Of a DNA stretch of 64,000 nucleotides, positions 1 to 64,000 are shown piece by piece. A program made the position numbers and the translations under genes. The notes beneath the pieces were generated by a model. It was not told where the DNA came from. It saw nothing but the letters and a program-made list of their open reading frames with translations, and did not search any database. Origin of the DNA: Lota lota (taxonomy: Eukaryota > Chordata > Actinopteri > Gadiformes > Lotidae); assembly GCA_026745465.1 (NCBI GenBank), contig JACYXH010000826.1, positions 4,938,724 to 5,002,723 on the forward strand, read 5' to 3'. How positions within the stretch are numbered: position 1 is the first letter of the stretch; the number at the start of each line of letters is the position of its first letter.

Positions 1-1487
1 ACACCCCTCTCTCTAGGACTGTGCATCACTACAACAGGTAACAACAAACTGTTATCTTACTCAGATGGGCTTGCAGATGAGCTTCTGTGAAAGACTTCTT
101 TCATCCCGTCTGTGTACCTTCATTGTGCATGTGGGTAGAATCTCAGTTCAGGAGCAGGAAAAAACATGATTATGTTTTGTAAGTTGCTTTTCCGGTACAC
201 TTTCCTCACAGCCAAGATGTTTGGCTTTAGAAAAACACAGACCTCTTAGAAATGAAGCAAGCGGAAAACATAAAGCCAGAGTGGGAAAATAGTTTTGAAG
301 ATTTTGTCGGAAATTGCTCAAATTGGCGGTATTTTGCCAAAGTGATGCAATCCCATGTGTGACAAAAGAGTCAGACAGTATTTTTGCAGATGGTAACTGA
401 GGTATTATAATTCAGGTGTTTCAACCAGCATCTGTTCCAAATGAAGACCATCGCTGGAGTCTAGGGCTGGCCCGAATACATAATTTCTAGCTTTGGATAT
501 TCGTTAGGTTTCCAAACGAATATCCGAATATTCGGTGAAGAAAAAAAGAAACACAAAACTGCATTCACTGCAAGTAAACGTATCAGGCGGAGACCACTGC
601 TGCAGAATCAAGTTTTTATCAACTGATCGTTTTCTAAAGTGGTTCAATTGGTTAAACAAATGTGTTATTTTAATAACGCAAAATAGCAAAACAACAATAG
701 TACGTCAGTGGCTTTCAGATCCACTCATCAGTCCGAGTTCGACTTGGTAACATGGTAAGAGCTTCAATGCAGCCTAAAAGTTTCCGAACACACACAGTTT
801 CCAAAGTATGGGAGTAAGCTTAGCGGCTTGCGTATCCTCACACTGGATGGCAGCTGTCAAAGTGCTACCGGAATATTCGAATAATGTTTGAATATCCAAA
901 ACTAACTAATGATAAATCGGTCAGCCCGTATTTGGCCATTCTGATGATGGTTGCCATTACCTCAACTGAAGTGCTGATGTGAAGCGTTCTTGGATGTCCA
1001 GCTTTAGTCTTACATGTGTTTGATCACTGGGATGTTGAGACGAAATGTAATGTAGCCTTCTACCCGAAGTCGCCAAATATGCATAGACGTTAAACAAACA
1101 TTGATATTTTTTTTATTTAAATTTAATGTTCTGTACATAAAATACAAAACAAAACGAATATCCGAATGCTAAATTGAGATTCAAATACCTTCCTAACGAA
1201 CGAATGTCCCACCTCCGCAAAAATATATCCCGGATAATCATTGTGTCTTATCTGATGTTATATAAAAATATTATCTCCATCAACTAACAGCATTCTATAC
1301 AGTGAGAGGAAAGTGCTCTGCATGACTAAATCCCAATCTGAGAAATAAAATGAAAGGTAAAAGGGCCATTCACCCCTTGGACTCAGATGTAAATTAAAGT
1401 TGATTGTGAAGCCAAAATAAGGCTAATACAAAGTGAAATTCAATTCTCTTTTCTTTCTCTCTCCCTCCCCCCCCCCCCCCCCCCCAG
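1..1487 (+). other. phf1: intron of the phf1-like gene (3' part), incomplete at left edge
   Basis: No coding exon is visible between the left edge and the acceptor at 1486-1487, so this stretch is read as the last intron (or part of it) of the gene whose final exon starts at 1488. It holds the MITE-like element at 464-927, AT-rich DNA at about 1080-1300, and a very long pyrimidine tract at 1444-1485 that ends in an uninterrupted C run just before the acceptor. The intron assignment is inference from the downstream exon, and the upstream exon lies outside the window. Confidence 0.5.
464..927. mobile_element. MITE-like element with imperfect ~40-bp terminal inverted repeats
   Basis: The left end (from GGGCTGGCCCGAATA at 464) and the reverse complement of the right end (ending GTCAGCCC at 927) align over about 40 bases and share the inner word TTTGGATATTC. 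The interior carries several GAATATTCG-like palindromes and no transposase. A related ATATCCGAAT segment lies at about 1155-1210, so the true element may be larger or nested. No convincing target duplication was found. The superfamily (hAT-like is plausible) is inference. Confidence 0.45.
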
Positions 1488-1914
1488 CAGTGAGGATACA
1501 TGCAGGGTGACCCCCCCCTGCCTCCCATGTGCCCTCCAGTCCAACAACAACAACCACCAACACCATCACCATAACCACAACTTGAACGGCAGCTACCAGC
1601 ACCACAACAACCACCATGCCAACTCCCACCCCCACCCCCACCAGCACCCCTACCCCCACCCACCGACCCACAAGCTGCTGGAGCCCTGCCCGTCCCTGCT
1701 GCTGAGGGGGCTGGCGTCTCACCAGGTGGGCATCGGTGGTGGGGGGGTGGGGGCGGGTGGTGGAGGAGGAGGCGGAGGGGGAGGGGGAGGGAGCGGGGGA
1801 GGTGGGGGAGGGGGAGGCGGTGGGGGGGAGGCGGTCCGGATCCTGGCGAGGCGCGTCACGCCTGACGGAAAGGTGCAGTACCTGGTGGAGTGGGGGAACG
1901 TCAGTGTTTACTGA
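1488..1914 (+). CDS. phf1: terminal coding exon of a Polycomb-like PHD finger protein (PHF1-type), C-terminal chromo-like tail
   Basis: Polycomb-like proteins (PHF1, MTF2, PHF19) are nuclear PRC2 accessory factors with an N-terminal Tudor domain, two PHD fingers and a short C-terminal chromo-like (Mtf2_C) segment. This exon would encode only the C-terminus. The acceptor AG is at 1486-1487 after a C-rich tract; an alternative AG at 1489-1490 would shorten the exon by 3 nt. The open frame reads SEDTCR, then an Asn/His-rich stretch (about 1525-1675), LLEPCPSLLLRGL, a Gly tract (about 1732-1830), and finally AVRILARRVTPDGKVQYLVE followed by WGNVSVY and a TGA stop at 1912-1914. The ILARRV..DGKVQYLVEW motif has the chromo-like form known at Polycomb-like C-termini. 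The neighbour syngap1 supports PHF1 over MTF2 or PHF19. The His and Gly low-complexity tracts next to the tail are unusual. Family assignment is by recognition, not alignment. Confidence 0.7.
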
Positions 1915-3888
1915 GGGAGGGAGGGAGAGACTGAGGAGGAGAGAGGGGGGGATGGAGGGAGAGAGAGTGGGGGGATGGAGTGTGAGAGAGAGGGGAGAGG
2001 GTGAGGGACAGACGGAGGGGAAGAAAGAGATATCGATGGATGGATGGAGAGAAACAGGGTGGAGAGGGTTGGCGGGGGGGTATAAATAAAGAGAGAGACA
2101 ATTTTTATGGAGGAAGAGATGGATGGAGATTGAAAATGGAGAGAGAGATTGGAGAAAAGAGGAGAAGATGGGGAAAAGGAGGGATTGAAGAGAAGGGAGC
2201 GTGACCCAATGACATATTTGGCAGCGGGGGGAACTTAGCCTGGAGAATTAGCTGTGTTTTGGCGCTGCCATCTGGTTGGCGTGTGTGGCGGTCATGATGG
2301 GGGTTCTTCAGCCAGTTTGGCCAGGAGCGAGGAGCTGTTGGCCAACAGAGGCTGTTCCTCCCCTTCCCCTCCAGAGGTCGCTAGGCAACACTAGGTTTGG
2401 ATTCTTTTCTGGCCTTTGAGCTGTTGAGGTCCACCCCCCCCCCCCCTTCTTATCGCGGTACACTCAAACCTTGAATCAATACACAAGAGGTTTGTATATT
2501 TTCTCCCCTTCAGCACAGAATGGACCAGCACACCTACAACACAACAATAACCCGTTTATGTTTAACATCTGTCCGTCATATAACTAGGAGCAAACGTGTG
2601 GACTTTTGTTTTATAAGTAGAATTATATATTCAAAATTAAAAAATATGTTGTATGACCAGATAACTTTATTTATTTATCCTTTTTTTTATGTGGTTGCTT
2701 TGCTTAGTGCCTAAACAGTGACTGCGTGTATCGTTCGGTGACCTTCGGTAAGGCACGTGTCACGGGGCAGACGGGTTACGTTACCGTAGCGATCAAACAG
2801 GTAACTGATAGGGAAAAAAACGGGTGTCGACAGAGGCCCTTGTTAATGTTTTCTTTTGACAGGGTTTCATCAAGTACCGATTGATCGATTTTGTATACTC
2901 AAAAACAAACAATATGTATACTCTTGATTGAAATTATTCAATTATTTTGTTTTGGGTCAGTTTTGTTTTTTTGTCATGCCACAAGATTAACAAGAGGCCT
3001 CAGAAGTGAAAGAGATTCTGATATTGTTCTATTTTTGCTTTGTAAGGTAAGGGTGCACCTGTTCCTTAACTCTCAAGGGACCAGGCCGACAACATATTTA
3101 CTGCAAAATGTGAACTGGATCCACTCCCACTAGAACTGTTAAAACTCAATTTTATTTCCTGGAGGCTGATGTTACTTTGCTCTATAACAGCTAATGATCG
3201 GTAAAATAAATTTAGTAAATATGGGTTTGAATTGTATGTGTTGTTGAGGCTTGATTTACTGTTAACATTCCTCTGATAGCTATAGATGTACTTCTGGTGA
3301 CGAGTAGACTGTAGGTATGGACTCGATATAAAAACGTCCTTCTGAAAAACACTTTATTTTAACACATTAAGAATTATGTTTTGAAAGTTGATTATTTTTA
3401 CAGTTTATTAGAGTGATCATTTCAATTTGTATGTTTCCCTTAATACAATAAGCCCAAAGTATTTTTTGTATAGTTCAGGTTACAACAAACGATTAAACTG
3501 TTAAACATGATGATTCTAAAGTGTCAGGCATTGTGTTTTCCAAACTCCCAAAGTCTTCTTTATTTGACCACAAAACCATGGATACGCTCTGGATGGGCAA
3601 GGATGTCGCTAAAGCTTCCTATAAGATGCTGATGAATGTATTGGTGTGTTTTCTATGGTATGTTTATTCCCGTCAAGTGCTTGTTGGGTCATATAGTTAG
3701 ACGGAAGTCGAGCAGAATATCTTAAAAGATGTATACAAGGAAAAAAACTGTTTAAATTCAGGCCTAAATCTTATGGAGAGCTAGCCTTGTTCTTATTTGT
3801 AGTCAAGTCCAAGTTCAATTATTTTGGACAACCAATGTTTGTACATGTATACCCTGCGATGATACTAATATGTAACCTTGAAAATAAA
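1915..3888 (+). other. phf1 3' UTR and downstream flank with candidate poly(A) signals
   Basis: After the stop codon the DNA is a purine-rich GA tract to about 2200. AATAAA occurs at 2085-2090 within GA repeats and again at 3883-3888, where it is followed by T-rich sequence (about 3905-3965) that could serve as a downstream element. The actual cleavage site cannot be decided from sequence. No coding exon or CUTA-like reading frame was recognised here. Confidence 0.4.
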
Positions 3889-4639
3889 AAGTTTCACCTC
3901 ACCTTTTGACAAAATGTCTGGACGAATTTTGTTTTTTAAATAAATGTTTTTGCATTATTTATTTGTTTCAGTATATTGCAGTGTGCATGTGTGTGTGTGT
4001 TATCCAAATACTTGTCAGCAATGGTCATTCATTGAACAACCATCATCAACTAATATTCACAGATTAGGAATGGGTGTTTGCAGACATTTCAACATTTTTG
4101 TTTTTTAACTCAATCAGCAGAACCCACGTGACTGCTGAGCTTTAGCAATTTCCGCTTGATTATCCATTTAAACTCCTGTAAATGCAGTGGACGCTCGAGA
4201 CCACTAGATGGTACCCACATCTCGCGATTGTCTCCAATTTCCGCCACCAGGGCCTGGCTACTGTAAGCCAACTGTAAAAGCACACAACGCCATTTTGGTT
4301 CCATTGATACCCAATGAAGCGTGCGGTTGCCCAATATGGTCATGTGCTGTAAATACTACTATTGGTGTTTCATTTACTATCATTATTTTATTATTTAGAT
4401 AACAGAAGTTTACATTGCCCACGTGTAATTTTGCCTATAGTGCGTCATTTTCAGTTGCAGGGGAAGTTTGGAAAAGCAATCTTCAATGGGTCTGTAATCA
4501 AATGTTCATTCAAGCCCCTCAGACATATTCATTTATTGTTATAATACAAAAAGCAGACCTCGAACAGCGTGCTTGCCGAAACTTGCATCACAGAAAAAAT
4601 ATTATAAAGTGACAAGTCACATTCAGCTAGCCATATAGC
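3889..4639. other. intergenic stretch without recognisable feature
   Basis: Short open frames of 60-77 codons on both strands (for example 4110-4343 on the minus strand) lack recognisable motifs. A short GT run lies at 3987-4001. I see no gene, RNA or transposon that I can support. Confidence 0.4.
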
Positions 4640-4975
4640 TTATGCCTACTGTAGTTGGCGGCGGGTGTTTTGTGTGCGTGATTATGCGTTTGCGCGCGCA
4701 CTATTGTGCATTCACTGCACGTTCGTGAGTAAAGTGGAAAAGACGCCAAATGTAGCCCGAAACGACTGCAGTCAATTTACTCTCGCTGCATTACTCTTTA
4801 ATAAGCGACGATAGTGCGTAAAATACATTGAATTGGCTTTAACATGGGTTAAAGAGATATTGAGAAATGAGCACGCGGACGCTGTCAGCCACCCACCCCC
4901 TACGCGCGCTCTCTCTCCCTCTCTCTCATTCACTCTCGCGTTTCACCCTCACACCTTAATAACAGCGCGTGCAAC

Positions 4976-5015
<40 letters not shown>

Positions 5016-5245
5016 TACACACACAACCCCTCATTCTGCATCTAATAATCGAGGCACGAGGACATCTAAAATGTGTGTAAGCGAGCGCGGAAAGATGCCT
5101 ATTTTTACGTAGTACGGAATACTGGCCTCGCCACGAGCATCGTCACTGAAAAGCTTCTCTCTATTCTACTGACTCGTGTCGTCTTGCCTCTGGAGTGCCG
5201 CGAGACAGCTGAGACGCAAAAGAACACGTTCAATGCCGTTGGAAC
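4640..5245 (+). promoter_or_regulatory. syngap1: putative syngap1 promoter and 5' UTR, CpG-richer than surroundings
   Basis: CpG dinucleotides are conspicuously more frequent from about 4655 to 5250 (for example TGCGCGCGCAC near 4690, and 4870-4975) than in the rest of the window, and the enrichment continues past exon 1 to about 5850. It sits directly upstream of the deduced start codon at 5246. No clear TATA box was seen, which is common for CpG-type vertebrate promoters. It contains an (AC)n run at 4978-5022. An in-frame TGA at 5210-5212 shows that coding cannot extend upstream within this exon. The transcription start is unknown. Confidence 0.4.
4978..5022. repeat. (AC)n microsatellite
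   Basis: Near-perfect AC repeats with a few CG and AT interruptions, within the putative syngap1 promoter/5' UTR. Confidence 0.95.
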
Positions 5246-5267
5246 ATGTCCTATGTTCCCTTCCAAG
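5246..5267 (+). CDS. syngap1: syngap1 coding exon 1 (7 codons plus 1 base), start codon
   Basis: SynGAP is a Ras/Rap GTPase-activating protein of the postsynaptic density of excitatory neurons. The ATG at 5246 has A at -3 and reads MSYVPFQ, followed by one base (G) and a strong donor GTAAGC at 5268. Mammalian SYNGAP1 contains MSYAPFRD at an alternative start, and the Asp codon is completed here by AT at the start of exon 2 (G|AT = Asp). The residue match together with the exact phase match is strong evidence despite the tiny size. An in-frame stop at 5210-5212 with no ATG in between fixes this Met as the start. A longer mammalian N-terminus (MSRSRAS...) is not encoded here. Other promoters could exist outside what I can recognise. 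Confidence 0.82.
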
Positions 5268-5351
5268 GTAAGCCATTATAACGGAATACATAATTTTTTC
5301 TTCTCCTCAATCCGCTGCATGTTTTTTCCTGTCCTCCCCCTCTAAATCTCT

Positions 5352-5353
<2 letters not shown>

Positions 5354-5438
<85 letters not shown>
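5354..5438. repeat. (CT)42 microsatellite close to exon 1 donor
   Basis: An uninterrupted CT run of about 85 bp starting 87 bp after the exon 1 donor. Confidence 0.97.
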
Positions 5439-5441
<3 letters not shown>

Positions 5442-5647
5442 GTTATCTCCCGCTTTCCCTCCAGCGCTCTCCCTGTCTCTCTCACTCTGTCTTCTTTTCT
5501 ATCTCGTCATCTACATCAATCTACTTCTCGCTAATACGTTATTACGCATGAGGTGTACTTGAACGCGCCATAGCCGACAGGTGTATTGAGCGTGAGGCGA
5601 AGTCACTATTAGATAAAAAAAAACGCCACTTCCCTCGAATCAGATAG

Positions 5648-5689
5648 TGTGCGCGCGCGCGTGTGTGTGTGTGTGTGTGTGTGTGTGTT
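5648..5689. repeat. (GC)n-(GT)n compound microsatellite
   Basis: A GC alternation of about 12 bp passes directly into a GT run. Alternating purine-pyrimidine DNA of this kind can adopt Z-DNA. Confidence 0.95.
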
Positions 5690-6353
5690 AGTGTTGTAGA
5701 GAGCAGTGCATGCGGCAACTATAGTATTGTGATAAGGAATGCACGCGAGCCCTGCTGCTGTTGCACGGGTTATTCAGCTACTCACGGCTTTCTTTGGTGA
5801 CGAATCTGTAAACCCACCGACCTTTAACGCATGTGAAATGATGCAGCCGGGGGTGATATAGCCGACATTGTAGGCTACTTATTGAACGCTAAAACTTTGC
5901 ACCCCCCTCCCTGACTCCTGAAAAAAAAAGCGCCTGCAGGTTAGGCCTATATTTAAATCGCTCCATTATCCAACTGCTGTATTGTTGTTTTTTTTACTTG
6001 TAATGTGTTTTTCTCGAAATTGAGTCAATATCGCTATTATGTGTGGGTGAGAGGCGATTTAACGTACGTTTAAGGAAGATTCCATTAGTATCATGGCACC
6101 GCAACTGGGACTAATGCTATAGGCCTATGTGCACGGCGTGCTGCAGTGAACTGCCTCCCCATCCAGCCAGTAGTCGAACCGCTCGATGTATGAGCGTCTC
6201 TTATTGGGGGGCCCCGGGTCTTTAAACTCCATGCCGGAGTCAGTTGGGGGCAGACGTCGTGAAATGTGAGGTGGAACGCCCACTCGAAAGTTACGGAGGA
6301 ACCTTCAAGGATTTTGGTGGTAGTCTGTGTGATATGGAAGGCTGCATACCTGC

Positions 6354-6356
<3 letters not shown>

Positions 6357-6422
<66 letters not shown>

Positions 6423-6451
6423 GTATATGTGTGTGTGAGAGAGAGATAGAG

Positions 6452-6518
<67 letters not shown>

Positions 6519-6524
6519 GAGAGG
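6357..6524. repeat. (GT)n-(GA)n compound microsatellite
   Basis: A GT run of about 80 bp is joined to a GA-rich run of about 88 bp. The open frames on both strands here (poly CV, poly HT, poly RE) are repeat artefacts. Confidence 0.96.
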
Positions 6525-7699
6525 GGTAAAGGGGGTGTGTAAGTGGAGGTAACAGAGAGAGAGGACAACAGGACTGATTTAATACCCAGCGGTGACAAAC
6601 ACACAGACCTGGGTGCACTGAGCACGGGAGTCGATTGCATAATGCTGGAGAGGTGCTCAGAGACCCACTGGAAGAATCACAACCTGTTCAGTATAACGCC
6701 CCCCTAAAACCTGACAGCCAGGAGAATATACTGCATTACTCGCTATGTATCCTACTTTATGCATTTTCTTAAAGGAAAATCAAACCCTACAGCTACTTAT
6801 TTGAGATGAAAAGTGATGTAGTGAGTGCCACAATATGGATATGGATGGATCCTGGTCCAAATGAAAATTTACATTTAAATGCACAAAGTTTTAAAAACGT
6901 ATAGGATAAGATGGACTCAAAATACCCTCTGCTATTAGGTTAAACTCATGCTATTACTTTCATTGTTACTGGCAGTTTTCTGCCCTGCCGGGCAGAAAAC
7001 TGTAGGGCAAATGTTGATAGCAGTCTAGGACTATAGCTCAAACAGGGTGTTTGTTTTTCTCTTCCCTTCAGGGAGGTAAGGAGTGTATTGTGTATCGGCA
7101 ATAGCAGTGGTGGTCATGAGTTGGATTTAGAGCCGATGTGAACCACAACAGGGTCACTGGCTATACCATCATGGCTGTGGTGGAAGGATTTAAGTGTTGG
7201 TGGTGGTGGGAAGGTATTGAGGATAATGAGATATTGGTGCTTTCATTCAGTTGAATCGGACAAGACACTGGTCAAGTTAAAATGGCAATGTCATAAACAG
7301 ATTTCTCAGATATTCGTTCCTCGTTTGGTCAAATAACACTTTTGAATGACCTGTTGAAGATGTTTTATTATTTTGAGTATATAACTAGTGCAACACGGCT
7401 ACTGTACTAGACTAGGGACTACAGATGTGAAAGGGACTACAGATGTGAATCAGCCTAAAGCTATAATCTGGTACGGTGCATAAAACGGTGACATTTATGT
7501 TTTAAACTGTACGTGGTCTCTTTTAAATAAATAAATAGACTGGAATGCTAAACTTGAATGGACTAGAGTGGACTACTGAATTGGACTGGAACAGAGTCGA
7601 CTGAGTGGGCTGTGTGATTGGCTCAGGGTCTTTCCTAGGTCAACAGGTGTAAGGTGTAATTCCAATTAATTGAACCACGCTGGTGTCATGGTGTTATCC

Positions 7700-7900
7700 G
7701 GCTTGCTTTCATCAGTAACGCTTAGCTTTTTTGCTAATGCGTAGCTTACATCACTAAAGCATAGCTGTTGTTGCCACACATAGTTTTTACTGCTAAACGT
7801 AGATTTCACTGCTACAGGTAGCTTTCGCCGCCATATTCAGTTTTCGCCACTGACGCGTAGCTTTCACTGCTAACATGTAGCTTTACTTGCTACGCTCCCA
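7700..7900. repeat. degenerate minisatellite with TAGCTTTCACTGCTA-like units
   Basis: Units of about 20-25 bp containing GTAGCTTT(C)ACTGCTA recur about eight times with substitutions. A related block rich in CTACGCTAAGCTAAT lies at 8188-8272, on the far side of the (AC)n tract. Confidence 0.6.
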
Positions 7901-8070
7901 GCCTGTGTCAATATACATTAGCAGCTCCATGGTTACTGTGAACAGAATTATGTAATACTCATTATTAATTTTTTATTTATTGTTACCACGGTGACTCAAC
8001 AGTGTCAGCTGAGGCTCATATGCATGTTGAGAAGGCTGGATATTAGCGTGACATTGATTTGGGATGAGAT

Positions 8071-8075
8071 ACACA

Positions 8076-8146
<71 letters not shown>

Positions 8147-8148
8147 AC
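8071..8148. repeat. (AC)n microsatellite
   Basis: AC repeats of about 78 bp with two AT interruptions. Confidence 0.96.
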
Positions 8149-8367
8149 GCCTCCAGTTACAGATGTAGCCTCGGAGCCCACATGGATGCTACGCTAAGCT
8201 AATATTCTACGCTAAGCATATGCATTCTGCAAAGCTAATTCACTACGCTAAGCTAATGCACTCTGCTAAGCCATTTGCAGTCATGCCAAGAGCCCTCCCT
8301 CACATGGGCCGGCAGTTAGTGGGAGGCAGGCAGCAGAAGAGATGGGCCTTCCAATCTTGGCTTGGTT

Positions 8368-8414
<47 letters not shown>

Positions 8415-8548
8415 CTCTCTCTCTCTCGCTCTCTCTCTCTCGCTCTCTCTCTCGCTCTCTCTCTCGCTCTCTCTCTCGCTCTCTCTCGCTCTCTCTCTCG
8501 TGCTCTCTGTCTCTCTCTCTCTCTCTCTCTGTCTCTCTCACTGTCACT
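8368..8548. repeat. (CT)n microsatellite with periodic CG interruptions
   Basis: CT repeats interrupted by CG roughly every 10-12 bases between 8411 and 8500, giving CTCTCTCTCG-like blocks. Long open frames across it encode only Ser/Leu or Arg/Glu runs. Confidence 0.95.
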
Positions 8549-8720
8549 GTTTCTCTGCAGCTCATACATTCCTGCAGTGTCTATTGCTCACTCTCTTTCT
8601 TTTTCTGTCTTTCTCTTCTCCTTTCTGTCTTAATCTTTTCTTCTTTGTCGTCTGTTGTGTTCAAGTCAATCCTTATCTCTACTCATGCATCCAGGTTCAT
8701 GCACTCTCATGGACACTAAT

Positions 8721-8721
<1 letters not shown>

Positions 8722-8764
<43 letters not shown>

Positions 8765-8808
8765 ACACACACACACACTCACACACTCACTCACACACCA
8801 CAGACACA
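8722..8808. repeat. (AC)n microsatellite
   Basis: AC repeats with AT and TC interruptions, followed to about 8995 by looser CACAA/CATAC-rich sequence. Confidence 0.93.
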
Positions 8809-9198
8809 CACAAATCGTTAAATATACAACAATCTCACACGCAAAGATGCAAATGCACACATGCATCTACTCACCCATACACACAAACACCATCACAGCT
8901 ACACAAATGCACACACTTCTCCACATGTATAACAATCTCACACATATGTATACACACAAGCAAACATGCATACACACAAACATACACACAAACCTGCTAC
9001 ACCCTGCTCCCTCACTTCAATTTTCTCTCCTACACCTCTCTCCACCTCCACCCTCCCCCTCTCTCTCTCTCCACCTCCAACCTCCTAGCATCTCTCTGTA
9101 CACCTCCACCCCTGCACTCCTCATCCTCCCATGCTGCTTTGGCTGCATGGGAGGAGGGCAGATGGACCGAGAGGAAGTCACCAGCCAGACAGCTTGTT

Positions 9199-9665
9199 CC
9201 CTTCCCTCCCCACTCCTTCCCTCCCCACTCCTCCCCTCCCTGCTCCTCTCCTCCCTGCCTTGCTCCTCTCCTCCCTGCTCCTCTCCTCCCTGCCCTGCTC
9301 CTCTCCTCCCTGCTCCTCCCCTCCCTGCTACTCTCCTCCCTGCTCCTCTCTTTCAAGCTCCTCTCCTCCTGCTCCTCTCCTCTCTGCTTCTCCCACCTTG
9401 TCTCTACTTCTCTCCTCCCTGCTACTCCTCTTCTCCTCACTCTCTCTATTCTTTCCTGCTCCTCTGTTCCCCACTAACCTCCTCTCCTCTCTGCTTCTGA
9501 TTGGTCCTCTCCTCTCTGCTTTTCCCTGCTCCTCTCCTCCACTTTCTTCCCCACTGCTCCTCGTCTTCTCAATTCCTCCCACCTCCTCTCCACTCCTCTC
9601 TGCACTTCCGTTTCTCTCCTTCACTCTCTTCCCCACTCCTCCTCAGCTCCCAACTCCTCCCCACT
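9199..9665. repeat. polypyrimidine minisatellite with 15-bp TGCTCCTCTCCTCCC-like units
   Basis: Units of about 12-16 bp, best read as TGCTCCTCTCCTCCC, repeat with variation. The + strand is almost wholly C+T, so all three forward frames are open over hundreds of bases (for example 8362-9477 and 9131-9730). These are not genes. Confidence 0.85.
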
Positions 9666-9902
9666 TCTCTCCTCTATCCACTTGTACAGCACCTTCATAC
9701 AGAGGTTCCGTCATGCTTGACCACACTTAAAGTGACAGTACACCCCCACCGAGACTCTGCAGTAGCCTTCCCCCCCCACCTCCACCTCCCCTTGCGCTTC
9801 TTCCTCTTGTCACTCTCTCCACATTCTTATCTCTCTCTCTCTTTCTCTCCCTCTCGCTCTCTTCCCTGTTCAGTTTCCCCATCTTCTCCGTCCGTCCGTC
9901 CG

Positions 9903-9904
<2 letters not shown>

Positions 9905-9958
<54 letters not shown>
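9905..9958. repeat. (CT)n microsatellite
   Basis: A CT run of about 50 bp preceded by a short CCGT repeat (about 9888-9904). Confidence 0.95.
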
Positions 9959-9960
<2 letters not shown>

Positions 9961-10586
9961 TTGTGTGACATAAGGGTCTGTCTTACACCCCTTCACTGCA
10001 GAGGCTGTGCCAGAACCCATCATCTGTTGGGCTATTACTGTACTGAGATCTCTCTGGCCCCGTGTGCAAGCTAGATCCTCTGTCAAGAGAGAGAAAGAGA
10101 CATAGCGAGAGAAATTTCATTCATTCTCCAGTGGGTAGTTCATTGTAGTTTTTTCTCATCATGGCAAATTAGTTGCAAAATTGGACTGTGAATTAACAGG
10201 ATTTCTGAAAAGTGATCTGAACTGCTGATCTTGTAGTGATCTGGCAGTTTCCCACATCACAGTGAATGAGATATCCATTTGAGCAATATCTATGAATAAG
10301 CGGTATGCTAATACAAACTATGAATTGTTACTCATTACGTTGAGCCTTAGCGACTTCAGGTGCCAACATCATGTCCCTGCTTTTCCTCGATTTGTGGGGG
10401 GAAAATAAATGCATTAATACATTGATGTTGTCATTGAAGCCATGTGGTGAAGCAGTTGCACCATAATCTGTCTTGGAGTCAAAAAAGTCACTCAAAGTTC
10501 AACCAGCTCTCATATACAAATCGTTTACATATAGTTAGCATAAAGTACCGTTACATGCTGGAATGTAATAAATATGCATAGAAGTG

Positions 10587-10638
<52 letters not shown>

Positions 10639-10692
10639 GTGTGTGTGTGTGTATGTATCCATGTGTTTGTGTATCCGTGTGTGTGTGTGTGG
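10587..10692. repeat. (GT)n microsatellite
   Basis: GT repeats with CG, AT and CC interruptions. Confidence 0.95.
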
Positions 10693-11154
10693 CACTCGGT
10701 TGGTATATGTATTATTATGCAGTGTGCTTAGCAGGGACTTCCAGGTCTCTACGGTCTCGCAGGTCATCTTGGCAGAGATTGACCACTGACGTCAACAGTG
10801 TGAACTATAGGTCCAATGGACAAGAGTGGAGTTAACTGCCGTTAAACAGGTGGAATAAATACTCTTAGAAATATACCAGCAAAGGGTGACTGTTGTGTTC
10901 AGATATTGTGTCCATTACATCACCGCTGCTTCAAATACCACCAACGACTAATAGCACTGCAATGATCACAGGAGATGTTAAGTGACAGCTGAGAAAGATC
11001 AGGCGGTGTGCTATTAGCTCCGGAGCGATAGCTAGCTGTCCCACCAGGCAGGTCAGTGTGTACTCTCTCTACTTCTGTTTTAAGAGGGCTAGCGGGCAAG
11101 GAAGGAGCTTTGATGTGTAGCATGAAATAAGCCTGGCTTGTGTTTTTCAAGTTC

Positions 11155-11335
11155 CTTTGTGTTGTCAATAGTGTAGCATAGTGAAGGGGTTTGGTTAGTT
11201 TAACTTCCAGCTGAAAGGTTCTGGGTTTGAAACCAAATGTACACAGTCTAACTGTGGGCATCTTTTAGCAAGATAGTCAGCAGGTAGCCCCTGCATATGA
11301 AAATGCATAAAATGCTAAATGATTAAATAGAACAA
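11155..11335 (+). mobile_element. degenerate tRNA-derived SINE-like sequence
   Basis: A B-box-like GGTTCTGGGTTTGAAACC lies at about 11217-11234, followed by a body reading GTCTAACTGTGGGCATC (11248-11264) and a tail ending AAATGCTAAATGATTAAAT. The layout fits a fish tRNA-derived SINE, but divergence is high and the boundaries are approximate. Confidence 0.45.
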
Positions 11336-12247
11336 TGACCAGTTTCTATCAAGGAGTTATTATGTAGTGGATGATTGAGTGTTGTTCCTTTTGCTCTTTG
11401 CAAGGTGAAGTTGTTGAGCATTTCTTAATTTGCCATCCCTTATTGTCGGCTGCTCCATTGTCAAATATGAAATTCCAGACAAGTGACATGAGTAAGGCGC
11501 TCTCCATCCTACCACATCTAAAGTATGTGAGATAAACACAACATAAACACTATATGGATTTGTGGCTTCCTTCTACGTCATTGATGCTTTTTGTTTCAGT
11601 GGCTTCAGTATTTCAGCAGTACAGTCTTTGTACACCGAACTGCTTGTGTTTTCTGCCCACTAAGGCATTGGTTTGTTCTGATTGGGGGGTATAAAAAACA
11701 CAGTCCAAAGGAAAATGAGTTTAGTTAAATTCTGTAGTGCTGAGAGCACGAGGGAGGGTGGGTGTTAAGTAAATTTCACTGCAAAGATGGAAATAACGGC
11801 TCCATTGGTTTGTGCTTTGGGATTTAATTTGTCAGGATTCACTTACAACAGCTCGAAAAATGCAGCATCCTCTGCATAGCCAATCAGATAACTGCTAATC
11901 CGGGATGATTGCCTGCCCCTCGCCATAACATGAATGTGATTGGCTGCTAGGCCTTGTGATCCAATCCTGTGACAGCAGGATTGTACGGGGATCTGGGAGT
12001 TGTTATTTGTAGACCACAGGAGATCAGCTACTGTATGCTGTGTTTTATGTATTGTATATTCATTTCACGAATCATAGAGTGGTAAAGGTAAAATAAACTG
12101 AAATGGTCGCCCAAGGTGTGGCACATGTATTACCGCTGTCAAATAATTCTTCTTGTAATGTCACATTAATGGTATTAATTAATTGTATTATTAAGTTTAA
12201 ATGTAGTATTAGACTGCTATTGATTCATCACTGTGGTCATTCTAGGA

Positions 12248-12258
12248 CCCCCCCCCCC

Positions 12259-12289
<31 letters not shown>

Positions 12290-12293
12290 ACAG
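12248..12293. repeat. polyC-(AC)n composite tract
   Basis: About 28 consecutive C residues run directly into (AC)9. It is the reverse complement in form of the tract at 12485-12548. Confidence 0.95.
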
Positions 12294-12484
12294 AACCCCA
12301 AACAGACACACACATGATCACATACCAATTCAAGGTAAATCAGCCATCAGACCAATGCACAGTGCAGGTTGAATCCTGGTGATGTGATTGGTTGTCAGCT
12401 TTGTGGTCTGTGATGGACTTAAATTGCCCTCTGTAGGCCAGAGGGCAAGTATTTTCTACTAGTATTTTCTCTCCTCATTTTGTG

Positions 12485-12492
12485 GTGTGTGT

Positions 12493-12523
<31 letters not shown>

Positions 12524-12548
12524 GGGGGGGTGGGGGGGGGGGGGGGGG
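12485..12548. repeat. (GT)n-polyG composite tract
   Basis: A GT run of about 22 bp passes directly into about 40 G residues broken once by T. Confidence 0.95.
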
Positions 12549-12939
12549 TGCCACAAGAGCTTGTGCTCATCAAATCTTAATATTTTTAAATATATTTGCT
12601 GGACATGCTCTCCACATTCATACCAAGAGGCCGAACCAACACAAACATAAAGGGGAGGCATCCAGATGATTAGTTCGATTTAGTTACAAAGATAGCAAAA
12701 ACACCCCCCACTCTCATAAACATGGTGTGGCCCAACATCCCTCTTAAGGTATTTGAGTGGTCAACTCTGACCACTCCCCTTTGTCAGGTGAACAAGGAAA
12801 CCGGTTTAGAAGCAGAGGTGAACATGTAAGACAATGAAACAATCATTAAGCCTCAACACGTGCAAAACAACACCGTATTAAACTGAAAGATGATTATGGA
12901 ATCTGTTATAAATCAAATAAAGTTATGAAGGAGCATGGT

Positions 12940-13310
12940 ATAATTACTGATGTGAGGTAAGTCATAATGGAGTTTAGCTGGTCTAGTGAGGTATAACTAC
13001 TGATGTGAGGTAACTCATAATGGAGTTTGGCTGGTCTAGTGAGGTATAATTACTGATGTGAGGTAAGTCATAATGGAGTTTGGCTGGTCTAGTGAGGTAT
13101 AATTACTGATGTGAGGTAAGTCATAATGGAGTTTAGCTGGTCTAGTGAGGTATAATTACTGATGTGAGGTAGCTCATAATGGAGTTTGGCTGGTCTAGTG
13201 AGGTATAATTACTGATGTGAGGTAAGTCACAATGGAGTTTGGCTGGTCTAGTGAGGTATAATTACTGATGTGAGGCAAGTCATAATGGAGTTGGACTGGT
13301 CTAGTAAGAT
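12940..13310. repeat. 53-bp minisatellite, 7 copies
   Basis: Units begin with ATAA(T/C)TACTGATGTGAGG at 12940, 12993, 13046, 13099, 13152, 13205 and 13258, an exact 53-bp spacing each time. Only a few substitutions separate the copies (GTAAGTC or GTAACTC/GTAGCTC, GTTTAGC or GTTTGGC), which implies recent expansion or homogenisation. There is no CRISPR character: units abut without spacers. Confidence 0.97.
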
Positions 13311-13536
13311 AGAGATAAATCCATCACAGTATGTATTTGTGCGTGTGCGTTTTGCATTGGTATATGATTGTGAGTGTTTGTGCGGGTATGTGTTGTGCAT
13401 GTGTGGGGCGGTTTATCACGTCATGGGAGCAGCAGCATCCAGCTGGTTAATGAGGACCTCTTGAGTGTTACTTCACCAGCACAATGTTTACCATACAAGA
13501 CTGCTGTTTAGAAATCACTATCACTTCTATGGTGGC

Positions 13537-13540
13537 TATA

Positions 13541-13571
<31 letters not shown>

Positions 13572-13573
13572 TT
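13537..13573. repeat. (TA)n followed by polyT
   Basis: TATATA for about 24 bp and then about 11 T. Confidence 0.95.
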
Positions 13574-14682
13574 ATTATGTATATTTTGTTATGTATATCA
13601 GCCACGAGCACAACTTTTGTGTCTATCGAATGTATCATTGGGTCTTTAATTGTATTGTTTTTGCCTTCAAATAGGAATAAAATGTATTGCTTGGTGAAAA
13701 ATATTTTTCTTTTACAAATTCTCAACCCCATAGAACCAGGTGGTTTAATAAGGCCATTATGTCCTAAAAAAGTCACACAAACAATAGCGACATTTAATGG
13801 TCAAGCAACAATGTTTAATTTTTACGTACGTACGTACTTTTTGTGAACTGTTTCTAAATAATTTACCCAATAACATACGGTCATCGCGTTACATTAGAGA
13901 ATGCATCCATGTAACTGGAAACAGCATCCCTTATATGGGCAGATCCTCCTGTTATGGTGGCCTCATATGACCCATGTGAAATGGCTGCCCAAATATGGAT
14001 TTCCTGTTCCATTGAGAACTGTGTGAGAACATACTTTTTGTTTTCATGTTTGTGTTCATCATAGTCTCTTTAAACACAGAGCATTATAACCTATTGTTAG
14101 ATCTCTCTCACCCTAATCACATTGATTCATCAAACGTTTACAGATCTTAATTTCGCTAGCAAACAAGCTTAACCCCTGGGCTCCGATCATTTGCGTCACC
14201 CATAGACTAGCATCCACCGGTCTATGTGTTGCATAGTAACAAGACCCACAACCGCAACTACTGCAGCTTGTCAGTGTCATTGGATGATGTATCAACCTTA
14301 TTTAAAGATGAGATGGTGGAAACACCCCTTCTAGACCTGTACGCCAGTGCACGAGACTAAGGATGACAGGAGGAGCATCTTGGAAAACATTGTCAAAGAA
14401 CCCATCTTTGGGTAAACCTAATTTATGGAACCAGTGCCATACACAACTTGTGCATTGGTTTGCAACTGATGATTCTCTCTATTGGTTAAACACATGCTGT
14501 TGCATGCATGGTTAACCGGTCCCCTGCTGATGAAGTGACGATGCAACACACCTGATGACACGCTTATTGAAACTGAATTGAAGGGGCGTTTACAGGGAGC
14601 CTGCAGCCCTGCACCAGAAGGAAAACAACCAACCTGAAGCAAACCTGGACCTCTACACAAGATAGCTTATCTTATTCTTAAG

Positions 14683-14739
14683 TTATATATATGTATATAT
14701 ATATATATATGTATATATATATTTATATATAAAAAAAAA
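14683..14739. repeat. (TA)n-rich tract with polyA
   Basis: TA repeats with ATG interruptions ending in a run of A. Confidence 0.92.
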
Positions 14740-16078
14740 TGTATCTGTATATTTTTCTGCACAATTGAGTATTCCTGGAATTCAAGCATTTTATGGCCAT
14801 TAAGACGTTCTAATGTTGATGTCTAAGGTGCATATGTCATATAAACTTGACCAACAAAAAAAAAAAGATTCCTGTAAAGAATATAGACAATAGCATATGA
14901 ATCCTTATTAGGAGGTGTCTCATGTTATCTTTATTTCTTACAGTACAGTTTATTCACCTGCAGTCCTTTTTTATTGGCAGATCCTAGGTCCAGATTCATA
15001 TATATCCAAGGTCATACGTCATGGGGGGAATTTTGTCACCTACAAATGACCAAGCTTTGAATTTGTTTCATTCTATTATTTTGTGCTTGCAAACCTTTGG
15101 AGAAGCATTTCTGTAAGTTTGATCATACTGTGTTTGATGCTATTGCTTTCTTTACTCTATTAGTAACTATGCTTATTTGCATTCGATTAAACTAAATTCA
15201 ACATAACTTTATTTCAGACACATAAGTCCAAATCAGTAAATTATTTATTAAATTGTGTAGGTGAATGCATGTTTATGAGTTAAATTCTAAACCCTGTATT
15301 ACTTTTGTTTCAATTTAACATGACCAATCTGTTTGTGTCAGCATATATTTAATTTCCCATAAATCTGCCATTTTTAACAGACAAGTCCATAGATCATGTA
15401 TATCAAAACCTTTTTTATTTTTTAAAGCTATGGTTCTGAAGAAGAACATTTTTGAGGTTTTCCTGAAATTTTCACTGTACAGCAAAATCTGTCCTGACGG
15501 ACATTATGGGTCCAAGAGGCAAAAATGTTCAGCATGCGAAATAAGGCATGTACACCAAGTTTCAGAATTCTTTATCCATCGGGCGGATGTGCCGATCATT
15601 TGACCGGAAGTTATATGCCCCCTATGAGCAAAATGGTTCCCAATTTTTCACAAATCAGGGTTGATATGTTCAGGATTCCCAACCGGAATAAACAAATTAT
15701 TTTATAAAAGCTTCACCTAAGTGACTACAAATATATTAATAGTGAATAGCAATATTTCAAATATAAAGTCAATGTTTTCTTGGTGGAGTACCAAAAATAC
15801 ATGCAGGGTTTGACTTGAAGAGCGCTCTGTTGCGTTCTCTGAGGGAACCGTGACATCTTAACTGTTCCAACTGGACCGTGACATTTCAACATGCATGCAT
15901 TAGCATCTACACAGTAGCACCACTATATGTACACATTAATATCCACCCAATTTCCCATTATAAGAAACGGGAAACTCTCATGAAAAACTAGAGTGTGTGT
16001 ATTATGCCATGTGTTGGCTGTCTTTCTGCAATTTGTTGTGTGTATGTGTGGGCGTGTACTTCACTGTTCCTGCACATG

Positions 16079-16082
<4 letters not shown>

Positions 16083-16139
<57 letters not shown>
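16083..16139. repeat. (GT)28 microsatellite
   Basis: An almost uninterrupted GT run, followed by a short GTA triplet run. Confidence 0.96.
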
Positions 16140-16141
<2 letters not shown>

Positions 16142-16954
16142 ATGTGTGTAGTAGTAGTACACCTCTGCTTAGAGAGGACCCAAAGGTTAGCTGGCTCACT
16201 CAATGCCAGATGCTATTTTTAGCACTTGTTTCAAAAAGCCCTGCACACATTGTGGAGTTTAGTACCACTGTATCTCAACCAATACTGGCCATTTACTAAG
16301 TCTAAATCATGTGGTTGCTGCGTTATTAAAAGTTATATGAGAATGAATCGCTAATGTCAGAAGAAAACATTGTGATTCTTGTGTGTGCACGTGTGTGTGT
16401 GTCCCATGATAGTGAGTAGGATTCAAAATGTCAGTCTCACTTTGACTTTGTTTGCTGTCCTTGTTAATAAACAACAGCTATAGAAAGAGCAAAGGATAAG
16501 TGCAAGGGAAAATTAATGGAAAATCATAGTGTTGTTGATTAACACTGCTGTCAAACCAGTAGAAATGGAGAGAAGATCAATGAAAACTTGGGAGGAGATT
16601 CAAAAGTAAAAGTCCCAACATGTTTTAATGACGTGTTCTGGCTACAGTCTCATATTTGGATCATCTGGTAATATTGTATCCAGTGCAACCTGTTCTGCTC
16701 TGAGGCTGCAGTGAGGAACGCAGCTCTGGAGGGTTTCTCTTGAGAAGAGGGTTTTCAGCTCTGTCGACACTTTTCTTTCTTTTATCAAGGAATTAAAAAA
16801 GTTAGTGAGAGTTAGTCGGGAACCTCGGAGACAAACACAGAAGGGATGCAGAAGGGGAACTACTGCATTCCTGAAGATGTGGACACGATGATTAGGGATG
16901 GTTTCCACTAAAGCACAGTCTGCATCCAGCTGGAAGGACTCTTGATGCAGTGGA

Positions 16955-17115
16955 TGTGTTGAAGAGACCTGGTTTGAACCGCAATGCCCGAAGCCTACCT
17001 GTAGGCCTTCTTGAGCAAGATGCCCTAACCCACAATCTGCTCCTTAATAAAATGCACAGAATTTCACTGTAAGTCGCTTTGGATAAAAGGGTCTGCTAAA
17101 TTGTTAAATAGTAAT
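16955..17115 (+). mobile_element. tRNA-derived SINE with conserved fish tail
   Basis: A B-box-like GGTTTGAACC lies at 16971-16980, then the body word CTTCTTGAGCAAGATGCCCT, then the tail TAAGTCGCTTTGGATAAAAG (17072-17091) and GTCTGCTAAAT. This tail is widely shared by fish SINE/LINE families. The A-box end is eroded, so the left boundary is approximate. Confidence 0.7.
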
Positions 17116-18429
17116 AATAGTAAGGAGGGAGGAGTAATTAGCAACATTTTCTTAGAAACTATTGGATATATGTTTTTTTAAATATATAGGTGTAATAGTT
17201 GGTGCTCAAAACTAATTTGTACCGTCTCCATAACGTAGGATGGTAAAGGCATCTGTATTGGTCGGTTCTGAACTTGAATTGGATTGTGCAATTCAAATAC
17301 TACATCTGCACAGGATTGTAATGCAGTTCACATATTAGTCATCTTGCATAAGCAGGATTATGCTTACAAGCTTGTGTAGATATTGAAGAGGAACTCTTCA
17401 CAATTACACTGCAAGGCCTCACAAAATCTGAGGGGGCCATTTGATTGGCTAGCAGTTTGACAACATACTTACTGTCCCATGGAGAATTAAATGGTTCAAT
17501 CCATTTTTGACAGATACAACATCTCTGTGAGGCCAAAGTGGCCTATGGCACTGCCAACTCAGTCAGCTGCATTCCATTTTAGAACCGGCCATAGTTAAGT
17601 TCTTCATGTGAAACATGGTGTTAAAGAGGATCATGGGTAATGTAGTCCAGGAAAGGCTTTCTGTAAACCCTCATAGAGGCTTTAATGTGAATCAGGGTGT
17701 TGACGAATAAAGAAAGGGAAAGGCTAGTGTTTGATCCCTAATCTAAAATCGTCATGCTGGTGTCTCTTTGGGTTTCCATCTCGTTCGCCTGTCCTTTCTC
17801 ATCAGTGCCTTCTGCCATTGGCTGTCACTGGGACAGACATTCCGTTACCATGACGTTTTACCTGATGGGTTGAGACAAGGCATGGCTGTGATGTCAGTCC
17901 CCCGACTGCGACACCCCAGTCACTCAGTACGACCCCCCGCAGGAATAATACGCCTTCTAATTCAAAAGCTCAATGGGAAAATGTTCATTTAAAGGCTGTG
18001 GTAAATGTGAATACATTTACTGGGTTTCTGACTCTGGTGGGGTCTTTGCCTTGATAGTTATCATCTAATTGTACTATGTGCTGCATGTTTACCTGAATTT
18101 TATATTATTATGTAATAATATAATATTAATAAACATTCCTGTCTTGGTCCAGTTCCCATACAGTGACACACAGACACCCAGCGCCATTACAAGGAATATC
18201 TCTCACCATCTCTGATATCTCTGCTTTGTCCTGGGAGATCTGAGCTCATGACCTAGATCAATCACAAGCGCAACGCAAACAGTGGTGACAGTGGTTTCTT
18301 ATTGATTGAAGCAACTCCAGATACTTCCACTGAAGGTGGAAATATTGAGGTGATGTGTGGTGCGAGATGCTGTATATGTTAGTATCGGAAATATCTAAGG
18401 TATCATCGGCAGATAAAACTGGTAGTTTG

Positions 18430-18565
18430 TGAAGACGTTGTGTTTATGAGGACATTGTGTTTATGAAGACATTGTGTTTACGAGGACCTTCTGTTCATGA
18501 GGACCTTGTGTTTATGAGGATGTTGTGTTCTTACAAAGACCTTGTGTTTATGAGGATTTGGTAGT
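18430..18565. repeat. 17-bp minisatellite, about 7 copies
   Basis: Units resembling TTGTGTTTATGAGGACA repeat at 17-19 bp spacing with substitutions. Confidence 0.85.
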
Positions 18566-19540
18566 TTATGATGACCTCTGTGGGGTCGCTGTGGGGGGTG
18601 GAAAGGGAGGGGGGGGACGTCTGGTCTGGTTAGCGTGCACAGTGGAAGCGCACGGTGGGTGAGCCGGTGCTCAGCTCGTGGGGTTTCACTGGTTCATGCG
18701 TGAGCGAGGGCGGGAGGTGATGACATCACTTGGTAGTGTTTGACGTCGTTGTGAATGATGACTTGAAGGAAGGAGGGGGTGCGGAGGGGTAAGGTTGTGC
18801 AAGGGAACATGCAGAGACGGGGGAGAGGCGCGTGCCAAACCCTCAGCATCCGTGATGGTGCAGGCACACGCACACATGCACACACTCACGCACACTCTCC
18901 TGAATATACATTCACAGCAAAAAGTGGAAAATAGTTATATAATTTGTATATTTTGACAAAATAACATTTGGTGGGAGGGTGGATTAGACCTTTTTGATAA
19001 TAACACTAATACATATCAGAAATTCCTGATCTTTTGTCACTTAGATCCATTTTCCATTGTATACCACAATAGAATATTAGATTGGAATTATTGAGATAGT
19101 TATTTATCCATTCATATATTTCCAAAAAATGCTTTTCGTATTGAAAGCAGCATTTGTGACATGGATAACATGCTCATAATATATATTGCAGTATTAATAT
19201 AAATTCAAAATGTCGTGCATTTGTGATTTCCACCACATAAAGAAATTCACGGTTGTAGGGACAGTTAAAAGACCAGAGAGGCGGTTGGAGGGATGATCTC
19301 ATATCTGAGACCCTTTATGTTAGTGGGCATTTGGAGTGTTCCACACACTGTATCAATCTGGGCAGTCATGCTTATCCGTGATTTACACACCATGCATTAT
19401 TCGAGGAGTCAACTGTGAAAGAGAAGGAGGAAAAACGTTCGGCGAAGTGGCAGATACTACCACAGAGTATATGATACTGTTTGTTGTTGTTTCATTTCTC
19501 TTTCATACACCACTGGGTCTGAAGGCACAGTTCGTTAATA

Positions 19541-19592
19541 ATGTGTGTGTGTGTGTGTGTGTGTGTAAGAGCGTGTGTGTGTGTGTGTCTGT
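19541..19592. repeat. interrupted (GT)n microsatellite
   Basis: Two GT runs separated by AAGAGC. Confidence 0.93.
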
Positions 19593-20409
19593 CTGTGAGG
19601 ACGTGGATGTGATAGGAAGTGACAGCATGGAGATGATATGCCTGGAAGTCATTAATATCTCAGAGGTGCTGAGTGGCGGGCGTCCTCCGAACTTCCTGAG
19701 TGCTGGGTCTAAGCGATGGATGGGGAAAAAAATGCTGTTTCCTTGTCAAAGGTTTTCAGGCCATACTCACGTTTTTTGGAAGAAGCTGTCCTTCCATACT
19801 GTAAGGACAAAGAACATATATATTTTCCTTTTTACGCCTTCGCAGAACACTTTTGCTGGCTGCCGGGGTCAATTACACGTCATTCTTTGAAAACATTAGA
19901 CGTTTTTCCCCCCCAGACAGACATCTAAATATGCACCTACATTTTGCAGATTAAAAGAACAACTAAATCAATCATGTTTATTCAATTGTTTAACTGAACT
20001 AACTTTAAGGCTGTGGTTCGAATAGTCTTTTTTGCTTAGGAAGGTTCCTAACTGAGTGAAATGACCCGGAAGTATCGTAAGTGGCAGACATTGTAAGAGC
20101 TGTTTAAATTCTCTAAATGCTAAGAAAACTGCTTCAATGCTACCTTTCTTATCTCCTTCAGCATAGGGTACACTGGACCATCCTTTACAAAAGGAAAGGA
20201 GACAATGCCGTCCCACAATTCCTTGTGGCAATAACATTTAATGTGACGCACCATTCAGCCGTGCACGGAAACAAACAATCAACATTATTTTCATACAATC
20301 ATCATAATTGGTATCCATGTCAATAAATATGAGTGGACAGGAGGGTGATCGTGAGCAACCATTCTCAATGGGACAACTATTTCATTTCACTTTTGTGACT
20401 GGGAGCTTA

Positions 20410-20487
20410 TACTGCTCAAAAAAATAAAGGGAACACTTAAACAACACAATGTAACTCCAAGTGTTCCCTTTATTTTTTGAGCAGTAT
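20410..20487. mobile_element. 78-bp TIR-to-TIR relic of the Tc1-like family
   Basis: The left part, ACTGCTCAAAAAAATAAAGG and on through AACTCCAAGT, matches the left end of the full-length copy at 52004 base for base over about 50 bp. It then joins directly to GTTCCCTTTATTTTTTGAGC, the right inverted repeat. TA dinucleotides flank both sides. The whole transposase region is missing. The junction falls on AGT, which occurs at both breakpoints of the full copy. Confidence 0.9.
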
Positions 20488-22383
20488 ATATAAAAAAAAA
20501 ATCCAACCTTGGTAATTAAGTTATCTTTTCACCGGGTTGTCCATATTTATACAGCCTGCATGAAACAACACGGTAGGAACACACAGGGCAATGTTTTTAA
20601 GATGCGGTTTTAGCAGTCCATCTTTGGAACATTGTAGTTTCTCCACGGCAGACCCACGTCCATAACATCTGCTGTTGCATAATTAAGTAGCCTAAGCGTA
20701 AGGGCAGTTAGATCCTCTTCGTACCGCGGTTGTTTTGAGAGTTCTTATTAATTCTCCTTCACATCTTTCTTTGACCTCATGATGTTTTCCATCAAGGTCA
20801 AGAAAAAGTGGATAGGAAAGGACATAGAACCTATTTTTTTTTACTATTTGACCGTAGCCTGAATATAAGTGTTTAAATATTAGCGTTGTGCTTTTTTATT
20901 AGATAATTAAAAAGAAATTGGTTCTGAACACGGAACGAGCAAAGTCATGGAACTAAGGTTTTTTTTTTTTTTTTTGACAAAGCACACACATATCTGTGTG
21001 TGTGGGTGTGTGTGTGTGTCACATCTCTTGTTAGGTTTGTCACTCCGGGTCATTCAGCGTAAACTCTCAGGGTATAGAAATAACAGATAAAAGGATGATT
21101 ATTAGGGGCACCGCATCTTCCAAACATTGCCATAAAGCCCTTTATACTACGTTGTTGACTCCCAAGTTCCTCCAGGATGAAACCTCCACTGTGAGGCTGC
21201 GTCTTCAACCGGCAGCCATAATGTGCAACCGTGCAAAGGCTCCAATCTTCCTTTCTCAACCAAACTTGATTCAAGACAATGAAAGCCGTCCCACTCACAT
21301 CCATGGAGCTCAGTAGGCGCTCGGCAGAACCAATTTGAGCAGCGATAATCACGAGGGCCTGCAAATTGTCTTCGGGGTGCTCCTCCTAGCGTAGAGAATA
21401 TTTAATCTAAAACCGTTTTGGGCGCTTTCTCCCGGGTTCAAAAACAGCCATGATTGGAAAAGTAAGGCAATACGAGGAGCTTGGAGAACAAATGTTGGGT
21501 GGGCCTTATCTAATGGCCCCAGCCCATCTCCATGTTGTTGAGCTACTAGGGACATGTCTTGATGTCGTTTAAATCGTTTCCCTTCTTTGACCTGGAGAAA
21601 TTGAAAAATGAGCTATGTTGAGAAAGTTGGCAATGGGACTTTTTTGGACTGCAGAAAATTCTGTTGGTGAAGTTGTCTGTAAACTGTCTGAAACTCAGAC
21701 CAACTGTATTTGGTGTCTTTTACCCACTTTAACTCTCCCCGGTACCTTCAATGACCTCCTTCATACTTTTTAACTCGTCAGACTGTCCGTCTAACTGTTT
21801 TGTCCATCCGTCTGCCAATCAGACGCCGTTGAGATGAGATGAGTTTTTCTATGACTTGGGACAGCGACAGATGACTTGCGAGATTTTTCCAAGCGTTGAG
21901 ACAATGACGGAAAACCCTTTGGGTAATAAGACTATGACACAGATCCTTGTCTATCTCTGTATCGAGGACACATGACGACTATAATTACTCTGTCTCTCTT
22001 AGGGACTACATGCCTTGACCCGCTTTCTCTCTGCAGGGAATCAATGAGCGTCGTGACACAGGGAAAACATGCAAACAAACACAACTAACAAGGAGCAAAC
22101 AAACAAACCAATAGCAAACAAACAAACACGCCACAGGCGAGCAAGGTGCTCTAGCATGCATGTTGCACGTGGATGGAAACTGTATTATTCTGTTCACCTT
22201 CACAAGAAAATATATGCTCAGTTTCTAATAAAGTTACAAAATATTGTATTGTTTCATGCAGCCCAGTAGTGCACGTTGGTGTGTATAGTGAATGTTAGCC
22301 ACGTAGCCTACACAGTCACACGTTTAGCTTACAAGGATATGCCTTTCTTTATCTGTAGACTGGAATACATAAACAAATACATG

Positions 22384-22389
<6 letters not shown>

Positions 22390-22435
<46 letters not shown>

Positions 22436-22446
22436 GGGGGGGGGGG
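22390..22446. repeat. (GT)n-polyG composite tract
   Basis: A GT run of about 29 bp joins a run of about 28 G. It has the same orientation and form as 12485-12548. Confidence 0.95.
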
Positions 22447-23409
22447 TCTGAACACAGCCAACCACATAGTAAGAGATAGGGAGGGAGAGAGAGGCAAAAA
22501 GGTATGGGAAAGAAAGAGAGGTGAGAGAGATGAAAACAGAGTGTGAACGGTAGAAATAGTCACAGATTGGCAGTGAGAAGGGAGTGAGAGAGGAAGACAA
22601 CATGAGAGATAAGGAGAGAGAGGTAGAGAGAGTGTTCTGCTCTCTCTACTTCGCTCTCGCTGCTCTCCACTTTTGTGTGCTTTCCTCTCCAGAAACCTGG
22701 TGAGGGGCTAGCAGAATTCTTCTACTAGAAACACGACCTTGTGTGAACCCAACTTCTATCTCCTCTGCCGGTGATCCAAACCAAAAAGCAGACCACCTTC
22801 CTGCTGAAGAGTCTACTCTCTCATTAGACTCACAAATCAGACTTTAGACTAATATCTAAATTCTGATAGCAGACGAGCTCAAATCTGGGGGAACGGGGCA
22901 TTTCACTTTCTTTTAATATTTTTAATATTTGTTGGAGGTGGGGATCTGGATGCGCGTAATTTGGGAACGCATATTCGGCCAGCAGTACTGTAAGAGTGTC
23001 TGTAAAGGTTTCAAATCAACACCGTGTAGACATGCTTCTTAAGAAACACACTTATTCAAATCCCCTTCTGAAAGCTTAATCAAGTTTTCTTCGGCAGAAT
23101 ACCTCCGTAATGAAACAGGAAACAAGCTGTAACTCTGTCCCTTCTAGTTTCTGGTTTCAGGCCCAGCCTCTGTGCCGCCCCCCCCCCCCCCTGAAGTTTG
23201 GCTATAAGCCAGTTCTGTTCAAGTTCTGTTAGTAGGACTGCTGGAGCCGAGATTGCCATTACTCATAGTACCATGCCATTGGGACAATGAGCTTTGGCTA
23301 ATGCATATGTATTTGGTTTAAAGAACAACATTCTTCTTTACTCAGGAGTTCCGGAACAGTCCATTGACCAGTAGGAAAATGATAGCCTATCGTGAATTTA
23401 GACCAACAA

Positions 23410-23790
23410 AAAGTTAGAAAGAGGAGAGAGAGATGAAGAGAGAGGCTAAATGGGATAGTGATGCAGAGCGAAATGAGGAGATGGAAAGAGAGAGAGAGGG
23501 AGAGAAAGGATGGATTGACGCAGGCAGGTACATTTTTTTATTTAAGAGAGGGAGAAAGAAAGGTAGTTTGCAAGACAGAGTGAGAGAGAGAGCTGGAGAG
23601 AAATACAGGGGTATGGAAACAGAGGTATAGAGAGAGAGAGGGAGAGAGAAAGACAGAGGTAGGGTGATAGAGATATATAGAGAGAGAGGGGGAGAGAGAA
23701 AGACAGGGGTATGGAGACAGGGGTATAGAGAGGGAGAGAGAGGGAGAGAGAAAGACAGGTAGGGAGAGAGAGAAAAAGACAGAGGTAGGG
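23410..23790. repeat. GA-rich low-complexity DNA with minisatellite character
   Basis: AGAGAGAGGGAGAGAGAAAG blocks alternate with ACAGGGGTATGGAGACAG and AGGTAGGGTGA words, suggesting an irregular unit of about 40-50 bp. GA-rich sequence also lies at 22480-22640. Confidence 0.75.
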
Positions 23791-24230
23791 TGACAGAATT
23801 ACACACAGTGAGATTAAGAGAGATTTGTGGCAGAGAGTGAGAGACTGAGGGGGTGAACAGAGAGAAATCTGTACATAGCGTACTGTACATCATGTATGTG
23901 TATCTATTGGGTGATTAAATGTGTCAGTTTTGTTTTGCTTTAAGGATTCCATATGCTGATGGAATATGGCGGTATCAACGATAGAAAACGATAAACACTG
24001 AACCATTTTATTAACCACAACTATCGCTATGTAAATCTAAGTGGCAGAGATAGTTAAAACTAATTGAAATAATGAAAGTGGTACAGTTTGCAAAATTAAA
24101 TAAAATCTGTATAGTTTTCTGATTTCGGTATATATTATCATAATTATCGCTATGTATATCAAAGTGCTACAGTTAGCTTGCCTTATTTTACCAATGTATA
24201 ATGCTCTATGTCTAACCATGTTTACTAGAC

Positions 24231-24300
24231 CAGTGGTTTCCAACCTTCGACTTATGTGTACAACTAAACTGTCACCTTTCGCAGACCACTTCAAATGCAA
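24231..24300 (+). mobile_element. left end of a hAT-like non-autonomous element (fragment)
   Basis: CAGTGGTTTCCAACCTTCGA at 24231 resembles the CAGTGGTTC(C/T)CAA-type terminus common in hAT MITEs. No matching right end was found nearby. Confidence 0.35.
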
Positions 24301-24594
24301 ACGTAATTATTTTATATATACACATGCAGTGGCTGAGCAAAGTGCCAGCGTCCCCTTTATACATTATTATTAATATTACTGCAAGAAGACCATGGCCAGT
24401 GGGAAACAGTGGAAAGGAAAAGTCAGCAACGCTGCTTATGTTCCCGGTGTGTTTATTTCGCAACCCCAAATGAACACATAATATCAATGGAAAACATAAC
24501 AATGGAAAACATTTGATGAAATTCACAAAGCGACACTATTTTTTGAATAATAAGCCATAATAAATAATAACAACAACAACAACAATTAAGGACA

Positions 24595-24840
24595 GGAATT
24601 GATAATGACCTCACGATATGATATTGCAACGATTTCTGAGTGCCGATACGATATGTACTGCTATTGTGTAAATATTACGATATGAAATTGGGATTTTTTT
24701 GGGGCTTGTTATTTTTCTGTTGTTTGACGTTGGGGGTTCCGGTTCTACAGGTCTGCCATTATTTTTTAAATGAACGTGGCCAATCAAAAAATAACATAGT
24801 TCAACAAACAAAATGACTATTGTGGAATACACTTTAGCGC
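24595..24840. mobile_element. degenerate dispersed repeat with CGATA-rich words
   Basis: TGACCTCACGATATGATATT, GTGCCGATACGATATG and ATTACGATATGAAATTG occur close together. Sequence of this style is common in dispersed fish DNA-element relics. No ends or coding frames are visible and the family is not assigned. Confidence 0.35.
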
Positions 24841-24883
24841 CCTCTGTGGGATGGTACCATTATTTAGCTTCCACTAAGAGAAC

Positions 24884-24982
24884 ATTGTGATTTGTAGTCT
24901 ACATTCAATTGTTATAATTTTATTTATAATTTACTATAAATAAAATTATAATAATTGAATGTAAGCTACAAATATACACAAT
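24884..24982. repeat. foldback (long inverted repeat), MITE-like
   Basis: ATTGTGATTTGTAG...CTACATTCAATT and then a T/A-rich arm on the left is mirrored on the right by AATTGAATGTAAGCTACAAA and ACACAAT. The arms are about 40 bp with a loop of only a few bases, so the segment could form a stable hairpin. Confidence 0.8.
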
Positions 24983-25106
24983 ATAAGCAAAGATTCCCGC
25001 TTCTCACGTTTTCCCCCACCCCTAATCTCGATGTATGATAGAAATATGGGGTTAAAAGAAGAGGAGCAGAGAGACAGATGGAGAGGAACGAGGGAGTTTG
25101 AATACA

Positions 25107-25170
25107 GAAGGTGCGTGTGTGTGACGTGTGTGTGTGTGTCTGTGTGTGTGTCTGTGTGTGTGTGTGTGTG
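25107..25170. repeat. (GT)n microsatellite with TC interruptions
   Basis: GTGTGTGTGTCT blocks repeated three times. Confidence 0.92.
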
Positions 25171-25501
25171 ATTTAGGAGTTCGAGGAGTAACCTTCGGGT
25201 TCACAGCGGGCCGTGGTTCCTCATTGATTGATCATACACACCAACTCACATATAATCAGACTCAGACTCTCTCTCGCTCTCTCACATTGTGTGGAGGTCT
25301 ACACCTTTTCCATGCCTCAGGGTGAGACTCAGTGATAGAGATGCTCAGGTAAACAGGGAGATGGATTGTGGTATTCTTGCCTAGGCATATATTTGGTAGC
25401 GATTTATGTATTCTATGACAGAGACCGGATTACTCCATATATGACGAGAGCTCACTTCCGTTCACACAATGCGTGTTTAAGTGTTTGTGTGTATGTGTCG
25501 A

Positions 25502-26115
25502 TATGTGTGTTTGTTTGTATAGAGAGAGAAAGAGAAAATGAGAGGTGGAGAGGGAGAGAGAGCGAGAGAGAGAGAGAGAGAAGGAGGGAGGTACAAGTCA
25601 GTATTTCATGGATGGCTGTGTTGCTATGGGAACAAGAGTGGGCTCCGCATTCCCAAAAAGTGTCCTCCCTCCTTCCTTCCTTCTTTCCTTCCCCTCTCTC
25701 TCCCTTCCTCTTTATCTCTCAATCTCTTTCTCTCTATAGCTCTCATCACTTTGTTTCCCTCTCCTTTTCCGCGGCATCTCCCCCACTCCGCACATCTCTG
25801 ATCACATCCCTGTCCACATCTCCCATGTTATCTCTCTCTCTGTCTCTCTCTCTTTCTTCGCTCTCTTTCTCTCTAACACTCACACTCTTTCTGACTTTCT
25901 CTCTTGCTCACTGTTTGGTATCATCCATCTTTTTCCCGCCCCCTCATTCTCTCCCCTCTCTCTCTATCCGCCTCAACTTTTCTTTCACTGCCCCACCATT
26001 GCTCTTCTCTCTCTCTATATATATATATCTTCATCCCTCTCTCCACATAGCTCCCTCCATCTCTACCTCCATCTCCCTCTCTCCAACCCTCTGTCTCTCT
26101 CCATCTCCCCATCTC
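25502..26115. repeat. GA-rich tract followed by CT-rich low-complexity DNA
   Basis: A GA-rich run at 25519-25590 is followed by a polypyrimidine stretch from about 25660 to 26115. The long open frame 25366-26211 is a consequence of this composition. Confidence 0.8.
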
Positions 26116-26547
26116 CATGGCTCCCCATCTCATCCCTGTCATCTCGTCCGTGCCTCTGTCCCTTTAACGCTCACTTATATGCTATTCTTTTCTCGGTTGT
26201 CATGGCGATAGGCTGGGGGCGTGAGGGAGAGAGAGCGAGAGCGAACGAGCGAGCGAGCGAGCGAGAGTGGGCGTATCGGAAGTGACATCTCTTGGGCAGT
26301 AACCTTGTTTCCTGCACGGTGGTGGTGGTGGCGTTGGGGGCGGAGCGGAGCAGCTTGCTGCGTGGCTACACTGCCGCCGTGTGGAGGCGTGGGGTGGTGC
26401 AGTGGGATGGCCGGGCCCAGCCGCGGCAGGGCAGGGTGAATGATCCATAGGTGAGGATACTCTCTCTCTCTCTCCCTCTGTTTCTGATGCTGACTCTGCC
26501 TCTCTCCCCCACACAGACATACATATGCACCACATCCACAGAAACAG

Positions 26548-26708
26548 ACACACACACACACACACACACACACTCACCACACATAGACACAGGTACACAG
26601 ACACATGTACACACATACTTGTACACATAAATCACACAGCCACACAAACACACCACACATACTCAAACTCACCCCCCCCCCCAACACACACACACACACA
26701 AACACACT

Positions 26709-26739
<31 letters not shown>

Positions 26740-26775
26740 ACACACAAACACACACACACACAAACACACACACAG
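26548..26775. repeat. (AC)n-rich region
   Basis: Several AC runs with interruptions, including a C run at 26671-26680 that is followed by AACACACAC. Confidence 0.92.
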
Positions 26776-26910
26776 CACTTTAATCTGTGCCTTCTCAGTA
26801 ATTGATTCTCTTCTTTATGGGTGAAATTGATTTATTGCATCAGTATTGGAGTAATATTAGTCATTAATCATCTAGCTTATAAATACACACTACATAAAGA
26901 GGGCTGTTTG

Positions 26911-26911
<1 letters not shown>

Positions 26912-26967
<56 letters not shown>

Positions 26968-26970
26968 ACA
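26912..26970. repeat. (AC)n microsatellite
   Basis: About 50 bp of perfect AC repeats and then one AT interruption. Confidence 0.96.
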
Positions 26971-27736
26971 TTAAAACCACAGAACTTGAACTTAAAAATA
27001 GGAAATATACTGCGATACAGAGGGGAGTTAAACGGGCTCCTATAGGTTGGATCCCCAACCTTCATTGACATTGCATAGCCCATGTGATCAGGGTGTCATC
27101 ATGGCTCTGTCCGCCTAGCCTCAGTGGATTCTCTAGGGGGGAAAATGTTATGTTTTTCTAATTTCTGTCACATTCACCCTTTATGGCAGGTTTTCCAAAA
27201 CGTTTTTTACATTGTTTTTGCCTTTATTTCTGTACTAACGTTCATATATTTGTCATTCTGTAGAATTTACGTTCACAAACACATTCCAAGTTGAGCTAAC
27301 TTCATTCGGCCAATGTAGAGTGAGGCCTTGTTGCTACGTTGACTTACACGTCACTTGCAAGGTCTATAACAACCATCGTAGGGTTCTTCCTCTCTCATAA
27401 CATCACACCATTCTAGAAATAGCAGTAGCAATTTCTTCATGTATTTGATTCTGAACCACACAAATTACAGCAAGAAGGCTTGGAATTATCCACACTTTAA
27501 CCATAGATTGTTCCATTTGACTAAACTGATTCATGTATTTCCATTTATTTTGCCTGAATGTATTTGTTTACATAAAAAGTTATGAAACCGTATCACTGTC
27601 GTGCAGAGAGAAGCTACAGAGGAGGTGATACGTGGCATGGCTAATGTGGATGCTAACGAGCTAGCCCTCAGGCTTCTTCACAGAGGGAGAGAGCGTTGCG
27701 TATCACAAACAATGATGTCTGTCCTCAGCAAGAACA

Positions 27737-27801
27737 CCCTCCTCCTCCTCCTCCTCCTCCTCCTCCTCCTCCTCCTCCTCCTCCTCCTCCTCCTCCTCCT
27801 C
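27737..27801. repeat. (CCT)21 trinucleotide microsatellite
   Basis: A perfect CCT/CTC run of about 65 bp. It yields poly-Leu or poly-Arg in translations and is intronic. Confidence 0.97.
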
Positions 27802-28035
27802 AAGGCCCTGTGGAACCTAACTGCTGACACTGTGACCCCCGCTGACCTCCAACGTCCCCCCCCCCACACACACACACCTCCCCCCTGTCTTGCTGACTCA
27901 GCAGAAAGAGAAGGACTCCTTACATGTCAGCCTCTGACTCAGAGTTTTCACTGCCCTCTGCATCCTAATGAGCAGGAACACACACACGTAGTTACACGCA
28001 GGTGTATACACACACATATGCAGGTACATGCATAG

Positions 28036-28125
28036 ACACACACACACACACGCACACACTCACACACACACACACATAGTCACACACACGAACACACCAT
28101 GCAGGCACGCACACACACAGACAGT
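28036..28125. repeat. (AC)n-rich microsatellite
   Basis: AC runs with interruptions, adjoining similar sequence from 27980. Confidence 0.9.
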
Positions 28126-28377
28126 GACACATACAGGCACACACCTCCCATCCAAACATAACAGCGGCTCATAACCTAGTATGGATATAGAATATAAAAT
28201 GCTGCAAAGTGTGTGTGTGTGTGTATGTGTATGTGTGTGTTTGTTTATAAATAAACATTAGGCCTGTCTGCTAAAGTAATGACAACATAGATGGAAGGCT
28301 GACCAGTCGTCCTATTGGTCGGACGCCACTTCCTTTGAAAACATGCCAAGGCAGCAGAAACACAAAAAGAGCCCATA

Positions 28378-28550
28378 GAGAGAGAGACAGAGGAAGCAAG
28401 AGAGAGAGAGAGAGAGATGGAGAGAGAGAGCAAGGGAGAGGAGGATACAGAGCGAAACGGAGAGAAGAAGAACAAACACACAAGAAGAAGAAAGGAAAGA
28501 GGGGAGTGGGAGAAAGAAAGACAGAAAGAAAGGGTAGGGGAAAAAGAAAA
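28378..28550. repeat. GA-rich low-complexity DNA
   Basis: AGAGAG runs pass into AAGAAG and GAAAGAAAG words. Confidence 0.88.
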
Positions 28551-28879
28551 GCGGCACATCAGCATTTCTGCCAGCTCCAAATAGTTTCTCTTCATGCCGC
28601 ACAGCGCTCCCCATTCCCCCTGCGTTGGACGGACTGACAGCCAGGACAACCAGCCGGCTTATTGAAATGCTGTCCGCAGTGCTCCTCTCCACCCCTAATA
28701 GGCCCGGGAGGAGGCTAGTGTGGAGGGGGGGGGAGATGAGTGTAGGCAGGTTGGGGATGACTCAGCCCCCGCCCCCAGGTGGATACCTACGGATCATACC
28801 ACCAGACCTGAAGCCTTCAAAGTTTACTTGAGATTCAGCAGCCATGGCAGGGCCCAGGTGTATATACACTTGATAGACA

Positions 28880-28880
<1 letters not shown>

Positions 28881-28957
<77 letters not shown>
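28881..28957. repeat. (GA)n microsatellite
   Basis: A GA run of about 75 bp, nearly perfect. Confidence 0.97.
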
Positions 28958-28961
<4 letters not shown>

Positions 28962-28986
28962 TATGCAGTATGCCTCTGGATGCTTT

Positions 28987-29113
28987 AATCCATCCATCCA
29001 TCCACCCACTTACTCATCCATCCATTTATTCATTCATCCATCCATTCACTTCATACATTGCACCCGTTCACCCACCCACCCACCCACCCACCCACCCACC
29101 AATCCATCCAACT
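28987..29113. repeat. (CATC)n/(CACC)n tetranucleotide repeat
   Basis: ATCC and TTCATC words at 28987-29055 pass into seven or so CACC units at 29069-29101. Confidence 0.93.
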
Positions 29114-29417
29114 CAGTCATTGTTCTCTGGCTCTATTAATACTGCAAAACAGCCCATATTCCTGGCCTCGATTTTCAACATAATATCCTTATAAAGGTTA
29201 TCTTGTCGGTTTGTGTGTGTGTTTGTGTATGTGTTTGTGTGTGCACATCTCTGCTCGTACAATGCAACCTCATCAAGTGTCTTCAAGTAACACATTTCAA
29301 CCATCCCATTTGAGGGGAAAATTTACTTCTGGTGTCTGCGCCATCCAGTCATGCTTCATGTGGGTGATTATGCACATAGTTGTCCACCAGATGATCCATC
29401 GCCACAAATTCTGAGGC

Positions 29418-29662
29418 ATCTGGTGATCTTTACAATGGGAAGATCACCAGATCTTTACAACGGGAAGATCAACATATCTGTATAATGGAAAGATAACCAG
29501 ATCTTTATAATGCAAAGACACCAGATCTTTACAATATGAAGATCACCATTTTTTATAATTGTGAGATCACCAGATCTTTACAATGTGAAGATCACCAGAT
29601 CATTCCAATGTGAAGATCACCAGATCTCTACAATGTGAAGATCACTAGATCTTTACAATGTC
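29418..29662. repeat. 25-bp minisatellite, about 10 copies
   Basis: The unit is GATCACCAGATCTTTACAAT followed by GTGAA. Copies become more alike towards the right end (29560-29660). Each unit carries two GATC sites. Confidence 0.92.
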
Positions 29663-30147
29663 TTTAATAAATCTGCTTCATGTTTCCGTTGGGAGCAGGA
29701 AACACCAAGCCAGCCAATCACAGCCCTTGCAGCCTTCTGTGGCCCTGACGTGTAGTTAAATTTTTGGAGAGGTGCATGGAGGGTGTCCTCAGTGGGCTAC
29801 TCAGGTGATGTAGAGAGCCGGCGGCTATACAACACAGGAGTATAATTCAGCCTTAATAAACCCTGCCACAAGGCTCCCAACACTGCACACTTTAGCACGT
29901 GGTGGGAGGGAATAATAACCGGTCACTCTCATTAAGGACCATGCTCCACATTGCATTGACATGCTTTGGACAGACTTCATTGAAAATTGTTTAGAAACAA
30001 ATTTATATTTCAGCAGCCCAGCCCATAATTTAAACATGGTGCCAGTGATATGCCACAGCGCTACTAAAGGCTCCCTGTTGTGATTTACTGTTCTGAATGG
30101 GGATAATATGGTGGTGTTCTGGGTCCTGTAGCAGTGTCACTGACTAC

Positions 30148-30235
30148 CGATAGAGAGAGAGGGAAAGAGTGAGAGAGAGGGACAGAGAGCAAGAGAGAGA
30201 GAGAAACACAGAAAGAGAGAGATAGAGAGGGACAG
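30148..30235. repeat. GA-rich microsatellite
   Basis: GAGAGA runs with GGGACAGAGA interruptions. Confidence 0.88.
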
Positions 30236-30344
30236 AGATATTTAGAATATCAGAAAAAAATATTACGTTGCATAGAAAGAGACCAATTGTTTTTGACAGG
30301 GTGGTAAAGCTGCAGTGCTTTGTATGTCAGGATTCTCCCTCATT

Positions 30345-30740
30345 CACTGTGAGGAGGAGAGGAGGAGGAGGATGAAGAGGGAAGAGGGGAAGGAGGAGAG
30401 AGGGTGGATAGGAGAAGAATAACTACAGGGAAGGGGAAGAGGTTGGAATTGGGAGGAGATGAGGAAGAATGGAGTGGAGAGGGTAGGAAAGGAAGAGGAG
30501 GAGAGGAAAGGGGTAGAGGAAGAGAAGGAGGAGAGGAAAGGGAGAGATGTGTATGGGGAGGAGAGGAGGAGGAGGGGAGAGGATAGGAGAGGAAGAGGAG
30601 GAGGAAAGGAAAGGAGGGGAGGAGAGGAAGGGGAAGTTGGATTGGGGAGGAGGGGAGATTCAGGAGGACAAAGAGAGGAGGATGAGGTGGTGAGAAATGA
30701 AATTAAAGGAGAGAAAGAGAGATTGGGTGAAGGAGATAAA
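30345..30740. repeat. polypurine GA/GGA-rich low-complexity DNA
   Basis: About 400 bp of almost pure purine on the + strand, with GAGGAGGAG and GGAAAGG words. Open frames of 60-119 codons here are compositional. Confidence 0.88.
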
Positions 30741-32215
30741 AAGGAGAGAGACAGAGTCCCCGGTGGTTCTCTCAGCAGAGCTGATTTCCGTCCGCAAACA
30801 GTGACATGTGTCGAGTAGTATCCGGTTGATAAAAGGGTCGAGGGTCGTTGTCACCAAGACTCTGTGTCAACTGCTGACCTGATGGATACACTGATGCACT
30901 GTCAGCATAATGGAACCAATAAATGATACTGTGAGTGTGTGCCTATTCAAAACTAGTATGTGTGCCTTTGAGAAAGGATGTGCGTGTGCAACTGAGGAAA
31001 TATGACTTGGTAGGACTCCATACAAAGAGTTTAATCAAACAGGAATTACAAATCGTTTTCCTGTAAACAAGGAAGACACAAGGAATATGAGAACCTTTCA
31101 TGTTTGGTTTTATCTAGATCAAGTCAAAGGGTTATTCACGGGAGGCCTCAGAAATACAGCGTGGAATATAACAGAGAAAAGTGTATTTCAAAGTATTGCT
31201 AGTAATCTGGGAGGGTAGTAGCCGGGTGCAGCTTTATGTAACGTAACGTTAGCCACACAATAATGACATGAAATTACGTCTGAGCAGTTTGTACTTATTA
31301 CTATACTATTATTACTATACTTACTTATTATTATTGTACTATTACTCTGTTGCTCACCCCAAAAAAAGTGAATTCTCTATCACAAACGAGTGCACTGATT
31401 TCTGTTGCATGAGACTGATTAAGTATTTTGGGAATCAGTCTCGCCTGGGTTGTTGTTTCCAGGCCATTGGTAGTCTCTTGCCTGTGTCTGATTGGATGTT
31501 TCTTTTTGGCCAACATTCGATCAGGTCAAACGTAAGGGGCACGGACAAGAGTACTTCATGAATTGCCGAATAGGAATAAGTATTAGGGATGACACTAATT
31601 ATTATCATTATATGATAATATCATTATTATCAATATATGCCTGTATGTATTATTCCAATGTATCCATTGCAATTGTGTATCATTGTAGTCCTGAACATGC
31701 ATTTATTAAATACGTTTGTTGTTGGACCGTACAACTAATGTAGAAATGTGTTGTAAAATGTCCACACTACCTGTCAGAAACAATTCAGTGTAAGGTTGTG
31801 GTAATAACACAGTATTGTCTACATTAATGACAATAGTACAGGGAACTACTTTAGGATTCCCTGCAGTGCTCAGTCTTCAGGCACTTTGTGCAGGTGTTAT
31901 CAAATGTGTTCCAACTGTCAGCTGATCCCGGTGTTATTTATGAGCACGTGCATTGGCATGAGCGCGTGCACTTGTGCGTGACCATGTGCACTCACAAGCA
32001 CATGCACATGCCATGTCTCAACCCTGCAACCAAATGTGCCTGACTGATCCTGTTCCTTCCTGCTTCCTTTCCTCTCTTCTTCCTCCCCATCCCACCTCCA
32101 TTTCTCCTCCACCACCCCTCCTCCATTTGTGATCCCCTCCCTCTCTCCTCGCTCTCTCATCCTCATCCCCTCCCTTCCTCTCTCCCCCTCCCTTCCCCCC
32201 TCCGTCACCCTCCAG

Positions 32216-32469
32216 ATGCGAGGTGTGCTGCCCCCCCCTCTTATCATCACCACCGCCATCATCGCTCCCACCTCCCGCCGTTCCACGCTCCCTCCTACGA
32301 CGCACCTGCGCACGAGCGTCCCATCTACGATCGCCCCTCGCACGCCCGTCCTGCCTTCGAACGCCCTTCGCACGACCACCCGGTCTACGATCGCCCCACG
32401 CACGACCCCTGGAACCCTCGTCTCTGCGTGATCTCCGGAAATCAGCTCTACATGTTGGACCAGGAGGAG
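32216..32469 (+). CDS. syngap1: syngap1 coding exon 2: His-rich segment, 4x decapeptide repeat, start of PH region
   Basis: The exon begins with AT completing the Asp codon from exon 1 and ends at GAG before donor GTACCG (32470), in phase 0. The frame reads DARCAAPPSYHHHRHHRSHL, then four 10-residue units containing Y/F-D/E-R/A-P (32296-32415), then PWNPRLCVISGNQLYMLDQE and a final E. Mammalian SYNGAP1 has a single YDRPGWNPR followed by FCIISGNQLLMLDEDE at this point, so the last 20 or so residues are clearly orthologous and mark the N-terminal edge of the PH domain, which helps membrane targeting. The preceding repeats are an expansion. Two other frames are also open across the exon, because of its composition, and lack homology. 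The cytoplasmic protein's Ras-GAP catalytic domain is encoded downstream, outside the window. Confidence 0.9.
32296..32415 (+). repeat. in-frame 30-bp minisatellite, 4 copies, inside syngap1 exon 2
   Basis: Units start at 32296, 32326, 32356 and 32386. They encode YDAPAHERPI, YDRPSHARPA, FERPSHDHPV and YDRPTHDPWN. Every unit is exactly 30 bp, so the reading frame is kept. The fourth unit runs directly into the conserved WNPR of the PH region. Confidence 0.92.
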
Positions 32470-32504
32470 GTACCGTTTTAAACGTACTACCAACATGTGT
32501 GCGC

Positions 32505-32577
32505 ACACACCTACACACACACACACACATACACACACACATACACACACACACACACACACATACACACACGTCTT
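32505..32577. repeat. (AC)n microsatellite just downstream of exon 2
   Basis: AC runs with AT interruptions, starting 36 bp after the exon 2 end. Confidence 0.95.
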
Positions 32578-33374
32578 GCCTGCTAGTGAGCATACATGGA
32601 TACAAGCATGGGCTCCACACTTGGTGGTGGAATTGCTATCCTAGTTACTATCTTAACTAACAAGCAGACAGACAATATAATACAGCAGACAGGGCAAACA
32701 AAACTGCAAATACACAAAGTGTAATGAGACATGGGAAACATATAATTAGGGAGAACCGGAAACACCAGGTCGGGTAAAGTATTGTGTTTTCATCCATTGT
32801 ACTTGGAACTCTGAAGAAACGACCTCACACACGCAAAAGTGCAATGGAATGGTCATTCATGTTGGAATTCCAAGTTGGAAACTCAAGCAAGATCCATCTA
32901 GCCCACGTCCGCCGACATAAACCCACCTGACGTCACATCAATATGGCGGTGCAAACAGTGAACAAGCAGAATGACCTTTTCATAAATTTTTACATGATGT
33001 AGTATTTGTGTTGTGAAAAGTGCTGTAATAACTTTGTAGACGCCGTTTCCATTTCCATTCAGTTGATTTATGCTTGATATAAATCTTTGCGAGCTTGCGG
33101 TACTAGTCTACTCCTGTTTCTTTGAAAGTGAGCTAATCTGTCAAATCAACTGCTGTAGTGTTGGATTGGAATGAAACCCAGCATGTGATGGCCCTCCATC
33201 GAACATGATTGCCCATGCATGCTCTAGGTGGATAGGTAAAGGGTATCAAAGAACAGAACATTTTGTAAAATTGAATTATTTTGTTATACACCGTTTCTCT
33301 TCACGAATGCCGCTGTGGCTATTGATACAGGTCCTCAGTAGATGCTTGTGAAGTTCAGAGACTGAAGTTCAGAG

Positions 33375-33765
33375 ACAGCTACTAGCTTCACGTGCCAGCT
33401 ACTATGTTCACGTGGCAGTTACTAGCTTCACATAGCAGCTACTGGCTTCACGTAGCAGCTACTAGCTTCACATAGCAGACACTAGCTTAATCGAGCAGTT
33501 ACTAGCTTCAAATAGCAGCTACTGGCTTCACGTAGCAGCTACTAGCTTCACATAGCAGACACTAGCTTAATCGAGCAGTTACTAGCTTCAAATAGCAGTT
33601 ACTGGGTTCACGTAGCAGCTACTAGCTTCACATAGCAGATACTAGCTTAATCTAGCAGTTACTAGCTTCAAATAGCAGTTACTGGGTTCACGTAGCAGCT
33701 ACTAGCTTCACGTAGCAGCTACAATCTTAATCTACCAATTATTGGCTTCACATAGCAGCTATAGT
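33375..33765. repeat. 20-bp minisatellite with 80-bp higher-order organisation
   Basis: The monomer is ACTAGCTTCACATAGCAGCT-like. ACTGGCTTCACGTAGCAGCT or its ACTGGGTTCA variant appears at 33441, 33521, 33601 and 33681, exactly 80 bp apart. Between them lie the same ordered variants, including a distinctive ACTAGCTTAATCGAGCAGTT (TCTAGCAGTT in the later set). Confidence 0.95.
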
Positions 33766-35194
33766 TCCACAGTTCTGGGATTCTAGAGTGTCTTTAGGTA
33801 ACACTAACCAACTAAACATCAGTCATATGGCTTTGGCAGTTCTTGGATAGCCTTGCCTGAATTTAGGCGGTTTTGCTCCGAGGGAATTGGTGATGGAGGG
33901 TGGGCTTTGCTGTGGAGGACCATTCTTGAGTGAGGGAATAATTAAATTCATCAGTGATTTGGGGATTTGTTAATTACTTTTCTAATGAATTATGTCTAAT
34001 TCTTAGCATGTATTGAGTCTGTACTCTGTAAATCATTCCTTTAGATCTCTTAGTCTCTCTCATTATGATGGAAATATTATTTCCCACCCCTTATAGTCAT
34101 ATCAAAATTATAACCAATGATTTATTTTATTTGTTTATAACCTTCAGCGACATCGGGGAGATGATCTTTAATGGGTCATAGCTGTGTCTGCTATTTCTGC
34201 CACCGTTTTCCACACAGCTTAAACGCTTTGCACAAGGGCACTATGTCATGGGAAAGAGTATTTTCAGTCATTGAACCCCCATTTTAACAGTCCCAGTGGG
34301 GGTTCTTCCACCTACTGTATAGTGTGTCAGTGTGTCACCGAGGCATGTGGTCGAACAGATTCATATGATTGTGTTGGTGTGTTGTAGGTGTTCATTGTTA
34401 TGTTTGTGTCTGGATCTGTGTCTTTTCAGGGTTAATTTATTTTTAAATGTTCCATATTTCCTTTAACAGAACTACAAAAAAATTTTAATTCCTTCCTTTC
34501 CTTACAATTCCTAACAATTCCTGAAAAATGCCGATATTTCTGGTTACATTTACACTACATTCATGTAATGATATACAGTCAAGACACTATTATCCAAATA
34601 GACTAACAGTTGAGGCTGAGAACAATCATAAACCAAGCATTTTATCAATATTAAGATTAAGATACCAAAATGTAAATGTACTCTGCATTCAGTATATTCA
34701 CATTTACATCTTACGTAGCTAGTAAGAATCAGAAACGGAGAGCTGGCCGGAGGATAATGTGTGTATATCTGGCTGCACCTGTTGCTATCTTTGACATCTC
34801 ATCTGACTTCCCAGGCCAGGAGGTGGTACTGTTTCCTAGCTTTCCACCAAAAGCGTCTTCCTATTGTGTTCTGCATTCTAACATAATAAGCATGTTGATA
34901 GAAGTTCCGTGTGAACAGGGCTGCCAATACCCTCTAATCGCTCAGAGGATTCGAGTGCTCCACTGCGCTAATAAAGGAGCGCTAAGCTAAGGTAAATTAA
35001 TCAAACGCCTGTCCCTGTTTAATTGAGCCAAGAAGAGTGTATAGCTTTGGACTTTGACTGGGATTGGAGCAGCGGGCAGATGAACTGATAGTGGTCCGCT
35101 CCGGATGAGAGGCATTAAATATTCATGGCTGTCACTCACCTCACGAAGGGAGCGCACTCTACGCTCTCTCTCGCACCCTCTGTCTGTCTTTTAT

Positions 35195-35198
35195 CATG

Positions 35199-35236
<38 letters not shown>
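35195..35236. repeat. (CT)n microsatellite
   Basis: A CT run with one TTT interruption. Confidence 0.92.
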
Positions 35237-35238
<2 letters not shown>

Positions 35239-36689
35239 CCTTTCCTCTAAATTCTCTAATGCTTGTCAATCACATTCATTGTCATTAATTACAGGTTCTT
35301 AAAAAAAAAGCATTCACAGGTCGGAAAAACAGGAGAAAAGGTGATGAAGGGCCTTCTCTACTCACCAGCTGAGAAGAGTTCATATCAGCTGAACTTAGAC
35401 ACCCCTCTCTAGTCTCTGGAGTCTTCTATCTTAGTGTACAGCCTACCCTTTCATCAGAGTCTCCAACCCTCACATCCCTTTATCTGGCACTCTCATCGAC
35501 TCCCGTCCACTCTCATCCCTCTTCATCGGCCATGTCCTCTTCCTGCTCCGTTTCCTCACTCTACTAGGTCCTTCATCTTTCCCTCCATCCCCACAGCCAC
35601 CTCCTTCCCTCATACATTTCAAGTCCCACCTGACCCTCACCCCCCACCCTCCAGGTGTCAACTCCTTCCACACCTTGCTTGTTATCTTTCTTTTCATTTA
35701 TTCACATTTCTACATCTTGTTTTTGCTTTGTTTTTTATCCCCGCAACCTCACCTGATAGTCACTTACATAAATAAATAAATGAATGACGGAATGAATACA
35801 TTTAAATGTATTATATTATTATTAAACATCTTCCTTTATATGGAAAAAAGCACAATACATCACCAAGAACCACACATTGTTGGGGTAAACGGAGGTGACA
35901 GATACCGCTAGGGAAGACGTAGTACAAGAACAACATAAAGCTAGCCGGGGTTAATGGGGGAATAAATGCTAATTCTAAATGCTATGTAACGTCGGCAGAA
36001 TAATACAGATGGTGTTCCCAGCTGTATGCTGACAATTGTAACCAGAGATCAGCTGGGGAACATTTATAGTAGAGGCCACGTATGTTGGCGGGAAAAAGGT
36101 ACTGGATCCCAAATGTCTAACCTCTACCTGCCTCCGAATGATTATTATCTGAATTCACCATAATATGCTTTGGATTGAAGTTTCTGCTAAGGGACTCAAT
36201 GGTAACTAACAGTAAATAGGTTAGATGTGTTGGGATTTTTGGGTTGTATAGAATGTGTGTGTGAGATTGTCTTTAAAGTGTTCATTTGGTATGTAATGTC
36301 AATAGTTACTTAAGTAACCTACGATTCCTCGTTGTCTCTGCTAGTCAGTGCTTATGCTAGTCGCTAATGCTAGTTGGTAATTTTGGGATTTGTAAAGGCC
36401 AAGATGTGAATATTGTAGCCAAAATTATACTATCATACAAAGGTTGCAGTAATGGCCTCTGGTGGAACACAAAGGTGTATAAAGCCAATTACTATTAGAT
36501 ATTAGATAAGACTATTAGATACTAGTCGGTGAGTTACTATTAGAAAGCGTTAAGGTAATTGTCAATTAAGGTTATTTCATAAGAATTTAATATCCTTAAA
36601 GACAAACCAGTGTTTTTTGTGAGTGATTATGGAAAGTCTATGTAGGACATCCTAATTTAATCTGTCCCTCTTTCTTGTTCACAATCAGT

Positions 36690-37430
36690 CCCCTCATCGC
36701 TCTCTCTCTCTTGCGCTCTCTCTTTCTCTCTCCCTCTTGCTCCCTCTCCTAATTTTTTCTTTTATTTTGTATCTTAACACCTCCCTCATGGTCTTTTTTC
36801 TTATTTCCTTATATCTCTTTCCTGGCCATATCCCTCTATTTTCTCTCTTTCTCTGCTTCTTATCTCTTTCTCTCTGTCGCCTGCTGTAATATATATATAA
36901 ATATATTTTGTTTCTCATGCTTCGTCCCTCATCTTCCTTACGCTTCTCTATCTGTCTGTCTGTCTGTCTCCTTTTCTTTCCTCCATCTCCCTCTGTCTCT
37001 TCTTATTCCCCCCTCTCCCCTCTCCCCTTCCCCATACCTCTCTCCCTCTGTTTGTCTCATCATCCTTCCTCTCTCTTTTCCATCTATCTCTCTGAGGCAA
37101 CCGGCGGGAGTGCCTGGCTCTCCCACAGACCAGCTGTCCCCCTCCTCCCCCTCCTCCACTCTCCACTGCTTCATCCTTTCTCATAGCTCTCTCTCTCTCT
37201 TTCTAACTCTCTCGCTCTCTCTCAAGTCCCTGCTTCTCTCTTTCTCTCAGTTTTCCCTGCTTTACTCTTATCTTTCTCTGTTCCCTTATTATTTCCTGAC
37301 ACTCTCTCTCTCGCTTAACTGCTCCTCTCTCTCACTCACTCACTCACTCTCTCTCTCTGTCGCTCTCTCTCTCCCCTCTACTTCTCTCCCGTCTCTCTCT
37401 TCCCCGTCCCTCCTGCCTCAAAATAGAGGG
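36690..37430. repeat. polypyrimidine (CT-rich) low-complexity DNA
   Basis: About 740 bp strongly biased to C+T on the + strand, broken at about 36885-36905 by an ATATAT patch and at 37095-37135 by mixed sequence. It includes a short TCTG repeat at 36951-36970. Open frames here are compositional. Confidence 0.85.
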
Positions 37431-38089
37431 AGGGCCGTCACAGAGTAGACCCAGCATACGGAGCTCCTCCGTGGGGAGCAGCACCGGCCTGGTCTGCCCT
37501 CTTCCTTCTTGTCCGTGTGTATATAATGGGTCTCCGTAGATGGGCAGGGGTGGCCTCTGTCTACTGAACTAGCTCTCTGAGTGTTAGCTACACAGTGGAG
37601 ACCCTGGTGTGGGATTTTTGAGGACTCTGAACGGTCTATGTCTGTTTGATTGTGTCGTTTGGATTGCGATGTCCCTGTCTAACTGACACGTGGCGATGTT
37701 GAGAACGAGGAAAAGAGGGTGATATATATGTAATGGCGTGCAAATGTTGCTGATACGTATGCATGTTGTCTGGAGTGCCAGGCTATCTTAACGAATCATT
37801 CACAGAATACAGATGTGGTGCATTGTAGCAAATAGCCATCATTAATGATGAATTGCACAATACATCTGCTTTGACACAAATAGTTTTTACCTAATCAACA
37901 TCTGCCGATAATGTCAATGTCAATGAAATCACTCTACTACACACTCAGAGATTAGTATTAGTTTGCTTATGGCTACTGATCATTAGGAAGTTAGTTAATA
38001 TATACAGGACGTCTATGAGGACTTAAAAATAAATGATTTGCTAAATTTGACTATCAAATATCTATTATCTATTATGTCAGCGACCTCCT

Positions 38090-38156
38090 GCGACCCCATA
38101 TGCATATGAGTCCTCAATTGGGGTACCAACCCCAAGGTTGGAAAGCACCGGTGTAA
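38090..38156 (-). mobile_element. fragment of a hAT-like non-autonomous element
   Basis: On the minus strand it reads CGGTGCTTTCCAACCTTGGG and then GGTACCCCAATTGAGG and GGGGTCGCAGGAGGTCGC, a pattern common in dispersed fish hAT-like MITE relics. Only one end is visible. Confidence 0.4.
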
Positions 38157-38592
38157 GCAGTGGAGCTTAAGGGAATTTTAGTTTTTCTGATGGTTTTGTG
38201 TGGGGTTTTCATATTTCATATCCTTCTGAGAAAGTTAATTGAGAACAGAAATTCTGCATCTAAGGGGCTTTCATTAAATATTCATCATTTAGAAATTCGG
38301 GCATTCAGTATCAACCCTTACTTTACCCCCATCCTAGCCCCAAACCAACATAGGTGGTAGAACAAATGTTGTACCACTGTTCTGCCTGTAGGGGGACCAG
38401 GAGAGCTGGCAGTGGTGGCTGCCCGCCGCCCACTCTCCTCTTCCTCTGTGCTGATCTGAATTGACAGAGCTCTGGGTGCCAGCACCGTGTCCATCCAGTG
38501 ATGTGACCAGTAGCAGGTCTGTTGTGCTGGAGTTATGTAACAGACCACCGGCGTGCTTATCTTGCTTGCATTAGCGCGCTGTCACCCACTGC

Positions 38593-38593
<1 letters not shown>

Positions 38594-38640
<47 letters not shown>

Positions 38641-38660
38641 CACACACACACACACACAAT
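38594..38660. repeat. (AC)n microsatellite
   Basis: Two AC runs separated by AG and CG interruptions. Confidence 0.95.
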
Positions 38661-38950
38661 CAAAGAAAACCGCATTAGCATTTCAGCCTGATAATTCATA
38701 TCATGGGTGACTGACTATAGAGTGTATCTCTTGTGATGGTAAGGGCAAAGACTGTCATTGCCCCGACTTTAAGTTAGTGTTTATTTTATAATGAAGGTGA
38801 AAACATGGATTTGTGAGTCGACAGCAGGTGTGCCTCAAGCCGGTAGCTTGTGTTCTACTCCCAATGATTCAAGTGGATGAACTTGAAAACAGATATATTC
38901 AGAGTAATTTTACACATGCATGCTTCTACAAAATGATTCCTGAGGTACTA

Positions 38951-39115
38951 TAGTGGTGGCACAGTGGCTCTGTGGGTAGTGCTAATGCTAATCACAGAAG
39001 GTCCTGGGTTCAAAACATGGGGGGGGGGGGGGGGTCTTTCTGTGTGGAGTTATCATGTTTTGTTCCCATGTTCAGATAGGTGCTCTGGTATCCTCCTACA
39101 TTCAAATACATAATA
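38951..39115 (+). mobile_element. V-SINE-like tRNA-derived element (degenerate, 5' part)
   Basis: The head, GGTGGCACAGTGGCTCTGTG with GGTAGTGCTAA, resembles a tRNA A-box region. GGTCCTGGGTTCAAAACATG (39000-39019) is a B-box-like word. A run of about 16 G follows (to 39034), then TCTTTCTGTGTGGAGTTATC and GGTGCTCTGGTATCCTCCTA, which match the central domain style of the zebrafish DANA/V-SINE superfamily as I recall it. The 3' part is eroded. Confidence 0.7.
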
Positions 39116-40536
39116 GGGTACTTAGATCATACAGTGTTCATCGTGTTAGGGTTGCTAGCAAGTTAGGCTGCTTCACCAACTAGCATGCTAAGCGTGCTAT
39201 AATGGAGCTACTGTGAAAGAGTCTCCGTGGGCCTACCCAAGATGCATAAAGGTAAAATTAAACTCAAGCTTTGTAGGTTGAGGCAATAGCAACAGCAGCA
39301 CAGGGTGACAGTTAGAAATCCCTGAGGTGTTTTCAACAGCTTCACCTGTTTATACAAAGTGTGCTTGACATTTCACCGACCGTGATACGCCTTTCCAGTA
39401 CATTTTAAAAATACATTTCTAAAAGGTCACACTTAAACGACCTTAATCTCAGTGAGTTGATTAACTGCCCATGTGCAGGGGGTAGAGTAACAAACTTCTG
39501 CGGTGCTCAACAGATTCCCAGAGATGGAGGAAAAATCCTTGTTTGTCTCGTACAAGCTAAGCGCTGGCAGTCTGGACCAACGTTTCATTCATTCATAATT
39601 TTAATTAAAACAAAATGTGGCTTGTGAGAAGCCTGGGTCTGTGGGACATGACAGTTACAGGCAGTTTGAACTTTTGAGAATACATCTTAAAATCTGTGAT
39701 AAGTACCAGTCTAACCACTTTAAAATATCTTCGTTGTTTGAAGAGAATGGTTTTACCAATTGTACAGTGCGGTTATAAGTTACAATTTGGATGTGCTGTG
39801 AACAATTCTACTCAATCCTGATTTTTTTTAGAAAGTCAGTGTTAACAGTAATATTATCTCCAAATGAGCTTTTAAATGTGTATAGATCCATTCAAATGGG
39901 CTATTTAAATTTTCATTAAAAGGTGACACTGTTCAGATATCCTACCATTACCTTTTCAGTGTGTAATGAAATTCACTTTTCATGCTATTAACTCGCCACA
40001 GATTATCCTCTCATACATTCTTTAATATGTATTTTAATGGGATTTAGAGCCATTACAAACAGGACAGTGAAGACACAGAGGAGAGCAGGTTGAAAGATAG
40101 AGGGACTTACATAGCAGGATAGGATCGCAGGTGGGGGTCTTACCTGTGTCACTACAAGGTGTATTGCCAGCCTGTGTGGTTAGCGCCCTTGCAAAGCTAG
40201 GTGAGCCACCAAAAAGCTATAGCTGTAGACCGCTATAGGCATCTTTTCAGTTGGGCTCTTGCTGTGGTGTTGCCATTTGTCTCATGTTTCTTCATTGTCA
40301 TTGTGTTGTCTTGTATGCTGTTGCTTGTGTTGGGTTGACCTTTTTTTTCATTTCTAGATCTGTGAGTTTTGTTGTACTATGTTCTGTCACAGTCTATTAT
40401 TTCACATTGTATTGTGTTGTAGCACACATGTCACACCGTAGTCCATGGTGTTTGTGTTGTGTGTGTGTTGTCATGACTGTTACACTGGCAATGTGTGTGT
40501 GTGTGTGTCTTATGACTGTATTCTACTGGAGTGTGA

Positions 40537-40539
<3 letters not shown>

Positions 40540-40611
<72 letters not shown>
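40540..40611. repeat. (GT)36 microsatellite
   Basis: A perfect GT run of about 70 bp; further GT-rich DNA lies at 40440-40510 and 40719-40732, the latter preceded by a run of about 17 T. Confidence 0.97.
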
Positions 40612-40699
40612 GAAGGTGGAACATCTGTGGATGTCTAACAGGACATTCTGGAGTCTGAAGGACACACTGGCCTTCTGGCCAGCACACTGTGTGTCTGTG

Positions 40700-40730
<31 letters not shown>

Positions 40731-41064
40731 TGTAAATCTACTGTGTCTGATGTTTTCTCTCTGTGTGTGCAATGTTTTCTTCTTTGAGGTAATTTGGAGG
40801 AATTGATCTATGTATCACAATTAAACGATCCCGCTGAGTATGCGTGTGTGTGTCAGAGTCTGTGTTTTAGAGTCTTTCAATGAGTTTGCATGTATGAGTG
40901 TCTGTGTGTGTATGTGTGTGTGTAAGAGTGCAGTTGTGTTTGTCTTGGAAACAGAATCAGACAGCCAGGGTCTGTTTGATCGCTGCTTGGTTTAGCAGGT
41001 ATGCATTGAACACCTGCTACTTCACCACCTACATGTACTCAAACACACATGTACGCACACAAGT

Positions 41065-41065
<1 letters not shown>

Positions 41066-41127
<62 letters not shown>
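41066..41127. repeat. (AC)31 microsatellite
   Basis: A perfect AC run. Confidence 0.97.
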
Positions 41128-41128
<1 letters not shown>

Positions 41129-43314
41129 TAAGACATATTAAGATACGCCCACGTGCACACACATAGACACCGGCCCACCACCATGTTCAGTTCCTCTTCA
41201 CAGCTGGGTGTGGGGGTGGGGGGGCTGGCAGCAGCACCATATGGGCCAGGTAGCATGGACCAATGCTCAGCTACAACACCAGTCTCCACCCCCTGCCTAG
41301 CACTCCTCCAATGCTTTGGAGTGTCTGCACGACTATGTCTTCTACTGCTACCTAGGGCTGGACATACACCAGGGTGGTTGACTTAAACGTTTTAATGTAT
41401 AATAATGTATTATAAAAGCCAGGAAAAATACTCCATTCATGAAACTGATAGACTGAGACTGAACCCAGGGCTGCAATTAAGCGTATACACTCAGTTGCAC
41501 CCCTGGTATTCGGGTCGGCAGTGGGTCGGCAGTATGTCAGCACTGGCACCGGCAGTGTAGAAGTGAATTTCTTGATTGTGCCGTCGTGGTCATTTTCTGA
41601 CATTGAACAAGAAGACCTTGAACCATTTAGGTGAAAATGGCTATTTTTAATCAGATTTGTTGAGCATGACTATTCATGAGAGCAATACTGTCCATGCCAG
41701 CTGCCACCAACTCCTCATGTACCAGATACGTTAACTTGTTTATCCCTGCTGTCCAATTCATCTGATCACTTTTAAGGTGTGAAATATGTATCTTAGATGC
41801 AAAACAGTTGCCTGCTTTATTAAAATGATGCCAAAAACAAATAATATACGCGATTTGGGAGGATTACCACTGCGGCCAGCTGCTCGTCATGTTATGCAGC
41901 CACAGTGCTAGTAGAAGTGCTCTAAAAAGGAGGTCATACCACATCCATAAATTTTGTATCGGCAAATAATTGTGTAGTCTCAATAACCCGTCGATTTTTC
42001 TTCACTGTCAAGCAATCTACCCCTAGTGCTCAAGCATGGTACTGCAGTCTTTTTTCCTGTCACGTTACGGTAAATTGTAGTGGCAGAGCTCTCTAGCTAT
42101 AATAGCTCTGGTTCTATGAAGGAGGTGTTATCCCCATGGTCACAACCAACGACATACTTACGACCGATGCCAACTTCATGATACTTTTTTAAGCTAGTAC
42201 ACATCCCGAGTATGAGTGTTTGAATGAGCGTTGTTGTATCGATTGTTTAAAAGGCACGTCATCAATCTGGGAGTCAGCCATTTCGGAGATACTGAATGTA
42301 AACAATGCAACCAAGCTGTTACTGATTATTGTCGCTTAAATTCGTCAATTATTGCTATGTTTTCGGCTGTACTAATCGGTCGGACCGGAAAAATAATTTT
42401 GAGTACTTTAGATTGCTCTAAGTTATTATAAATCAGGGAGAAGAGTGCACATTTTGTGATTATGGTTGGCCAAACTGAACCACAATGTCCAGGAAAAGAA
42501 TCTTGACAACAACAAAATCGTTGTAAAGTCATTGTCAATATAATACCATGCTAATACCATAATACCAAATACCATGCTCATCTGAACAACACACATTTAT
42601 TAAAAGAAAATACTATAATATCACAACACTGGAATAACAGTGTATAACAGTGAATAACAGATTTCTATGCAACTTGATGAGTTTGACAACTTTATTAGTC
42701 AGAATAGCATTCTAAGATGTACAAAAAATGTACTGTTTGAAATGTGCCACACTATGCAGCGTTATACATCTGAGAGGTTAACTCTGATGCAGCCATCAAC
42801 ACTACCTGCTGCCCAGACGGAGCTCCATACATCCACACAAACCGTGCCTTGAACACACCCTCTCATCTTGATAACTCCTTAAAGGGACTGCGTGTAGGAT
42901 TTCTACACGCATAAATAGCTTTGAAGTGCCAATTGTGTCAATTGTTTTGCCAGGAAAAAGGAAGGATGTGACATCTGAGCACAGATAATTGCCGACCTTT
43001 TAATTTGTACATTTTATGAGCATTATATCCTCTCAGCCACTCCCATTGTTGGTTTATAACTCACATTTATTCATGATTATAACTAAAATTGGCTTATGAT
43101 TGTTATTGTATCAACCCATCGAGCTCCTACTCCAGCGCTCTCAATGCGCGACTTTGAGCAGGCTGCAGTTCACTTATCGACCAAAGGGTTCAGTAATGAG
43201 ATGGAATTTCAGATTCTTACACGTAGTCCATTTAATATAAATATAAGTAAATGACCGATTTATGTTATCCATCACTTTGAGGAGGAGATTTCATTGTTAA
43301 ATTTAAAAGCAAAT

Positions 43315-43385
43315 TGTTGCTCTCTTGTAAGTCACTTTGGATAAAAACATCTACTACATTACTGAATATAAATGTTAATATTTTA
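43315..43385 (+). mobile_element. SINE/LINE tail copy (fish conserved tail)
   Basis: TGTAAGTCACTTTGGATAAA followed by AACATCTACTACATTACTGA matches the tail seen at 17072 with several substitutions. No SINE head is recognisable upstream. Confidence 0.6.
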
Positions 43386-43948
43386 GGGTGAACAACTAAT
43401 TAGTACACAAACTATATCCCCCAACGACAGGTGTTATGTGAGTTAATGCTAACTAACATGTTAACGATCTTCCTCTTGCCTGTAGCCTTTTTTCACAAGG
43501 ACGTCCTATCAAATGTCCCTGGCCAGATGTGGTCCTGTCTCACTACTACCTTGCCTTCTTCCTCTACTCAGGACAAAGCTCTACCATCCTTTCAAACAGT
43601 CTAGTCTAGTATTGTGTCTCGCTTTCCTCTCCATTAATCAATCCCTTTATCCAGCTCATTTAATCCCTTCCTACTCTAGCTTTAGTTTCCTCAGTCACTA
43701 CCCCACCAATTCAATTTTGTATACTTTTTTCTCTCCTTACTCTCCATCTTCACATTCTTTTTTCTCTCTCTTCTTCCCTTCACACATCCCTCCTCTTCTC
43801 TTACCTTGTCTCCTCTCTCTCTCTCACCTTAGTTTACCGGTATATTATTTATATGACAGATTAAGTAAGGGTGGCACTCAGGTGACTGATCAGGCTTTTT
43901 GTCAGGGCATATGCCACGCCAGCCCCCGTGGACACACCTCGTGGACAC

Positions 43949-44103
<155 letters not shown>

Positions 44104-44962
44104 TCTGTCGTTCAGGCTATCAGGCTTCAGAGTGAGAGAATAGCTTATAGTTTTCACGGCAGGTTTCTCATCAATCCTCATTAAAATCATATTGATTTCA
44201 ATCACGTCCGTTAAGGCCATTACAGGCATTTAAAACCCCATCTCGAGAACAATTAACAACCATAAATAGAAATCGATAGGGGGACCAGAAAGGTCTATGA
44301 TGATTGGCCTTGAATAAATAACAAAAAACGCAACATGAAAACAACACTCTAAATTTGGTTACAATTGCTATCGGTAATTACCACACTAGCTCAGTTGGGT
44401 ATTTACGTTTCGATCCAATGGCCTCCTGCTGGTTTTGTATACCGTTGGCCTTCCAGCCATCCCTTCTAACTGCCAGGGCTACTGGATGTGGTTATGGTGG
44501 GGGTGTGCTGGCAGCAGCCATGGTCATGGCCAGGAAGTGATTTGTATGTCAGTTGGATCCAGTCTGGTTTGAGAAGAGCTTCCAATAAAACAATGAGTAC
44601 TGCCAGATTTTGTTGGTTGAGGTCAACATTTGGTACTACGATTCGAATTTGTTATTTCTAATCGTCAAATTCATCAAATAAGCAGTTAGTAAATATTCAG
44701 TCAAGACTATGGCATGTTAGAACCGCATGCACAGGATACATCTTTTGGACACACCACAGCAAAGCACCATTTTTACATTGGAGTTCAAACATAAACTTGA
44801 CATCTTCCTGCTGTATCACGCCCTGATTAGACAGTATTTTATTCTGTTTCGGAGACGTGTTACATCACAACAACAGCTGCGGTCTCCAATCGTCATGGCT
44901 ATACCCCCTAACCAATCAAACACTGCCACGCACGAGCTCCAACATTTAAAACCAGAGTAGTC

Positions 44963-44983
44963 TCCCCCCCCCCCCCCCCCCCC
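44963..44983. repeat. polyC tract
   Basis: Twenty-one consecutive C residues. Confidence 0.96.
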
Positions 44984-46431
44984 TCGCCCTTTAGGACGGA
45001 CTTGTGGGCAGTTTGGTTTGCCAGTTGGGTGATTCTCAAGGATGGGGTAGAAAGGTGACAAGATAACTTTTCAGAGAGAGGAGCTGAATAGACTCCAACA
45101 ATGGAGGTGGTGAGTGGTAGGATAATTCTCCTCAAGTAGATGTCATTTTGGTAAATTACCATCTTGGAGTACTGTAATTGGCCATTACTAAAAAGATTAG
45201 TGAAATATACAAAAAAATTTCAAATGTTCAAATTTGTTCAAAATCATCATTTAAGTAAGGTAAGTTCACCCCACTCTGCTCTTGACTTCTATTCCAGTGG
45301 GGTTTTATACCTGCAACTTTATATCAGTTGTTGGTGTTGCTCGCCTGAGAAGGGAAGACAGAAGAAAAAAAACACACTCAACATGTAATCTGCAACCTTC
45401 TCATAAGCATTTAGGAAAAATGCGATCCGTTTTTCTGTTCTCCATGGCAACGGCAGAACTAAACTGTCAACCTCCGCACGGATGAAAATGAAACATTTAC
45501 TCTGGTGAAATATCTATCCTTCCCTAATTAACATGAAGAAGAATTTGGGAGGAGATTATGTATAATCTCTGTGTCTATTCTAATCCTTTACCCTCCTCCT
45601 TCTCTGCTACACTTATCCATGGAGACAGAGCTGGCACACATAGCAGCGTTATGTAACTGCTTGGGCTAATTGTCTTGTCTATTGATAACCCTGTGAAGCA
45701 AAATGGCCAGCGCAGAGGTACAAAATTATGTATGCTCCGGATCAATGGGCCACTGGAATGTTACGTGTAAACCCAAGCTAACTGTATTCATCGGGAGCAC
45801 ATTCAGTTAGCCATCTACTCTTCATGGTCTGAACAGCACTGTTGATCCAACACTGGCCTGCTGTTTCTCTCTATTTAAGTACGGAGCGAAAAGAGGCAAA
45901 ACTGACCTCATGCAGTGCCATCATTTAATTATTATTTTATCTGTTGCAATACAATACGGCCACTGCGCTTGACATGGAAACGCTGTTGTTCATCTTGCTC
46001 ACCTCACCTCAACCATTGAGATGTATTGTCCAACCACAGGAACCAGTGTGTGAACACCAGCTGGAATGGGTGAATATGAGTGCCTGAGTTGCAACTGGAA
46101 ATAGCTGTAGAAATGCTTTAAGAAGGTCTACTCACCATTTATAGACACAACATAGTAGTAAAGAAATTGAATATTTTACCTCGACTGCTCAGTTCCTCTC
46201 CTACAGAAATACATTTCTGTGGTTGTGAATCAAATGGTATTTTGGGGTGCTCATGACGTTGACACCGACCATGAGTCCGATAGATAACACCGCTAGTGTG
46301 TCCTCACTTTATCGCAAATGAATCCCGCTGATCCATCCTTCAGATCAGTAAACAGAAAGGATTTAAATTATTTCTGTATGCAGAGATGGTGAATCACTTT
46401 AGTAAATTATATCAGCTCTTATATCAACAGA

Positions 46432-46500
46432 CTGTTTAATAATTAAGCAGACGCTTTGATCCAAAGTGACATGCAGTAAATTCACAGTATGAATTATGGG
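46432..46500 (-). mobile_element. SINE/LINE tail copy on minus strand
   Basis: On the minus strand it reads TGTCACTTTGGATCAAAGCG and TCTGCTTAATTATTAAACAG, the same conserved fish tail as at 17072 and 43315. Confidence 0.6.
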
Positions 46501-48860
46501 TTCAACAAACAAATACATTACTTTGACATGAATTGTTAGAAAAGCCTGTGCGGCAGTTTACCCTTACCACACGCTACCTAGGTGGCTTCTGCATGCCACG
46601 TAAGTGGCTTTGCTTGTCTGCTCTGACGCCAAGACACAGGTAGATGTTAAGCAATATCACACGAGAGGGAGTGCTATTTTACTGAATATCAGAACAGCTG
46701 TGATTATCTTTGGCACTCGGCATGTGACCTTGTACCTATGACCGAATCATAGCAGTGTTGATATTGAGTATAACAGCATGACCTTGAGTGTGATATTGCT
46801 TTGATACAATAGTTATACAAGCGCCACTGATTAGCTAACAGTAATAAGTGACACCAGAGTATGATTTGTTTGTTTATTAACTCATTTAGTTTGCTCCGCC
46901 AACACAAATAGATCCACAACTGGACTGGGACTGGGCTGTTGCCAAGCAACATATTTATTTTCCTGCGCACTAACTTGCTATTTTGTGTAGGTCTACACAT
47001 AAATGCAGGCCAGCTACTTTGTTTCCATTTATTGTGCAACCAGTGAAATAAGAGTCTGTTGACAGTCGATTTGGTGGCATGTGTGATTCCGATGAGTTGA
47101 CAGCTTGATAGTCAGTATGTTACTGCAATGATGGCTAATGTGCTAAACAGTTATTAGAGATATCTGTAAAGCAGAGGTATACATGAATAGCTAAAAGTTC
47201 CAGTGATGTTATACTCTATATCAGCACTCACAAGAGTGCCTCTTGTCCAATCAAATTACTTGGTTGTAACTAACTCTTGTATAAAGCCGTTTATTTGATA
47301 GTTGGCAAGATATTACAAGCCAAGCTGCTGGTGAATACTGACATGTCAGAGCTCTCCAGAGTGTGTGTGGTGATGGCTGGCTAAACATGTGTTCCCAGAT
47401 GAGTCAATGCACCACAGGTGTGCAGCACCACCCAGCCCCAGAGTCCAATCAGCCTGATTCAGGCCAGGTGAGGCTGCTTCAACCAGCCGTCAACCACACA
47501 CACTCCACAGCCTGAATTAGAATGCATTAGATATGTGTGAACATGGCTTCAAACACACAACCAATTCTTGAATTGCTTATGGCTATTTAATACTTGTATT
47601 GGAACAGCTGTCCTTGGTACAGAATGCTTATGGATATGAATTAGCACAGTGAAACTGATGTTACACATTTCTGGCAAGGTACAAAATGATTCCAGAGGCT
47701 CTCAAATCTATTTGACCACGTGTAGTAGATAAGATATAAGAGGTAAGAATATATTTTACATGCATGAGTGGATTGAGTTTCATGTTATACCAATGCTAAA
47801 CGTTAGAGAGTTAACCTTTTATAAATGAAAAATAAATACACAATTTTAAACATGCCCCTCCAGCACATCGTTTATTCTTTGAAGATTTCCCGCAAAAAAT
47901 AAAAGAAATATATTAAACCAATCCTGGCTACCAGAACAAGCATTACATTACGTGGCACTAATTTTCTAGCTGCTTGTAACCTCTAGGTTGAACAAGTGCC
48001 CTGACATGTGCCCCCCCCTCCATGGACTATTTTCCAAAAGTATTGGAACCTGGAAGCTTGCTCAGAGAGGCCTCGAGAGGTAAGCAGTGAATGTTTGGGA
48101 TTGAACCAAGAAACGATCACATGGAATTCAGACTCTTAGATGTGAGACTGTCCTGCCACTACATAACACAAACGTGATAAAATGATGCCAAGGCTTGCAT
48201 CACTAACTAGGAACCTTGCAGTGCAGTGGTGTGAGTATAAATCAAACTGGGAGTTGATGAATGATGTTGGGCCATCATTAAGAAGGGATGAAATGATTCA
48301 TCCTCCTTCCCCACACTTTATCAAAAGGATTCACCGTCCTGCCGCTTTGACATCGCACGTCTTCCAGCTGTCAGAATCACAGTGACACGCTGTTTAGGCT
48401 CATGCACATGAGTGAACTTTTGTGTGTGTGTGTGTGTTATGGACATGGTTGCCAATTTCAGCAACTTGAAGTGCACCGGCTTATATATGCAATTGAAACG
48501 CAGACACTCTTAGACACACTAACACACACTTAATATATAACTGTTCTGCCCCATCTAGCCCTCTCTAGTAGACACTGTCAGATAACTTCCTGTCAAATAA
48601 TTCCCACAAATCCCAGAGATGAACACACAGACCCCGGGAGACAGAGGCACAGGGAGGTCAGAAAGGAAACAGCATAGAAGACCAGAGGAACAAACTGTCA
48701 GAATCATGTCTAAACTTAGTGGAGTGTAAACATGCATGCATGCAAATAGTCAGTGTGTATGCGCACAAATGTCCACATACACGTTCACAAACACAGTGAT
48801 TGCATGCACACATGGAGTTGTTGTAGGTACACATACAAAGAAATACACACAGACAGACGT

Positions 48861-48862
<2 letters not shown>

Positions 48863-48955
<93 letters not shown>
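48863..48955. repeat. (AC)46 microsatellite
   Basis: A perfect AC run of about 92 bp. Confidence 0.98.
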
Positions 48956-48957
<2 letters not shown>

Positions 48958-49281
48958 TAACTACATATTTGTACATTCAACAACACACAAATATTCACAA
49001 TTAGACACACACACACTCCAGTTGTGGTTGAGAGAGTGCTAAAGTGAGTTTCTGTTCTGTGAGCGTCTCCTGTCAAAATAGATGTCTCGTTCAAGATTTC
49101 TCGGCTGTACTGGTCTTTATTCACTGTACTGGTATTATCAACACACTACCCTGACAGACACTGACCCTCTGGTCTAGATTTACACTTTAATCCTTTATCA
49201 CCCATATACAGGGACGTCCTCTCCTCTCCTCTGTATCACACCACCACAGTGGCCCGTAGAGAACCCTGAATATTACAGTAG

Positions 49282-49434
<153 letters not shown>

Positions 49435-49828
49435 CCTGTCTCTCTCTATACCTGTCTCAGTCCTCCTCATGTACCTTTCTCTCTCCACCTCTCTTTGCCA
49501 TCTCACTCTCTCGCTCCCCCTCCTTCTCTTTATCTCTTATTGTTTTTCCCTGCGGTCCCACTTTTATGAATTCAGGGAGCCTGGGGCTGTCCGTTGCGAT
49601 GCCATCGAGTGTGTTTTTATCTTTCTTTATCCTTCTAGCTGTCTCTCTTTGTGTCCATCCGTCTAGTTGTTTCTATATATTTATTTACCTTCCCCAGCAG
49701 TGTGGGTTCCCTCCGGACTCTAAGTACTGTACCGGGCTGTGACTTGCCGCAACGCTCCAGGAAAATACAAATTTGATTCACCTTCGGTTGTGATAAACAC
49801 CTGTCGTTCGGGGCTAGAGTTGTCTTCC

Positions 49829-49831
<3 letters not shown>

Positions 49832-49875
<44 letters not shown>

Positions 49876-49929
49876 GTGTGTGTGTGTGTGTACGTGTGTG
49901 TGTGTGTGTGTGTGTACGTGTGTGTGTGT
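49832..49929. repeat. (GT)n microsatellite
   Basis: A GT run with CG and AC interruptions. Confidence 0.96.
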
Positions 49930-51548
49930 CTGTCTGTTTTTGTATTAGTTTTTATTATGACTATTATTTTATATATCAGTCTTGGGATCACAACTCCACA
50001 TACACATTCCCTCTGCAGCCTCTGTGACAGTAGCCCCAGTGCTAGTGGATAAGGTGGTACAACAGATGACATTCAGCTAGTAGTAGTAATAGCACAATAC
50101 AGTACTAGTACAACATTCAAATGGGAAAAGTTCTGAAAACACAGACTGTTCCTCTACTGATGATGTAGATGTACTACTTAAGCAACGAGGAAATCAGTTT
50201 GAGGCAAAGATAAACAGCCGAAATGCAGCTGGCGTCTTTTTTAAGCACCGGTAATAAGATATTATGTCTTTGAAAGTAAACTTCTGCGTAGAATAGCCGC
50301 CGTGGGTCTATGGCGGGGGTCTCTAACCAGTGCTTGCATTTATGGTTCTGTGTCCCGACTTGTCCTTACATTTCTGGAGAGGTGCACGTAAGCTAAGCTG
50401 GCAGACACTTTTGGCTACGCCGGTAACTCGGAGACCCACAGCGTTCCCAGGTGGCTGACGCAGAAGTATAAATTAAGCGTATTCTTTCTTGCTGTTCACA
50501 TTTGGCACAAGCTAGCTTTGTTTGAAATAGCAGAGACGTTTAGTATTTAGTCATTTAGCATTTCCAAAGTGTCTTATAGTGTCTCACAATGAAGCAAGGA
50601 GATTCACCCAGCTGCGTTGCAGTAGTTATTCAACAGAGATTCCCCTCGACCTCACTTCCTAAACTGAGGATACTTCAGTGTATCCTACACAGGAAGTGTA
50701 GATTATTTTCACATCATCAGCAATACACAGATGAGGCAAGTTGGAAGGTTGTAATCTGCCTAGGTCTCGGTCTCGGTCGCCTTTGATGATGCTGAAGCAG
50801 CTCACCTTGGCCACTAACTTCTACTGCTCATCTCTCGAAGGAATAGTGATTAAGCAATAGCAAGGACGACATCGGAATTTGTTTTGGAACACTCATGGGG
50901 TTGTCACAGCACTCACTCTGACTGCAGTGTTCCCGGACCTGTGATAAAGTACAGCACAGTGTACAGCACAGCAACTCGGATGACCACGGCTTTTTCTAAA
51001 GGCAAGGGCTGTCGCCAGAGTCCCCATAACGTAACCCTAGAGTTTAAACGCTTATAAACCATGACTTCAAACCCACTGTCTCCTAGCTTACTTATTATAG
51101 GTTAATAACAAACCATAAGGGATCAAATAAGGAACAATCTGAAATACAACTTTAAACTTCCCACTGGGAAAATTCAGAAAGTGGACACCCATTCTAACAA
51201 TGTGTGCTCTCTGGATGATTTTTTCACATTCCAGCATTTATGTGTATGCTTGTGCACATGCATGCGTGTATGTGTGCGCATTTTTGTGTTTGTATGTTTG
51301 TACTTGTTTGCTTGTTCACGTGAATGTGTGCTTGCTTGCGTGTGAGTGTGTGTGTGTGTGTGTGTTGTGTCTGTGTGTATGCACATGTGTGCAAGCATGC
51401 ACATATTTGGCAACAGAAGTCATAACATCAATATGTACATGCGAGTGGCACTAAAGCAGCTCTATGGATGCGCAAGGTACCTGCAATGCTGCGTGCCCTC
51501 TGATGCGTGCGCTGACCTGGTGCTCTCTCCCTTTCTCTCCGTGCGCAG

Positions 51549-51654
51549 GTTCACCCTCTGCTGATGCGCGAGAGGCGCTCCGAGTCCCACAGGAACAAGC
51601 TCCTGCGGCGAACAGTCAGTGTTCCTGTTGAGGGGCGGCCACATCCAGAGATGG
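51549..51654 (+). CDS. syngap1: syngap1 coding exon 3
   Basis: Thirty-five codons plus one base follow acceptor TGCGCAG. The frame reads [15 protein letters not shown] and then [20 protein letters not shown], ending ATGG before donor GTAAGC at 51655. Mammalian SYNGAP1 has IHPLLIRDRRSES and [17 protein letters not shown] at the same place, directly after the DEDE that ends the preceding exon. This segment continues the N-terminal PH region; the basic RRTVSVP stretch is strongly conserved. The paralogues DAB2IP and RASAL2 lack this N-terminus as far as I recall, which supports syngap1. Whether it is syngap1a or syngap1b cannot be told from the window. Confidence 0.93.
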
Positions 51655-51714
51655 GTAAGCAACCTGATATGCTGCAGGAAGGGGACTGTCCCCCGCCTGG
51701 CTGGTTTGCCCAGA

Positions 51715-52001
51715 GTAACAAAAAGTAACAGAGTTATATAGAACTATATAGTTACATGGCGGTACATTGAGGAACATAGTTACATAGAGTTGCATGGAGT
51801 ACCTTATAGTAACAAAGAGTTATATACAAGTATACAGTTACATTTAGGTACATAGAGTTACATAGAGTTACAGGGAGTTACCTAGAGTAACAGTAAAACA
51901 GAGTTATATAGAACTATACAGTTACAGTGAGGTACATAGAGTTACACAGTAACACAGAGTTACACAGGGAGACAGAGTCCCATAACATAGTTATATAAAG
52001 A
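51715..52001. repeat. minisatellite rich in AGTTACATAGAG-like units, left part
   Basis: Short units such as GTTACATAGA, GGTACATAGAGTTACA and AGAGTTATATAGAACTATA recur from 51715 to the transposon boundary, with a longer near-repeat of about 170 bp (51728 and 51900). Similar words resume at 53571-53634 on the other side of the Tc1-like copy. Confidence 0.85.
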
Positions 52002-52003
52002 TA

Positions 52004-53568
52004 CACTGCTCAAAAAAATAAAGGGAACACTTAAACAACACAATGTAACTCCAAGTCAATCACACTTCTGTGAAATCAAACTGTCCACTTAGGAAGCAAC
52101 ACTGATTGACAATACATTTCACATGCTGTTGTGCAAATGGACTAGACAACAGGTGGAAATTATAGGCAATTAGCAAGACACCCCCAATAAAGGAGTGGTT
52201 CTGCAGGTGGTGACCACAGACCACTGCTCAGTTCCTATGCTTCCTGGCTGATGTTTTGGTCACTTTTGAATGCTGGCGGTGCTTTCACTCTAGTGGTAGC
52301 ATGAGACGGAGTCTACAACCCACACAAGTGGCTCAGGTAGTGCAGCTCATCCAGGATGGCACATCAATGCGAGCTGTGGCAAGAAGGTTTGCTGTGTCTG
52401 TCAGCGTAGTGTCCAGAGCATGGAGGCGCTACCAGGAGACAGGCCAGTACATCAGGAGACGTGGAGGAGGCCGTAGGAGGGCAACAACCCAGCAGCAGGA
52501 CCGCTACCTCCGCCTTTGTGCAAGGAGGAGCAGGAGGAGCACTGCCAGAGCCCTGCAAAATGACCTCCAGCAGGCCACAAATGTGCATGTGTCTGCTCAA
52601 ACAGAAACAGACTCCATGAGGGTGGTATGAGGGCCCGACGTCCACAGGTGGGGGTTGTGCTTACAGCCCAACACCGTGCAGGACGTTTGGCATTTGCCAG
52701 AGAACACCAAGATTGGCAAATTCGCCACTGGCGCCCTGTGCTCTTCACAGATGAAAGCAGGTTCACACTGAGCACATGTGACAGACGTGACAGAGTCTGG
52801 AGACGCCGTGGAGAACGTTCTGCTGCCTGCAACATCCTCCAGCATGACTGGTTTGGCGGTGGGTCAGTCATGGTGTGGGGTGGCATTTCTTTGGGGGGCC
52901 GCACAGCCCTCCATGTGCTCGCCAGAGGTAGCCTGACTGCCATTAGGTACCGAGATGAGATCCTCAGACCCCTTGTGAGACCATATGCTGGTGTGGTTGG
53001 CCCTGGGTTCCTCCTAATGCAAGACAATGCTAGACCTCATGTGGCTGGAGTGTGTCAGCAGTTCCTGCAAGAGGAAGGCATTGATGCTATGGACTGGCCC
53101 GCCCGTTCCTCAGACCTGAATCCAATTGAGCACATCTGGGACATCATGTCTCGCTCCATCCACCAATGCCACTTTGCACCACAGACTGTCCAGGAGTTGG
53201 CGGATGCTTTAGTCCAGGTCTGGGAGGAGATGCCTCAGGAGACCATCCGCCACCTTATCAGGAGCATGCCCAGGCGTTGTAGGGAGGTCATACAGGCACG
53301 TGGAGGCCACACACACTACTGAGCCTCATTTTGACTTGTTTTAAAGACATTACATCAACGTTGGATCAGCCTGTAGTGTGGTTTTCCACTTTAATTTTGA
53401 GTGTAACTCCAAATCCAGACCTCCATGGGTTAATAAATTTGATTTCCATTGATCATTTTTGTGTGATTTTGTTGTCAGCACATTCAACTATGTAAAGAAA
53501 AAAGATTATTTCATTCATTCAGATCTAGGATGTGTTATTTTAGTGTTCCCTTTATTTTTTGAGCAGTT
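52004..53568 (+). mobile_element. near-full-length Tc1/mariner (DD34E) transposon
   Basis: The ends are CACTGCTCAAAAAAATAAAG on the left and, on the reverse strand, AACTGCTCAAAAAATAAAGG on the right, each preceded by TA (52002-52003 and 53569-53570), the expected Tc1 target duplication. Terminal repeats match for at least 28 bp with slight differences. Length is about 1,565 bp, typical for Tc1 elements. It carries one transposase gene on the + strand, broken by a frameshift. It lies inside a minisatellite in syngap1 intron 3. Confidence 0.95.
52301..53322 (+). pseudogene. Tc1-like transposase, disrupted by a single 4-bp deletion
   Basis: The start ATG at 52301 opens a helix-turn-helix DNA-binding region ([20 protein letters not shown] and a second PAIRED-like part with RRRGGGRRR). 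The first frame runs to a TGA at 52628-52630. The second frame takes over from about 52603 and continues to a TGA at 53320-53322. It contains LFTDESRF (first Asp), LMQDNARPH (second Asp) and SSDLNPIEHIW (Glu); 34 residues separate the last two, the DD34E signature. Compared with the family pattern the junction lacks part of a Val codon, consistent with loss of four bases near 52600. The catalytic residues are otherwise intact, so the copy looks young. It cannot make full-length transposase as it stands. Confidence 0.93.
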
Positions 53569-53570
53569 TA

Positions 53571-53634
53571 TATAGACGTGGAGTTGCATAGAGGTACATA
53601 GTTACATTTATATGGTTACATAGAAGATAGCATG
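53571..53634. repeat. minisatellite with GTTACATAGAG-like units, right part
   Basis: GAGTTGCATAGAGGTACATA and GGTTACATAGAAG continue the array seen at 51715-52001, so the transposon split one array. Confidence 0.8.
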
Positions 53635-53699
53635 GGAAACTTAAGGCTTTAAAAAATGTGCTGTGATGCTTTAGCATTAACACACACACACACACACAC

Positions 53700-54300
53700 A
53701 TGCCACTGATGCGTTCCGCCGTCTTCCCCACCCTCTGGAGGGCCTTTGTGATCAGCAGCTGAGCAGCTGCCGTACCAGGCAGTAATGCAGCCAGAGAGGT
53801 GCACCTTTAAATGTTAGTGAGAGTTTTGATGGACATCTTGAGTCTCCTCAGGAAGTTTAGGCTATTTTGGGCAGCATTTGCTGCCTGGACCAATCGAGGT
53901 CATCGTTGATGAGCGCACTGAGGAACTTGAAGCAAGAGACTTCTGCACCATCGATCTGCATTGAATGCAGACATTGAGAGAGAGATTGTTGTCCTGGCAC
54001 CATGTGACCAAGACGCGGATCTCCTCCCTGTAGGCGGTTTCATGGTTGCCGGAGATGAGACCCAGGATGGTGGTGCAGTCTGCAAACTTAAGGATGACGT
54101 TGGAGCTGCGCATGGCCACGTAGTCATGCATGAACAGGGCTTACAGGAGGGGACTGATTACACAGCCTTGAGGGGCTCCGGTTGCTCAGGGTCAGTGCAG
54201 AGGTGAGGTTACCTCTTCTCACTACCGGGTTCTGCCCGTCAGGAAGTCCAGGATCCATTTGCAAGGAGAGGAATTAAGACCCCTGATAAAGTTATAGTCG
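53700..54300 (-). pseudogene. non-LTR retrotransposon (LINE) reverse-transcriptase fragment
   Basis: On the minus strand the translation includes MHDYVAMRSSNVILKFADCT, LGLISGNHETAYREEIRVLV and TWCQDNNLSLNV, the familiar palm and following region of fish Rex1/L2-type reverse transcriptases. Further down come words matching LRRLK and a CITAWYG-like segment (about 53800-53870, in shifted frames). The normal catalytic FADD reads FADC, frames shift, and both ends are missing, so the copy is dead. The clade is not certain. Confidence 0.78.
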
Positions 54301-54783
54301 GCATAGGGATGAGTTAATCAAACTAAATCCTTGGGACTAGGCCATTGAATGACTTGTCTTTACCCATCTCTTGAAACATTATTGACAGTATATGAAACTA
54401 TACATTGTTGACCCTTATACCTGCATAAATGTCCAAGTCACTTAGGTGTCCAGTATATGCTACAAAATTAAAACTATAGATAGTTAGATACTATAACTCT
54501 CTCTCTGCTCTCTCTCTGTGCTGCAGAAACCTTTCTCTGTTTGTTTGTGTTTGTTTGCGTCTGACTCAGTGTCTGCTTTCACCTTCTCCCACCGTACACC
54601 TCCTCTCCACTCCCAGCTATTTAGAGGCCGTCCCATGGGACAGGATCTCTCTCTGTATGTGCACTATACCGTGGACGCTCTCTACGTGTGTTTATGAACA
54701 CGCACTCTTGTGGACGCACGCCTCTCTGCAGCGGAACCGTAGCGCTGTCTCCCTGAGAGAAACCAGCCAATGACACGCACATG

Positions 54784-54921
<138 letters not shown>

Positions 54922-56999
54922 TGTGATGATTGACATTACTACAGTGAATGTAAGCTAACTAGCTGATTGACATGAATGTCAATGAGATGATGTGCTGACA
55001 CTGCAATGCAGAATAGTTCCTGTTATTAAGTACTTAAGATCATAGCCCATTGCATAGCACGGTAGCATGTCCATCGCATAGCACTCTATATGCTATGGTT
55101 TGCTAGCAGCTTATGGGCTATGATGCGCTGACATCAATATAGACCAGCTATGACCATCATTACATGCCTTTGGCCATTTTATCTTCTCAAGATCTGTTTA
55201 TATTGGACTTTTGTTTAAAGAAGCAGCCAGCCAGCATGTCTAAGCGTGGACATCTAAATTCCATTTAACACTTATCACTTGGGGTGTTCCTAGGCAGAAC
55301 CTTGATCATTCTCACTGCAATCCAATTTAACACTTCCTCCACAAATTGTAGGAAAAACAACAAATGTAATGTTTTAACCCAAATAATGTTTGTAAATAAA
55401 AAAACATTGGAAATTGATTTAAATAATAACGCTGTCGTCTTTCAAAGCGCTTGGGCATGAGCTGCATTCACAGCTTATATGGACCGCTCTCTTCCGGACA
55501 GAATCCAAGCTGTGGAACATCCGGTTTGTGCTGTGGACAAACCCATGTGGTGTTGTAGACACCGGGGTTTGTAGGCTCAGCAGTGACATGTACTGGCAGG
55601 TGATTGGCTGGTTGGCCCATCAGAGATGATTGGCGGAGACGGTGTGGGATGGATGTTTGTAGGACATGTGTGTCCAGTCCTTCCTAAACGGAGCACCCGA
55701 AACATCTCCACGGACTACCTTTAGTCACAAGAGAGTGTAACGGACAAGGCTGAATAATCATATGACAAGGAATGTATTTTTATTCAAGCACTCAAGTCAT
55801 TTGACAAAGTACCATTCTAAGGTATAATTTAGAGCAATCTGAGCGAAAACTACAGACACTTTTATCCAATGCAACTTTTTTTGTAACATGTCATTAAGGA
55901 GCAGGTAGGCGTTAGGGCCACTTGCCAGGGATGCCTACAGATAGACATGTGGACAAGGGGTTACAATCCTTCGGCTGGCAGTCAAACACCATTACCATAC
56001 CTAGACTATCCTTCACCCTCCAATATATATCCTTGGAGACAGATAATGTATTTTTACTGAAATTGTACATTTAGTCTAAAAATGAATCCAAATAATATCA
56101 AATGATAACCGTGTTTTCATTTTTTTCTAATCTATTTAAAAGGCTCCATTCCTTTCTCCAATTGAAAGGTGTTAAAGTCAGTAAGCATTCACATTGCCAC
56201 TGTAGCCACAAAGTCTGATACTGAGGTCATGCCATGACTTATTTATTGTGTCGATTTTCTAGTTGTCTTGCAGACATATCTGCTTCCCCCATATTGCTTT
56301 GCAAATGACCTTTGGCCTCATTTGCCATGGCTGGCTTTAGCCATGGCCAATCCTTAACTCTCCACGATGGTCACTCCCCTCACCTTTGTTTCCTTCATTG
56401 TTACTGCCCACGATGTAAAAGTTTCCCTAAAAGAATCATGTAAACCCATTGTCTCATTGAAGATGCTTGGCATATTGCTGCCTGTGTCTTCCCATGATCA
56501 TGCTCTATTAAAATCAAATACTTTGCTGTCAAGAAGTGTCCTAAAATAAATACCTTTACATCAGTACGTGAACCCTCTTTTTCCAGATACAATTCAAACA
56601 CTACGAGATAAAAAAAAAACAACTGATTTGCGCTTAAGTTCCTGGGAAGGAAGGGGTCCATGTCAACTTTGTGATACTTTTTGCATATCACAAACGCATT
56701 GTTGAGCATGAGTATGAGGGTAGTCATGCTTTTTAATGAGGCAGAGATAAGATAAGGTGAGATGTACTGTACTAATCCCAGACGAGTGTCATAGAATTTA
56801 AGATAAAACAATTTAAAAATAATAAAACCTAAAATATACATACAGAAAATATGTACGTATACACCTTAAGAGTAGTATAAACGTATATTCAAAAATGTAT
56901 ATAAAACTGTTAAGGAAGACATTATTGACAGCATAATGATAAATTAATGAAACTATACATGATGGACCATTATACATACGTGTCTGAAGTGGATATGAG

Positions 57000-57482
57000 T
57001 GCTGGTGGAACTCCTGGTGGAACCACAGGGAAAAGGACTCAAGTCCACGACTCAAGAGGCAAAAGTCTGGTTAAAAATAGTCTTTACTTGTAGAAACAAG
57101 GGTCAGTCCCCGGGTAATCAGTTCGGTGATCAGGCAAACAATACGGCAGGGAGAAGACAAAGGTGTAGTCAGGGAAAAACGAGGAAAAAAAAACCAGGAA
57201 CCGTATTAATCGCTAAGAAAATGCTGGGACACTTGTTACAAGGAACAAAGATGAACTGGCACAGAGGGAGGGAAACATGCTGACTAAATACACTAGGAGG
57301 GGAATGATAATGAGGGACAGGTGAAAACAATCAAGGTGAGGGAGGACAATCCCAGAGGCGGGAAACGCTAGTATCTAAAATGAGGAGACGTACGTAAGAC
57401 AAGGTGAAACAGGAAATGATGAGAAAATGAATGAAACAATAAAAACATAACTCAATGAGCAGGGCGAGACCTGACAGCTGGT
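57000..57482. mobile_element. probable degenerate interspersed fish repeat, unclassified
   Basis: The word order (GTCTTTACTTGTAGAAACAA, GGTAATCAGTTCGGTGATCA, GATGAACTGGCACAGAGGGA, AAATACACTAGGAGG, GACAGGTGAAAACAATCAAG, then GAGACCTGACAG at the right end) resembles a dispersed repeat I recognise from many fish genomes. I cannot name its class and the ends are approximate. Confidence 0.45.
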
Positions 57483-59936
57483 TGTCATGACTAACCTTGA
57501 CCAGTGTCAGCCCAGTGCTCCGCTACACACCTTCTTCCTCCTGGGTTGTGATTGGTTGTTTGACAGCAAACCCCTGCAAAGCCGCCAGATGTGTCAACAC
57601 ACAAAGACGGTGTCTAGATCAACCGTGAGTCTGTCTGAGAGCCGCCTGGCTTCCCCATCACGTCCTCTGAAAGCAGACTTAATAATTTCTCTTCTCCGTC
57701 CACTATGCAGTAATTCCTATTTAATGAAGACATCAGCTTAAGAGGATATATGCAAATTAACTTCTTGATTAGCAATGCAGTGTTGTGAAAAGATAAATTA
57801 TCTTCCTTTGGTCGCTTCCTTTTGTCCGTTGTTTCATATAGTTACCATAAACACAAGTACATGTTGTTGTATGGGATAAAAACCTTTCCGTTATTATGGA
57901 AGATGTTTTCTACAGAGTGAAACATAACAGTTGAGTATATCACTCAATGAAGGACTCAGACTGTTACTCAAATGGAGTATCCTATGAGTGTATTAGAGTA
58001 TGTCGATATATATGTCCAGGCTAAAATCACGGCTCATCTTAACCAGGAAAGAGTTTGAAAAGGGTGTAGACAGCTATTGGTTTCAGGAGGTTTTGTGATC
58101 CAGACAAGGAAATGGCGCAGCCAGCTAAAGTAGTCTGCTCATGCACATGATAGAAGGTATGTGTTTTTACCATTTCAGTGTGGACAGCAGCATTTAAATG
58201 GGTCCTTTTTCCTGGAGGAATGTCTGTCTTTATTGGCTAATTGTCTGTCTCACTATGGCACAGGACAATCTTCAGAACAAATAAGAGCATAAAGTGGCAT
58301 CTTACCTTATCTTAAATCGCTGGTGAAAACGTGAGGACGAAAAGCTTTTGACACAATGGAGGCACCTGGGAAGCCAAGACCCTCCATTAGGAGGGATTCA
58401 GATCACCGGACAGCAGCCATTGAAACTAAGCCAAGTCATCCTTAATCAGTACTATCCAATGCAGCTGCTCCTTGATTGGCAATGAGGAACAGCTTCCTCA
58501 TTCCTAATGACCAAACAAACTCTTTGCCAGCTACAAAGCCAGGACTTTCGCCCTGCTGTTCAGATGCCATGAAGGCAAGCTCCAGAGAAAACAGTTTGCA
58601 GCACTGAAGAGCAAACTAAGATGAAGAGAAGAATATTGAGGAGAAATAGTTAACTGTTGTGTGTCTTCCCTTATGTGTCTCACCCACTTCCCCCTGTTGT
58701 TGAAGCAGGCTCCAGTCCAAGCCTGAAACCCCATTGGAGGAATGGTACCCTTTATGTTGGATTAACCCCTAAACTCCCCTTTACCCTTGATTATGATTAT
58801 TTAAAATCAAACCAATTCAGATTGTCTTGTTTTAGTTCTCAAGTCTGCCTTATTGCTGTCAAATGGCCAACAAAATAAAATACAAATTACATTTATCTGG
58901 TATATTGTATTACATTGTGTTACTTTAAGATCTCTTTCATTTTCTCAGTCCTTTTTCTTCGAACACCAAACTAGCTTTAGAGAAGAAAACCAGGTCTGGG
59001 TGGATTGAATTGTAGATGGATTGGTTTTATTCTTTAGACAAGTTGAACAGTTGCTCGAGTAACTTTTGAACTAAAGTGGCGGAAGTTGCAGTGGAAAAAC
59101 TCATACAAAACTGTTTTACAAAGCAGCTGCTGCAAAGCAAAGGTTATGAAGGCCAGGTTGAAGCGGTTGAAGCAAAGTTTGGTGCAGATAGGTGAATTCT
59201 GGGAAAAGTTAATCTGATGTTTATCCTTCCTTTCATTAGCTGCTTGAGATAGATGACGTTCATTAATGAATTTGGCCTTTACTGTTTAGCGTTCACATCC
59301 TAAATTGACTTTGTCTGAGGCTGCTCAATTTAAAAGCATATTATCTAAATTACTTTCCCTGTGGTGCTGTCGCAAACACAGTGAAGGCGGGCAGGCGTCA
59401 ACATTTGACTCAATACAATGTCAACCAGTAAAGAGTTTTTCAGGGTATTTTTACCTCTCTCTATTTGCCTCTTCATTCATTAATTCCTGCTGTCGTCTTT
59501 CTCCTGACTGAGGTTGTCTAAGGTGAAGTTGGTTGGTAGAAATGCCTTGATCTGATAGGCTGGAGCAGTGTTTTTCAGAAGGCTGAATATAATCCAGCCA
59601 GTCTTTTATTTCATTTGAATTACTATATTCTGACTAAAGTTTACTGAAGATGACATTGCAAATAATTGATTTCGTGGCCCCATTCCCTATAGGATAATTA
59701 AATGAACAGAGACCAACAGAGAAGCATAAATATGATGTATTAAATAAATATGCTTTTCTTTTCTTTTTTCAAGGTAATTGCTTTTTGGCAGCAGAAGCAT
59801 CCTGTCCCTTGATTCACAGAAAAAGTGTTTTTCATTCACTTTCACGTACACACTTACAAGCCATTTCTCTTCACCTGACCTCAAAAGCTTCTTGGATACA
59901 CTTGTCATTAAATCATTAACAACCAAGCTGTTAGCA

Positions 59937-60287
59937 CAGTGGTTCTCAAACTAATTGACTAATTCACCCCCTCTTATATATTTACTTCAGCCAAGTTCCC
60001 CTATACCAGCACAAAACATTTTGGGGAGGGAGATTTATGTGCATGTTTTTATAAACATGAACAATAAACTGTTTGTATGAGTACTTACAGTTGAACTACA
60101 GGTAGAGTTGTGCTTCACTTATGATTGTTGTCATTCATTAGAAAGATTTACCGAACTTGTATGTAAGTATTTCGATTTACATAATTATATGAACGTTTTA
60201 TTCAGATTCAGATTTTTGTACATTTTCCTAGTAAGCCCTTCAATCCTTCAAAGTAGGGGAATGCATACCCCCATTTGAGAAACACTG
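59937..60287. mobile_element. hAT-like MITE (351 bp) with CAGTGGTTCTCAAAC termini
   Basis: The left end is CAGTGGTTCTCAAACTAATT and the right end is ATTTGAGAAACACTG, inverted copies of each other with two mismatches. The terminus is typical of hAT (Charlie/MER1-type) non-autonomous elements. The flanking octamers TGTTAGCA and CACTAGTA differ only by transitions (4 of 8 match), so the target duplication is eroded or coincidental. No coding capacity. Confidence 0.65.
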
Positions 60288-60404
60288 CACTAGTATACTA
60301 AAACATGCTGATAGAATCATGTACTTTACTGAAGCATAAAATTAGAAAAGGGATTACACCAAAAGGGGAATAATGTCTCTTCTGACCCATTGCATTACGG
60401 CAGT

Positions 60405-60423
60405 GGGGGGGGGGGGGGGGGGG
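60405..60423. repeat. polyG tract
   Basis: Nineteen consecutive G residues. Confidence 0.95.
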
Positions 60424-61815
60424 CTTGTGTAGGTAACTACTTCAAGAGCTTAATCTTGGGTGACGGTTACTTTAGAGGAAGACTTTGGAGATGGGGAGAA
60501 GAATTTTGATTATTTTAAATCTGATGTCAGTGAGAGCTGAATTGGATGTAGCAGTGCATTCCAGGTTACAACGTTACACAAGACTGACGGGTAATAAAGC
60601 TAGTGATGCTGTCAGGGTCATGTCTGAAACCCTACTTCTTTCTCTCTCCATCTCTCTCTCTCTGTCTCTCTCCGTCTGCTATATTTTCCCCACCGAGAAG
60701 CTTGTTCTTGTCTTTGTGATGATTTGCTGAGTCATGCTGCCGGCTGGCTGTCAGGACAGGAAATGAATACAAACGCGTAGCTGCTGTAGGGCTGTTTCAT
60801 CGCATGACGGACACAGGGGGACTCAGGGTTAAATCCCCAACACTCTGCCGTTAAGTATTTCACGATTGAGACGTACGCCACCCTTAAGCCCTCTTAACTT
60901 TATTAAGAGGGCTGTAAAGACGAATGTTTCTTTAGTAGACTTTAGGTGTGTAGAAATACACCGTTAGCAAGTTGTCTCTGAAAGGTACAGAATACAGTGT
61001 TGCCAAAGACTAGTAACATCTCAGCAGTGCTGAGTGGATCATTCTATTTCAGTTGGTTCATTTCCGTTGGTTTCTTCTAGATTCTGTGATCATGCGTTCT
61101 ACGATTTTTCGTGGTTTTAACTACTGGCCTCAGCAATCAATGGCAATGTTCAGGGAAACCATGTTGATTAAAGAACAAAATTGTCAATGTGTACATTAAC
61201 ATGAGCGTTTCACATGTGCATTCCTGACAGAGGAGACGCACTCCTTCCTACCAGGATTAGAATAAAAAATTATTTGAAAATAAGCGAGAATATAAATGAT
61301 AGTTCAGTAAGACAAACAAGCTCGGCTGTCATCATTATGGAACACGTCGGTATGAGAATACAAATACTTCTCTCTAAATCCGCCTCTTTCAGTGCCAGTG
61401 TCATAATAATAACTTCAATACTTGTGTAGCGTTTTCTCTACATTATCCAACATTCAGTTTATGTTTGACAGTTCACATACCTTGCTAACGTCGCGGTGTA
61501 CATCTCTGGTAAGACAGGAAACAAGCTTTTTTCCCCCTGCACCCTGCTCTATGCAAATGGTTACATAATGCAGACGCTCAGCGAAGCACTCTGCTGTTAT
61601 GATGCTTTAATAGCTCACAAAAGGTGGGGAATAGCCGGAGAAAGCTGACGTGACCTCAGCTTGATTGACAGTCGTGTGCCGGCTTGCCGTGCTCAGAGGT
61701 CCCGAGTTTGCACGCCCTTCCAACCGCTGAGACATGCTCTCTGGGAGGGTATGCGAGAGGATGCCACACACACACACATACAGATAGTCTCACAGGCATA
61801 TGCTCACACACATAT

Positions 61816-61822
<7 letters not shown>

Positions 61823-61896
<74 letters not shown>
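61823..61896. repeat. (AC)36 microsatellite
   Basis: A perfect AC run, preceded by shorter AC runs at 61767-61820. Confidence 0.97.
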
Positions 61897-61899
<3 letters not shown>

Positions 61900-62029
61900 G
61901 CATATAATCATGCACACATCCTTGCACAGACACTTTTCCTCTGATCTCCCGTCATCAGGGACCTTCTGTACCTGCAGCAAGATGATGAATGGAGCTTGGT
62001 TAGTGTAAAAGACTCTCCATGGACTATGA

Positions 62030-62645
62030 AATCGTACCCAGGACTGTCCTGACCCACTTCTAGTCCAACCCAGGACTAGAAAAAAGCATGACTAGTTCTG
62101 ATTATATATGATAAATTGAGCTAGGTTAGTGTAAAATAATATTGTCCAGACTAGTGTCTTGATGGTTTACTGGACTAACCCAGAACTATATTAACCTGGA
62201 CTAGTCTATCTGCAGGACTAGAATAACCCAGGACTAGTGAAATTCAAGACTAGAATAATACAGGACTAGATTAACCCATGGCTAGAAATAGTCTATCCAA
62301 AGGCTAGAATAACCCAGGGCTACAATAACCCAGGATTATATTAACCCAGGATTATATTAACCCAGGGATAGATTAACCCAGGACTAGACTAACCCAGGAT
62401 TAGATTAACTCAAGGCTAGAATAAACCAGGACTAGTATAACCCAGGACAAGAATAACCCATGACTTGTCTAACCCAGGGCTAGATCACCTGGGACTAGAA
62501 TAACACAGGACTATGTAATCAAGGACTAGATTAACCCAGGACTAGAATAACCCAGGGCTTGAATAACCCAGGGCTAGAATAACCCAGGACTGTTTTAATC
62601 AAGGACTTGATTGACCCAGGGCTAAATTTACCAAGGACCAGATAC
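62030..62645. repeat. degenerate minisatellite with 15-17-bp AACCCAGGACTAGAAT units
   Basis: More than 25 variable copies of AACCCAGGACTAGAAT and relatives (AACCCAGGGCTAGAAT, AACCCAGGATTATATT). Unit length drifts between about 14 and 20, so the array is old. Confidence 0.9.
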
Positions 62646-62743
62646 AGGGAATGAAGAAGCGTAAATATATCGTTAATGAGGTATATCTATTGAGTGACAT
62701 GAAGTTAATAGTAGATTTTTCTTTCAGGATGCTTACAAGATCA

Positions 62744-63062
62744 GGTAACACTTTACAATAAGGGTACAATAATTAACCATTCAACATTAATCAACATTAG
62801 TAAGCGCAGTAATAAGCATTCAATAACAAGTCACTAACAGTTAATGAACAGTTTACTAATGGCGTTCATGTAAACTAAGGTATTCATTTATACATTATTT
62901 AATAGCTAACACAAATAAATAATGAATAAATGAATACCTTAGTTAACATGAATACCATTAGTAAATGATTACTAGACATTAGTTTACTGTTAATTAACTA
63001 TTAGTTAATTGTTAGTCAAATGTTAATTAATGGTGAATTATTGTACATTGTAAAGTGTTACC
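62744..63062. mobile_element. palindromic MITE (319 bp) with perfect 8-bp target duplication
   Basis: It starts GGTAACACTTTACAATAAGG and ends ACATTGTAAAGTGTTACC, its inverse. The octamer CAAGATCA directly flanks both ends (62736-62743 and 63063-63070). The interior is also largely self-complementary, for example TAACTAAGGTATTCATTTAT-like arms around a centre near 62910, so the whole element can fold into one hairpin. An 8-bp duplication fits hAT-type or P-type transposition. It has no coding capacity. Confidence 0.92.
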
Positions 63063-63835
63063 CAAGATCATAATCAACTTAGTTAGAAGCACTGTAGAAT
63101 AATTTAAAGTGCCCTGGGGCTTAGAAGAACCAGTCCTTGACCCAGTGACCCCAAACTCTGTTCTTACAGTGTGAGATCTCTCTGTGAATTGTGTATTCTG
63201 TAATCGCCTCAGCCACTGCACTCAATCAGTTTGTGTGTTTTGTCTTTACCGGAGAGTGTAAAGAAGACAAAATGGAGGCTGTTGCCGCTTTGCGCTTCAT
63301 CCGCACCAACAAAAGGATGTAAAAATAGATATAGAAGCAAGAGTTTATCGCAGGAAACTTTGAGGTCGGCATGGCGACAATGTTGTCATTGTGCTGCCAG
63401 TGTCAGAGAGTAAAAGTGAAGTAAAATTAATTTAAATTGTCATTTAAAGGGGTTTGAGTCAGGCTGGATTAGACTGACTGTAATTCCACAGCCTTTTGGC
63501 AATTTATGTTTCCATGGTTACCTTGAACATTCAACATTCACTTACCAACTGACATTTTGTGACAACTATGGACCATGTGGTTCTCTATCTAAGAAAGTTC
63601 TGAATGTAGTTAACTGTTTTTGTTGGTTGTACACACAGTATATGAGGATGAGAACATGACTGAATGACATCAGCATATTTGCGTTTGTCTGACCAGTCAT
63701 GGACAAGAGATGGTAGATACTTTGAGCTTGTTTTAACTTCAAGAGTTCCAACTGCCTTGATAAATGAATCCAGATTCAAACATTATTCCAGACAAGCTTT
63801 AAGTTTGTCGAATACCACTGGGACATCAGAAGCAT

Positions 63836-64000
63836 CAAAAAAGAGGAGGAGAGAGAAATTATGTGAAAGAGAGAATGAGAGCTAGTGGAGAGAATAATAG
63901 AGAGAGAAGAAATTAACCTAAAGAGTGGTGAATGATAGAGGGAAAGAAAGAGGAACATAGAGAGGGATAGAAAGAGAAGGAGAGGTACATTGTGATAGAG
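63836..64000. repeat. GA-rich low-complexity DNA, runs off the right edge
   Basis: AGAGAGA and GAAAGAGAG words with GATAGAGGG interruptions. Confidence 0.85.

Follow-up and report, generated by a model that had tools for sequence, protein, structure and literature searches.

Exon 2 of syngap1 in Lota lota carries an in-frame array of five-residue units directly ahead of the start of the PH domain. Taking its anatomy and origin together, we consider it probable (0.8) that the array lengthens a disordered linker, is tolerated by the protein and is under mild constraint. The array appears to be fairly old and is probably translated. The analysis covered a window of 64,000 nucleotides, within which positions are numbered unless a contig is named. 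The features of the exon are as follows.

32040..32215, + strand: long polypyrimidine tract leading into the exon 2 acceptor
32216..32469, + strand: syngap1 exon 2 (254 nt; phase 1 in, phase 0 out)
32242..32271, + strand: His-rich stretch YHHHRHHRSH
32281..32409, + strand: pentapeptide/decapeptide array FHAPS YDAPA HERPI YDRPS HARPA FERPS HDHPV YDRPT HDP
32410..32469, + strand: first residues of the PH domain, WNPRLCVISGNQLYMLDQEE, modelled at low confidence as a beta hairpin

The basic unit of the array is a pentad of 15 bp (5 aa) with the consensus (Y/H/F)(D/E)RPx, and pentads beginning with Tyr or Phe alternate with pentads beginning with His to form decads. The resulting 30-bp repeat at 32296-32409 encodes YDAPAHERPI/YDRPSHARPA/FERPSHDHPV/YDRPTHDP. 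Its coordinates, frame and four decapeptides agreed, on re-reading of the sequence, with those of the original prediction made from this DNA. The His-rich stretch placed upstream in that prediction was likewise confirmed (PSYHHHRHHRSH). The units had been described there as exact, but they are identical in length only, with pairwise DNA identities of 57-73% over the six pairs (lowest for the first and fourth units, highest for the second and third). The fourth unit, given as YDRPTHDPWN, is encoded as written, but its terminal WN is the conserved PH edge and lies outside the repeat. A degenerate pentad, FHAPS, sits 5′ of the array start given there (32296). TRF called the array independently (32295-32407, period 30, 3.8 copies, 76% matches, 2% indels). 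As in other coding tandem repeats, tandem units with a period divisible by three lie inside an open frame.

Shuffled sequences were used to assess the periodicity. Within the 48-residue stretch SHLPP...THDP, protein identity peaked at lags 5 (0.35) and 10 (0.45) and did not exceed 0.12 at any other lag below 15; none of 20000 residue shuffles attained the lag-10 or lag-5 identity. The best lagged DNA identity of 0.73 was likewise attained by none of 2000 codon shuffles of the exon, for which the maximum was 0.58. Because the units have diverged by 27-43%, low mutability and slow slippage would be expected, and strong length polymorphism of the array is unlikely; the suggestion in the original prediction that the array may vary in length between individuals is weakened accordingly. 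The array region (32266-32415) is CpG-rich, with a GC content of 0.69 and a CpG observed/expected ratio of 1.55; both values are 0.43 for the whole window.

A protein search of the same genome with the 60-residue array peptide gave at least 131 matches at E ≤ 10 (150 of 197 candidates scored). Among those scored, the best match outside the array locus had an E value of 0.003, with identities of 24%-49%, and these matches were taken for other Pro/His/Tyr-rich repeats. Searching PDB with the exon 2 peptide returned 15 sequences at E ≤ 10 (best E 0.25), and the three matches shown as alignments were to His-tags. Pfam detected no PH match in exon 2 alone and gave only a sub-threshold Extensin_1 hit (E 0.0066; 16.7 bits against a cut-off of 105), taken for a match of composition.

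By sequence comparison, the gene in the window is the SYNGAP1 orthologue. The PH edge, WNPRxCxISGNQL, and the next exon match the presumed human SYNGAP1 sequence, and three RasGAP exons that lie 36 kb past the window, around C826:5038837, are 79%, 92% and 75% identical to it. Each RasGAP exon gave a higher bit score for SYNGAP1 than for the presumed human DAB2IP and RASAL2 sequences. The matches at the PH edge, exon 3 and the RasGAP exons bear out the assignment to SynGAP in the original prediction. Three further exons were identified around exon 2.

1393-1914, + strand: phf1-like gene upstream of syngap1, last exon (Pfam Mtf2_C, E 6.6e-10, 1393-1911)
5246..5267, + strand: coding part of the probable syngap1 exon 1 (MSYVPFQ and the first base of the next codon)
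51549..51654, + strand: syngap1 exon 3 (begins in phase 0, securely placed; probably ends at 51654)

Mtf2_C is a family of Polycomb-like proteins. PHF1 presumably neighbours human SYNGAP1; the Mtf2_C gene here fits PHF1, and the neighbourhood would then be conserved. The phf1-like exon encodes long His/Asn and poly-Gly stretches ahead of its conserved C-terminus.

The site at 5246 reads ATG TCC TAT GTT CCC TTC CAA G followed by GTAAGC, a donor in the required phase. It was the best tblastn match upstream of exon 2 to the presumed human MSYAPFR, with an E value of 1.5 in 64 kb that is weak taken alone, and its score with such a donor was attained by 0 of 200 block-shuffled controls. From these seven residues and the donor, 5246-5267 is the probable first coding exon. 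Exon 3 is 83% identical to residues 63-97 of the presumed human SYNGAP1 sequence, and Pfam returned no family for its peptide. The phases of probable exon 1 and of exon 3 fit the phases 1 and 0 of exon 2. Splicing would give a protein that starts MSYVPFQ-D-ARCAAPPSYHHH..., in line with the human N-terminus, which we take to be MSYAPFR-D-VRGPS....

The exon 2 acceptor AG (32214-32215) ends a 176-nt stretch that is 87.5% pyrimidine and contains no other AG. Within exon 2 upstream of 32444, AG occurs only at 32221 and 32315, and on reading the frame neither would keep the entry phase. The frame is open through all 84 codons. The donor GAG/GTACCG (GTACCG at 32470-32475) does not match the consensus at positions +4 to +6 and is weak by eye; with this donor and a polypyrimidine tract of ~170 nt, the exon looks like a regulated one.

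Comparison with paralogous exons indicates that the length is derived. Counted from the split first codon, 65 residues precede the PH Trp in exon 2 of syngap1 in the window, and 22, 20 and 22 residues precede it in the homologous exons of dab2ip (C53), a dab2ip-like gene (C87) and rasal2 (C285) in the same genome, with 21 in the presumed human SYNGAP1 sequence. From the Trp to the exon end there are 20 residues in 5 of 5 sequences, one of them the presumed human one. The exons of the two dab2ip-like genes and rasal2 measure ~119-125 nt, compared with 254 nt here. Each paralogue was named after the RasGAP exons with which it shares a contig and strand; for the C87 gene, three of five RasGAP pieces scored best to DAB2IP and two to RASAL2. 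Because four family members have 20-22 residues before the Trp and the distance from Trp to exon end is constant, the simplest reading of these sequences is that ~44 residues were inserted in the syngap1 lineage of this fish. The original prediction had named, as a result that would refute it, orthologues showing the present length to be ancestral in all vertebrates; no sign of this was seen among the four family members, one of them human.

The genome also contains a more diverged second syngap gene with later exons (G000:C473 6645001-6745000). A search of the 92.6 kb preceding its FLNRRLKGS exon found no equivalent of exon 2 or 3 (best matches E ≥ 0.05), and this gene therefore gave no length comparison. 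It is possibly an ohnologue that has lost the N-terminal PH half.

The window is rich in repeats: TRF listed 122 rows for its 64 kb, and long dinucleotide runs are numerous. The start of an apparent DNA transposon end lies at 52009-52100 (ACTGCTCAAAAAAATAAAGGGAACACTT). Four minisatellites called by TRF lie outside the identified exons, with periods of 20/40/80 bp, 53 bp, 25 bp and 16/32/48 bp.

33376-33761: minisatellite
12937-13305: minisatellite
29425-29661: minisatellite
62169-62642: minisatellite

Codon differences between the pentads lend weak support to protein-level constraint on the array. For the seven pentads counted from 32296 (leaving out the degenerate FHAPS and the incomplete HDP), pN was 0.33 and pS 0.607. 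Pro is kept in 7/7 pentads through the codons CCT, CCC and CCG, and D/E is kept in 6/7 with a pS of 0.89. The residue in fifth position varies freely (pN 0.66, pS 0.48). A ratio as low as that of the pentads arose in 181/4000 neutral simulations on a star and in 247/4000 on a binary tree. For four decads trimmed to eight codons, with WN excluded, the corresponding counts were 696/4000 and 745/4000, which is not significant; decads with all 10 codons gave pN 0.31 and pS 0.43. Among the three forward frames, pN was below pS in the SynGAP frame only and above it in the other two. One offset of the reverse strand also had pN below pS, but it contains stops.

These values bear on the alternative that the array is neutral: slippage or unequal exchange would have lengthened a disordered stretch and left the protein unaffected, and the apparent constraint would be due to chance. 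We regard this alternative as unlikely but worth serious consideration. The repeat-rich surroundings, the free fifth residue, the borderline result for pentads and the non-significant one for decads are all consistent with it. However, the retention of Pro in every counted pentad through three synonymous codons, that of D/E where synonymous differences are frequent, and the excess of pN over pS in the other two forward frames argue for constraint.

An AF2 model of the exon 2 peptide contained strands at residues 69-73 and 76-80, and no secondary structure before residue 69. The exon was modelled alone and with no alignment, giving a mean pLDDT of 65 and a pTM of 0.21; at this low confidence, the model suggests that the hairpin 69-80 is the PH domain start and that the array is unstructured.

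We propose that the lengthened linker began as a short ancestral segment in syngap1 exon 2, with one ...SPYDRP... before WNPR, an arrangement that mammalian SynGAP presumably has at its PH edge. The segment would have grown by tandem duplication, probably in 15-bp steps first and 30-bp steps later, because the identity of the array DNA is higher at lag 30 (0.64) than at lag 15 (0.52). Some 44 codons would have been gained in this way, with the frame and splice phases unbroken. The product would be a Pro/His/Arg-rich disordered tail that runs straight into the first PH strands and replaces a tail of ~20 residues. With a translation start at 5246, it would span residues ~9-72. The protein would tolerate this longer flexible linker at the PH edge, and the Pro and the acidic residue of each pentad would be mildly preserved. 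The tail would display three YDxP motifs in place of the one in human SynGAP, and the extra motifs may have an effect of their own.

The YDxP motifs of the array are YDAP (32296), YDRP (32326) and YDRP (32386), with FERP between, and the three YxxP contexts SYDAP, IYDRP and VYDRP are spaced by 10 and 20 residues. Abl prefers YDxP-type tyrosines, and C3G acts on Rap. A second alternative, which we consider doubtful, is that the array is a multivalent phosphotyrosine dock, in which Src/Abl-family kinases would phosphorylate YDxP and the SH2 domains of Crk/CrkL or Nck would bind. Adaptors, and via Crk the Rap activator C3G, would thereby be brought to a Ras/Rap GAP. The number and spacing of the motifs are consistent with docking, as is the Pro kept in all seven counted pentads. 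According to a review on p130Cas (PMC12071665), YxxP is the type of motif bound in that protein by the SH2 domains of Crk and CrkL, and SH2 domains of Src and Nck are further partners of the p130Cas substrate domain. A Fyn-SynGAP interaction is stated in a further review (PMC7352836), and the title of a 2001 paper cited there names SynGAP tyrosine phosphorylation after ischemia. However, Phe replaces Tyr in a single decad of the four (FERP), which argues against a strict need for tyrosine, and SynGAP-Crk binding was not reported in the titles and abstract starts among the literature matches listed. In a separate literature search, YDRP did not occur among the matches listed. Crk/Nck-type SH2 docking at the array is a reasonable but putative function.

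A bolder proposal, which is very unlikely, is that expansion of a repeat has given a synaptic Ras/Rap GAP of one fish lineage a p130Cas-like YDxP array in its tail. If it were true and the array were phosphorylated, several Rap-activating Crk-C3G units would be recruited to a protein that switches Rap off. The synapses of these fish would then have a tyrosine-kinase-gated Rap balance that is absent in mammals.

Whether the array reaches the protein may depend on the choice of N-terminus. In mammals, according to PMC7754318, SynGAP with the A1/2, B or D N-terminus has a complete PH domain; in variant C, the first 24 PH residues are missing. If fish use a similar set of N-termini, some isoforms would include the array and others would not. 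Extensive splicing of the N-termini of zebrafish syngap1 is described in PMC11266194. It could be supposed that isoforms start downstream and that exon 2 is not normally translated, the repeat being mainly a nucleic-acid feature, as the rodent variant C and the weak-looking donor GTACCG might suggest. This is most unlikely in view of the 84 open codons, phases that fit on both sides, a PH start that is conserved, the counterparts of the exon in three paralogues, and the variants that retain the whole PH domain. An assembly error producing a collapsed or false repeat is scarcely credible: the array is itself a repeat, but its units differ throughout and are hence distinguishable, the frame and splice sites are intact, and a DNA search of the genome found one place.

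SYNGAP1 is described as a major autism and epilepsy gene that is modelled in zebrafish (PMC7719691 and PMC11266194). If a tripled YDxP at the PH domain makes the N-terminus differ among fish lineages, findings about N-terminal isoforms or about how the protein is targeted to membranes may not transfer simply. No repeat in fish SYNGAP1 was named in the titles and abstract starts among the literature matches listed.

Compared with human SYNGAP1 exon 2 and the N-terminal A-type variant, the exon here is alike in its splice phases, YDRP before WNPR and the PH start, and exon 3 and the RasGAP exons are also alike (human sequence and exon limits as presumed). It differs in the 65 residues before the PH Trp, against 21 in the presumed human exon. 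The DAB2IP-like and RASAL2 exons of the same genome share the phase-1 entry (the C87 acceptor was picked by eye), and those of C53 dab2ip and rasal2 begin DVRG or DVKG. The paralogues have WNP or WER at the PH edge, with 20-22 residues before the Trp and neither the array nor YDxP.

The substrate domain of p130Cas (BCAR1) likewise contains repeated YxxP, of which 15 are counted and YDxP is named in the review (PMC12071665). The syngap1 exon has only three such motifs, in a tandem array of 5/10-residue units. As in p130Cas, several YxxP motifs lie in a stretch that is disordered according to the low-confidence model. The Cas-family order, with an N-terminal SH3 before the substrate domain, is not seen here: the gene encodes a RasGAP, Pfam found no SH3 match in exon 2, and the stretch ahead of the array is short. 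Because this is a RasGAP gene without an SH3 match, the likeness to p130Cas would be at most one of working, and no homology is claimed. The polyserine insert in fish MyoD1 (PMC10204381) is also an in-frame low-complexity growth in a fish protein; the unit is a homopolymer there and a degenerate one of 5/10 residues here. As repeat biology, this growth of a disordered stretch by an old expansion that keeps the frame is ordinary and of a kind known elsewhere, and compared with known coding repeat expansions the only special point is its place, at the PH edge of a synaptic RasGAP.
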